Assembly (NCBI GenBank): GCA_934045905.1 | Contig: OW203761.1 | Coordinates: 36,594,321-36,658,320 of the forward strand | Direction of reading: 5' to 3' | Source of the DNA: Leuctra nigra | Lineage: Eukaryota > Arthropoda > Insecta > Plecoptera > Leuctridae | DNA: 64,000 nt | Shown here: positions 1-64,000 of the stretch, piece by piece | Numbering within the stretch: the first letter of the stretch is position 1 | Layout of the letters: every line of letters begins with the position of its first letter | The notes under the pieces: model-generated | The model's input: only the letters and a program-made list of their open reading frames with translations | What the model was told of the DNA's origin: nothing | Database searches by the model: none | Position numbers and translations under genes: made by a program

Positions 1-60
1 GAAGAGAATGGAAGAATGGAAGGTGGGAAGGAGGCGGTCGTAGCTTATTAGTAGGTTACC

Positions 61-150
61 TTCCCAGCATGTGCCTCTCGACTGAGGGAATCCCACGAAA
101 AAACCTCAGTCAGGAAGGACGGCCGCTGGAATCGAACCCGGCTCTCCGGA
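61..150 (-). mobile_element. Possible tRNA-derived SINE remnant
   Basis: On the minus strand, positions about 145-125 read GGGTTCGATTCCAGC, matching a Pol III B box (GGTTCGANTCC), followed by a non-tRNA tail. No convincing A box or target-site duplication was identified, so this is tentative. Confidence 0.35.
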
Positions 151-188
151 ATACAATTTCAAGTTTCATACTGCAGCAAGGCGTCGAT

Positions 189-307
189 GGAATAACGACG
201 ACTCTGGAATAACGCCGTCTCCGGAATAACGACGTCAATGGAATAACGACGACTCTGGAATAACGCCGTCTCCGGAATAACGACGTCAATGGAATAACGG
301 CCTATCG
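189..307. repeat. 17-bp tandem repeat, seven copies in 51-bp higher-order units
   Basis: Units begin with GGAATAACG at 189, 206, 223, 240, 257, 274 and 291. Three variant units recur in the same order, so the higher-order period is 51 bp. Both periods relate simply to reading frame: 51 bp keeps frame on the minus strand. Confidence 0.9.
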
Positions 308-310
308 TAC

Positions 311-468
311 TTGCCTCCAGTGGCGAGTCCGGGAAGTCGTCGATCAGCCTGGTCACATTGCTCTCGGTCAAGGTCAACTTCTGCAGGCTGGGGAACAAGG
401 TCACCACTGCACTGGGGTCAAAGCTGTCCTGGGGCCACCGACACAGCGTCAAAACTCGAACTCGCGTG
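311..468 (-). CDS. LRR gene exon 3 (first leucine-rich repeats)
   Basis: Acceptor CTTCCTCTCAG ends at 469. The translated text has the LxxLxLxxNxxxL pattern of LRRs (LQKLTLTESNVTRL). The donor AA|GTACGA at 310 is weak. If it is not used, the frame runs through the tandem repeat to a stop at 159-161, which would give a short secreted protein. Confidence 0.6.
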
Positions 469-3400
469 CTGAGAGGAAGAAAGTGACATGTTTACACCGT
501 TCAAAACCAGAAAGTGAAAAGTAGTCGCCTTTTACCTTCACATACATTCTCATTGGTTGGAAATACACTCGAACCAAGTGCATAACTGTTGAAGTGAAAC
601 AATTGTCTAAAAGTCCTATAATTAGATCATACTTTAAAAGCCAGCCTTGTTGTTAGCTGCTGTTTGTCTATTTCCATCATAATTATCTGCTTTATAGTCT
701 GGGTTATTGGAGTAAACTCTCAGTTGGCACAAAGATAAACAGATTTCAGATAAAAATTATCTCATATAGGTGTATAAAGAACGTTTAGAACTGGAAATAG
801 ATTTACGTAAATCTGGAGGGCAGGCGTTATCTCTAGTGTCAGCTGTAATTACCTGCACCATAAACTTGACACAATTCTTTTCAAACAACATGAAGCACGA
901 AATATTAACTCATGGATCCCAGTAATAGAACATACAGTAATCCATTCAGAAAGTATCTGGATGTCACTGGTTTTTAACAAACAGTTTGATTTTCCAGATA
1001 TATGTATAATCGTGTCGTTAAATTCAAGAGAGAAATGGAATAGAATTCACACAAATAGGCTCTATTTTTGTGGATTTTTATGCATATTTACAGTTGTCAA
1101 AATTCCAATAAAAATCAGGTGATCAGATTGGATGATCAAAAACTTTTGAAGCTCTGTAAAAACGAATAAATAGCCCACGAAATGGAGTAATTTAGTGTGC
1201 ATTCTATGCCCTTTCTCTCGGTCTCCTTTCTACTCTTGAACAACGCGAATAAAATATGTCACCCACACAATTTATGAATTCGTATTTTGTCAAGTCACTC
1301 GCAACAATGTCAAACTCAACAAACCATACTTCCTAAATTCATAATCACTCCGCTTTAGTCGTACATATGATGTTAATTGGGTGTCACCGAGTGATTTGTT
1401 TGTAGGTACTTCTGCCAAGGTCATGTTACATGTCCTTCTTACCTGCCACCGATATTCTCATGTAGACCGCCAATACATATAAGCGTCAGTCCTCTAGCTT
1501 TGAACTGGCAGCCTTCGGCGTCGGCGTCGCCAAACGACGTCGCACATGGTCCCGACGACGCCCTCCGAGACGACGTCGGGATGACGAGGGCGGCGACCAA
1601 ACAGAGGGCAGCGTAACTGTAAGAAGTTATATCTCTGGTTACAGCAAGAATAAAGTAAATAGCACACGAATGTCCAGAATTGAGTATAAGAATTCGTATA
1701 ATACAATTTAAATTGAACAATTTCAATCATAAGCCAATCGGATTTTAGAAGTTCACTCAAAACGTTATTTCATTGGATATGAAATTGAAATTGACCTATT
1801 TGAATTGTCTAGTGTGATATGGACTTTACGAAACTAGCTGTTTCTACGTGTTTTTAAAGAAACCTTCAAAGTAAGATGAGAATTGAGAATATCGTGCTTC
1901 ACTTTGATATTGGAGAATTTATTTTGTCGTGGCATAATGCATGTTTGCTAACTTTTTTCTTCCTTGTTATAAATTAAGTATGATTAGCCTTTTTTTCAAA
2001 CCTCGTTACTACATCAAAAACAACGGAGTTACCTAGCATAATTATTAGATTGCATCGGAAATGCATTCCTTGAATTCGTGCGCAGTTTTTTGACATAATT
2101 ACCGGCCGTGTTTATAAGGCTGTGACCGCTGTGACACGTTTAGCAATGGGTTGGCCTAGTATTTCACCTGTGCTTGATTATTTCGGGAAATCGTCTTACA
2201 TTGTCGCGAAGATTAAGAAGAAATCAAGGCGTCAGGCGGGTACTTCTATGAACTCTCTTGTTTTCTATTGAAGATAATAGGCGTAGGTCTATCATTAACT
2301 AAATAATTGCAACAATAGATTGAGACTAGAATCCAAGACTAAAGCATATGTTAAGTCCTTGTGCAAGAAATGTACACTCGGCATTTACAGGAAAACTACA
2401 TTATCAACTAATTTACAAGGCTTGTAATTTCGTTGAAGAACATAACAAATAGTGATAAGACAAAAGTAGTACAGTCAACAACCAAGTCGGTGATCGAACT
2501 ATCAAATATTAATGTGTAGCAAATACCGTGTGGGTGACCTCACGATTCGCTATCTTTTTTTCCCTCATAATGGTAATCTCATGTAATTACACCTTATGAA
2601 AGAGGTCAGGGCGCTTTCTTATAGGCTAAGGTTTACATTCGAGGAATCAAATCGCCAGATATTATGGTGTTATATAATTAACTGAATCCGCGCACAAAAT
2701 GTTAATGAACCGGTTTTAATGGTTTTAATTGACAAGTCAGTGCTCTTGAAACGAGCCATCGTGATTGTTTTGAATCCACGAAGAGAGGGAAAGGACACGG
2801 CAACTGGGTCATTGTGTCATCCCAAGAGCGTGACGTCATCTTATGAATGCGATTCATGAATGGACCATGCAGTTTTTGGCATTGATGCAGCGTAATGCAG
2901 AATTCTTTGAGAGTGATGAATTATGCATTCGTTTGCTCTCGAGTCACATGGATTATGTCATAAATAATATATGATTTGTAATTCATTACATCAGGGAAAA
3001 AATTGTTGTGTAACATTTTGTCATACATAAATAATCTTGTGATATATTATCATATTTTTCATTGAGTATTTATATGTTAAAGCCTGTTGTTTAGCTTCTT
3101 GACAGAACTGTTTACCAGCGTGCTCTATCATTTTATACTATCATAGTAGTATAGTTACAGTTGTTGTAGATACAAAAAATGGAAATGATGTAAAATTTAA
3201 AAAAAAATGCGGTTATTATTATGCTTTAGTTTCCTACAATATCACACTACTTTGATATATATATCTCTCTTTTTGTCTCATTTTTGTTGTATCTGTTTAG
3301 AATTTGTGTTATTTTTATGCTTTTTTTCAGTATTAATTATTTGCAACGATCAAATCCCAATTGGGCCCTTGTGTGCGACTACAATGTTTTTTTTATGTAA

Positions 3401-5291
3401 TTTTGGCATTGTATAAATATTGGTACCATTAGCTACTCTACTAATGGTACTAATCATTAATTAAATTGAAGCCATATCAAGCCACAAAACAGCAACTCTA
3501 CAATTCTTCTCCTTTGCTCTTTCTTGTTGCTCATATCTTGTGTCTCTTTAATGTTGGTGTTTTCATATTGTCGGTTTGGTGTGGACTGGACACGATGCAA
3601 CATTGTCGAATTGTCGAAATGGTAAATTTTGAATTTCAGAAATCAACACTCAGTATCGTAATTGAGCGAGTGTAGCGAGCCTCACCACGGTACTCTTTCT
3701 TAAATGGCACTTTCTCTGTGTATTTGTTTTGTGTATTTGTGTTTTTGTTTGTTTTTTTTGCCTGAACTACCCAGGTCAAACCGCACAACCAATCGATCTG
3801 AAATTTCTCACACATACCTACCTACTAATTCGTAATCTAAGCGGTCTCTGGGATCGTTTTTGAACGGGATCCTGTGATTGGTTCAAATTTTAAAAAAAAA
3901 TCTTTCGATTAATGGTTGGTGCAATCAATTTGAAATTTTGCAAAGTCATTGCAACCAACATTGTCCCCAATCAATAATCATATACAAAGTTTCAGCCAAA
4001 TCCTCCTATTAATTAAAATTTTAACCCATCTTTCCTGTGATTTTTGAAATTTAAACTAAAACCGATTGACCGATCAACTTAAAACTTCGCTTGGTCACTG
4101 GGACCAACATTTTAGGTACTTTTGCCAATTTGAAGACTAATATGTCGTTATTTTCAAAAGTTATTGTCATTTTGAGGATATTTTATTCTATAATCTTTAA
4201 ATATTTGATACTAAATTTTCATCCCTGTCGTCTTGGTGCTTCAGTTCCAAGGCCTGTAGAGCAGATGATACTTGTAAACACATATCAAATCGGATGCAGT
4301 ACGGGCTCGCTCATCAACGCGTTACACTGAGCGTTTTCCTAGTAAGTTCGCAATGAAACATTTGCTCCGCGAGCCGACTCTCTTCTAAGTGGAACAATGA
4401 GCATTGATTTATAATTTAAGTGGAGCCTCAAGCACAAATTGGTATTTGCAAATACATATATAACAGTACGCTATTACGTGGTTCACTAGCCATTGCTTGT
4501 GGTTTCAATTGTAGAGTTGCAAAAACTATAATTGATTACACTAGGTAGCCCATTATAATAGGTCACATTCTTCTCTGTCATTATAGAATTTACAATTTAT
4601 CTATCTAGTCAGTTCGTGCACAACTCATATTTTATGATGTAATATCATAAAGATATTTCATGCAGCACTATCATACAACTCTGCATGCAGCTGCACGAAA
4701 ATACTAATGTTACTTATAGCGTAAATAAAGTGCATTCTGAACGTAGATATGTTATTAAAATTATTAAAATAATATTACAATTATTATTACAATTATTATT
4801 ATTAAAATAATAAATTGTAATATAATGTTGTAACAAATAAATGTTGGTCCAAGCTCAATAAAAAAGCGAAAATGTGAAGCGAAAATGTGAAAATGTTCAG
4901 CTGAGTCGAGTTCGGGCACAAATATTGAATTTATACATTTCATGTTTATTCTAAGGTCGATTCATAGCCACCTATGTTCATTGTTATTATTTCTCAGTTT
5001 TCATAATTGTATGATTTTAAAATTTCATAAATGTTGAAAAGTTATGACGATAAATTATCTCCAATGTTTAACTTTGAGTGCAGGCACATTAAATTACAGC
5101 TATCTTTAGTAACTCTTCTTTTATATCGCTGCTATCGCAGGTATCAAAATTTTATATAATCGAATGTGAAGCAAACCAAACCAATTCATAAACAATCAAT
5201 ATCAAGACCCACAAGTTTAATTTTCAGAATATTATCTAGTTTATATTTTTCTTTCTTACCAAGTGCATCGATGTAAGTGTACAAAGTTCAT
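311..5291 (-). CDS. Secreted/membrane leucine-rich-repeat protein, 5' part (runs off left edge)
   Basis: Three minus-strand exons join in frame: 5291-5260 (ATG, 32 nt, donor TTG|GTAAGA), 1616-1443 (acceptor TTCTTACAG, donor CAG|GTAAGA) and 468-311 (acceptor CTTCCTCTCAG, weak donor AA|GTACGA). Both junctions are phase 2 and compatible. The product starts MNFVHLHRCTC followed by a hydrophobic run (YAALCLVAALVI), a signal peptide. A Cys-rich LRRNT-like cap follows (CATSF...GCQF...LICIGG), then LRR-like text (VRVLTLCRW, LFPSLQKLTLTESNVTRL). The protein is therefore probably an extracellular or transmembrane LRR protein; the rest lies to the left of position 1. The exact family is not recognised. 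The first two exons are well supported by phase and signal peptide. The 3' border of the third is uncertain, because the frame stays open through an in-frame 17-bp repeat to a stop at 159-161. Confidence 0.7.
1443..1616 (-). CDS. LRR gene exon 2 (signal-peptide core and LRRNT-like cap)
   Basis: A 174-nt exon, phase 2 in and phase 2 out, with a pyrimidine-rich acceptor and a consensus CAG|GTAAGA donor. It encodes the hydrophobic signal core, then three Cys residues in an N-terminal LRR cap arrangement and the start of the first LRR strand. It is much richer in CpG than the flanking introns, as expected for coding sequence here. Confidence 0.7.
3760..4140. repeat. Degenerate dispersed repeat with internal ~110-bp reiteration
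   Basis: The phrase 'accaatcgatctgaaattt' recurs in altered form as 'gcaatcaatttgaaatttt' and 'ccgatcaacttaaaactt'. Each is followed by a 'gtca(c/t)tg..accaacatt' block. A related copy sits at 8,610-8,770. No terminal inverted repeats or coding capacity were seen. Confidence 0.5.
4745..4830. repeat. AT-rich low-complexity block (ATT/AAT)n
   Basis: Imperfect runs of attatt, aataat and acaattatt, partly self-complementary. Confidence 0.8.
5260..5291 (-). CDS. LRR gene coding exon 1 (start codon)
   Basis: ATG at 5291-5289; ten codons plus two bases before donor GTAAGA at 5259. Joining to the exon at 1616 makes codon TG|T (Cys) and opens directly into the hydrophobic core of the signal peptide. 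The 5' UTR extends rightward into a CpG-rich, CCAAT-containing stretch. Confidence 0.65.
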
Positions 5292-5379
5292 CTCCACAAA
5301 AATAGTACACAAGCAGCTAAATATTCGTAAGTAATTCACCACCGATCACAGCTTCTTGCACACGGCAGATCCATTCACA

Positions 5380-5600
5380 TTCCACATGTGGACTTCGAAC
5401 CGCGCCAATACTGTGTGCGGAACCAGCTGACGCGCGAATCTAGAGCAGTTGCGAGGCCACGCCGTCGTGGCGCTAGTGTAGCGCGGGAACGCCTGCCATT
5501 GGTCGCCGTGACAGCCAATCACGTGGCAGTTCCGTCCGCGGTTCATGACAAACTACACATCCCAGCACAGCCACCAGCGTAAAATTTAGTCTATTAATTA
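5380..5600 (-). promoter_or_regulatory. CpG-rich, CCAAT-bearing putative promoter of the LRR gene
   Basis: A sharp rise in GC and CpG in AT-rich surroundings, just upstream (minus strand) of the LRR start exon. It contains ATTGG/CCAAT words at about 5,498-5,520 and an E-box-like CACGTG near 5,520. No TATA box was seen. The 66-codon open frame across it is probably a by-product of base composition. Confidence 0.45.
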
Positions 5601-7058
5601 ATTGTAGACCACCGTCGCTATTAATATTACGTTTGTTCTAAGAAACAAAAAGGCGCACATGCATACCTACTATTAGATAGATTAGTCCCTGGCCTGGCCT
5701 GTAGTTTCTAAATATTAAATTTCTATTCAATATAATCAACTGCTAATAAAGTTTAGCCACCATCCAGAATTTCGAGCTTTTCTGAGTTCCAGGAGCCCGG
5801 AAAGAAAATAACTATTTGTGTGTAAAGCGTGGTGTAAAGTGAACAAAATTCCCAAATGTAAAGTTCCAAAAGCTGGGCTCCAAAGCTCTCCCACCATGTT
5901 GAGTGATCATGTGACCGACGACTGTGTGGCAAATTTTTCTGCCCCCTCCCCCCGACAAGATTTGCCACTGTATTCCTCCCTGGCATGAGGGCCTCTCCAA
6001 AGCACACACTCCTTGTTGTCCTCACAAGCTGCCGTTTATTGGTAAACTATTAGTCAACATTAGAATTTCCAGGCAATAAGGTCCGGCTTCTCAACTAACA
6101 ACTTGGAATTATCCCTCGAAAGGATCAATCAAGGAGATATATATGGCCCGGACTCAATTCTGTGGGTAATCGAAAGATCATATCGACAAGCAGAATGGAT
6201 TTGGTGCCTCCGCTTATGCTCTTCCAAATGTTTCGTCAGAGTTTGCAATAGTATCAGTTCAATTAATTTCCTACTCTAGATCAGTTTCTGTACAAAAATC
6301 CACAATACATTTTTAATAAATAATAGGTAGGTACTGGGAATAGGTACTTGGCTCATCCAGATTGCTGGGATACGTAATAAAAATGTATCTTATTTTGTGT
6401 ACATTTGCTTATATATTTTAAATATTTGCTCTTTGTTTACACTAAGCAACCCTACATTTAATAGTACATAAAATATTCACTGTGCTAACATTTAATAGTT
6501 AACTATTTAAACTTTCTGAAATAATACGAAGTAGTGTAGTACCTAATATAATTTAAAACAACCAACTTTAATTAAAATGTCATGTGAGCAACTTATTCAT
6601 ACATATTTTATGAAGAGAGGGAACAAAATACATAATAGGTTAAGTACCTTACATATTATTTTACTGGCATTTGCTAAGCATACTTTCGAGCCTGAAAACA
6701 GGTATCAGTGTGCGATGCAATAATTCACAATCAATATAATTGAAAATAATAATTACCAATAGCCTACTTTACATTTCAGCAAAGTCATTACAGCTTACCT
6801 ACAGATATGGGACTAGATTCGATGTAAACGGAATTTTACTCATTTGTGTGATTTACACTTTCCCTTTTAAATAGGTACCTACAATACAATACAATTTTAC
6901 TTAAATTAGATTTTTATCACTATCTAAGAAGGTGTCACTTGGTACAAGTAATAACTTTTTGTGACAGCACTTCTAAGCAAAATTAAAGTGAATTATTGAG
7001 TGCTACAACGATCCATGCATTCAAGCATCACACATTGATCAACATCAAGTTCGTAGTC
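5600..7058. other. Region between the LRR gene and the PITP gene
   Basis: AT-rich, with no coding exon that I can support. The right part is presumably the 3' UTR of the PITP gene; candidate minus-strand poly(A) signals exist but none is decisive. Confidence 0.5.
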
Positions 7059-7346
7059 TTAAGTCCAGGAAAACCAGGACTTGTTCGGGGACTTAGGAGT
7101 GGTTGGCGTCGCTGGATTCGACGGCACGAGCGCATTGGGTGTCCCGATGGCCGGGGAATCCCCGCTGGCCATCGCCTCATCTTCGGTCGCGCCGGCATGC
7201 TGCGCCGACGTCGCGGCTAGACGCGTGTTGGTCTCCTGTTGCATCTCGCCCTCGTACGCGCGCACAGACTCCAAGGTCATGTCGTGCCACTCGTCAATCC
7301 ACGCGAACGCCTGGCGATGACCGAGCAGTAATATTTCCTGCACCGA
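7059..7346 (-). CDS. rdgBbeta: PITP last exon
   Basis: Acceptor ACTTATGTTTCAG; 96 codons including TAA at 7061-7059. It starts SVQEILLLGHRQAFAWIDEW, the C-terminal helix of PITPNC1-type proteins. A low-complexity tail rich in Ala, Ser, Thr and Pro follows. The region is CpG-rich compared with its introns. Confidence 0.9.
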   Translation of the reverse strand, partial: SVQEILLLGHRQAFAWIDEWHDMTLESVRAYEGEMQQETNTRLAATSAQHAGATEDEAMASGDSPAIGTPNALVPSNPATPTTPKSPNKSWFSWT

Positions 7347-10300
7347 CTGAAACATAAGTACGTTGAGGTGAGCCATAAAATTACAGGACATACAAAATGT
7401 TGTCTAAGTTATGACACACCTTCTAGATAAGGTACAAATTACAGGAAACTGGCAATCTACTGACTTATAGTGGACGGTGACAGATAAGGTTGTACTCTTG
7501 AAGGCAAGAAAACAATTAGTTTCATACCAATGCTAAAACAAGTGTGTTAGAAGATACCTTTAGACTACTGGCTCAAAAATCGTTAAAACCTGGACTCTCA
7601 AACCAGAATCACTTTGCGTCTATCATTTTCTAATAACTATGTTAAAATTTGTATTATCTCTATTGCAGTACAAAGTAAAATGTAATACTAGAAACTAAAA
7701 AGGTTTAAAGTACACACAATATTATTTTATGTACTAAGTATGGCCAGAGGCCAATCGAAACATGCAAAGATACCAGCAAAAAACCAGAACCAGCAAGAGG
7801 TTCTTGAAAAGTAGCAACTGATTAAGTGCTCGGACATTGAAAATGAAATGAAAGAATTCTTCACCACTTAATGATTCCTTCAATAGAACCCAGACACAAC
7901 TACATATTATGAACTAAATGTAGTGAAAATGTAGGTAAAAGCACAGTCTGTGGTAAAAGTTACAAAAGAGTCATCAGTCATTAGTTATGAACTTCTGATG
8001 AGTGACGACTACTACATGGATATGCACAAGAGTGAGACTTAGGCCAGTCTTTCATTTCTCTATTTTAAGCAGTTGATTAAGACTATATTTTCATGACAAC
8101 AACCAATTACATTCCTGGAATGACTGTATAAACTAAAAATTGTTTTAACAGATTAGTGAAAAACTGGCCCTTTAACTACCTGATAATGTCAATAGAAACA
8201 AACAACAGTTAGTACCCTGTGTATAAAATCTTCTACTCTAGTCTGTAATCCCCAGATCTCGAAGGCCACTTGGACCATCTTGTACGAGCACATGATCGGC
8301 GAGGTTGAATCCCGCCAGCCCTCCATCAGTGGTCCACGACCAGTCTTCACGGACTGATAGAACTTGAGATCTTCCTCCTCTTTGTAGTGTTTCGGATTGA
8401 CTTCATCGTATGCGATGTCCAAGTGCTCCACAATCCTCTCGCTAAGTACTTCCGGGCTCAGATTCAAACACTAAAAACACGATGATTTGGCGGAACAAAT
8501 TAAAATTATAATATTTCAGAGAGCATTGACTGACATAAGTCTAACAACTAATTCAACTGAAACTAAATTTTGCATACACAATACAAATTACACATTTTTT
8601 GAGCAAAATCATCTTATTGGTTGAAAATGACAATGAACTTGTAAACCAATCACGTCAAATTTACCTTTGTCATTGGAACCAACATTTTACAAAATTTTCA
8701 AAATGTTTAGCCAAATTGGTAAAGAACTTGAGTATTGACATTTTAGGCTAATTTCAGATATTTCCCAAATTTGTTTCATGGAGAAAGAGAAAGTATGCAC
8801 AGCATTTTAATCAATTGCAAATTATGGGTTGTCTTTATACTTTCCCATGGACCCTATTCTATAACTTAAAGACTTCAAATTCGATTGTTAGGTACTATAA
8901 AAACCACAATTAAAAAGAAACAGTAGCAAGCCGATCATATCACCGAAGATGAATACAGGATTAAACTTCTAAATCTTTGTAATGCCCAACCATATTTTCA
9001 AAGCGTGTGCTCTGCTTACATTCTCTGATGAGCCATTGTTGTTTTCATATTTGGTCTTGATTGATATGTGTAGCTTTGGTAAGAAGGAACACTGAAAATA
9101 AGAACAAATGAGTACAATGATACAAACATTGGTAACTGGGTAAGGTAGGTACGTAGGTACACTCGGCCAAACAAAACTTGAACGTTGACCAAATTTGAAT
9201 GACTGCTGGTTATGTGCCATAAGTATAACCAATCAAAGCTTGTTATTATCATTGAAATGTGAGGTCACCTACTAGAGTGAGACAATGAGATCGGTTAGAC
9301 TGACTTCTGATGGTGTGATCTTACATTTATCAGCCTATCAGATTTATTGAACGTTCAAGTTTTGTTTGGCCAAGAGTACATAATAAAATAAATAAATTAC
9401 TAAGTATAGATTCATTATGCAAGCTAAGAAAGAAAATGCCAATTGGGCATGATGACCTTTAAAATAATCTTGCAATCAACATATTGCCTGTGAAGGTAGA
9501 AACAGTGTTAATAATGTATGAATTTTAATTAAACACTAGCTGCTGTCACCAATGAATTGTGCCAAGAGATAAGCAAACTCATTTAGATAATCAAGTGGAA
9601 CTTACTGTGTACTCTGCTCCAAAAATTGTAGACCACGCCACAGGAAAATTGTGCATGAAAGGAAATAGAAAATTTACTTTTAAAGCTGCTAGGCAGAAAG
9701 TCACAAAACAAAAATACCTAACATTATTTTATGCTGATAAACTCCCATCAAGCAGTAGCCTACCGACCATCCTGGCTCAGTCAATTCTGTGTGTAGGCCA
9801 ACATTTATCCATGAGTTTTTAGCAGATTTAGGTAGTTTTGAAATGAATAGTTACAAGAATCTATAGGACTCATGTGTTGGTGTTATTTTAACACTCAAAT
9901 GATTAGGTACCTATCTACCTACAAACTGTTGCAAGCAAGCGGCAGTAAGAATCTGCAACTGCGAATATTTCAAATCTAGTAGGTAATATAGGTACCTATA
10001 GGTATTTTAACCAAAGCTGCTAGAAATGTTTCAAGGGTACCTAGCGCTCTCATTTCGTTTGTGTAGAGGCGCCGACTAATTTCCGTTTTGGCCAATCATT
10101 ATAACTAATTATTGTATTAAATATGTTGTGTTGAATTGAAAACATGCTGAAAAACTGCCAGTAAATTTGATAATCATATCAAAGTAATTTTTTGTAGATT
10201 CGGGTTAAAGATGGTATTAGGTATAGGTTACTAAGAGTACTCCCCCACCCATTTCTGAATGCACCCATTGCCAGCATTTCTTGCTGGCATCAGTGTTCTT

Positions 10301-11504
10301 GCATTTGATCTCTGGCACTGAAAGGTCCCCAACATGAAGTAGTACCTAGGTTTAGGTTACACATGTTTGTTTGAAGTACCGACCTTTCTAGATACTTTAT
10401 TTGAATCAAGGTAGGTAGGTAGTTAGTAAGTTTTAGGTTTATCTCAGTCTCCAAATTTAACTTAGAATTATGCTATTATAAAAAAGCTTGGTAGGTAGTT
10501 ACCTAGAAGTAACATCAGGACAAATTCTTTTAGAGATTTACTTCTTTAGGTACCTACCTGTTAATGTCAATGGATAGTAGTTCCATGCTTTCTCAGTCAC
10601 ATAGAATACTCGTGGAATAAATGACTGGAGCCAATACGGGAGTCGACTGGAAAGATGTATCCGTTTCTCGGTGTATTGTCCTTTCCCATGTTCAGGATCC
10701 TCGCAAGCTCTGTTCTCGACAACTTCTACCCCTTCATCGGCGCTGGATTGCTCATGACTGTGTCGAGCAATCATGTAAAGTTGACCAATCTGATACTGTA
10801 ACAAGATAGCAGATAGTAGATCGTGAACTTATGCGGTATGATCACTGCACTAGAGGTAGCTGGCAGGACTTGTCAAAAGTGAGATCACAAAAAGATATGG
10901 CAGCGCAGCATTCATACAGAACGTTTACAGCAGGGCTTCCATGAACCGAATTCACAGAGCTGGAAATGCGAATCAACAACACCACGTTGGCAGGTAGCTC
11001 GGTCAATGGCCAAAGGGATCCTCAATCGCTGAAACATGGTGCCGCGATGCGAAATCTCGACAAATTCATGTTCATGGAAGGCCCGCTGAGGGGTAGTAGG
11101 TAGGTAACCTACCTACAAACTAAACGTTTCTAATGCTATTATTGGGTATTATTGGGCTACCAACATTTTCAGGCATAAAGAGCCTCAATCTATTAGTTAT
11201 TGAGACTTTAAATGGTTGAGACAATCAACCTGCTCAAAAAAGTCCGTGAATGGATAAAGAAGTAAGATCTAGGTAGGTAGGTAGGTAGTAGTACCTACTA
11301 AAGGCGACCAAGATGATGGTAATGTTATGAAACAGGTAATACTAATACAACCGTCCGCAGATCAGTAAATACTTACCTACCTACATAATATTGGCTGTTA
11401 CCTAACCATAGAGATATATACTGAACTAACATTCGATAATGATGGGAACTTACCTCGTCCACAGTCAATGGCATGCATATTCTGTACTCTTTTGTGAGAA
11501 CCAT
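7059..11504 (-). CDS. rdgBbeta: Class II phosphatidylinositol transfer protein (PITPNC1 / rdgB-beta type)
   Basis: Six minus-strand exons: 11504-11454, 10795-10558, 9613-9606 (microexon), 9091-9020, 8470-8216 and 7346-7059. They total 912 nt, giving 303 aa and a TAA stop. The product is a soluble START-like lipid-transfer domain that moves phosphatidylinositol, and in this subfamily phosphatidic acid, between membranes. Diagnostic text includes KEYRICMPLTVDEYQIGQLY at the N terminus, VTEKAWNYYP, KTGRGPL.EGWRD, MCSYKMV..AFEIWGLQTRVE and GHRQAFAWIDEWHDMT. The last two motifs resemble PITPNC1 more than class I PITP or long RdgB. The C-terminal tail is short and rich in Ser, Thr and Pro (NATPTTP-like, ending SWFSWT). 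All junctions are in phase only if the 8-nt exon is included. The gene is head-to-head with the PA2G4-like gene. Confidence 0.9.
8041..8171. mobile_element. MITE, family A copy 1
   Basis: Ends are inverted: left AGGCCAGTCTTTC, right GTGAAAAACTGGCCCT. It carries a subterminal TTTTAAGCAGTTGATTA block shared with the copy at 58,155. It is non-coding and lies in a PITP intron. The target-site duplication is not clearly resolved (TA or TTA). Confidence 0.6.
8216..8470 (-). CDS. rdgBbeta: PITP exon 5
   Basis: Acceptor TTTTTAG, donor AGG|GTACTA, 255 nt, phase 0. It encodes IDIAYDEV-like text, YKEEED, KTGRGPLMEGWRD, MCSYKMV and WGLQTRVEDFIHR. Confidence 0.9.
8610..8770. repeat. Copy of the degenerate dispersed repeat seen at 3.8-4.1 kb
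   Basis: It shares 'gtcattgg-aaccaacatttta' and 'ccaatcacgtcaaattta' style phrases with 3,900-4,120. Located in a PITP intron. Confidence 0.45.
9020..9091 (-). CDS. rdgBbeta: PITP exon 4
   Basis: Acceptor CTTATTTTCAG, donor AAT|GTAAGC, 72 nt, phase 0. It encodes CSFLPKLHISIKTKYEN..., matching the conserved TCSFLPKF-x-I-x-TKY strand of PITPs. Confidence 0.9.
9160..9376. mobile_element. 217-bp MITE, Tc1/mariner-like (TA target site)
   Basis: Inverted ends share GGCCAAACAAAACTTGAACG: left 9,165-9,184 reading outward from CACTC, right end 9,351-9,376 finishing CCAAGAG. Both ends are flanked by TA (9158-9159 and 9377-9378). No transposase frame is present. It sits about 70 bp upstream of PITP exon 4. 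Confidence 0.75.
9606..9613 (-). CDS. rdgBbeta: PITP 8-nt microexon encoding Glu-Tyr-Thr
   Basis: Exon 2 ends in phase 1 and the next recognisable exon begins in phase 0, so 3n+2 bases are missing. PITP proteins have E-Y-T at this point. The minus strand of this intron contains AGCAG|AGTACACA|GTAAGT. That is exactly eight bases giving G+AG TAC ACA = E-Y-T, between an AG acceptor and a consensus donor. Confidence 0.85.
10558..10795 (-). CDS. rdgBbeta: PITP exon 2
   Basis: Acceptor CTTGTTACAG, donor ACAG|GTAGGT, 238 nt, phase 0 to 1. It encodes YQIGQLYMIARHSHEQS through VTEKAWNYYPLTLT, part of the lipid-binding fold. Confidence 0.9.
11454..11504 (-). CDS. rdgBbeta: PITP exon 1 (start, 17 codons)
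   Basis: ATG at 11504-11502, donor GAG|GTAAGT. It encodes the conserved PITP start (M-V-L-x-K-E-Y-R-I...LTVDE) and ends in phase 0. Confidence 0.9.
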
Positions 11505-11893
11505 CTTATAAACACCGTCTACCAAATTTCAGCAAAATATATGAATACTTTCAATGTTAATATTATGTTAATTATAGAGATCAAATGGAATTGCTAAAGA
11601 GATTCATTTAAATGATCTACGCAGCCAAACAGGATACAATCTAAACTAGGTACTACCTACACCTTTAAAAACCGCAATGACCGGACGGCCATATTGAATT
11701 TTTCTACAGTTGGCTGTTCTGTTATTTTGTTTTTCAACTGGCCGAGATAAAACATTTTACGCGGCAAATTTTAAATTCACAATACTTTTGGCTTGAGTTT
11801 ATATTGCATCTATCATACTCAACCTAATAATCTTCTAAATATTAATATAACCTTCTTCATCTAGTGTACAAGTAAAAATAAAGTATCTTCAAA
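11505..11893. promoter_or_regulatory. Shared head-to-head promoter region (PITP / PA2G4-like)
   Basis: 389 bp separate the two start codons on opposite strands. No TATA box is positioned convincingly for either gene. A GGCCATATTGAATTTT stretch and a CGGACGGCC patch near 11,683-11,700 are the most GC-rich part. The layout suggests a bidirectional promoter; this is inference. Confidence 0.5.
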
Positions 11894-13138
11894 ATGTCAT
11901 CTGCTTCAAGTTACTCTTCGCAAGATTCATCTCATCCCAAATCAGAAGCATCCTCATCGGACTCGTCTTCTGGCGAATCCACACAATCAGATGAATCAGA
12001 TGTCAACACTACGATTGCTGTAGACGTTGTTGTCACTAAATATAAGATGGCAGGTGATATTGTAAACCGCGTTTTACAGCAAATTCTAGAAAAGTGCATA
12101 GCCAATGCAAATGTTCGAGAATTATGCGAACTTGGCGACAGGCTAATCATTGAAGAAACTGACAAGGTGTACAGGAAGGTGAAAGCATTGAAGAAAGGAG
12201 TAGCTTCTCCAACATGTATATCGGTAAATAATTGTTGCTGTAACTACTCCCCAGTTACAGACACAGATAAGTTACGAAAGGGTGATGTTGTCAAAGTCGA
12301 TCTAGGGGCTCATGTGGACGGGTTTATTGCTGTTGCTGCTCACACTATTGTCGTTGGCGCTTCAAAAACATCGAAAGTGAAGGGAAGAAAAGCAGACGCA
12401 ATTTTAGCAGCACACTTTGCTTACGAGGCGTCTCTTCGTCTATTTGATGTCGGTAATGAATCTAATCAGATACCTTTGACAATTCAAAAAATGTGTGAGG
12501 TCTACAAATGCAAGCCAATTGAAGGAATGTCCTCACACAAAATGGGACAGTTTAAAATCCATGGAAAAAAGGAGATTATACAAAATCCTACCGAAGAACA
12601 AAAAGATGAGCTTGAAAAGTTTCAGTTTGGAGTAAACGAAGTGTTTGATTTTGGAGTGTTGGCTTCTTCTGGAGAGGGCACTTGTCGTGAGAACAGAGCT
12701 CGAGGCACAATCTTCATGAAGACTGATGTCAACTACCAACTGAAACGCAAATCATCTCGAGCTATTTACTCCGAAATAGTCAAGAATCATTCTCCATTGC
12801 TGTTTCACATTCGAGACTTCGAGGATCAAGGTAGGGCAAAGCTCGGCCTCATAGAATGTGTGAACCATAACGTAGTCACAGCTTTGGAAATACTCTACGA
12901 GAAAGCTACAGAGTTCGTCGCTCAATTCAGATGCACCGTTCTTCTGATGCCAAATGGTCCTCACAGAATCACTGGGCTACCATTTGATCTTGATCTCTAT
13001 GAATCTGAGTATACTTATCTCGATGATCCTCATCTGAGTGAATTGATGAGTCGGACCGGGAATCCGATGCGAGCGAGGAAGAAGAAGATACAGAAGATCC
13101 GCCGTCAGAGAGTGAAGGCTGCAGGAGAAGCCCCTTAG
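11894..13138 (+). CDS. PA2G4-like: PA2G4/EBP1-like protein, intronless copy
   Basis: A single 414-codon frame. After a Ser-rich, acidic N-terminal segment (residues 1-40) it reads VVTKYKMAGDIVNRVL, CELGDRLIIEETDKVY, SVNNCCCNYSP, KGDVVKVDLGAHVDGFIAVAAHT, GRKAD, IIQNPTEEQK and VAQFRCTVLLMPNGP. These are hallmarks of PA2G4 (EBP1), a catalytically inactive relative of methionine aminopeptidase 2 that binds ribosomes and RNA and affects growth. The C terminus is very basic (RARKKKIQKIRRQRVKAAG), as in the family. Family length is about 390 aa. It has no introns and many substitutions at family-conserved positions, so it looks like a diverged retrogene with an intact frame. An AATAAA lies at 13,247-13,252. 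The ATG has a good context (CAAAATGTC). Confidence 0.85.
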   Translation: MSSASSYSSQDSSHPKSEASSSDSSSGESTQSDESDVNTTIAVDVVVTKYKMAGDIVNRVLQQILEKCIANANVRELCELGDRLIIEETDKVYRKVKALKKGVASPTCISVNNCCCNYSPVTDTDKLRKGDVVKVDLGAHVDGFIAVAAHTIVVGASKTSKVKGRKADAILAAHFAYEASLRLFDVGNESNQIPLTIQKMCEVYKCKPIEGMSSHKMGQFKIHGKKEIIQNPTEEQKDELEKFQFGVNEVFDFGVLASSGEGTCRENRARGTIFMKTDVNYQLKRKSSRAIYSEIVKNHSPLLFHIRDFEDQGRAKLGLIECVNHNVVTALEILYEKATEFVAQFRCTVLLMPNGPHRITGLPFDLDLYESEYTYLDDPHLSELMSRTGNPMRARKKKIQKIRRQRVKAAGEAP

Positions 13139-13246
13139 CAACCATTCGGAAGATATCAAGAAGTATGCTTCATAATTATAATAATGAACTGAAATGATTT
13201 GAAACTATTTGGAATATTGGATGTAGGAATGATGTTTGGTGTTTGA

Positions 13247-13252
13247 AATAAA
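13247..13252 (+). terminator. Poly(A) signal of the PA2G4-like gene
   Basis: AATAAA 109 bases after the stop codon, followed by AT-rich sequence; the normal place for cleavage and polyadenylation. Confidence 0.65.
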
Positions 13253-13259
13253 AAGCAAT

Positions 13260-14556
13260 TTTTAAAAATCGGGATTTCATTTCTCTTTCTTCCTCAACCT
13301 GCTGTCATTAACACGAATCTACATAAAAGCACATATTGTATATTTTTATATAATATTCAATCATGTTTATGTCTTGACCTAAAAATAAGTGTTTCGCTCA
13401 GTTTAGTGCACAATGCACTATCTAAAGGGTCACTTATAATTACATATGTATATATTTTTGTTTTATAAATATTCTAACTAAATGCTAATCTATCTATTTG
13501 CATTCTCTGAGCCAGTAACATTGCAAGCAATGAACATGTTACTAAGCCTAAATGTTCAAGAGGTAGAAATCAAGTTATCACGAATATAACAAATAATAAA
13601 AAAAAACATATGTGCAGATTTAAAATCTGCGTATTTCTACCAATCGAACGACTTAGGCATTTAGCTCAAGATGCTTATTTTGGGGGGTTCGATGTTAGTG
13701 GGACTGAAATAATTGTTAATTGTGAAATCATTGCGCTATTACATAATATAGCACAGCGAAGCCAGAAATCGCAAAATGAGTAGTATTAAGAAAATTTCGA
13801 TAATGCACAAATAAACAAGGGCGAAATTATCGAAGAAATTAAATACCATCATATTATTTTGTTCGGCCACCCACCACAATTATTATGAAATAAATGGGAA
13901 ACGTTTGTACAAAAAGTTTGACATGGTTGGGTTAGACTTGGATGCAAACTGAAAGTTGGGCGGTGTTTGTTGCGTAGAAGAGTCTCTTTTCTAGAAGACG
14001 AAAACAACATATTATCTAAGACGATCTAAATAACATAAATACCTACAGCGTGAGTGTATATAATACGTAGTAAACCGTTCCGAAATCTTACCCCGTCAGT
14101 CAATATTCCACTTGAAGAATAATTCGTTTTTATCGATTGCAACTTGCCGCACGAACACACAAGTAAATACAACAATATGATAAAAAGTAATTATTTAAGA
14201 GAGATGGGAGGGGGATATAATTTAATCTAGTATTAAAAAAATGCACATAAATGCTAAATGTCCATTCTGAAGGCACTGTCATCAAAGGTCCAGTGATTGT
14301 TGACATTCATCTCATTTTGTCTTATAATTTTGGCACCCTTAATTTTTTGACAAAAAACAAAAAAACTGATTTCTCTATTTTTGTCTCTTCTCATTCTATA
14401 CTCTTGCACTTTGTCGTGCAATATGGCTTGCACACAGAATACGTTCGAAAACACGTTTAAATTCAACGACAATAAAACTGTCGTGAATCGACGGTTTGTC
14501 AATAGTTAGTTGAGCATGTGAGTTGATATGACGTGATGATCAGAGATCGTCGGTGT
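13260..14556. other. Convergent intergenic region / 3' UTR of the tenectin-like gene
   Basis: Lies between two genes transcribed toward each other. Part is presumably the 3' UTR of the minus-strand gene; an ATTAAA-type signal is on the minus strand near 14,219-14,224. No coding exon was recognised. Confidence 0.5.
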
Positions 14557-14656
14557 TCATCTTCTTCGTGTCGCTGCTGCCATGATCATGCGCCTGGTGA
14601 TCGGCTCCGGCGTGCACACCTTGGGGTCACACTTCATCTGCCCGTCGCCTCCGCAT
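14557..14656 (-). CDS. Tnc: Tenectin-like last exon (end of VWC6)
   Basis: Acceptor TGTTTTTCAG, phase 2. It reads TCGGDGQMKCDPKVC and then a short basic tail, stop TGA at 14,559-14,557. It closes the shortened VWC6 begun in exon 9, which lacks the usual CC...C end. Confidence 0.85.
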
Positions 14657-17600
14657 CTGAAAAACATCACAAATGTGTATTTTAGTCAAATTGCCCAGCA
14701 TAGGGCACTAGCCAAACTATCTCCCGCTAGGGTGCTGCCATAGGTTTTGTGACAAGTGTGAAGTAAGCTGTTCGTGCCACTCAAAATTAAAACTCGCGAA
14801 ACTTTATTTTGACATGCGTAAGAAGATGAACTCACTGTTTAGATACATAGATTTTTTACTCTAGTATAATTAAATGTGTAAAAATAAGAAGATAGTGCAA
14901 TATCTAAAGCAAATTCTATTTCAATCTGAAGCGACACCCTCTCAATTGTTTTAATTGGAAGTTACAAAATTCCATTAAGCAGTGAGTCAGTTCAAGAGAG
15001 CACTGGAAACAAAAATAATTCTGTGAGCTGTCATTATATGATCAAAATATCATTATTACACTATCATTTCTAATAATTATCCACTATTTCGTTAAATAAC
15101 CAAATATCAACATTAATTATTATAATATAACATAAAAATACGGACTGTGGGGTAAGAAATGCGTTGATTTGAAAAGCACAGCCTCGACGCTAGCGCCAAA
15201 GTGGCCGATCCCGTCGTCCTAGCTTGGCATCGCCCCATTGCCAATCAAAATATACTTTGAGAGAAATACAACGAATTTTATGTTCGGTTGAGAACATTAT
15301 TTGAAATGTTTAAATAAATACCCTTTGAAAATTTATAACTTCTCTATTCGTCATTTGTTGATGTTAGGTGCTTCTGACTTAATATTTTGAGGTTCATTAA
15401 CAATTTGATCAAACAATAAATAGGTACTCAGTTTTGCCATGAAAATAGAACATCTGAAACGGTAAAGCACTGCAGTTCTGCCAACTAATGCAAAACTCTC
15501 CAAAACTGTCACATTTATTTCCAATTAAAGAAAACTGAAAACGAGCTGGTATCACTTACGTGCATTGCAAGCAGGGCCCAGACGCAGAATGAACTATATC
15601 ACCGACTTTGTATGCCTGGCCCTTGACCTGGCATCCCGACTTGTTCGCCTGTCCCTTGTAGGCGTGGGCGAAGAAGTGCGGCGGCAGCGGCGTCGTCGTT
15701 GTCGTCGTCGACGTCGTCACGTTCACCATGGTCGCCATGGAGACAGGACACTCGTATCGTGGACAACAGAAGCCAGTGATTGGCTCCTCGTGACAACGCT
15801 GGATGGGAGGCGGACAACTTTGTTGTAGACAGATGATGTCGCTACGGAAGCAGAAGCAGAAGTCGCAAGGATCGTCTCGCGGGATTTGTTGCGCGGAAAC
15901 GTAAACTTTGCCACCGTATCGACAGGTTCCCGGGCCGAAAGCTGCTTGCTGATCATCGTCGTAGTCCATGCTGCCACTTCCCGGGGGGAGGTAGGAACCG
16001 CCGCCAGGGAATGGCGACTCCTCGGGGAAGTGTTCCTCTTGCTCCTCGGGCATCTCCTCGTGGTCGGGCTCGGAGGGAATGGTGGTGTATTGGTGCGAGA
16101 AGTCACCACCGGTTGGATGTGTGAACGGGAACTGCGTCACGGGATGTTCGGGATGTTTGACAGGTTTGTGAGTGGCGGCGTGGGTTGTGACTTCAGGTTC
16201 CTCGTGAGCGGCAGTCGTTGCGTCCACAGCATGAGTGACCGCTGGCTTCTCTTCTGGTATACTCTTGAATGTCGTAGCTTCCGGTCTCTCCTCGGGTGAC
16301 GCTTCTTCGTGCTTGTCTTCCTCACTTGAGGAATCTTCATGGACTGGCGTTACCTCTTCATGGGCTGGCGTTACCTCTTCATGGATTGGAGCTACCGTTG
16401 GCTTTTCGTCATGTTCTGGAGCCTCTTCTGGTTTCTTGTCATGTACTGGAGCGTCAGTTGAAATTTCTTCGTGGACAGGAGCCTCAGTTGTAATATCTTC
16501 ATGAATTGGGGCGTCAGTTGCAATATCAGCAGGGGCTGGAGCGTCAGTTACAATATCAGCAGGGGCTGGAGCGTCAGTTACCTTTTCATCATGTTCTGGA
16601 GTCTCTTCTGGCTTTACGCCATGAACTGGAGCGTCTGTTGCAATATCAGCAGGGGCTGGAGCGTCAGTTACAATATCAGCAGGGGCTGGAGCGTCAGTTA
16701 CCTTTTCATCATGTTCTGGAGTCTCTTCTGGCTTTACGTCATAACCTGGAGCGTCTGTTGCAATATCAGCAGGGGCTGGAGCGTCAGTTACAATATCAGC
16801 AGTGGCTGGAGCGTCAGTTACCCTCTCATCATGTTCTGGAGTCTCTTCTGGCTTTACGTCATGAATTGGGGCGTCAGTTGCAATATCAGCAGGGGCTGGA
16901 GCGTCAGTTACAATATCAGCAGTGGCTGGAGCGTCATCATGTTCTGGAGTCTCTTCTGGCTTTACGTCATGAATTGGGGCGTCAGTTGCAATATCAGCAG
17001 GGGCTGGAGCGTCAGTTACAATATCAGCAGGGGCTGGGGCGTCAGTTACATTTTCATCATGTTCTGGAATCTCTTCTGGTTTTACGTCATGAATTGGGGC
17101 GTCAGTTACAATATCAGCAGGGGCTTGAGCGTCAGTTACAATATCAGCAGGTGCTGGAACGTCAGTTACATTTTCATCATGTTCTGGAGTATCTTCTGGT
17201 TTTTTGTCATGAACTGGGGCGTCAGTTGCAATATCAGCAGGGGCTGGAGCGTCAGTTACAATATCAGCAGTGACTGGAGCGTCAGTTACCTTTTCATCAT
17301 GTTCTGGCGTCTCTTCTGGCTTCACGTCATGAACTGGGGCGTCAGTTGCAATATCAGCAGGGGCAGGAGCGTCAGTTACATTTTCATCATGTTCTGGAGT
17401 ATCTTCTGGTTTTTTGTCATGAACTGGGGCGTCAGTTGCAATATCAGCAGGGGCTGGAGCGTCAGTTACAATATCAGCAGTGGCTGGAGCGTCAGTTACA
17501 GTTTCATCATTTTCTGGAGTCTCTTCTGGCTTTACGTCATGAACTGGGGCGTCAGTTGCAATATCAGCAGGGGCAGGAGCGTCAGTTACAATATCAGCAG

Positions 17601-20600
17601 TGGCTGGAGCGTCAGTTACCTTTTCATCATGTTCTGGAGTCTCTTCTGGCTTTACGTCATGAATTGAGGCGTCAGTTGCAATATCAGCAGGGGCTGGAGC
17701 GTCAGTTACAATAGCAGAAGGGGCTGGAGCGTCAGTTACCCTTTCATCATGTTCTGGAGTATCTTCTGGTTTTTTGTCATGAACTGGGGCGTCAGTTACA
17801 ATATCAGCAGGGGCTGGTGCGTCAGTTACCATATCAGCAGAGGCTGGAGCGTCAGTTACATTTTCATCATGTTCTGGAGTCTCTTCTGGCTTAACGTCAT
17901 GAACTGGGGCGTCAGTTGCAATATCAGCAGGGGCTGGAGCGTCAGTTACAATAGCAGCAGGGGCTGGAGCGTCAGTTACCCTTTCATCATGTTCTGGAGT
18001 ATCTTCTGGTTTTTTGTCATGAACTGGGGCGTCAGTTACAATATCAGCAGGGGATGGTGCGTCAGTTACAATATCAGCAGGGGCTGGAGCGTCAGTTACC
18101 CTTTCATCATGTTCTGGAGTATCTTCTGGTTTTTTGTCATGAACTGGGGCGTCAGTTACAATATCAGCAGGGGCTGGTGCGTCAGTTACAATATCAGCAG
18201 AGGCTGGAGCGTCAGTTACATTTTCATCATGTTCTGGAGTCTCTTCTGGCTTTACGTCATGAACTGGGGCGTCAGTTGCAATATCAGCAGGGGCTGGAGC
18301 GTCAGTTACAATATCAGCAGTGGCTGGAGCGTCAGTTACATTTTCATCATGTTCTGGAGTCTCTTCTGGTTTTACGTCATGAACTGGGGCGTCAGTTGCA
18401 ATATCAGTTGGGGCTGGAGCGTCAGTTACAATATCAGCAGTGACTGGCGCGTCAGTTACCCTTTCATTTTGTTCTGGAGTCTCTTCTGGCTTTACGTCAT
18501 GAACTGGGGCGTCAGTTGCAATATCAGCAGGTGCTGGTGCGTCAGTTACCTTTTCATCATGTTCTGGAGTCTCTTCTGGCTTTACGTCATGAACTGGGGC
18601 GTCAGTTGCAATATCAGCAGGGACTGGAGCGTCAGTTGCAATATCAGCAGGTGCTGGTGCGTCAGTTACCTTTTCATCATGTTCTGGAGTCTCTTCTGGC
18701 TTTACGTCATGAACTGGGGCGTCAGTTGCAATATCAGCAGTGGCTGGAGCGTCTGTTGCAATATCAGCAGGTGCTGGTGCGTTAGTTACCTTTTCATCAT
18801 GTTCTGGAGTATCTTCTGGTTTTTTGTGATGAGCTGGGGCGTCAGTTACAATATCAGCAGGGGCTGGAGCGTCAGTTACCTTTTCATCATGTTCTGGAGA
18901 CTCTTCTGGCTTTACGTCATGAACTGGGGCGTCAGTTGCAATATCAGCAGGGACTGGAGCGTCTGTTGCAATATCAGCAGGTGCTGGTGCGTCAGTTGAC
19001 TTTTCATCATTTTCTGGAGTCTCTTCTGGCTTTTTGTCATGTTCTGGGGCTTCCGTTGGTTTGTCATCGTGGACGTGAGCCTCATCAGGTTTATCTGTAT
19101 GAACAGGTTTCTCAGCTGGAATATCCTCGTGAGCTGTTGTGCTTTCATCAATTGGAGATTCGGGCTTCTCAGTAACTGGAGAATCTGCTTCAATCAGTTT
19201 ATCGTCATCGGCAGTTTCCGGCTGGTGTTCAGGATGTTCCGGACTTTCAGTCACTTTGCCTTCTTCTAGTGTCGTGTGATCTTCAACTTCCTCGTGTTTC
19301 TCGGGTTGATCGATTTGAATATCGGGATGCTCGTGACCGGAAGTATGAACTGGCTCTGGGATATTGATGCCTACTTTCTCATCAGGGACTTCTGGCTCGT
19401 CACCGTCCTCACTCTCGTGAGAATGAGAACCAGGTTTGTCTGTAGCTACATCCTCCGATTCGGATTGAATGCGATTCGGTAAATCGTCGTTACCCTCTGA
19501 ATCCTCAGCAGGCGCAGCAGTAACCTCTTCGTGAGTCTCCTCAACTGGTTTATGAGTGACAGGTAAGTCAGTGCTCTCTTCAGCTGGTTTAACAGCGGAG
19601 TGGTCTGGCTTGTCACCAGCAGACTCTGGATGTTTCACATCGTGCTCGAATAACATGTGTTGAGGCTTGTCGTCGTGGTGGGTTTCTTCGTGCACTGGTG
19701 TCTTTGTGTGTTCTTCGGTCGATGACAACTCCTCGGAAGATGTTGACGAGCTGTCTTCTGCTGACGACATGCTGGACGACTCGTTGGACTCTTCTGAGGA
19801 GGTCGTCGACGATGACGTCGCGTGTTCCTCAGTGTCGTCGTGAGCCGGGAGTTTCTCTGTGACTTCCATTTCCTTCTCAGTCGATGGATGAGTGACTTCC
19901 ATTCCCATTTGGCTGTCGGATTCCAGTTCAGGTTTATAGGTTTCATCTATAACGAAAGAAATACAATTTGTAAATAACTTTGAATGAAATAACATGTAGT
20001 TATTTCTAAAAAAGCGCATCCAACTGCGTACCCCTCCACTGGAGGACATAACAAATATAAAACAATATACAGTAGCAATTATGAAAAACTAAGAGAATAA
20101 ACTCAATCGATACAATAAGTTTACAGAAAAAGAACATCTTTAAAAAATCACTACAAACTGAATAATGCATAGGACACCAAATCTAATCTGGGGCTAAATC
20201 AAATTAGTTAAAAGTGGACCTAATGTGTTCAATAGATCTGTGAATTATATCTAAAGTGCTATCAATTTGGAATTTAAAATAATCGAAAGTATGCACAGGT
20301 AATTCTATTTACACAAAAATGTTTATATTATATATTTACCAAACAACAATATTATAATCTTTGTAAATGGTAGATGTAAATGGTTTACAAAATAAATGAA
20401 CTTCTAAATGAACTTACCGCATATGTAGGTCAAACAGCAGCCACCGTTGTGATGTGGTACTGGACTGCAACGCATGTGTGGAGGCGGTGGAGCACAATTG
20501 ACGGGCTCGCAGTGGACGATGCTGCTAAGACAACGACAGGACACCTTGCAAGGGCTGAGAGGTGGGATGGACGTGTTGTTCACGTAGGTGATCCCGTTAA

Positions 20601-23600
20601 CAAAACAACTGCCCTCGCCGGGAACGATCTCGTGGGTAGGAATGCCAGCCGGTCCCTGGAACGGCCGAAGAGTGGTGAAACCCTCCGCAGAACCGCCCAT
20701 GCCGTCAACGTGAGTGGAATGTTCCATATCAACGAATGGAGCTTTAGTGAGGTCCTCGGTGATGAACGGCGCTTGCGTAGAATCGTCAGAGGCCATTGGT
20801 TTGTTGCCAGCACCAGATATGATCGAGTGTATTAGACCGACAACATGATCGAACTCTGATTGGACGGATCCATTCGTTGTTTCATCATCAGTTGTTGGAA
20901 CGGGTTGCTTCTGTCCCTCGTCAGATTCTGGTTTATAGACAGGTGCTCCAGTCTGTTCCTCCTCTTCATGTTTATCATCAGATTCTGGCACATGGGTAGG
21001 TGCTATGGTATGTTCTTCCTCCTTATGTTCTTCTTCAGATCCTGGTTTATGGACGGGTGCTCCGGTATGCTCCTCCTCCTTATGTTCTTCGTCAGATTCT
21101 GGTTTATGGACGGGTGCTCCGGTATGCTCCTCCTCCTTATGTTCTTCGTCAGATTCTGGTTTATGGACGGGTGCTCCAGTATGCTCTTCCTCCTTATGTT
21201 CTTCGTCAGATTCTGGTTTATGGATGGGCGCTCCAGTATGCTCTTCCTCCTTATGTTCTTCGTCAGATTCTGGTTTATGGACGGGTGCTCCAGTATGCTC
21301 TTCCTCCTTATGTTCTTCGTCAGATTCTGGTTTATGGACGGGCGCTCCAGTATGCTCTTCCTCCTTTTGTTCTTCGTCAGATTCTGGTTTATGGACGGGT
21401 GCTCCGGTATGCTCCTCCTCCTTATGTTCTTCGTCAGATTCTGGTTTATGGACGGGCGCTCCAGTATGCTCTTCCTCCTTTTGTTCTTCGTCAGATTCTG
21501 GTTTATGGACGGGTGCTCCGGTATGCTCCTCCTCCTTATGTTCTTCGTCAGATTCTGGTTTATGGACGGGCGCTCCAGTATGCTCTTCCTCCTTATGTTC
21601 TTCGTCAGATTCTGGTTTATGGACGGGCGCTCCAGTATGCTCTTCCTCCTTATGTTCTTCGTCAGATTCTGGTTTATGGACGGGTGCTCCGGTATGCTCC
21701 TCCTCCTTATGTTCTTCGTCAGATTCTGGTTTATTAACGGGTGCTCCGGTATGCTCCTCCTCCTTGTGTTCTTCGTCAGATTCTGGTTTATTAACGGGTG
21801 CTCCGGTATGCTCCTCCTCCTTATATTCTTCGTCAGATTCTGGTTTATTAACGGGTGCTCCGGTATGCTCCTCCTCCTTGTGTTCTTCATCAGATTCTGG
21901 TTTATGGACGGGTGCTCCGGTATGCTCCTCCTTATGTTCTTCGTCAGATTCTGGTTTATGGACGGGTGCTCCAGTATGCTCCTCCTCCTTGTGTTCTTCG
22001 TCAGATTCTGGTTTATTAACGGGTGCTCCGGTATGCTCTTCCTCCTTATGTTCTTCGTCAGATTCAGGTTTATAAACAGGTGCTCCAGTATGCTCCTCCT
22101 CCTTGTGTTCTTCGTCAGATTCTGGTTTACGGACGGGTGCTCCGGTATGCTCCTCCTCCTTATGTTCTTCGTCAGATTCTGGTTTATTAACGGGTGCTCC
22201 GGTATGCTCCTCCTCCTTATGTGCTTCATCAGATTCTGGTTTATGGACGGGTGCTCCGGTATGCTCCTCCTCCTTATGTTCTTCGTCAGATTCTGGTTTA
22301 TGGACGGGTGCTCCGGTATGCTCCTCCTCCTTATGTTCTTCGTCAGATTCTGGTTTATTAACGGGTGCTCCGGTATGATCTTCCTCCTTATGTTCTTCGT
22401 CAGATTCTGGTTTATTAACGGGTGTTCCAGTATGCTCCTCCTCCTTATGTGCTTTATCAGATTCTGGTTTATGGACGGGTGCTCCGGTATGCTCCTCCTC
22501 CTTATGTTCTTCGTCAGATTCTGGTTTATTAACGGGTGCTCCGGTATGATCTTCCTCCTTATGTTCTTCGTCAGATTCTGGTTTATTAACGGGTGTTCCG
22601 GTATGCTCCTCCTCCTTATGTGCTTCATCAGATTCTGGTTTATGGACGGGTGCTCCGGTATGCTCTTCCTCCTTATGTTCTTCGTCAGATTCTGGTTTAT
22701 AGACAGGTGCTCCGGTATGATCTTCCTCCTTATGTTCTTCGTCAGATTCTGGTTTATTAACGGGTGCTCCGGTATGCTCTTCCTCCTTATGTTCTTCGTC
22801 GGATTCAGGTTTATAAACAGGTGCTCCAGTATGTTCCTCCTCTTTGTGTTGTTCATCAGATTCGGGCTTTTGAATTGGTGAATTGGTATGCTCCTCCATT
22901 ACCACTTTATGTTCTTCATCAGAATCTGGTTTATGGACGGGTGCTCCGGCATGCTCCTCCTCCTTATGTGCTTCATCAGATTCTGGTTTATGGACGGGTG
23001 CTCCGGTATGTTCTTCCTCCTTATGTTCTTCGTCAGTTTCTGGTTTATTTACGGGTGCTCCGGTATGCTCCTCCTCCTTATGTGCTTCATCAGATTCTGG
23101 TTCATGGACGGGTGCTCCGGTATGTTCTTCCTCCTTAACGGGTGCACCGGTATGTTCTTCCTCCTTATGTTCTTCGTCAGTTTCTGGTTTATGGACGGGT
23201 GCTCCGGTATGCTCCTCTTCCTTATGTGCTTCATCAGATTCTGGTTTCTGGACGGGTGCTCCGGTATGCTCTTCCTCCTTATGTTCTTCATCAGATTCTG
23301 GTTTATGGACGGGTGCTCCGGTATGTTCTTCCTCCTTATGTTCTTCGTCAGTTTCTGGTTTATGGACGGGTGCTCCGGTATGCTCCTCCTCCTTATGTTC
23401 TTCATCAGATTCTGGTTTATGGATGGGGGCTCCTGTATGACCTTCCTCTTTATGCTCTTCATCGGACACTTCTTCTGGTTTCGACGATATTTCGTTGTCA
23501 GTGACAGGCTCTTCAGAGCCATCAAACTGTCCTCGCACAGGCAAGATAGCTTCGGTCGTTAGCTCGATGGGTTCTTCAGTGGTTTCAGTTGGTTTCTTGT

Positions 23601-26600
23601 CGAAGGGAATGTTCGTTGGGAAGATTTGCTCGACAACGGCGTTCTCCTCATCGTCTTGATTAGCTGGTTTCTCCTCTGGTTTGTGAGCGTCTTCTGGCTT
23701 CTGCTCTGGTTTGTCCTGAGACGTCTGGTCGTGCTCTGGCTTCTCCTCGGGCTTCGAGTTAAGATCGACGGTCTTGTCCGCGAAGTCCTGCCCGTGCTCG
23801 AGATCTGATTCGTCGTCGTCGACATGGTTGGCCGCGGCGTTCTCGGTCGTTCCCTTGTCACCGTTCTCGTTGTCTACAGAAATCAACATACAGAGTTAGT
23901 TGTTTGACAATTATACCCATTTCATACTTAATCGAAAATCATGGATCGCAAGTCAGTATGCGTCTTTCAAACTCCATTATTTTTATCAACGTGTCTTGTT
24001 TATGTGTCAAATGCACGCTGGAATTATGTCTATCTTTGTTTTCTGTGTGTTATTTAAATTCCACAAATTATTTTGGTTAATGTATTTGACATAGCCCAGC
24101 TTTGGGTTCATTTAGTTTTAGTGAACTACTTGACAATCATATTTTGTCTTTTGAGTATGCTGTATAGAGAAGGTGGTTAGTCACTTTTTGAGTTTTTCAG
24201 TGTTTTATTATGGCATTTTTCTTTGAATTACGTCAGCATTGATTATGAAAAGCCATTTTGAACATACATTCTGAATATTAAATGTAACATTCTCTTCTAC
24301 CATTTATACAGTCAAAAAATTTAACGGCAGTGTTACGAGAATTTGTAATTGAACACATTTTATTGAATTTTAGAAAATCATATTCAGTGCTGGCAAAAAT
24401 TATTTGCAAAAATGCAACAATTTACACTTAAAACCCGTTTCAATGCACATGTAAAGCGTAATACAACTACAGGTATTCTCTACAGTAGTGGTTGTATTTG
24501 GAAAGCAGAACAAGCGGTACAAAAGCTAAGCCAAGACACATGCCCACATTGCCTGCCCTAAAGCTTGGTTTTCCGAATACAATCATACCGTCGGAATGAG
24601 TGTCATGTTTGCGATCAGCTCGTTCGCCCTCTTGTGGCTTGGCATCTGAAATGAGAAGAGTCTCTCTAAGCTACCATGCTGCAAGTGCAATGTGCTATCA
24701 AGTGTGCGGTGCGGTACGTGCGTGTGGTGCGTAGAGTGAGAGTTATGCAGTGCGTATATCAAGTTGACAGGTTTCAGAAGTAGTATTTATTGAACGAAGT
24801 ACTAGTTTGGAGCTCAGCGCCCATGAACTTCATAAAAGTTAATATAATATTGTTGATTATTTACTATATTTTTATACGTCAGATTTGTTTAAATTGATCA
24901 GTATATTAGTTAGACTAGCAATTGTTACGTAAAATTATTGCCCTGGTACATAAGTTTAATAAGCGTTACTATTACTAATTATAAATTAGAATGTTTCCTA
25001 TTCGGTGTTTAAGTTGAATTATTTATTATAATGAAATAGTTAGTGCCTCCAAAGTGTAGGAATTTATACGGATTTTAAAATAATTGATATTTTTCAACTG
25101 AAGAGAACAGGATCATAAACAATCGAAGAATCTTGAAGAGGAAATCTCACGATCTGAAAAATAAGTATCCCGAAATCCTTGACCAGCAGCACTTGAGTCA
25201 GTCCCGTTCTCTTCCAGATGCGTTGAATCTCGCGTCATAAGATGAGACCTTAAGACCAACTCACCACACTCGTACTGCTCTGGGCAGCACTGTCCGGCTT
25301 GCGGCTTGACCGCCGTGCAGTTCTTGCCCTCGTGCTCCAACGGCGTCCCACAGTCCTGCACGGCGCACACGATGTCGCCGCGCATGCAGTAGCAGTGCTC
25401 GCAGGGCTGAGGCGTCGCGATGCGCGCGCCGTCGCCGTACACCTCGTCGTTGAAGCGGCACTCCAGAGGGCCGGGCGTCGTGGTGGTCAGGACCAGTCCG
25501 GGAGTCGGGCGGACGGTTGTGTCCAGTTCGTACGAGCCCTGGTAGTCTGAGGGGCAACAACATACTCGTCAAAACACGGCAGAGGAAGCGCGTACTGTGA
25601 TTAGAACCGGTATAATTGTCCGAGAAATATAATCATAAAATATAACTATCCTTATTACAACATATACTCTTGTTATATGCGCATTAGATTTTATCAGCCT
25701 GATAAATGTTTTCGAGAGCCGGTTTAATACCAACTTTTGCAATTATCTAGTATATTATGGAAATGCAAGTTGGTTTGTGGTACTGCCGTGCCCAAGTCTC
25801 GGTAACTAATAAGTAGAAATGCTGCTATGCAAATGCTATTTATATCCAGGATATTGAATGCACCTACCACAATCGTATCTGACCGGACAGCAAACACCTG
25901 CCTCGTAGATGGGTCTGCAGCCCTCGACGTGGAGTGTGCACTCTTGCATCACACATGCAGTCATGTTGCGGATGCAGTAGCAGAGCTCGCACGGCTTCAT
26001 GGGGTTGCCGGGTACCTGTTGAACATCGACAACACATCACACATGCAGTCATGTTGCGGATGCAGTAGCAGAGCTCGCACGGCTTCATGGGGTTGCCGGG
26101 TACCTGTTGAACATCGACAACACATCACACATGCAGTCATGTTGCGGATGCAGTAGCAGAGCTCGCACGGCTTCATCGGGTTGCCGGGTACCTGTTGAAC
26201 ATCGACAACACATCACACATGCAGTCATGTTGCGGATGCAGTAGCAGAGCTCGCACGGCTTCATCGGGTTGCCGGGTACCTGTTGAACATCGACAACACA
26301 TCACACATGCAGTCATGTTGCGGATGCAGTAGCAGAGCTCGCACGGCTTCATCGGGTTGCCGGGTACCTGTTGAACATCGACAACACATCACACATGCAG
26401 TCATGTTGCGGATGCAGTAGCAGAGCTCGCACGGCTTCATCGGGTTGCCGGGTACCTGTTGAACATCGACAACACATCACACATGCAGTCATGTTGCGGA
26501 TGCAGTAGCAGAGCTCGCACGGCTTCATGGGGTTGCCGGGTACCTGTTGAACATCGACAACACATCACACATGCAGTCATGTTGCGGATGCAGTAGCAGA

Positions 26601-29600
26601 GCTCGCACGGCTTCATGGGGTTGCCGGGTACCTGTTGAACATCGACAACACATCACACATGCAGTCATGTTGCGGATGCAGTAGCAGAGCTCGCACGGCT
26701 TCATCGGGTTGCCGGGTACCTGTTGAACATCGACAACACATCACACATGCAGTCATGTTGCGGATGCAGTAGCAGAGCTCGCACGGCTTCATGGGGTTGC
26801 CGGGTACCTGTTGAACATCGACAACACATCACACATGCAGTAATGTTGCGGATGCAGTAGCAGAGCTCGCACGGCTTCATGGGGTTGCCGGGTACCTGTT
26901 GAACATCGACAACACATCACACATGCAGTCATGTTGCGGATGCAGTAGCAGAGCTCGCACGGCTTCATGGGGTTGCCGGGTACCTGTTGATCATCGACAA
27001 CATCACACAACTGTCCGGAGACGATTCGACAAGCGTCGGGATCATGTGTTTTCCTTTACGTTTGAATCAGGAAGTCTGAGGATAATAGTTCGGATTGTTT
27101 CTCAAGTTCGTAAGAAGACGTTGAAAGAAAAAGTAGGATTTCCCCTAAAGGTTTAGTAGTCGACAGATTTGCGGACGCCGCGAAGATGATTGTCCCGCGA
27201 GTGCGAATCTAACAGTTCAATCGAGCAAAGCAGAGCGGACGTGTCTTGTATACGGACACGGACGTGTCGACGTGACTTCCTACCTGAGCGCCGTCGGTGA
27301 AGAACGTGTCCTCGATCGTGCAGCCGTAGTTGTCGCGGTGTCCGACGGCCGTCGAGCCGGTGGGCGCCGGCGTCGTCGGTATCGTCGTCGAGCTCGTCAG
27401 GAGTTGCACCGGCACTGAAACATGCCACAGGTGTCAAATCTACCGACATGTTAATAAAAGACGTTCAAATACAAACATTACATGCGGTTATCTATTTTTT
27501 TTTAATTTTGATTTAATAGTTTCGTTTTGTTATTTGTAATATGCTACTCTTATTTCAACCATTTCCAATAATTGACAATTGTTGTGAATTTTAAATGTTA
27601 TAAATTCCCAATAATTAGTGATTTTATTATACTGGATAATTTCTTTTTTTAATAACTGATTGTATATCATTGTTTGGTGTATTAAAACTAAACGACACGA
27701 AACGAAATAGATTTAATACATCTAGGTGTTGCATGCACATAGAAATGTTTTAAAGAGATTGTAAAAAATCCAATTCCTGGTTCATTCAGGTCTGCTAATA
27801 ACTTCAGTCGTGACGAACAGTTTTGTTCGATTTTCGTCTACTGGTATATGATCAGCTCCTAAGAAATACAGAAAGAAGCATTTTCGTAAATTCCTTTTCC
27901 AACTCCTCTTACCTTCCGGGCAAGTGATGACTGGACAACATTGATCAGGTCGTTTCTCAATCTTGCAGTCTTGACCGATCGCTTTGGTGAACGGACAGAC
28001 CCTCAAGTAGCACATTAGCATACGATTATGACAGGTGCAATTGAGACACGGTTCATTTGTGACGATCCGATCGCCTTCGCCGTAATGTTGGAAGTTGTAA
28101 TAGCATCCTCCCACACCTGCAACACACATCAATCATCATTCACGAGATGCAAGAGTCAATGATCCTGTTTGCAGACTCCCAGGCATCCAGTCAAACACGT
28201 GAATCCATACAGTTTATTACACCAAACGTGTGCTCACCGGTTAAAATAATAAAACAATATAATGCAATAATTACTAATTAAATGTGATTACATGTGATGA
28301 TAATAAAATGGAATTGCACATAGAGGAATTTCGTTCAAACATAAACGAAAACAATTACTGTCGGTGGTTTTTATTTCACCTCTGGTTGTAAATGACAGCA
28401 TTCCATGAAGTATTGCAGTGTAAACGACCGAAGTTGAAACGGAAAGTAATCATAGCGTAACCTGTTAATCGCTGTTTTTTTTCTTAACAGAAAAAGGAAG
28501 AAGTAAGATTTTGGCTCTATAATTGTAAAAATTGGTTTGGTGAACATCGCCATCGTAATTGCTCGATAATAACAGTTGATCCAAGGTCGGGAGTAGCAAA
28601 AAACCAGAGTCAATCTCAGGGATAATAAAGAGTTCATATCATCTTTAAGATGCAAAATAGTAAGTTCTGCCGCTATTTAAAGCCAGGTGGATAGAATTCA
28701 AAAGACCATCGACTCCTCCCCTCCGACAGTGATCACCAAAACCACAATTCAAACCCTCTGGCTTCGAAAACTGACTTCGCAACTCCTGAATAATACCCGT
28801 ATCTGATGTCCAGAGACGAAAAATTTGAATATAAATCTATTCCTTCTCGCGATAAGCCCGAAGAAAAGAAGACCCGAAGAAGACCTCGACCTGAAGAATC
28901 GCCAGCGGCCTAGAAGACAGCAGGTCTCCACTAAGATACGTCGAAACCAATCGATTTCGACGAAATATGATTTCACAAGTGTTGTAATTAGATGTCTATT
29001 ATTGCCGTGATATGAGTGAAGTTGTTGTGTGTTGAACTTGAGGTCAATGGACCATCTTGGAGGCCTGCAGACGGCTTCCCTACATCCTGTGCTAGAGCGA
29101 TGGCGTCCATGGTGTGAACACCACGTTGAGGCCAATACTCTCGGCACAACGGGCGTGGGAAATCGGAGAAGAAATAGCGACAAAAACGCATTACATCGAA
29201 ATAATAACTAGATTGAGATGGAGGTTTTCTATGATCAGAAGCAATAGTTGCACCACGTTCGAGCGATCGATCTTGTCTTGGTGTTCAGGAAGGAGTTGTG
29301 AAGAGGAGGCGAGGCAACCTTGGCCTCCTAGAGTGCGAATTACCAGATATAAGTGGAAGGAGAGTTTCTCAACAATTTACTTCTTTTACAGATTACCGAA
29401 AGGCCCGTTGAATTCACAAGTACGTGGTTTTATGAAAGGTGTTAAACATTTTTCCGACATGTGTACCGAAAAATCGAAAGTTCCCATCATCATGCATAAA
29501 AAAATAAAAGTAAAGCAGCATTTTAATTTTATACAAATTCATATACCTAGACTCAAGAATATTAAAAATACACTTTTGCTATTGTAGTATGAGAAGCACG

Positions 29601-32600
29601 CGGTTATTATAACGGAAACTTAATTTTAATTAACATTCCTAATATTAAAATTTAAAAAATTATGTTTGAGAGTGCAATATGTATGTATGAACTGGAGTAT
29701 TTTACAACTTCTGTCGTAAATACATCAATGGAAACAATAATTGGAAGAACTTGATGTCATAAGATTTGTGATGGATTGCGATCCCATATTATTGTGAATT
29801 TTAGAAGCGAAATTTATATAAAAATAGAAAATCAATATTCAAGAAGTAAACACAAATTAGTAGCATCGTGCCTCCTCTTCGTAAATTTAAAAACCGCTCC
29901 AGCCCCTCCCCCAGTTATTAGGTTATAATTAATATCTCATTAAAAACATGATGGCAACTACCTATCTATTGATTATTTTTAGCAGGCAGTTATCTAATGA
30001 ATGATTGCCCCAGTCAGTTTGTGAAACGTGTCGTGAAAACTGAAACACTTACCGTAAAAGTCGTCAACCTGCTGCTGTCCGTGTGGCGCTGAAAAAAACA
30101 AACAGGAACTTGTTATAGTTAATTCATCATCCAGGAAACAGAACCTCTATTGTTCTGAGCTGAAGAAAACCGCATTGCATCGTGAGACCATCCGATCTGG
30201 CATCGCACAACAATCATATCATGCGCGCGAGTTTATTACTTTTATTAGTTGCTCTCTTCGTATTGTTAATGAAACTGCACAATTCATCAGCAGGTAATCA
30301 CAATATCATGGTTGTGGTGAAGAAGATTAGTTGCAAGTAAGGAAATGATCAAGGATCATGGATTATACTGTTTTATAATTAATATAATATAAACTAGAAA
30401 AATATTATAATAAATCACAATATTTAACAAGATTCTTGCAATTTTAAGCCCTTCACCAATTTTTAATAAATCATCTATACATGTTATACATTGATATAAA
30501 TTTGCTGCAATTTTGTGTAATTTCTTTTAAAATGTGAGTTCGATTCACTATAGTTTAGTTTGTATTTTGTAGGGAATGGGTCACCCCCGCCCACCGCATT
30601 TATTTTAAAATTTGTCTGGAATATTTGTTGAATAACTATTTTATTGTACCCCAACAAACCTTACTAAATGAACATTATGAAGATTGGAGTAGAATCAGCT
30701 CTCTGTCCAAATCATATTCACCCTTCCTAATGCATAGTGATTGGGGGAAGGATGTAAATGCCAATCGGATCTCATTCTCGAGGACTAAGCCTCCTCATCT
30801 CAGCCTCGATTGTCATTCGCAACTCATTAGAGTAATGCATGTTGTTAGGGAGGAGTGGGTGCTCACATGTGCCTATCTGCAAACATCCTTGCTTTTAAAC
30901 ATAATGAGCGAACCAACAACAATGCTCTGCTATAACAAAGATTCATTGAATCTGAGTCATTGAGACGAGCTCGCTACAGGAGATGTGGTCCATCTCATCT
31001 CACAGATCTCACGATTGCGATAAGAGGCGAGAAACAGAGATGCACCGATGGTTTACCTTCGCAGGTAATTTGCGAGCAAAATAAACTATACGCTTCGGCT
31101 CTAATTGGAAGAAATAATTTGGCCTTCGTGCGATCAATGCGCACAGATAATACACCTCGGCTTTTAAGATATTTTATTTTATCACGTTTCAGTATCTAAT
31201 ATTAATTGTCTTTAGTTGCCACCTGCATATTATTCATTTCAAGGATTTGCTTTAGATTCAATAAGAATATGAAGTGCATTCAACAACAATGAATAGATTA
31301 CTAAATTTATGAGTTGGAGATCTAAGAAATTAGTTTCCGTTTCTATTTGATTAATTAAAGTGGGCAAAGAACCAACAAAGACAAATGAGCTGCTGCATGC
31401 TTTCTCTCCTAATATAAAATGTTTTTCAACGATCATCCCTTTTTGCGTAATTCTTTAAAATGTCAAGTTACTGTGCAACTGCTCTACAACTCCTCGCTCT
31501 GAATATAGATATTATAATTTATCAAGTCTATTGTGGTCAGCATAAATCTTATTAAATAATGAAATATGCATGCCGCAGGACAAGAAACCCACACCTTGTT
31601 TTAATCTTGTCGGTGGACGACACCCGCGCTGACCGAATCAAGATGTCACCATGAGAAACGCAAGAGATAAATCGTCGGCGACTTCCATGGGAGGTCGTTA
31701 TGTCATTGCGGAAGAATTCCGTCTCGAAGTGCAACGTCTCTAGTACGTGGGTGAGTTTTACTATTGGGTGTTACAGCACTGAAGAAGTCGGCTATGAAGA
31801 TTCTTCGTGGGTGCCAAAAGCTATTCGAAGGTCGACTTACTTGGCCAGTGTCCAGGCTACCAACAAAATCCCACCTGAAAATATCTCGCTCTTTACGATT
31901 GTGGGTCAAAAGTTGAACGGAGGCGCGTGGACGACGGATTGACGAATGACAATTATCGCCATAGTCAAGTTGACGATTTACTTTAGACATCTTTTTTTCG
32001 AATTTTCAGTTAAAAGTTATGTTTTAATCGTAACGAATGTCTTATTATAAAAAAAAGTTTGTGTGCTCCTTCCTCCACTTTAAGCATATTTTCACACAAA
32101 AAATTAAATTTTCAATTTTATTTTGGTATAAAAAGTGTTTTTGATTTTATAAATTCTAAAATACACTCGCTGTTCAAGCATTTCATTGTATATAATAGAT
32201 GTACAAACTTATTTTCAAATAAATTCATATTTGGGGTTCTCCGTACCTTCCTTAGCTGTCACATAAAACGCGCCTAGCCTGTACATTGACTTCTCGCTGT
32301 GTGTCTTGCGTGCTCATTCACTGTGTCTTGCGTTCAACGTGTGTAGTTGTGTTGACGCATCAGACTCTCGACATGGGAGAGTAACGTTTAATCATTTTTA
32401 ACCTTGCCTCGTTTTCTCGCAGAGTTCATTAACAGCTAATAGGTTTGGTGTACAATTCTAGCGGATTGCATTTTATAAAGCGCGGGAGATTCCTAGCGGT
32501 CTTCGAGCGCACGGGAAAGAATCTCAACTGATTGTCAACTAAACGCAATCAAGATGGTATTAGATTCATAATTACTATAATTATCGCACATAAGAATATG

Positions 32601-35473
32601 TCGTTTTAAGGTCGCAGTATACGGGAATTTGTTGACATTTGACTTTGGCTTGAACCAGGAAAGAGTATTTGATAAAAACTACTTTTTAAATTTGATAAAA
32701 TGTGTTTTAAATGTTATGTCCAATTAATGTATAATATACGACGATGAAACCAAGCGTGTTTCCAGGAACAGAAGCCGTTTTAAAACCGACTTCGCTGTTT
32801 GTAACTTTTTTATTTCTCGTCTTTGAAAAAGAATGATGGAGGAGATTGAAATTGATGGACCATACTACGATCAGTGCTACTCTTTTGTAACTAAAGTAGA
32901 TTGTCGCCGTGGTCTCATGAAATTGACGAATAGAAGAAGAAGGGGGTAAGAGAGTGCAATCTTGCAAGATCCCCGTCAAACTGGAAACTCAAGTTCGCGA
33001 ATGTCATGGCTAGTATATAGGAATCTACGGTCGGTCATTGAACCAAAAACGTAAAGCAGAGAGCAAAAATCGCAATTTTCTCACATCACATAAAAATATC
33101 ACATCTGGTGCAATGACTTCTTAAATTGTTGAAAAGACATATTTTTCTCGAATCTAACAAATGGCTTCTGGGGAAAGGTGGTCGACGAATTCAGTGAGCC
33201 ATGAAGCTTTTAACCAGCTTGAGCACTTAGTGCAAAATATCTGCACAAAAATTATGACAAGTAGATAGAAGTGCTACATCGTGAAACAAATAAAATAAAA
33301 CAAGGAACTGCGTAAAGAATTCATTAATACTTTGAATACATCAAAAGGTCGTTCCGGGTCACTTGTAGGTGGTCACTTGCAATTCATCACTACCAACTGC
33401 CACTCGAATAAATTTATTACGAACAATAAAATATAAGAGAATAATTTGTTATTTGTTTTATATTTTATCGTGCAGTAAATGCTTCATGATTGCTTTAGGT
33501 CTGACAATTTACAACAATCGTAATATGTACCGTGCCTGTTTTAAACTTGACCTCTTGTTAGAGTATAAATAGTCGTGTGCAGCTAAGCAAGTGGCAAGTG
33601 AGAGTTGTGTTTCTTGATTTCCAGCTCTAGTTCAAGCGAGTGGTGATTTCAATGCGCGAACAGAACAGCTGCCGATCTAATCCAATATATCGCTCGCTCT
33701 TCTTCTGCTTATTTCTGCGATCTTTCTACGTTTCTTTCAATGAAAAATGCAACAAGGTCTCTGAACTCGCAGGAAAATAAACCGGATCGCTGTACGGTCC
33801 AGTGCTAGAATAGTAATGGACATTATAATAATACGTTCTAAAGTAAAACAAGGAGACGACAATGTCGACACATGTTGCAATGACTACTCAAACTATCGGC
33901 AAAAACATTTAAACCCAGAGGGCGAGTATGAATAAATTACAGGAATATAAAAGCACATAATAATAATTATAGACAACAAATTTCTAATATTATCTGTTCG
34001 AACTCTCTGAGGTAATTCATCTTTAAAAAAAACTTTAACTAAGTTCTCTGCGCCTGCATACTATTCAAATATTTAATCTCAGCTTCGTTATGAGTTTGAT
34101 TTATCTTCGTAGTTACTTGTATATTAATTCGAACTAACAACATTACAAATGTTTCACAATCTCCACTCAGTCATATCTATAGCACAAAACAAATTTGTAT
34201 GATAATATTATTAGTCTTTTCATCGTGCCTGTATACCACCAATGGCGACGGCATTCAAGCCACCACTTATCAATTATGTTTAATTAAATAATAACGAATC
34301 TAGCGGAGATTTCTATTACTCCTGGCAAGAAAACATCCAACCTGCTCATCCATCACGTCATTCCCATGATGTGGAATTTGAATAAACATTATCTAGCAAT
34401 GAAAACATCACCTATCAAAGATTCAAAAAAACCAAAACACTATCATTTCGATACCAAAAGTCTACACGTTGAAGTGAAGGTGAAGAACATCTCACGTTTC
34501 CGTGTAAAATTGCGTCACTGGAGATGTATTTAGTTAGTGATTATTAAATCGTGGAAACTAGTTTTGTTATTTTATCAAACCACGCGATACACGAGTCCGC
34601 AAAGAGAGTCTTATTTAAACATAGGTGTTCTGTCAACCGTTGAGACAGTACACAATGTGGACGACTACTATCGGTCGATGTCAGATCGTTATTAGCATTA
34701 ATGATGACATTTACAAAGTAGATATCGTCGTTTAGAGGTAGCTAATCATATGTAACTGAGCTTATCGAAACGTTTGATCAGCATAGAAATGTTCTAAAGT
34801 CACTTTTATGTGTCATCTGGACTACTCTATCAACATCAAGCCAATGCGGTGTACAAGATTGTTACCGTTACCGATGCATAAGTTTAAAATAGTGAACCTA
34901 GTTAGACTAGTATTCAATATGGTATACAAAACAGCCTACAAATAGTTTGTAGTTTGTGAAATGGAAAAGTTTGCAAAAATAATCGCAAATAATTGCAATA
35001 AATTGCAAAAGTTGAAAGAATTTTGAATGCATTTTAGTTCCGAGTATTTCTTGATGAATCTGGTTTCCTAATTTGAATGGAAGTTGCAAAGTAAGATGCT
35101 GTTAGAAGTTACTTAATATAGCAATATTTTTGATAAAACGTAGGATTAAAAAGGTGCAAAAGAACTACTTATATCCATAGGTATATTATAAAAATTAAGG
35201 AATGCAGATAAATATGAAATATAAAATGAAATGTAGATCCTTTAAATATTGTATTTCACTTTTCTTAGTATGAAAGAGAAGTGATGAATTCATAAAATAT
35301 TTTAGAAAAACCACATATTTTGGACAAAAATGGTACATTATATTTGATATCGTTAAATAAATAAAATACTCACCAGCAGAGACTGCTTGAACCAACAGAA
35401 GGGCGACGGCGAGACCAAGAGAGACGCCTAATGAAAACGACGCCGACGCTGGTTCTGAGTTTAACGCCGTCAT
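14557..35473 (-). CDS. Tnc: Tenectin-like extracellular matrix protein with VWC domains and giant acidic repeats
   Basis: Ten coding exons on the minus strand: 35473-35374, 30088-30053, 28116-27913, 27414-27284, 26015-25868, 25546-25265, 24645-24589, 23873-20418, 19946-15560 and 14656-14557. They total 8,901 nt (2,966 aa plus stop), with every junction in phase and most phase 1. Order: signal peptide (1-33), VWC1 (~46-113), VWC2 (~142-206), VWC3 with an RGD (~262-264), linker, acidic repeat block 1 of 19-aa units, VWC4 (~1407-1471), acidic repeat block 2 of 40-aa units, VWC5 (~2812-2872) and a shortened VWC6 at the C terminus. Several VWC domains alternating with mucin-like repeats plus an RGD match tenectin. 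In Drosophila tenectin is an apical and cuticle-associated matrix ligand of PS2 integrin. Other large VWC proteins remain possible. Confidence 0.8.
15560..19946 (-). CDS. Tnc: Tenectin-like exon 9 (40-aa acidic repeats, VWC5, start of VWC6)
   Basis: A 4,387-nt exon, phase 1 to 2, acceptor TCGTTATAG, donor GCAC|GTAAGT. It begins with a Ser/Thr/Glu-rich segment (SSSTTSSEESNESSSM), then a His/Glu/Pro acidic region. About 22 units follow, each a 20-aa core like APVHDVKPEETPEHDEKVTD plus one to three 10-aa APAPADIATD segments. A Pro/Gly-rich spacer precedes VWC5 (15,930-15,750; CRYGGKVY, CDFCFCFRSDIICLQQSC, FCCPRYEC). A Thr-rich linker and the first half of VWC6 (GCQVKGQAY...PCLQC) end the exon. 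Confidence 0.9.
16380..19040. repeat. 120-bp coding tandem repeat (60 + 2 x 30 bp), about 22 copies
   Basis: A 60-bp core unit alternates with runs of one to three 30-bp units; almost all changes come in multiples of 30 bp, so frame is kept. Identity between distant copies is very high. Confidence 0.95.
20418..23873 (-). CDS. Tnc: Tenectin-like exon 8 (19-aa acidic repeats and VWC4)
   Basis: A 3,456-nt exon, phase 1 symmetric, acceptor TTTCTGTAG, donor TGCG|GTAAGT. An acidic, Lys/Pro-rich N-terminal part is followed by about 43 copies of the unit KPESDEEHKEEEHTGAPVH (57 bp). It ends in a complete VWC domain (GSCFVNGITY...PCKVSCRCLSSIVHC...GGCCLTYIC). Thr next to Gly-Ala-Pro makes O-glycosylation plausible. 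Because the unit lacks stop codons in several frames, long antisense frames appear opposite it and should be ignored. Confidence 0.9.
20950..23440. repeat. 57-bp coding tandem repeat, about 43 copies
   Basis: Near-identical 57-bp units, differing mainly by H/N/Y in the last residue, E/A after SDE and a few indels that keep frame. Very high DNA identity points to recent expansion or ongoing homogenisation. Confidence 0.95.
24589..24645 (-). CDS. Tnc: Tenectin-like exon 7 (57-nt charged linker)
   Basis: Acceptor TCATTTCAG, donor GACG|GTATGA, phase 1 symmetric. It encodes DAKPQEGERADRKHDTHSD, a charged linker. It could be skipped without a frameshift; support is splice sites and phase only. Confidence 0.65.
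25265..25546 (-). CDS. Tnc: Tenectin-like exon 6 (VWC3 with RGD)
   Basis: 282 nt, phase 1 symmetric, acceptor GCCCCTCAG, donor TGTG|GTGAGT. A Thr/Pro linker, then a VWC domain: CRFNDEVYGDG, CEHCYCMRGDIVCAVQDC, CCPEQYEC. The RGD is at 25,382-25,374, between the CYC and VC cysteines. Strong CpG richness sets it apart from its introns. Confidence 0.9.
25868..26015 (-). CDS. Tnc: Tenectin-like exon 5 (rest of VWC2)
   Basis: 148 nt, phase 0 to 1. Innermost acceptor AACAG at 26,016-26,017, donor TGTG|GTAGGT. It encodes VPGNPMKPCELCYCIRN and QECTLHVEGC, finishing CCPVRYDC, and so completes VWC2. Its first 69 nt and its acceptor are reiterated upstream in a 12-copy tandem array. Only the copy nearest the 3' end continues into the rest of the domain. 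Confidence 0.85.
26016..26983 (-). repeat. 88-bp tandem array of a 3' splice site plus partial exon (12 copies including the true one)
   Basis: Candidate acceptors TCAACAG|GTACCC occur at intervals of exactly 88 bp; the first and last are 968 bp (11 x 88) apart. Each unit is 69 nt identical to the start of exon 5 plus 19 nt of intron-like sequence ending in the acceptor. Two variants (CCCATG or CCGATG after the GCAA) are interspersed, and one copy has a C-to-A change. The outermost copy alone keeps the ancestral intron sequence (GATGATCAACAG). Since 88 is not a multiple of 3, reading through shifts frame and meets a stop in the third unit. Confidence 0.95.
27284..27414 (-). CDS. Tnc: Tenectin-like exon 4 (Thr/Pro linker and start of VWC2)
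   Basis: 131 nt, phase 1 to 0, acceptor ATGTTTCAG, donor CTCAG|GTAGGA. A Thr/Pro-rich stretch (TSSTTIPTTPAPTG) precedes the first half of a VWC domain (NYGCTIEDTFFTDGAQ). Confidence 0.85.
27913..28116 (-). CDS. Tnc: Tenectin-like exon 3 (VWC1)
   Basis: 204 nt, phase 1 symmetric, acceptor GTTGCAG, donor GGAAG|GTAAGA. The VWC cysteine pattern is complete: GCYYN...PCLNCTC...MCYLRVC...CK..., then DQCCPVITC. Confidence 0.9.
28117..30052 (-). other. Tenectin-like intron between exons 2 and 3
   Basis: It contains a patch at about 29,030-29,350 of more even base composition with short open frames on both strands. I recognised no gene there; an old transposon fragment is possible. Otherwise AT-rich with no feature. 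Confidence 0.5.
30053..30088 (-). CDS. Tnc: Tenectin-like exon 2 (36-nt small exon)
   Basis: Acceptor TTTTTTTCAG, donor TACG|GTAAGT, phase 1 to phase 1. It encodes PHGQQQVDDFYG, a short linker between the signal peptide and VWC1. Confidence 0.75.
30089..35373 (-). other. Tenectin-like intron between exons 1 and 2
   Basis: 5.3 kb, AT-rich. Apart from a TATA-like promoter motif and short frame on the opposite strand near 33,564-33,780, no feature is supported. Open frames at 30,625-31,199 and 31,700-31,990 resemble no family I know. Confidence 0.5.
33564..33780 (+). promoter_or_regulatory. TATA box followed by a 42-codon open frame, antisense within an intron
   Basis: TATAAATAG at 33,564-33,572 on the plus strand, opposite to the host gene. 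About 80 bases on, an ATG (33,652) opens a 42-codon frame to TAA at 33,780 with a hydrophobic stretch (SLFFCLFLRSFYVSF). This may be a nested small gene or chance. Confidence 0.25.
35374..35473 (-). CDS. Tnc: Tenectin-like coding exon 1 (signal peptide)
   Basis: ATG at 35473 in the context GGCGCCATGACG. A hydrophobic core (LGVSLGLAVALLLVQAV) ends in SAG, a typical cleavage site. Donor GCTG|GTGAGT, phase 1. A candidate acceptor TGTTGCAG lies 18 bases upstream of the ATG (exon would start at 35491), so a separate 5' UTR exon is expected. Confidence 0.85.
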
Positions 35474-38400
35474 GGCGCCTGATTACAAACTCTGCAACAC
35501 ATCGCAAACAAAACACGTGTTACAAATCCATCTATATTAATGTATGCCATACTACGTGTTCTTCATCGCACGCCTAAACATGTGCATTGGGTTGAATTGA
35601 TTACTGGCTATTACCTAGCATGGCTACACGTGATGGCTGGTCACTTCCCACGAGCTTCGCAAGGGGAAGAGAATTTCGCGCATTGCATACGGTAATACGA
35701 AGCCATCGCATATCACCTCGAATACTTAAACATATCATTCATTCTTTTTCACTTCTCCATGCACTCTCAGATGATGATAATAATAATGTATGCAGAATGA
35801 TGTGAGAATTCTAGCTGTGTCATTCGTTGCATTTCTGATGAGTAAAATCTCAACAAGAAAATAATTTACGACAATATAATTTTATTCACCGTTAATCAAT
35901 TCAATAAAGGTAATAGTTTTGTCGTGCAAAATTCCTAACGTTTTGTTGTCAATCGGTCGGTGCATAAATAATGCATGTGCATGTATGGGATAATAGGATG
36001 GCGTATTGTTTATTGTTGTTGATGTAAAAACATTACCGATATGCATCATTGTTAAGATAATTGGTCACAACTTCTTTCATAAATTGTAGTTAACAACTAA
36101 ACGCTGTATGTAAGATGTGACGGAACACCTGCTATGGGACTGAAAGTGATGTTTTCATGCTCAGAAGTGCATAAAAGATAAGACAAACTACAGTTACAAT
36201 GAAATAAAATTATTAAGTGTATTTACGGAAACTATTCATTGTTGACCTGGGTACGTAACTATTTGCCGAGAGCACCAAGGACTCACATTGCCACGTCTTC
36301 TGGGTCAATGAAAACGCAGATTTTATTGAAAATAATAGGTAAGATAATAAGTTTTTGTGTGCAATAAAATCAATTTTCTCTTCCCGAACTGGAAGCTAAT
36401 GGCAGGTATGATCGCCAACCTCTACTTTACAATAATTCTGCAACACACATGCTAAATTATTTCAAAATACTTCTGTAGTTTCGAGCCTCTTCTGTTACGT
36501 ATCAATGGGAAAAGTGTTAGTCAGTGGAGGCAGAACGGACTTGAACTTTTGATGAAAGTTCCCATGTCAAGTTCTCAGCCACTTTTTCTCCTTCGGATCG
36601 ATTATTTCGTTTAGACCATTGACGAGCTTTATTTCATTGAAAATGTATTACAAAGAAAATGAGCTTTGAGTGTGCAATAATAACAATAATCTCCCCGTTC
36701 GAATTAGTTACTAATAATACCATCTGGCTGTGTAGTTGGTAATAAAATCTAATCTCTGGCCAGCGTGTAATGTGTGCTATTGTAGTGGATCTTGTTGCAA
36801 GTCACTTTGGTTTCGAGAGGTCGTTTCCCCGACTCGACTGACTCCCGTGCAGCCCAACGCTTGTCGATATTTTGCCGATATTCGCGGAACCCTCGATCGC
36901 GAATCACGCCACAACATAACGCGATCGGCCCGTCATGTTGCACAAATTAATATCAGGTAACGATCATCTTCTGTTGTAAGACCGGGTTAAACTGATTCAG
37001 ACAAATTCAACAATATTTCTTAGCATCACGCAAAATTGCATACAGAAATTGTGTTTGAGCCAAATCTATTCTAAAATTGACACTGATTGTATTTTTATAA
37101 TATATGTATTATTTATTATGTTTATGTTTTATGCGTGAGTAGCATATGTTTCACGACACCTGTCGAAAATTAATAACTTTTCAAAACTTTGAACAATGTG
37201 TTATACATTTTGAATTTTTTTTTAATCATTTTTTTCCGATACGTTCTTCATTTACATAATTATCAGCTATGCATAAAACAGATTTTGTGGCAATTCTGTT
37301 GTTTGCATAGTGTAACACGGGTCTAAGAATGCAAGAATGTTCTGCGCATTTTTATCCTCGGTTTACTCACGCTCTCATCAACTCGCACTATCAAAGTACC
37401 AATCTGATGGTTTTTGCTTTTTAAACTTTATAAAACATAATAAGCACCTACTTTTAATGTCAGTACTTACTGTCTCTAAAGTAGCAGTTTTTTTGTGGAG
37501 GTGGAAAACCGTAAGATATTCATTTGTACTCACCATTTGAGTCATGACAAATATAATACGACCTGAATAACAAGAATTGTAATTTTCCAACAAACTGTAC
37601 AAGTATGAGACACAAACCTAACCTGGTTCCAGTAATAATGAGGAAACAGTTGAAAACATCGCACTTTGATAATGACTTTCAGACTCAACCACAGAGCGTT
37701 TAGCTCTCCAATACATCTCATCCAGAGGTGATCAACGAACTACGAGCAAAAACGACCAAAGAAACTGTAATTTTCAATTACCCAGCATAAAAAGGTATCA
37801 GATCGATTCCATCCTCTAACATGATTTTGGTCATTTTGCTCTCGACTATTGTGTAAATCTTGTGCATGCGAAACCGCAGCTATCAACCGTTAGAAGAAGG
37901 ACGTAGAAGATCTCTGGTCTGGTGGTTGTCGATCGTCAAGGTGTCTCGAGGAGATTGGCGAGTTCGAGAGAGACAGACATACACACTGGACAAAAGAGTC
38001 ATTAACCTGATGAAGAAGTCGAATAAAAAAATAGCACAAAGGTTTCGAGACGATTTCCATCTAGGAAGAAGTGTGTTGGTAGCTGACAGGTAGCATAATG
38101 ACCTACCTCAATCATAAGATAGACTAATAATATCTGGAGGTCATGCCATGCCCACGAGCCTGCCAAAAGTAGAGCTCAAACTAGTTTACGAAAATAATCA
38201 ACCTAGAGATGTAAGCAGAGCAATCAAAGAAGGTATTTAGGTTAATCTAACAGGAAAGATTTGTGTATTAACAAAAGTCAGAATAATGATCAATTAAATG
38301 AACCTTGAAACATAGCCGATAATGGAACAAAAAAGCACCGCTAATATTGACCGCTAGTACGTATCAGTTGAAAGTAAGTCAGATCGCCGAGCAGATGATC

Positions 38401-39293
38401 AAGTGCAAGACGGCGTCAACGACCACTCATCCTGACTGGTGCAGGATTCTTGAGACACAGGTGGCCGTGGAGAGGTGCCAAAACACTGGATTCATCTACC
38501 GGGGCCGTTACTTCGTCCCGTCGCGATGCAGACTTGAGTGACACCCACGGGGTAGCGAACTGGGTCTTCTAACTGTGCGCTCGACCATTCGAGATCATTC
38601 ACCACGACAAGTGGAAATGTATGTCTTAAGAGAAGGGTTGTATTGGGTTCGATTAGTGGGGGCGATCATGATCATGTTTCCCACCCTCCACTCCGCGCTG
38701 GCATCGAACACCGCCGGGCGAGGCGGGGGAGGGTGAACAAATGCACCATCACGTTGCACTACGACACGGGTCATTATTCATAGACACAAGACTCAAACTC
38801 TTTATCTTCTAACATCGTGACGACATGGGAGACAGACAATCTTCCCAACAGCCATCAACAATGTTTTTACTTGGCTGTCGTCTTATGAAATATCCCATCC
38901 GCCCGAGCACCAATCCATCTCAAGAACGAAGATGAGTACGTAATGAGTGTTCGCGATTTCGCATCAACTTCACTCTATTTTCACACCACCACCACCACTA
39001 ATAGCTATACCGTTGTGCCGATGGCGTTTGCTTCGCGAGAGAACAATGCCTGTTTTATTGTGTCTGAGAGGATCGTGCTCGGGCGGTGTCCATTGACACG
39101 GCGGCGGGGAACAAGCGAGAAACGATCATTTGACATTACTACGACATTGCACTCTACCGTGCGAAGCCAATGCATTGTGGAATATATGTTTGCACATTCA
39201 ATTCAATCGGTTGAACTTTGGCCTCGTTCAAGGTGCTGACCCTTTCTCACACATAGGCCGATGTGCCACACCTCCAGAAGACGTGTGGGGGAA

Positions 39294-39311
39294 GGGGGGG
39301 GGGGGGGGGGG
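39294..39311 (+). repeat. Run of 18 G
   Basis: Uninterrupted G homopolymer preceded by more G-rich sequence. Length is likely to vary between individuals or reads. Confidence 0.9.
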
Positions 39312-39866
39312 TCAGACATGACATAGAGCAAACAATCGTATCTGTGCAGTTCTGTGAATAATGAGACAAAGATAGAGATTGATCGAGACGGTAGTTGAAA
39401 TGAAAGAAAGATTATTACCTATAACACGATTGAAATTATTGAAATTGGTATTAGCCCCGCATTATTTTTTTAACAAAAGGAAAATAATATGTGACATTTA
39501 TAAAATCATAGTAATGAGATGATGCTGATAGTCAAGAATCAAATTCGTTGTTGGAGAGGGGGGGAGTAAAGTTTGCAATTAGGGTATGTTTGGTCATCAC
39601 AACTTCATTGCATTCCCTGCTCCCAGTCCACCACTGGATGGAGTGCGAAGTGACCTCGAAAAAGCATTAGTTAAAGACTGAAGAGATGCATTTACTCCCT
39701 CTTTGATCCTGACACTCAGTGTCTATCCGTCGAGAAGATCTTGGACGGTAGAAATCTTGTCTTTGCCTTATATGGTAGGTATGTTATAAGCACGGCCAAT
39801 AGGTTCATGTCCATGATATACACATGTTGGTTTCGACACTTCTATTGTCTCTGGGTCAACCCCAGG

Positions 39867-39915
39867 ACCCTGATCATGATCCCTAGGGATCAGGGGGATC
39901 AGGGGATCAGAGGGG
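39867..39915. repeat. GATC-rich palindrome with GGGATCAG reiteration
   Basis: CCCTGATCATGATCCCTAGG and its continuation GATCAGGG form an inverted repeat centred on CCTAGG. GGGGATCAG-type words then repeat to the right. Confidence 0.7.
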
Positions 39916-42900
39916 AGAAACTGACCGTTAGTCACGATATGGAAATATTGAGTGGCATCGGGATGACTGTGATGAATGGATATGTTCGAGATGTCTTATT
40001 CTTATTACACCTGTCAGCGAATAGACGAGCTACATTCGGTTTTATTGAGGACTTGAAGATTGAAAGAAAGAATCAATTGCTCACCAAAGTGGCAAGGGTT
40101 CGGTGGCCTCGTGTTAAAAGTCAATGTCCGTCTGAAGCTGCCTCGAGACGCGGACTGTCGAATCGCAGACAACTCGGAGCACTTTTGACAACACTTTCAA
40201 CAAATTGAAATTAAGAGAGGTAAGAGCGAGACTTGAGTGAGATTTAATAGCGACAGTTGAGTCGAGGATTCCGGTGAACCTGATTAAAAAGACCGGGTAA
40301 AGAATTTGACCGTTCCGCTAATAGTCATTAAAAACAGTCGCGCAAATTAGATAATAATCTTGAATGCTAATGAAGCGTCTGACCACAAGGTTAGTTGATT
40401 TCACAACATTTCAACTCAGCGACCAGGAAATATTAATTTGGTGCAACTCGATATCCTCTGATGCAAGTTCGAGCCGATTCTCCAAGACATTTATAACCTT
40501 TTAATCGCGACAGCCGTCGGCGAAAACATGCCCAAAACCTGCTCTAAAATCAGCTAGAGTTCGTTAGTAACGCATGGCTTGTGTTTTCCACGACCATAAA
40601 ACATCAAAAGCGGCCAGCAAAACTATTTGACAATCAACATATATTATTCTTTTTCGCGAATCTAAGTCTATAAAAACCGTAGGTAGTCCATTACTAGGTT
40701 CGCGGAAGAGAATTTCAAACGAGCTAACTAGGTGTGAATTAATCAACCAGTATGCTACACATTACATTATGAGAAACTGCAACCGAACGGTAATAATCGC
40801 TCAATGAATAACAGCTATAGCTTTTAGAACCTTCTTCTGCGTATTACCCGTTTCTACGATTCTATAATTAATAACATAATCCCAGGCAAGCTGACTAATT
40901 ACGACACAGATACAGTTAAGGTTTTACAAAGTATTCGTTGACTTAGTTCCTGAATCTTCACAGGTGTTGTGTTCCACACACGACGGGAGATGTTTCAACA
41001 TTATGCAAGTTACACGGCCCTTGATCTTCATACTGAACAGCTGACTTTCGTTTTCAATGCTCTTCACGCTATACCCATGAAAGACCTGACCTCACTTCTT
41101 TTAATCGGTTTCCTCCTCAACAGAAATCATTGAAAACACCAGGGAAACCACTCATTAGTGATTCTTCTATGCTACGTAAGATGTATGCAAATGCGATGCA
41201 ACTTTGTAGTTACGTGTGTGGCATGTATGTAATATTATTACATGCGACGGCGAGTCCAGAACGCAAAGTCATCTTGCTTCCTCCTTGGGCAGAGATCATC
41301 ACACTCTCCCAGCATCCGAAGTTGGTGCACGAAAGACTGGTATCGGAAAGATATTCTTGAAATCAGACGAAGTGAGGTCAAGGTACTCTAACTATAGGTA
41401 GAGATCGATTTTAAACGGACGATTTATATAAAACAATGATTGGAATTCTAATCGGGCATCAGAGGTACGTGAGCCAAGCCTGTTTCTCGGGGACAAAACA
41501 CTCTTTTTACGAACCAACGGTAGATTTTAAGCAAAAAATACGCGATTTTCAATAGTTACGAATGAAGGCGTTTTAAATTTAAAAAAAGCTTGTGACTTTT
41601 TATTTTGTATAACGATTATCTAAGCATTTCCATTTCGATTGATTAATCCAAAAAGAAACGTCGCGTAGTGAAAAGATGTGCTCTATAGAGTTTCTGATAA
41701 ACATCCAAATCACTGACGTTTTCCTATGCCCCTTGATGATTGCACCTCAACAGCCTCCGAGTTTATTAAACCTGGTAGAGATTGACAGGGCATGATCTAT
41801 AATAAACATGAAAGCTTTTTGTCTGTGCAAGTGAATGCAGCAATGCAGTAAGGAACTGGTTTCGCTCGCGAGAGACAGAGAGTAAATCAACACCATACAT
41901 TCGCATTCTGTCAGCAAATCTGGCGATGTTCTTCCGCAAAGTAAATGGATCTCCAAGTATAGAACCACAATAAGCCGAGGCAAACCGCAGGCTTCCGGCA
42001 CCACAATATGGCGACTGGCCAAGAGTGGAGCAAGTCTTTGACATTCACCTTAGCATTCACCTTAACCCTTAGATCATCCACCGAGCATTATTGATTGATT
42101 CAAGCAGATTAAGTGTTAAAGCAAGGCACATTGTAATCGAACAAAATGAGAGAGGCAGATTTTATCATGCAAATCAAGCCTATTATTAGAACAGCGGAAT
42201 TTTCAAACGTCCTTAAAAATGTCATTAACAATTCAGGAATTGCTATGATAGCATCAAGGTCCTAAACCGGAAAGCACTTCGTTCTTTCTATTTTGTTCGT
42301 TTAACACTATTCTATGCAAAATATATTTTGTATCGAATATTAATAAAGAAGATACGGTTTTTAAAAAACAGTTACTACAGCAATACTCATATTTTCGACC
42401 GAATATGTAAATGTAAGAGATAATTGAGGATTTAACTGAGTACATACTGCTATTTTTTAATTAGTTTTTAATGTCAGTTTCCCCGATAGATATGTTTTAA
42501 TTATAATTACATTTTCCGTAACTGAGATTTGTTTGACCACAAGTTACAATCACGTTCTGAGAATTATTCATAATGATCCATTATAGAAAACGTTCTGCGA
42601 TTTTTTCATACTATATGTTTGCATGCAGCAGAAAATGTTTAGTTGCTTGTTTCTGTACAGCAAGTGCAAATTAGCATGTGCTCTTTGTAGTGGCCTGGGG
42701 TAGCACATCTGGAAGAGTAGTACAGAGTCTTTGAACTACAACCATTTAGGAGAAAAGCTATTTGCGAATTGAAGAATGTAGGCATCTCAAAGTAACGTTA
42801 GATACAAAATCGTTTTTTCTGAATAATCGTGTACACAAAATATTTTATCTCCTTCGCTTCTTGCGGAATTCGTTCAAACCGTGTCAATAGGTTTATTAGA

Positions 42901-45556
42901 AATTCTTCGAGCCATTTTATTTGAATAGAAGAACTACTATAGTTAATAATTTAACGACTCGAATTAATAATTTTCTGTGCTAAATGTAGCCAACCGTAAG
43001 ATTTGCTGTTTATGCATCAGGAAATGTCTTTACACTCAATACAAATATCGAACAATGTAATGAAAGTCAATGGAAAATGCCCACTTGGCTAACTGTAACT
43101 ACAATTCACGAAGGTGTCTGAGGCTGTGCTAATCTAATTACCAAGATGACGAAATGAGGTGCACTGAAAAGATCTCCTCATTGAAAAGTATTGCAAGCAT
43201 GACCACTGATTTCCAGACATGGCAACAACTCCTAGAAACTCAAGAGAGTAAAAGAAAAACTTTGCAACTTTGCACAAAGAGTCAGTACATTCTTATGTTT
43301 ACATTTTTAAAAAGTCTCTAAGTTATTGTTAAAGGCATCGACAAGAAAAGTGGTAAAGTAAATCTGTTTGCAAGTAAAACGAACAAGCGTCGTGGTCACG
43401 AAGGAAGATTCCTCCACCGTGAGTCAGTGCATCCCGAAGGTTAAACTCTGCATCGCGATGTCTGGCGGCGTGAAAGATTGCGACGCTTTATGATTCCACG
43501 TAGAGGATGATGATTAATATCTCCCCTCGGTCCTAGACAGTGCAGAAGAGTCTGCACGGGGCTTTGTAGAGGAGGTGCAAGGATCCGGCTGGCCCCGCAG
43601 CGTTCCAATGAAGGCCGACCGCTATTGCAATGTTACAGCACAGCGGAAAGATGGACAGAAATCATTTTTGCCCGTTTGATAATCGCAACGGGTTTATTGA
43701 GATTATTTCGCGAGAAGTGAACGTCATAGCCTTTAAGATACTTCCTTGCTCATTAATATGATGCAATGATGCTGTGATGAGTGGTCCAGAATCTTGAATA
43801 GGAATTACCCATTCATGATTGCCCATGCAGCACCTCGATTCTCCTGAATTTATTTGTCATTATTGGAATGAAGTTATTGATTATGCAACAGTTCTATTGA
43901 AATTTCATTGAAAGTTTCGATTGAACAATTGGGTCTGGGTTTTTAGCACTTGCCAGTGCAGAACTGCAGGGTCGTTTGAAGTTTATTTATACATTCTTCT
44001 TCGAACGATGATGTTTGCTTATCGATCGTAATAATTATAAAGAAAACATCTTCATGATTTACCACTACATTTAGCACTGACAATATTGATGTCAAAGACG
44101 GATTTTTGTTGTTAAGTTAACGTCTGATTTACCCATTGACTATAGACGTGAAGTAGCATTAATCAGATTTTATTGCTACTAATTTTCTCTTGCGACAAAT
44201 CGTGTCAAGTCATTAATTATACCTCTATTAACACGGACTCTATCTAATTACAAATGTCAACAAGTACTTGAAGAAATAGGTTACTCTGCTTCTGCCGACA
44301 TTGAGACCGCCGGTGTTATTTGTTTACATTTGGGGTAGTCTCGTCTTGAGAATCACCCCCGCTTTTGTTCGAGGAGTGGCAGACGAACAAAATACACATT
44401 GCTCATGTAGACAGAAATAATGGAAACCATTCTTAGTTTACATAAGGCAGACAGTGACTTATAATTTCGGACTCTGAAATTTTCTTGCCAGGGTGAACTG
44501 ATTTGAAATCTACATATTGACCATAGGGCGAGTGTACTTTTGGGCCATGGGAAAGACAAGTAAACTTAGTATTCAACTTTAAAAAAAACTGATTGCCAAC
44601 TTAATATGTAACTTTACTTGCTTGCCTTGTAGTTGCATAATAAACAACCACCTGGGGATGAAGTGTCATAAAAAATTAACATATTTTCCTATCGAGAATA
44701 TAAGATGCGTTCGATGTATTGGCTAATTTCCTACGTGAGAAAACTTGAATCACTTAGAAATCAGGTTCACGTCAAGCATCTTGTATAGCCTGGAATTACA
44801 TTATGTTATGTTAATGATGCACTTGCTTGATCATAATTCATAGACGTTCCTACTTCTGGATGTGCGCAGCGTTGAGGTATGTCGCTGGCTCGTTGGCTGG
44901 TCTATCGAGGAAGAAGTTGTGCACGATTGATTCGACATGTGTCTGTTTGCAACGGACGCGGTTTTCACAGTGGACAGGTTTTAGAGTGTCGAACCCGATG
45001 AGAGTGAGATGATTTTCAGAGACACGCGCAAACATTTCGTGAGAGTTTACATGTGATTACGACGCGAGATTGTTTTATAAGTACGTGAGAAAATATACTA
45101 TAATTAGATTTTACTTTGACCGTGAATGTCCAAAATTTGAATGAAGGTGTTATAAAACTAAAACAATTTTACAAAATCCAATAGAAAAATATTAGCAAAT
45201 AATTTTTATTTAATGTCGTAAATTAACTAGTGTTTTAGCTTACAAATTATAAATAAATATAATTTTATGGAAAATAATCTACAATATAGAGATAAAAAGA
45301 TAACACAAGTGTACGTATATTCGAATTAAGATATTATTATCGGAAATATCAATAAAGCTTACTATTAAAAGCTCTTAAAATATTCTAAAAAAAAATAACT
45401 TTTTATCACCACTGCAAACATTTTTAGTCTCGAAATAAAATCACTCACACTTCGATGTCCAAATCATATTTTTGCACTTTCATCACATCTCCACAAAACA
45501 CCGAAAAAAATACATCGATTACAAAATAATCAAGTACTTTGAAATGAAAAGCTTAC

Positions 45557-45790
45557 CGAAAACCAGGAGGAAAGTTTCTTCTAGTGTTCGTCCAGTCGAC
45601 TGAAGTCGATGATTGGCTCGATGAGAATAACTCCGACCTCTTCGCTCGTCACAGTATTACGTACTGCGAGCGCCGTCCACCTTACAACGTCAACGACAAC
45701 TTATCTAGGAGGTCGCTTGATCGAAATGTACCGGTATTATTCACACCGTGCAGGAGTACCACAGCCAACGCACCGACCAGAAATGAACTC
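45557..45790 (-). other. Probable non-coding first exon of the tenectin-like gene
   Basis: It starts about 30 bases downstream (minus strand) of a TATA-like box and ends at a consensus donor TTTTCG|GTAAGC (45,556). The coding first exon has an acceptor 18 bases before its ATG and needs an upstream exon. This is the only strong promoter-plus-donor pair I found on this strand upstream. The link is inference. Confidence 0.5.
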
Positions 45791-45940
45791 ATGCGAAGCT
45801 CTGCACAGCAACTTTAAATACTCCGGGTGGGGGAGGGTTAGGGTCGAGATGGTCCCCCTCGATCGAGTCTTGAGCAATTGCATCGTCCATGACTGGAGCT
45901 TTGCGCGCGAGCGCTGTGTGGAGAACAGAGCCCGCTGTGA
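45784..45940 (-). promoter_or_regulatory. TATA-type core promoter, probably for the tenectin-like gene
   Basis: Minus-strand TATTTAAAG at 45,820-45,812, preceded by a C-rich tract (CCCTCCCCCACCCGG) and, about 120 bases upstream, a CCAAT box (CCCAATCACAG near 45,940). Initiator-like TTCATTT at about 45,787-45,781 lies about 36 bases downstream of the TATA. Confidence 0.5.
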
Positions 45941-46267
45941 TTGGGCAGACGAGATGCGAACTGCCTCGGGGTAAAGAAGAATCGCCAGGATTTTGCTGCA
46001 TGTTTTCGAGACCGGACGGGCAAGGTGGAGGTTCGCGAAGATCGCGAGGTGCATTCGGCAGGAACAGTTGACGGCGTCATCATCGCGTCCAGGAGTCCGG
46101 TGCGGGAGAAATCGTCGTCCGGCTTGGGGAGTTCAATGCAGGAATAAGCAGTTTTAAAAGTGATTAAAGCAAAGTGAAGACAATGATATTTCGCTGGATT
46201 GAGATATTTTGGTCCAGACGAATGCGACCTCATGTGCGATATTTTCCTCGAATATGGAAGTGAGGGT

Positions 46268-47000
46268 GGAAACGCAGCCACCCCTCCTCCCCCTCCCCCG
46301 CCCCCTGGGATCTGGAACACAATGGACGCGCGACAGACGACTGCATAATAACTTGGGATAGGCTTCATAGATCAATAGTTTTAGCAGACTCTCCCAATAC
46401 ATTTCGCCAATTCCCCCTCTCAGCAATTTCATCCCTTACGTGTTTTCGCACATACACATCATATTCCCCCTTACGTTATGTTCTTGTTAATTGAATTCTC
46501 GTCTCGATTTCTACTTTACTTCTTTCCAGAAGTTTCCCTCCGACAATGCAACCCCGACATCCATCATACACCCCCCACCCCCCTCACATCTATCTAAAGA
46601 CCCTTGTTTCATTGAGTCGACTTAGCAGCCTCCTCAGATCCTCATCAAAAACACACTTTGATTCTTCCCCTCCGCCCCCCTCCTCCTCCTACAACCCTAT
46701 GCGGTCACGAGGTTACTCATTCATTCATAAGAAGTCCAACCCTCTAGACAAGATCTGAACCTCTGACTCGTGTATTACGGTTCACTGCAACACTAATGCA
46801 GTACACATAATATTACATAACCTTCGTTCTGGTTGACTTTGAACTCGAAGCACTTGGCCTCTTTCTCTCATTAAGTCATCGAGACGAGAAAACTAAAAGC
46901 GAGAGTGATGATTGTACGATGCATGACTTTCCCTTTCTCCGCACGCAACCTCTCCCCCCCCCTCCCCCTTGCTGACGGAGAGGAGAGTAATGCGATGCGT
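46268..47000. repeat. Cluster of C/G-rich tracts upstream of the TATA promoter
   Basis: Plus-strand C tracts at about 46,274-46,309, 46,568-46,585, 46,668-46,690 and 46,950-46,972. The first has at least four G runs of three or more in a row on the minus strand, with spacers of one or two bases, fitting a G-quadruplex pattern. The last adjoins a CpG-rich patch at 46,970-47,050. Confidence 0.6.
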
Positions 47001-47099
47001 CGAGGGACGTCGCCCTCCTCGGAGACGGCGTCGGAGGGGCGTCGCGACGACAAGGAGTCAGAGTTTAGCGTGATTTTGATTGAGTCGAGATGTGGGATA

Positions 47100-50000
47100 T
47101 TGAGTTAGTTTACTACTGATTGTGGTGTTGCTACGACTTTTACCCTCTTCTACGTGCCGACGCCGATGTCTCCCCTAAAAACAAACTTCTGACCTAAGAG
47201 GGGTCATTATTGTTAGATGAGTTTTGGGGTGTGTTGAAGCTAAATACCAGATCCGTTATCATTTCTGTCTGGTAAGAGAGAGTAAATCCCATCTTCGCGA
47301 TAATGCCTCTCTTTGTAAGAAGTCTCGATGTGTTCAAAATCCGTCTCGACGGAGGAGGAAATGTTTCGACAACGCTTCAATAGACTTCGTGTAAAACGGC
47401 TAGTTAACCACCGAAAAGTGTCCATTCATTTAAACTCGAGCATTAAATTCACACTTGAATGGAGAAGATTAGATCTGTGTTCATCTGCATGATGCAGATT
47501 GCAGTTTTGTCCGAATGCACAGAGGCGTAAGTGCAAATTGAATTCTTTGCACGAAGATGTCCGCTAATCATAAACCTAAGCTGAGTATGTAGGATCGTAA
47601 AAACCACATACTCAGACATAATAACAATAAATAGCAATGCTCTATCAATATTAGTAATAACATGTTTAATTGGCATTCCTGAAAGGCGAATCTATAGAGG
47701 TACTAGATTTATCTCATGAAACACATTTCTTGAACGGTGTCCTCACAAGAGTACAGTTGTGAGTCGACTCGACAGTCAAACCTTACAGAAGATAAACATG
47801 TCATTTAGCTATTGCTAGCATTTTATTTTATTCTTTAGTCATCTTTTGAAAAAAATATCTTCATACTTCAAACAGAATGCAACCGAAGGGCGGGGTGAAT
47901 ATTGAAGAGGAAGAAAGAAAGTTCGAAAGGGGATTTGGGAGTGAAGCATCATAGTTCTCTAGACGATTCTGGACTGATTCAGAATTCAAAAATCGATATG
48001 GGAAAAATTGACCCGTGATTTCAAATATTTTGTTTTACTTATTTTTGTCACTTATGAGCTCTCGGCGTTTTCACCATCATGCTCTGTAAGTGTGAATTTA
48101 CGTTAGCCTTTAACTCTAATTTTCTGCAATTTCACACAATTTATGCAGTCCTTGAGGATTGACAAAAATGTACATTCGACATTGTATATTTAGCAAGTAC
48201 TCGTAAATCAATTACAATTCAAATACAATTTTATACAATTTAAGGCCCGCAAATACAAAAAAAAATAACATTGGATGTATCTTTACTTCTGCGTTATTAA
48301 AATCTAATCGGTATTTTTCAGTATCTTGTTCAAGTTTCTAATCAAACGTCTTATTTAATTCGTGATATTAATTAGCATCGCTAGTGTACGATCACATCAC
48401 ACGAAATAAGCTAATTGATATGTCCCCGGGTGTACGTCGTTGACCCACGGTGAATAAGTTGCAGTTTGTGAACCCAAGTCAACTATACAGACCGAGTAGT
48501 TACGACCATTACAATGAGATATATTGCAACACATATAACCTTTCCACCACCTTCGTACTTTGCTAGATATATAATCCGAGACAATAAAATTTACAGCCGT
48601 TGGGCTTCGGTCAAAGGAAGTACCACGTTAGCTTAGAAAAGCCATATAGAATAGGCCAAGATTAACGATTTTTTTAAAAATTGTAGCATGTAATATAAAA
48701 TAATAAAAGGTTAAGTTGCAATCAACATTAAAATGGACTGAATGACTGGATGTGAGTAAATAATGTTGTAAGTCTTCGAATCAGTCATCATTTATTATAA
48801 GTCGAAATAATGAAGAGAAGATTATTTTGTAAGATACACAATGGATTTTGTGTTTGTGATGGTGATTACTGGGATTAGAAAAGCTAAGAACATTTTATTC
48901 TTCTTGCACATTGGATCATCGGTGGAACTAGCAACATTATGTCAGGAGACATCACATCAAATATTTGCCATTTGGCTGCAATGTGAGCAATATTTTCCCA
49001 CTCACTCTTTTTTCAATTTTTTAGCAGATTACTACTTTCAAAATAAACATGAAAAGTAAGAAATAACGCTTTGACACGTACCACCCTCATTTAGCACGAA
49101 ACAGCATTTAGCAGAGCAATCGCCCCTCGCCAGCCAAGTCATACACTGTACAAACTGTAATGTTGTGAAATATATTAAATTGTGACATCAGTTTAGAAGT
49201 TTCAGTGAATATCGGGAAATATACCGATTTCTTCGAAATAAATAACTAGTTTTTCGTTTTCATCGCCTTTTACTTTTTCGACTTTTTTATTTACTTTTTA
49301 GACGAATAGATTTAGCTGGGTTTTTACACAAGTGTTTTTATGATAATTCTTACTTTCCACATTTTGCAAATATCTAAGGAAAAGCAGTTAATCATTCCCT
49401 ACCTCTAAGATACAGCTCACAATTTTGAATCAAGACTTGATCATGCGCCTCTTTTGAGACCAATGATTGACGTCACGGGTAAGTGAAAGGTGATGAGTTG
49501 AAATCTCTGGTGGTGATCAGATCAAGTATACTGCACACATTGCAAATGAAGTAATCATGTCATTTGTGTCGTCTGATATTTGTACAAGACTTTACCATGT
49601 AGTCATGTGCTATGGCAGGGACGTGGGAGGGGGCAGACGTTCTCTGGAAGTGATTACTGCGGCTCCGGAGGTCTCGCTGGAGCCGGATGCTGCGACGTCG
49701 ACAGGATGAGCGACGCCTCTCGTCACACTCCGTCGAGACGTCGGTTCGAGTTTCACCGACATCACCGCTTCCCTGACTTCCTCAACTCCTGTCATTTGTT
49801 ATGAGCGTTTCAGTTTGACGTTTCTTGAGCAGTAATGGGCCCAGGTTCGATTCTCATGATCGACTTTCTTCACTGTGTTTTGAGAGGAAAATCCTCGGTA
49901 GGTTCCTAACTAAAGAAAATCACAATCACCTGTTTTCCACCTCCATCCTTCTCTTTCTTTATCCTAATCACCTCATGATCATCCAAAAATTACTAATTTT

Positions 50001-51950
50001 CGAAAAATGACCTAGCTGCCGAGTCGTCTATAAGGTTCAAATCCCATTCCTATAGTTAATTGTACATAACATGTATTATTCGATTTGTACCAAGACAATC
50101 CATACACGACTTTTAATGTTTGTATTTTGATAGCTACCTTTCTAAAATCATTCTAGCTATTAAATTGATGTCATCTTCTTTCGGATTGCCTCATGATGTT
50201 GTTTTGGTTTTGAATATGACACACTAGGTGATATGGAGGAGTTAACACGTCCATCTGTTTTCCAAACGTTTCAAGGAAATATTGGCCTGATTATTCGTGA
50301 TGTGCGTTCTGGTGGTTCCAGCCATGGCCAAGGTTCTTCTACGCGGATAGGAGTTGGACTTTACACCCAATCAATGCGTCAGAATTCTAGAAAACACTGC
50401 TTACGTTAATATAAGCTTTGTAGTGTAGAGTGGTGTAAAATATAATTATTCAGTTAATTTTATGATTTGTTTCTTGTCACTGCAGTTTCGCCAAGCATAT
50501 GGCAGCGATGCATTCACTATCTATTTCATTCCATTTCCGTGTACCTAATTTTGTAATACTTCTTTTAACTGAAATTATAATTATATTCTTCCTTCTCACC
50601 TTCCATAAATAATTAATTAGGTTTGAACAAAGAAACTGATAACTTTCTCGTGATGTTTTAAGCAGTTTATTAAAATAAGATGTGTCATCACTTTACCCGT
50701 GGTCCAATATTAAGTTGCACTCGTACAGTGAAAATCCAACGGTGCGTTAGCCCCACTCAGCCAAGTCGTTACGAAACACCTAGAAACACGGAGGTGCTAC
50801 AAACTAATTTTACCCCTGTCGTTCACGAGCTAGTAGAGGGCTATGAAAATCGAGTTCTGGAATGTTTTAGATTATCTGTCAAAAAACATTGTTACAGAGC
50901 AACCGACTAAACGGCTGAACCGATTGAGCTGAAAGTTTCACCATTTGTGCACTCTTAGGCATGATGTGTGTCATACCGTTGTGACTTTTTGATGCCGTTG
51001 TTTTGGACCCGGAAGTGACGCATTATCTTTAAAAAAATGATATGATTGAAACGAAACTAACACCAAAGGATTCAAACGGCCAACAGTAAAACTAGCATTT
51101 GCTAGTTATATCGGTATTGGAAATTACGTCATATATGTTTAATATCCCATATCGATAACGGCCGGACTGATTGGACGAGAATTGAATGAAACCACTTGCA
51201 AAACCTATCAGAATCAAACCCAAATTGCCTTAATAATTGCCATTTGGTTTAATTAACCCAAAACATTATTTAAATCCCCATAAAAGTTTTGAATCAAACT
51301 GATGACTTTGTTTTGATATCACTATTTTTCAGTGCTGATTTATTTTTATTTCATTTCTTTTTGTGGAGAGGAGACTTGGCTGATGCTTTTAAAAGAGTGT
51401 TTTTACGGAGATCTAATTATTATTCAATACATGTAAAGAAGTATTTTCATACACTCTATGAGGAGGGTTGGCACAATAATTGATAGTTTTATGGTATTAG
51501 ACTTCTTATCCTTTTATACCAGAACCAAATAACATTGTTTACAAATAATTTGAGTCGTTTTCTCTTTCTCACTCCTTTTATATATTGTTTCATTCTACAT
51601 TTTTTGTACTTGCTATAGATCTCAATTTTTTATAAAAGTAAAATAATTGCGTTTTCAGATTATTTAATGAGTAAAGAGAAGTATAATTTGTAAGTTTTAA
51701 GATCTGTTCGGATCTGATAGTTTTTTAAGCGGTTTTTAGAGGTGTTTATATTTCAAGGTTTATTGGAAGTAAAAACTAGTCTCTTTGCGCATCTCTTCTT
51801 ATGTGATGTGCATCCCAAAACAAATATTATGTGGGTTGAAACAAACTGTTTATAATTATAATTAACGACATTTACGCCATCACAAAAAAACAGTTAGAAT
51901 GCAAACAGCATTTCAAGATGTATAGAACAGGTCCGGAGAATATAAGCAAA
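47100..51950. other. AT-rich region without a supportable gene
   Basis: No exon could be tied to a family. Notable pieces: a CpG-rich patch at 49,640-49,770 with open frames on both strands; a Pol III B-box-like GGTTCGATTCTC at 49,844; and dispersed-repeat-like text at 50,890-51,200 (CGGCTGAACCGATTGAGCTG). Confidence 0.5.
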
Positions 51951-52079
51951 ATTCTGCATTTATTTACGTAATGGAAGAAGATTTTTATGAATTCTATTCA
52001 AGGTTTTGTGACGACCTTCCCGAAAACTCGTTTTCTTTGACACTGAATCGATCGAACAGAAACAAGCGTGTAGGTGTGA

Positions 52080-52850
52080 AATGTTGTGAAGATTCCAGGA
52101 GGAATGTAAGATCATGGCACCTCCACCACATGGCACCTCCACAGTTGCATCGGCAAGTAATTGTGAAATGTTGTGAAGATTCCAGCAGGAATGTAAGATC
52201 ATGGCACCTCCACCGTTGCATCGGCAAGAGTTTGTGAAATGAAGTGAAGATTCCAGCAGGAATGTAAGATCATGGCACCTCCACCACTTGGCACCTCCAC
52301 CACACGGCACCTCCACCGTTGCATCGGCAAGTAATTGTGAAATGTTATGAAGATTCCAAAGGAATGAGTGATCATGGCACCTCCACCACTTGGCACCTCC
52401 ACCACATGGCACCTCCACAGTTGCATCGGCAAGTAATTGTGAAATGTTGTGAAGATTCCAGCAGGAATGTAAGATCATGGCACTTCCACCGCACGGCACC
52501 TCCACCGTTGCATCGGCAAGTAATTGTGAAATGTAGTGAAGATTCCAAAGGAATGAGTGATCATGGCACCTCCACCACACGGCACCTCCACCGTTACATC
52601 GGCAAGTAATTGTGAAATGTAGTGAAGATTCCAGCAGGAATGAGTGATCATGGCACCTCCACCACACGGCACCTCCACCGTTGCATCGGCAAGTAATTGT
52701 GAAATGTAGATTCCAACAGGAATGAGTGATCATGGCACCTCCACCACTTGGCACCTCCACCACACGGCACCTCCACCGTTGCATCGGCAAGTAATTGTGA
52801 AATGTAGTGAAGATTCCAACAGGAATGAGTGATCATGGCACCTCCACTAC
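52080..52850. repeat. Nested minisatellite, eight copies of an ~70-105-bp unit with 16-17-bp subunits
   Basis: The phrase GTTGCATCGGCAAG recurs near 52,144, 52,215, 52,318, 52,423, 52,508, 52,593, 52,678 and 52,777. Between copies lie one to three short GGCACCTCCACCAC subunits and an AAGATTCCA(R)(C)AGGAATG block. Spacing varies with the number of subunits. Long open frames over it arise from the repeat. Confidence 0.9.
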
Positions 52851-52857
52851 ACGTGGA

Positions 52858-52873
52858 ACACACACGTGTGTGT
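52858..52873. repeat. Perfect 16-bp palindrome (AC)4(GT)4
   Basis: ACACACACGTGTGTGT immediately after the minisatellite; alternating purine-pyrimidine. Confidence 0.9.
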
Positions 52874-52879
52874 GGGTTA

Positions 52880-55800
52880 TTTTCTCCGTGTCTCGTGCTA
52901 CAGAGTACAACTTATTACTACATAACTTGATATAATTATAATATTATTCTTGGATCGCTCTAAGTTTACTGTCACCTTAGACTTGCAGACATATTTCAAT
53001 GCTACAACCACGACCTCGGAGAACTCTTAGCGATATTTGCACATTTCAAACCATTTTACAACATAATAAAAAAGGAAACTCGCGCTATCTCCGATGTTGT
53101 TTCCACAAAGTTGTGATTGTGAAGACGATTAGAAGAGTTGTTCATTGTTGATTTTTCGTTTTCTTCCTACTAATGTCTACAACATCTTAGAGGGCGGGAC
53201 TCCAGTAAAGTCCAGATATCTCCAGAACCGTAGGCTGAACAGAATTACTTGGACGCCATCAATTAACTGACCCGAGAGATCTCAGGCCATATGGCGGCAG
53301 CTGTGGATGGATAGACATGGGTAGAGTAAGAGGAGGTAGGATAGGAGATTACATGATGGGCGTTCTAATGTTACTATTTGATGTAAGATTAATTGATCCT
53401 TGTTCATATTGGTTTGTATGTCCTCAGTCCTCATTAAGATAATTCAAAGATTACACCTTGTTTTTCAGTTAAAGACATACATTACCTTAAGGTAAACGAA
53501 CCACAAAGACTTGTTATTCTTTTATGAAAGGAAAATCTAAAAAAAAAATGTTTTTCAAATAAACTACTTTTGTTTCCTTTTCGTTTACATCTCGAGTGGT
53601 TTAGTAATAAAATCATAGAAACTTGTAAATGTGTGTTTAATTCGTTGAGTGTACAATTAAACGGTTTTACAGCCCCTAGACGCTGTCTATGGTTGAAAGG
53701 TACAATGAACGCACGGTTAGTGCGCCTGATGCCAGATATTACTGCATGGAGAATGCGTTTTTACTCGATCCTATTTGGTATGTAAGCGCATTTCTGTTCT
53801 GAGAATTTGTTGGATGCAAACACATTTTCTTCGTGTGAAATAAAATTGTGGATCTGGCAAATGTCTCTGGCTATATTTTTAGAATTGAGTGAAGTACTTA
53901 TTTTTCAAGTAAATGTTGACTGCAAGTAAATTAATTTAGTTAAAAAGTGACCTCACTTGGTAAAAATTAGTATGAAACATAATTTTAGTAATTGTTTATT
54001 ATATAATAAGTAATAATATAAACTTTTGAGAATTAGCTTTAGTTCATTGAAAAATATCTAGCTCTAGATATAAAAAATAAATAAAAAAGGGTTGGCTTTT
54101 GTTGGTATTGGACATTTGTTATTGGAATATGATAGTAAGTTCATAATTGTATATATTCAGCAATCTAATAAAATTATATGTACATGGTTTTATTAAATTG
54201 AAACATTTGTAATGGTGTGATACATTTACACCTAATCTCAAATTGCTTTATAGATTATGACAATCTAACTATCATAAAACATGTCTAACTTTCAAGATAT
54301 CAAGATCTACATAATTCTATCAAGATAGTTTTCAAAATCAAATACCTAACATTTTTTTTGTACTCAAAATGAGTTTCATAAAAATGTCCAACTAACTTAA
54401 ATGATCTAGTAAATAATGTTCTGAGCTTTGACATAATGATCCAGAGAAGAACAAGGCACACAGCCTCCCTACAAACTAAATCCCACTCGTGTCCCCACTG
54501 GATCCTGGTGCCTACATCCCATCACCTCTCATGGAATATAAAGGTCATTGATTGTGTCTGACATTATTAGTGCAGTTTCTGCACACACCTCTTTGCTACT
54601 GACAGCCTTAGCGCCATAGTCTGGCCTTAGGCGCCTCCTAGTTGAACACCGTAATAAATATTAGGTCATAATAATAGATCCTACGCATGATCTTATGGTG
54701 TGTCACTTCGAACAAGTACGGTCATACATAGAGGGATTACAAGACCTCATTTGCATCTCGACTCAACCATTGTCAGTGGTTTGTGTGTGTGGTGGAGGGT
54801 TACTAGATTATTGTGAAATTAACTGGCAGATAAATTATAAAGTTGTTCATATTTAAAACATGAATGCTAGGTGTTGAATGCTCGTATGGTTTAGACTAAT
54901 TAACACAATGACTTATTATAGAGCTACTGGGAGTATGTCTAGGTCAATCATAAACATGCAACTCCCTCCTAGAACAATGATCTTATCTTGGTTAGTAAAA
55001 TATGACATAAATTATCTTTCGCATTAATAAACCTCCCAATACATCATCCTGCATGACCACTAGAGCTAGTTGTATGACCGTTCATTATAGCTTGTTAGTA
55101 GAATAAGATCAGAATAAGACCAAACCAGCTAATAAAAAAGTATCGATGACAAATTTGTGATGAAATCGAAATACTGTGCACTGTCATATGCATGTATTTT
55201 CCATTTGTTATTGCATTTCTGTGCATTCCTCCAACGTCACAGATATTCTTAGAAGAGATCTGGAAATATAAGTTCAGAGGAAACTTACTTATTGGAACCC
55301 CCTAAGAGGAAGAACAATAAGGCAAAAGAACAAATACCTTTGAAATATTACGTACATCTTTGCGCTGAAGATACCAGCATGGCAATCTCATTTCAATTAA
55401 CTCAGTTTTATTAGCTCCATTATTTTCTTCTGCGTCGACTTGTTAGCCTAATTTTCTTTCAGAATTTAATTGCAAACTGTGCCACTCCTAGTGATCTAAG
55501 AATGCCCAGCGCGTGTATAATGCGTATACACATTGTTTCGTTTTGTAGCCATCTGAGGAGGCTAATTCTACAGCGTGTGTGCCTTAGGGAGTAATCATCT
55601 CACTCTATATGAAAACATCAGCATGCGTATATTATTGCCTCATTGCATAACTGTACATTAAAGGTCCGAGTATGAACCTTTGGGACGTCTATTCTACCCG
55701 GAAGGTACCTAATCTAGTCTCTTAAGATACACGAACCAATTATTTCTACTCATGTTGATATTGGCGCCAGATATCTGAATGACCGATAGCTGGGTCGCAC

Positions 55801-58150
55801 GCCTATAGGCGCCAGGGATGCGTGCACTCAGGTGCAGCGAGACACGTGCAATGCATTGCAACTGCATGTGCGCTCGATGCACATAGTGCAGTGGTAAACC
55901 ACATTTACGTTAAGACTGATGGGAATTTTTTTCTGTGAGGTGTTGCAGCGTAGGATACGCCCAATTTGTTATTGGCTTCCAGTCTTTTAGTCATTAAGAT
56001 GTGTTTCAATGATGTGTTCCATTCGATGTTTCGGTTCAATGGATAGGTGAATCTCGAAGTTTATGTGCGTTGAAGAAAAAATAAGTGTTCGGAAATCTTT
56101 TGACGTTTGATTGGTTTAAAATACCTGCATGATTTATTTACTTTAACGAAGTGTTGTTCTGGTAACGGTCCCGGTAAAATGATTTTTATGAAGACCATGG
56201 GAAGTGATGATCGGGGTAAAAAGCATGGTGGGAAGAATGGTGAAACCAATCGAAGTATTTGACTTTGTTTGAGGAACCAATAAATGTTTCGGCTTATAAA
56301 CGTCCTTGACTGGGATCGAATGCAGGTCCATTTTCAAGTCGATCTATTTCGATCTAAATAGATTTTAAACGAATCGTGAATAAAGTCATGGTTTGTTGCT
56401 CTTCTTAATGATGTCAGTATGACAATAGTTACTTATTTTATGAACTAATTAGTTTCAATGATTCACTCTTGTTTGAAGATGATTCCAAGTGGAGATTATT
56501 TAATCTTGAGATCATTGCCCGTGAAACACAATGTTGGCGCAATCAGGTTTCGCAGTCAAAATGTGGTCTCGACTTGGCAAATTTGTGCGACGTTTGCCGA
56601 GTAACTGTACAAACGGGCGACATATCCTGTGTCCTTGGACCGGTGGAGGTGCCGGACTACCACGGGACAAAACATGGCGGCCAAACAGAGGAAACACGGC
56701 AATAAGGAAACAGAAACGAAATGCGTTTGAATACATATTTAGTCTTAGATTGGATCAAGTAGAATTCTCGGCTACGTGACGTAATTTGATATGAACTTCA
56801 TTTTTTATTGTTAATTTTTTTCTGATGTAGGATTGAAGAATCTAATCACCCAAAAAGAAATTTGATCAAATCTTTTTTTCCTTTGTATAAAACATTCTTA
56901 ACGTCACAATTCCCGTTAGAGCCCGATTGTAAGGTGTACGTTAGGCTTAGTATGATGAGAGTGGCAATGTTTCTTGAGAGTGAGTGACCGAACCATTCGC
57001 CGCCTACAACCACCAGTGACATAATCACAAGACCGAAACAATGTAGTAAATGTAAACAACACACACGGGAAGTAAAACGCTTTATTATATGTCCTTGGAC
57101 AAACCAGGAATAGACATCAAGTTCAATGTAACATTACGTTATATATAACCACTACTTTGCACGTCTATTCAAATATTTTACAACATTACTTTTATATTAT
57201 TATAGGCATTACTATTTTAATTTCCTAGATTCTACTAAGAATTCATTCCGCATGTATTCTAGTTTCACGTCAAAAGCTCCATCCCAGCGTCATGCGTAAT
57301 TGAATATCCTACTCATTAGCTGCATAGCAATTAGCATATTCCTCTCAATCTTAGAAACTTGAAACGCGGAAGATGTCTCAGACTTCAGTCAACAGAACGA
57401 GCCAAGAATTCTCGAGCCTCGTCGATGTATTTGTGATCAAACATGCGTGCAAGGCGATATATATTCACATGCAGCGCTCGACGCTAGCGAACCAACTCGG
57501 CGAGAAAAGCGAGACGTTGAACTTATTTACCCCTCAAGCTAATCACGTCCGGTCTTCATTTATTCACCTGTGTTGTTTTGGGTTTTTTATATTCTCTATG
57601 CCTCGTGCACTGGAACCGTATAGAACGAAATGCACCGATTTTTACACAAACCTCAAGGCAGCGAGAAAAACCTACACACATTATTTCCCTTCTCTATTTA
57701 TACAGCAATCACAGTAACATATTTTACATATACAATCATCCATATTATAATTCAAAGTATTTATGCGTCTTTCAACATCAATTATAAGACTCTGAATCGC
57801 AACAATATTGTACTTAATTTCAATAAAACTGCACTTGTGCTCTATGTTGTAACGATGAATGGTATTTAAACATTATTAATCATTTTGCCTGTGGAGCTTA
57901 TTTAATATTTTCATGTCCAATTAGAGCTCCTAAGCGATTATTAATGTCCATATAATTGTGACATGCATGTAAGCGATGTAAGGCAACCATCTCGTCAGAT
58001 ATAGGTTATGCTATCAAAGATCTTGTCACTTTGAGTGGGGTTCGTGTCTCTCCAGCGTTGACATCTCTCTACGGAGCTCGATGTTGTGGAGGTTTGGCGG
58101 CGGCTCCCAGTCCGCTAATAGTGGTTTGTAAGTTATGTTTAATTTAGTTA
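52880..58150. other. Intergenic region without a supportable gene
   Basis: AT-rich. A TGCA-rich nested palindrome block is at 55,800-55,900. A CpG-richer patch at 56,560-56,720 contains ATGGCGGCC in a good start context, but its frame closes after 18 codons without a donor. Nothing else recognised. Confidence 0.5.
55821..55893. repeat. TGCA-rich nested palindromes
   Basis: TGCAATGCATTGCA (55,847-55,860) is a perfect 14-bp palindrome. TGCA/GTGCAC words recur many times in about 70 bases. Confidence 0.7.
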
Positions 58151-58154
58151 ATTT

Positions 58155-58300
58155 AGGGCCAGTTTTTAAATACTCGCTGTGTTTTAAACAGTTGATTAGG
58201 GCTAAATTACCATTCCAATAATAATTGATATTGCTTGAACGACCGTTTAAACTCAACTTCTGCATTCATTAGGTATGTATAGCATTGAAAAACCGGCCCT
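58155..58300. mobile_element. MITE, family A copy 2
   Basis: Ends AGGGCCAGTTTTTAAA and TTGAAAAACCGGCCCT are inverted copies. The subterminal TTTTAAACAGTTGATTA is shared with the element at 8,041-8,171. It is 146 bp and non-coding. Confidence 0.65.
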
Positions 58301-58589
58301 ATACCTAATGTCTTATTTTGTAGTGTTTAATCGTTCAAATTTTAAACACAGAATGTATTCTAAGTAAGGAAATAAATGGTAGAAGAGTTGTTTACTTGTA
58401 GAATATTAAAATGTAATATAATATATAGTATTATAATTTACGTAACGATGTTAATGTGTAAATTTAATACATTTTGATATAATCAAAGAATTTCTAATGC
58501 TAGCAATGAGTTTGTATAAATTAATAGAATTCTATCCGATTTGATAATTAAAAAACACAATTCTGGTCCAAAACGATTATCAAGAAATG

Positions 58590-58640
58590 ATAATCTATTC
58601 ATTCAATCTATTCTATTCAATCTATTCTATCTATTCATGA
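58590..58640. repeat. Short tandem repeat, TTCAATCTATTCTA type
   Basis: Three partial copies of an about 15-bp unit rich in CTATTC. Confidence 0.75.
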
Positions 58641-59904
58641 CTAGTATAGATCGATGTTTTGACAATTTGACCGGCTCTGTCACCGCCACCCAGATGTGCG
58701 TGAGAAGTAAGACGCTGCGTGGACCACGGACCATGAGTGACAGTAATGAGGCACGGAGACGTCGAGTTCGGCGTGAATGACGAGAAGATTGCCGCGGGGA
58801 TCCAGCGTCTTGACTCCTCTTGATGGCTGGACCACGATTTCGAGACTATTTTTAACACGGTCTGCATTGCCCAGCTCGCGTGTGGGACTCCGGGTCTATA
58901 CGTATTTGCAATTTGCATGCAAATCATCCGACAAGGGCGAAGAGACCTTCTAAATAGAAACAAAAACACTGCACTTGTTTTTACTTCATAGAGTCCGACC
59001 TACACTAGATAATTAATCTTGGACAAAAGAAATTTCTATAGTGATATTGTGATCTAATTATTTTTAAAATGAACGGAAACAAATCTTGATCCCACCTGAC
59101 AAATCACCAGAACAATTTTAAATCAGTATTTGTCAATTTTGTACAAAATGCTTCGACAGAAACGTCTCAAAAACTTATTAATGTGAATGTATGCAACTGT
59201 AATTTATATTTGACCTTGATAATAACTAAAATCGCGTCGTTTTATTGTGAATTTCAATTGCTCAGTGTAATACGGGCTTAATTAATAACATCCGCTTCCA
59301 AAGAGAATGAAAATGTCTCGTCCATCTTCTCGAATCATCTATGGATGTTGTTCTCTGTAACCTGGTGGATATTGAATCAGTGGCAAGTGTCCCAGATGGG
59401 TCTGAGTGGCCGAGGGTGCCTCCGTCTCCGACACATCAAGAGCAAAGTGACCTCGTAACGGTCATCTACTCTGACCATCACATCTCCTCACTGACCACAT
59501 AACTGTTATCTTCTCCTCGGCGGACGGAGAGGTACAAAACATGAGGTGAAAAACTACTAGGCTTCGATTTAAATGTCCGTACTAATGCATAATAATATCT
59601 TAGATTTAGTTCTCGTCGTGCCTGGAAGATGATCCCATATTTTCAATACTTGTTTTCAATTGAAACTGAAGTCAAGCATAAAATAGATGATTGAGATGAT
59701 TGTGTTTCTCGACTCGAGGAATTGGAATCATTCTTTGAAATTGTTAGAATCTTGTTTTAAGAATTAGCAATAAGTCTCGTGGCTTCACCTCCGATTCTAC
59801 TGAAGATTCCATCGACATTGTGACTCCCCATGCCCTAACATGCCATTCCATGCAGAAATGCACCTTACGACTGCCGAATTACAGGTTTTTGTGGGTGGCT
59901 CAGA

Positions 59905-60145
59905 AACACGCTATAAATATATCTCCTCGTGTCTAATATGGAAGAAGTTGTTCGAGGAAATGCGGCGCCATGTGCGCAAGAAATGGAAGTTCGACGCTCC
60001 CGCGGACGCCAGATCACGCCACATGTCGTCGAGAAATGCCGCACATTCGTCGCGCAGCTCCGATGGCGCACCGAGCCGCGCAAATTGCCGCGCAAATTGC
60101 GCCGTCGTTGACGCTTATTGCGACTACAAGGTGATATGTGGTCGA
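59905..60145 (+). promoter_or_regulatory. TATA motif followed by CpG-rich segment, candidate promoter/first exon
   Basis: CTATAAATAT at 59,911-59,920. A CpG-rich stretch (about 59,955-60,115) with open frames on both strands follows, and a possible donor CAAG|GTGATA near 60,130. No protein family was recognised, so this may be chance. Confidence 0.25.
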
Positions 60146-60149
60146 AGAA

Positions 60150-63100
60150 CTCGCGAGATGTTTTATTCCACGTAGACATATTCTATGAATGGAAGTAAAC
60201 AGGAAGTTCTGATGGATGGCAATAGATCTGTTGGGGCAATTTACCCTTCGAAAACATTATGAACGATCGCGTCGTTCTCAAGGAACTCGGAAGATATCTA
60301 CGTGGATTGAAGAACAAAGCACATTCCTCTTAATTGAGTTTAATATTCTGTTCGAACGGTCATTGGCAAGACACTTGAACCTTACACGGGTGTGTTTAAT
60401 TACGTACAAGAAGATCAATCAATTAGAGATCAAAGATGTAGCTCGATTACTGGAAAATTCCCCTTCGTTTATTGAAACGGATCTTGGGCTTCGGTGTTCA
60501 CCACCCTCCTTTCACATTGACGAGCTCCTCGAGTCAGTCTAGACTCTAACTGCAGTCGAACTTGACGTAACAAGAGACGAACGTCGTATTATCTATTATT
60601 AATAATTAGATATCAGCTACTTACCGATGCATTATGACAGTTGATGATAAAGGGGACCATGATTTGTAGAAATATTGATGAAGACTAATGATCACTTCGG
60701 GCCGAGAATGCCTGCAGCTTGGCTTATGAAACAGCAAAGGTATATCATCGTTAAACAATAGTTTCATAGATATGACGAGGTTAATAAATTTTACAAGATC
60801 TCTAAGTAGTCGTGCTTATATGGCATGAAATAACAAAAACTAGACCGCTCTGCAAACAGCTGACAATGGTTGGAGTTGAACTTAGACGGTCCTGGGGCAA
60901 CTGGTAGCTGTCCACTTCATCATAGTCCTGACTCTAGGCAGTCGGCAATATTATCGATGTTCAGTCAGGCGAGCAAAGAAACAATCAGGACTTTTTCTCA
61001 AGAGTATTTAATTATTGCATTAAAGTTAATTAACCAACGTCCAAGAACGAAGACTTCTTGTTTAGCTGTTTCCAGCCCGTCTCAACTATGCGATTACAAT
61101 ATTATCATCACGACTTATGTGTCCGATTAGTTCAACTTCTAATTCAAAACAGCTTAGACCCTCATGCACTAAACCGAATAATCCAAGTATAATCTCGACG
61201 TAAGTTGTTGAGGTGTTTAAAACTTAGTTGTCAAAACTCTGATAAACACAAGGTATAACTATTAAACAGTGTTGAACGATGTCCAACGCTAATTCTTCCT
61301 TCCGTAAACATGTTCATGTTGTCCCAGCGTTCACAGCGACATGACAACAAAACCATGGGATGTGAACACGAATTTCCAACCAAGTAAAACCCGAATTCTC
61401 GTGATGATTATCAAGCAAGTGTCCGGCATTGTATTTCCTTCACGCTTCAAGGACTATCAGCGTTTCGTAGCAGACGCAAGGTCGCGCAGAGTGCATCAAA
61501 CTCTCGTCACAATTAACAAAACAAAAGCAAGAAGAAACGATGATTGGACGTCGGAATAAGTGCGACTCCTCGACAGAACTCCAAATGAGACCGTAATTAT
61601 GTGATATGATTTCCTTATCAGCTTTTCATTCAACTTCCACGAATGTTCCCGCGCCCAGCAGCTATATCTCGATCACAGCGTGATTCATTTGTGTTCGGCG
61701 AACTGCTGGCAGGAGTAACGAGGAAGAGCGTGGAGGAAGTGGCCAAACACATGACTCTTGCGTCAAATATAATTGCAATGAGACGCCTGCGACACGACGA
61801 CCAAGACCAACGGGAAACATCGTTACAAACTGCAAGATGCAATGGAACCTTGTGACATAACGCGCTGCAAATTAACTTTAAAGTAAGATACCTAAACACC
61901 GTTACACCTCATTCAGAAAGCCTCATCAAATCATACAATGCCGATGGATTAATATTGTAACACGCTAAACAATCTATAATGCGATGTGATGACCCTAATA
62001 AAGTTCATGTGCCAACAAATATGCGAGCGTCGTCCTATGATTAATGATGTACCAAGGGTCATGGTCGAAACCTACATTCATCAAAACCGGCCATTATTAT
62101 TTTTCTTCTTCAAATAAGTCTGATTGGTGCGGGATTGACCTCACGCGAGACTTGGCCGAAATGTGTCTGAAGATTGAAGACTTTGGCAGCAGGAGTTGCA
62201 ACAGATCCTGGATCACGCTCTGGATATCTTAAACCACCATGACACTGACTTTTATCCAGGAAGAAATTTTACACAAAATTGGAAAATTGGAAATTGGAAA
62301 TTGTACCACGACAACACGTTATAAAATTCAATTGTTTTTGGTGGTATTTTAAATCACAATAGGTAGGTACACAAATTATGAAATCCATATTTCACGCGTT
62401 TTTCTGGTACCTACACATTTAATACATGCGATTACATAAAAATCTTATATTTTGCTACAATTCTAGGCCTTTTGTTTAAATGTTAAATTATGTAGATTAT
62501 GTACCTACCAGTCTATTTTATAGAATGGGTTCAAATTATCGAACTAATGGCGTGGACTATTTTCAGTACCTAATAATTTAATTCGCCCAAAATTGTTTGT
62601 TTAAGAGAAATTTTGCTGGTACTCAGTTTTCTTGATTCTTGAAAAGTATTTCTAAAATGAGATTACCAAATATTTAACTAAAATGATTAAAATGCAAACG
62701 ATTAGTTGTTCAATCCATTAGTCTTAATCCCAAGTACTTGCAGGCATTACCATAGCATTAACTATTCAAAGCGAGCTACGTCCACTATAATGTTTCCACA
62801 GATGTACGTAATTATAATTTTTCAAGGAGTAAATGATCATGCTAGCGACCGGCTGTGCACTCTCTGATAAAGTCATAAGTGACAACCAGTGATGGCCGAG
62901 TGTGAGATATTGTCGAGGGGTTTGGTCATCTGACACGGGTAATAAACGGCTCCTGGGATATCAGAGAGGAGATTCACACCTTACCACTTACCAACTACTC
63001 AATCTTCACCTCAGTACAAGAAGTACACATTCTTGGCAACAACTACGATCAAAACCAACTACATCGATAACTGTCGCAAGAAAATAAAGAAACATTCATT

Positions 63101-64000
63101 ACATGAAAATATACTTAATGAAAATAATTTGATAAATGCCATATAATTGATCTAGATTTATTATGATGAAAAGAAGATAAACCACTGTGAAATTATAGCT
63201 GTTGATGATTATTCTACATTCCTTCACAGTTTCCTTGCCAATTTTAACCGAACATGAAGAGTTGAATACCTCATTCAGAATAGTTATTAATGTCAAAACA
63301 ACTATTGTTGTCTTCTGGATGCGTTGAGATGTAAGAAAAACGAATACGACGATGAAAAGGAAGCTAATTGCCGACTTCCCTGGGTCCCGAACGCAGACAT
63401 GGAGTTCGCAATCGCATTCAAATGTTTTGAGTACATTATACATCAAGAGGTCAACATTTGTATTGTGATTTGTTAACAAAAGATTTGGAAACACAGTTTT
63501 GTCCTCTAACGGTGAGTTGTGACCCAAGAGATGAACATCAGGAGGCGATTCTTCTTCGTCATCTTTGATGCTGTGCAGTCACAATAATCTTCTTACGGCT
63601 CTTCGCTTCGAATGTATCTAGTAATTATATTGAGATTATCATAGTTCGCTTTGGCATAACAAATTGTGATGAGGCATTTGAGTTCGATCATGCAAGTTTG
63701 ATCCCTCGGACATAATGCCGATACAATATGCTGGTCATTTAGTTACAGATGTAAACATGCACTTTCTTGACCCCGGTGAAGGATGATTGCGGTCAAGCAG
63801 AATAATACAGACAAGGACGCCATTTTAGGTGCTATCGGGACTGGTGATTGATTGAAAGACATTAGGAGATATTATATTTGGAGATGCGTTTAGCGTGGGT
63901 CGGCATGAGGAATCAGCAAGGGCGAAGATGGGAAGGCCGGCCGTTATCTCGCAGTGGGCTTTGGGAGTATTTGGGCATACAGACATTTGTCAGCTGTTTG
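60150..64000. other. Right-hand region without a supportable gene
   Basis: AT-rich. The longest frame (63,527-63,099, minus, 142 codons) has hydrophobic segments but no recognised domain, and its coding bias is not convincing. Confidence 0.5.

What the first reader, a model, noticed from the sequence alone, without database searches (positions are those of the whole stretch)
25868..27010. Twelve tandem 3' splice sites made by an 88-bp duplication spanning an intron-exon border
Each 88-bp unit holds an acceptor (TCAACAG|GTACCC) plus the first 69 nt of exon 5 of the tenectin-like gene. Only the innermost acceptor gives a complete VWC2. The outermost gives a frameshift and a stop in the third unit. 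This gene therefore has to ignore eleven decoy acceptors, or use them to make truncated or NMD-targeted transcripts. A 12-step acceptor ladder of this kind is, as far as I know, unusual.
Basis: partly seen in the sequence, partly recalled or inferred. Interest (0 to 1): 0.9.

Follow-up and report, generated by a model that had tools for sequence, protein, structure and literature searches.

The report
Twelve-step splice-site ladder in tenectin-like gene
In what looks like an arthropod matrix-protein gene, an 88-letter piece covering the end of an intron and the start of an exon stands in twelve tandem copies, so RNA splicing has twelve almost identical places to land and only the last one makes the normal protein.

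Summary
Twelve CAACAG|GTACCC acceptors lie exactly 88 bp apart on the minus strand (first exon bases 26983 to 26015). Units differ by at most two bases. The unit was found at one place in a 536-Mb assembly. Only acceptor 12 keeps the frame open; 1-10 stop in the third unit and 11 at the exon 5/6 junction. The protein made by acceptor 12 is contiguous in 56 of 59 relatives crossing the junction.

The array fits a tandem duplication between two copies of a 9-nt sequence, TGTGTGATG, one in the intron and one in the exon, followed by expansion.

Units could be removed as 88-nt introns, and a mis-splice could be repaired. The array acceptors, and by one of two measures the unit donor, are weak. I favour exon definition from the strong exon-5 donor selecting acceptor 12, with errors degraded. 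No RNA could be examined.

The kind is known (human UBC AGGT array; potato border duplication; a minisatellite of donor sites). A 12-copy, frame-breaking acceptor array is a new variant in what I could search.

The parts
27284..27414 (-). Exon 4 (131 nt): first part of the second VWC-like domain; donor CAG|GTAGGA at 27283
   Evidence: Exon borders and open frame; donor score 8.05
26984..27283 (-). Unique part of intron 4 (300 nt), upstream of the array
   Evidence: Coordinates; length
27001..27009 (-). Intron copy of the 9-nt direct repeat TGTGTGATG at which the duplication could have started
   Evidence..CGGACAGT TGTGTGATG TTGTCGATGATCAACAG..
26016..26983 (-). Eleven complete 88-bp units (1-11), each GTACCC...TTCAACAG: 69 nt of exon-5 copy plus 19 nt of intron 3' end with an acceptor; intronic if acceptor 12 is used
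25868..26015 (-). True exon 5 (148 nt) after acceptor 12; its first 69 nt match the repeated exon part; donor GTG|GTAGGT at 25867
   Evidence: Open frame only for acceptor 12; contiguous in 56 of 59 relatives; donor score 8.93
25947..25955 (-). Exon copy of the 9-nt direct repeat TGTGTGATG
   Evidence..CTGCA TGTGTGATG CAAGAG..
25265..25546 (-). Exon 6, with the third VWC-like domain
   Evidence: the one Pfam VWC match over cut-off in the joined exons (PF00093, residues 191-250) lies here
27913..28116 (-). Exon 3, with the first VWC-like domain
   Evidence: VWC match at E 0.0001, under the curated cut-off

Best explanation
This is a minisatellite made by repeated tandem duplication of an 88-bp piece spanning the 3' end of intron 4 and the first 69 nt of exon 5 of a tenectin-like gene. 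The first duplication probably used a 9-nt direct repeat (TGTGTGATG) shared by intron and exon; slippage or unequal exchange then expanded it. Mechanism, inferred: the innermost copy keeps everything the exon needs (acceptor, intact exon, strong donor), so recognition of exon 5 across its 148 nt pairs the strong exon-5 donor with acceptor 12, and the eleven upstream units leave with the intron. The other acceptors are weak but equal, so some RNAs should land on them. Those RNAs carry early stop codons and are degraded, or are rescued because the junction CAG|GTACCC and the GT...AG ends of every unit allow a second splice to acceptor 12. Shown: anatomy, single locus in the assembly, 9-nt repeat, frames, weak acceptors, conserved product. 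Inferred: order of events, exon definition, NMD, re-splicing.
For: Anatomy and spacing; 9-nt repeat at the junction with two extra bases. Only acceptor 12 of 12 gives an open frame. In 56 of 59 relatives crossing the junction the product is contiguous as acceptor 12 makes it, and 35 of 59 have Val at the first exon-5 codon. One relative, P0090, carries what looks like a retained intron at the same Q|V point, whose frame implies a single intron of about 86 nt with acceptor AG|GTACC (inferred from protein). Acceptors 2-12 score the same (0.49), so choice must come from outside the scored 23 nt; the exon-5 donor is strong (8.93). Every unit is GT...AG, and an intron of 81 nt was read in a P450 gene of the same genome, so 88 nt is long enough. 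Exon definition itself is general knowledge, from no call.
Against: No RNA evidence at all. Intron-first recognition could favour early acceptors, because exon 4 to acceptor 1 is only 300 nt. The array acceptors score below 23 of 24 reference acceptors, so even acceptor 12 is weak and the gene may splice inefficiently. The unit donor scores below all 27 reference donors by matrix although 6 of 27 pair more weakly with U1, so re-splicing may be rare. A nearby AG (first exon base 27010) scores higher than the array acceptors (1.42).
Confidence: 0.68

Rival explanations
1. Serial dual-specific splicing: the units are removed mainly one or a few at a time, each CAG|GTACCC acting first as acceptor and then as donor (recursive route), as in the AGGT array of human UBC.
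For: Every unit is GT...AG and every border is CAGGTACCC. The six best U1 genes of this genome start ATACTTACCTG, which pairs with six contiguous bases of the unit donor; 6 of 27 reference donors pair more weakly. UBC and other human tandem-repeat introns are spliced at AGGT sites.
Against: Donor matrix score 1.8 is below all 27 reference donors. Only 9 of 17 bases upstream of acceptors 2 and 12 are pyrimidines. AG|GT acceptors are common in the reference set (12 of 24) without any array.
Confidence: 0.17
2. Poison ladder: decoy use is substantial and useful, so the array lowers or tunes output of the gene by making NMD targets, with copy number as a dial.
For: All 11 decoys give premature stops; acceptors 2-11 score the same as acceptor 12.
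Against: No sign of selection was tested or seen; units are nearly identical (mean 0.73 differences in 88 nt among 11 units), so the array may simply be recent or homogenised. A protein search with the decoy reading found 4 of 4 hits matching only the true exon part, so no relative with the array was seen.
Confidence: 0.1
3. Assembly artefact: copy number inflated or collapsed.
For: Read data and sequencing technology were not available.
Against: Chromosome-scale contigs (C1 68.1 Mb), no N in the window, internal variants in a non-periodic order, a single locus, and an array of 1.06 kb, short for a long read.
Confidence: 0.05

Closest known systems
Human UBC polyubiquitin array of AGGT dual-specific splice sites (PMC10809524)
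   Same: Head-to-tail repeats with an AGGT at every unit border, so a unit can be removed as an intron; [quoted passage not shown]
   Different: UBC units are coding and 228 nt apart (frame kept). Here units are 88 nt (frame broken), mostly lie in an intron, and must all be removed for the normal protein. Dual use is not shown here.
Intron gain by tandem duplication across an intron-exon border, potato RdRp (PMC4974935)
   Same: The duplicated piece holds the intron 3' end and the exon 5' part, so an upstream exon copy plus a downstream intron copy can be a new intron
   Different: One duplication, a GTAAG donor inside the exon copy, and RNA-seq support; here twelve copies, a GTACCC donor exactly at the border, no RNA data
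[quoted passage not shown] title seen only in reference lists)
   Same: A minisatellite that multiplies a splice site
   Different: Donor sites there, acceptor sites here
Drosophila ratchet points / recursive splicing (PMC8605326)
   Same: Acceptor directly followed by a donor sequence
   Different: Fly ratchet points sit mostly in long introns; here the intron is 1.27 kb, the acceptors are weak and the donor is weak to intermediate

Membership tests
Tandem array of dual-specific (AGGT) splice sites | AGGT at each unit border of a tandem repeat | tested here: met
   12 of 12 borders read CAACAG|GTACCC
Tandem array of dual-specific (AGGT) splice sites | Possible introns have lengths that are multiples of the unit | tested here: met
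   All 11 spacings are 88; an 81-nt intron in L085 shows that this size can be spliced (by homology)
Tandem array of dual-specific (AGGT) splice sites | The same site is used both as donor and as acceptor in RNA | not testable with these tools
   No RNA data held; the two measures of donor strength disagree
[quoted passage not shown]
   Unit = 69 nt of exon 5 plus 19 nt of intron end; 9-nt repeat at the junction
[quoted passage not shown]
   P0090 appears to have a single intron of about 86 nt at the same point; P0216-P0219 read through with no intron there; no close relative is held
[quoted passage not shown]
   No RNA data
Drosophila-type ratchet point | Long intron | tested here: not met
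   Intron 4 is 1268 nt with the array and 300 nt without
Drosophila-type ratchet point | Strong acceptor and strong regenerated donor | tested here: not met
   Acceptors 2-12 score 0.49 (below 23 of 24 references) and the donor 1.8 (below 27 of 27); U1 pairing of the donor is intermediate (6 of 27 weaker)
Minisatellite | Tandem units of 15-100 bp | tested here: met
   88 bp, 12.1 copies; size range from the start of the abstract of PMC3618361 (listing)
Tenectin-like protein with VWC domains | VWC domains | tested here: met
   PF00093 over cut-off once, in exon 6. Under cut-off in the first domain (E 0.0001) and weak in the second (VWC2L_2nd E 0.0033, VWC E 0.13). 95 relatives, best E 3.9e-106
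Tenectin-like protein with VWC domains | Orthology to a protein called tenectin | not tested

The most novel reading that the evidence does not exclude
The array is a natural splicing ratchet: each unit is at once a decoy acceptor, a 'poison' exon start and a self-removing 88-nt intron. The normal mRNA is reached by any path that ends at acceptor 12, while copy number sets the fraction of transcripts lost on the way, a length-variable dial on the output of a matrix-protein gene. If copy number varies among individuals, it would be a ready-made test of acceptor choice with position as almost the only variable.
Probability: 0.12. Interest if true: 0.78.

Novelty: new variant of a known kind. Interest (0 to 1): 0.52.

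Why it matters
How the spliceosome chooses among equal 3' splice sites is, as far as I know, studied mostly with engineered constructs. Here nature offers eleven acceptors (2-12) with the same scored sequence, differing mainly in distance from the donor and from the true exon, and each choice gives an RNA that differs by 88 nt. Which band dominates would show whether exon definition, first-come choice or re-splicing decides. It also catches a border-spanning duplication at high copy number, a state in which new short introns could form.

Tried and rejected
Rejected: chance repeat; a repeat family dispersed in the genome (the unit query matched only this array); a translated repeat (of 12 acceptor choices only the one with no retained unit stays open). 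The AG with first exon base 27010 scores better than the array acceptors (1.42 against 0.49 and -2.15) and would add 27 nt in frame before acceptor 1 (frame seen), but the array still follows it and the 56 contiguous relatives do not carry those residues, so I set it aside. U1 pairing and the matrix disagree on the unit donor, so I left its strength open; the pairing energy was -7.6, -7.2 or -7.1 kcal/mol depending on the flank given. RNA folding of one unit and of the acceptor-12 region gave nothing I could interpret. Branch-point candidates were weak for acceptors 2 and 12 (3 of 7 matches to a recalled consensus); not pursued. Species identification failed: the protein search with the M24 ORF gave mixed animal groups, mostly insects (best 120 of 2149 listed), and the COX1 search of the own genome did not complete. 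The sugar-transporter search gave 9 long single-exon matches, of no use for splice sites. No paper on a tandem acceptor array was seen in the listings of searches, which cover open-licence PMC papers only.

Limits of the splice-site models: 40 P450 stretches were fetched; 37 were inspected, two more (L085, L086), and L084 was not looked at. I kept 23 donors and 21 acceptors by eye; the rest were near-duplicates or had unclear borders. Four donors and three acceptors of this gene were added. The sites come from a few homologous positions, so they are not independent. My note says 13 of 24 reference acceptors are AG|GT; a recount of the list gives 12. One search timed out and was redone in another form.
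Full report
WHAT IS THERE. On the minus strand between exon 4 and exon 6 of a gene with VWC-like domains, the 3' end of an intron and the first 69 nt of the next exon are repeated. Tandem Repeats Finder gives period 88, 12.1 copies and 99% matches. A direct scan gives 12 acceptors CAACAG|GTACCC, all 11 spacings exactly 88, first exon bases 26983 (outermost) to 26015 (innermost). Variation is minimal: position 15 differs in units 4, 7, 8, 9 and 10, and position 54 in unit 2. The mean difference among the 11 complete units is 0.73 of 88 nt and the largest is 2. The unit query gave 12 matches in the own assembly of 536 Mb in 144 contigs, all within this array.

GENE AND READING FRAME. Exon 3 is 27913-28116, exon 4 is 27284-27414, exon 5 ends at 25868 and exon 6 is 25265-25546. 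With acceptor 12, exon 5 has 148 nt and the frame is open through exon 6. With acceptors 1-10 a stop comes 192 nt after the junction, in the third unit; with acceptor 11 the stop spans the exon 5/6 junction. The outcome depends on how many units stay in the RNA: zero is good, and each number from 1 to 11 is truncated. In 59 of them the alignment crosses the exon 4/5 junction. By a strict rule (no gap from 6 residues before to 22 after the first exon-5 residue, and the PC[ED]xCYC motif kept) 56 of 59 are contiguous; P0029 runs off after the junction, P0056 differs upstream of it, and P0090 carries an extra stretch. Val stands at the first exon-5 codon in 35 of 59, Leu in 15, Ile in 8, Met in 1. 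Pfam supports VWC over its cut-off only in exon 6. The domain that exons 4 and 5 make matches VWC2L_2nd at E 0.0033 and VWC at E 0.13, both under the cut-offs.

ORIGIN. The sequence TGTGTGATG ends the 69-nt exon part and also stands in the intron just before the first unit. At each unit-unit junction the exon side runs through TGTGTGATG into the intron side with two extra bases, TG. This is what a tandem duplication between two 9-nt direct repeats would leave, followed by expansion of the 88-bp unit; the order of events is inferred. Acceptor 1 has GATGATCAACAG and acceptors 2-12 have GATGTTCAACAG, so that change probably arose early in the array. P0090, from a metagenome contig, reads into what looks like an intron at the same Q|V point. 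Its peptide can read VPG..RKPCELCYCIRN in the +2 frame, and the compatible DNA found by the script begins AGGTACC, which places an intron of 86 nt (28 codons plus AG) with acceptor AG|GTACC there (inferred from protein, no DNA seen). P0216-P0219 read straight through the same point with no intron. So the intron appears present in some relatives and absent in others, and the array was seen only here. The decoy reading used as a query found four proteins, all matching only 34% of the query, the true exon part.

Exon 5 starts with GT, so each unit is GTACCC...TTCAACAG, a GT-AG unit of 88 nt, and each border is an AGGT. After splicing to any acceptor, exon 4 (..CTCAG) joined to GTACCC makes CAG|GTACCC again. 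A later splice from there to acceptor 12 would remove the remaining units and give the normal mRNA. An intron inferred by homology in a P450 gene of this genome is 81 nt long (L085), so 88 nt is not too short.

HOW STRONG ARE THE SITES. The six best U1 genes of this genome begin ATACTTACCTG (11 U1-like matches, 7 over cut-off; of the other five, one carries this word). By duplex energy the unit donor pairs at -7.1 kcal/mol against a median of -8.3 for 27 donors; 6 of 27 are weaker. By a small position matrix from the same 27 donors it scores 1.8, below all 27 (lowest 3.0, leave-one-out). Acceptors 2-12 score 0.49 and acceptor 1 scores -2.15; in each case only 1 of 24 reference acceptors is lower. 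Twelve of the 24 reference acceptors are also AG|GT (recounted from the list), so an AG|GT border alone is ordinary in this genome. The donors of exon 4 and exon 5 are good (8.05 and 8.93; both were in the training set). Against my reading, the AG at 27010 and several AGs inside exon 5 score higher than the array acceptors (up to 3.95), so the matrix alone would not pick the true acceptor. The matrices rest on few, partly homologous sites chosen by eye.

MOST LIKELY MECHANISM. Acceptors 2-12 have the same scored sequence (acceptor 3 has one changed base further upstream), so the choice must come from position and context. The true exon 5 is the only copy followed by an intact exon and a strong donor, 148 nt away. 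I therefore favour exon definition of exon 5 with acceptor 12, the eleven upstream units leaving with the intron, and decay of RNAs that land on decoys. Re-splicing is a backup whose share I cannot measure. Nothing here shows regulation.

RELATION TO KNOWN SYSTEMS. The human UBC gene has a tandem array of AGGT sites used as donor or acceptor, with a ladder of RT-PCR products; 77 human introns in tandem repeats have lengths that are multiples of the unit, 45 of them with the multiple-of-three property (PMC10809524; abstract, passages and sections 8 and 9 read). In potato RdRp one duplication across an intron-exon border made a new intron from the upstream exon copy plus the downstream intron copy (PMC4974935; abstract and results section read). 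A minisatellite with multiple splice donor sites is known (Turri 1995; title seen in reference lists only). Recursive splicing in flies uses acceptor|donor pairs, mostly in long introns (PMC8605326; abstract and introduction read). This case shares the logic of the first two. It differs in copy number (12 acceptors), in the frame-breaking unit, and in lying at the 3' end of an existing intron. Searches showed no tandem acceptor array in their listings; papers outside the open-licence library were not searched.

LIMITS. No RNA, no reads and no close relative were available; the species and order are not identified. Copy number rests on the assembly, which has chromosome-scale contigs (C1 68.1 Mb, C2 57.0 Mb, C3 45.7 Mb) but is of unknown read type.

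Noticed in passing
window 20918-23460 and 16334-19058 (minus strand ORFs 20404-23889 and 15556-20049): Two further large tandem arrays (57-bp and 30/120-bp periods) lie in long open frames downstream on the same strand, perhaps the repeat domain of the same protein; no Pfam match in either frame.
   Followed up: partly
window 52129-52853: A further minisatellite (periods of about 71-173 bp) whose minus strand carries GGTGGAGGTGCCATG-like blocks; its 276-aa frame gave only dubious Pfam matches.
   Followed up: partly
window 11894-13138, plus strand: An uninterrupted 414-aa frame with a Peptidase_M24 domain, about 57% identical to several insect proteins named proliferation-associated protein 2G4; perhaps a retrocopy, parent gene not looked for.
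   Followed up: partly
window 27010 (minus strand): An AG 27 nt upstream of acceptor 1 scores better than the array acceptors (1.42 against 0.49) and would add nine codons in frame before acceptor 1.
   Followed up: partly
relatives P0216-P0219 against P0090 (and possibly P0029, P0056): The intron between exons 4 and 5 is absent in some relatives and apparently present at the same codon in others, so the host intron itself has been gained or lost.
   Followed up: partly
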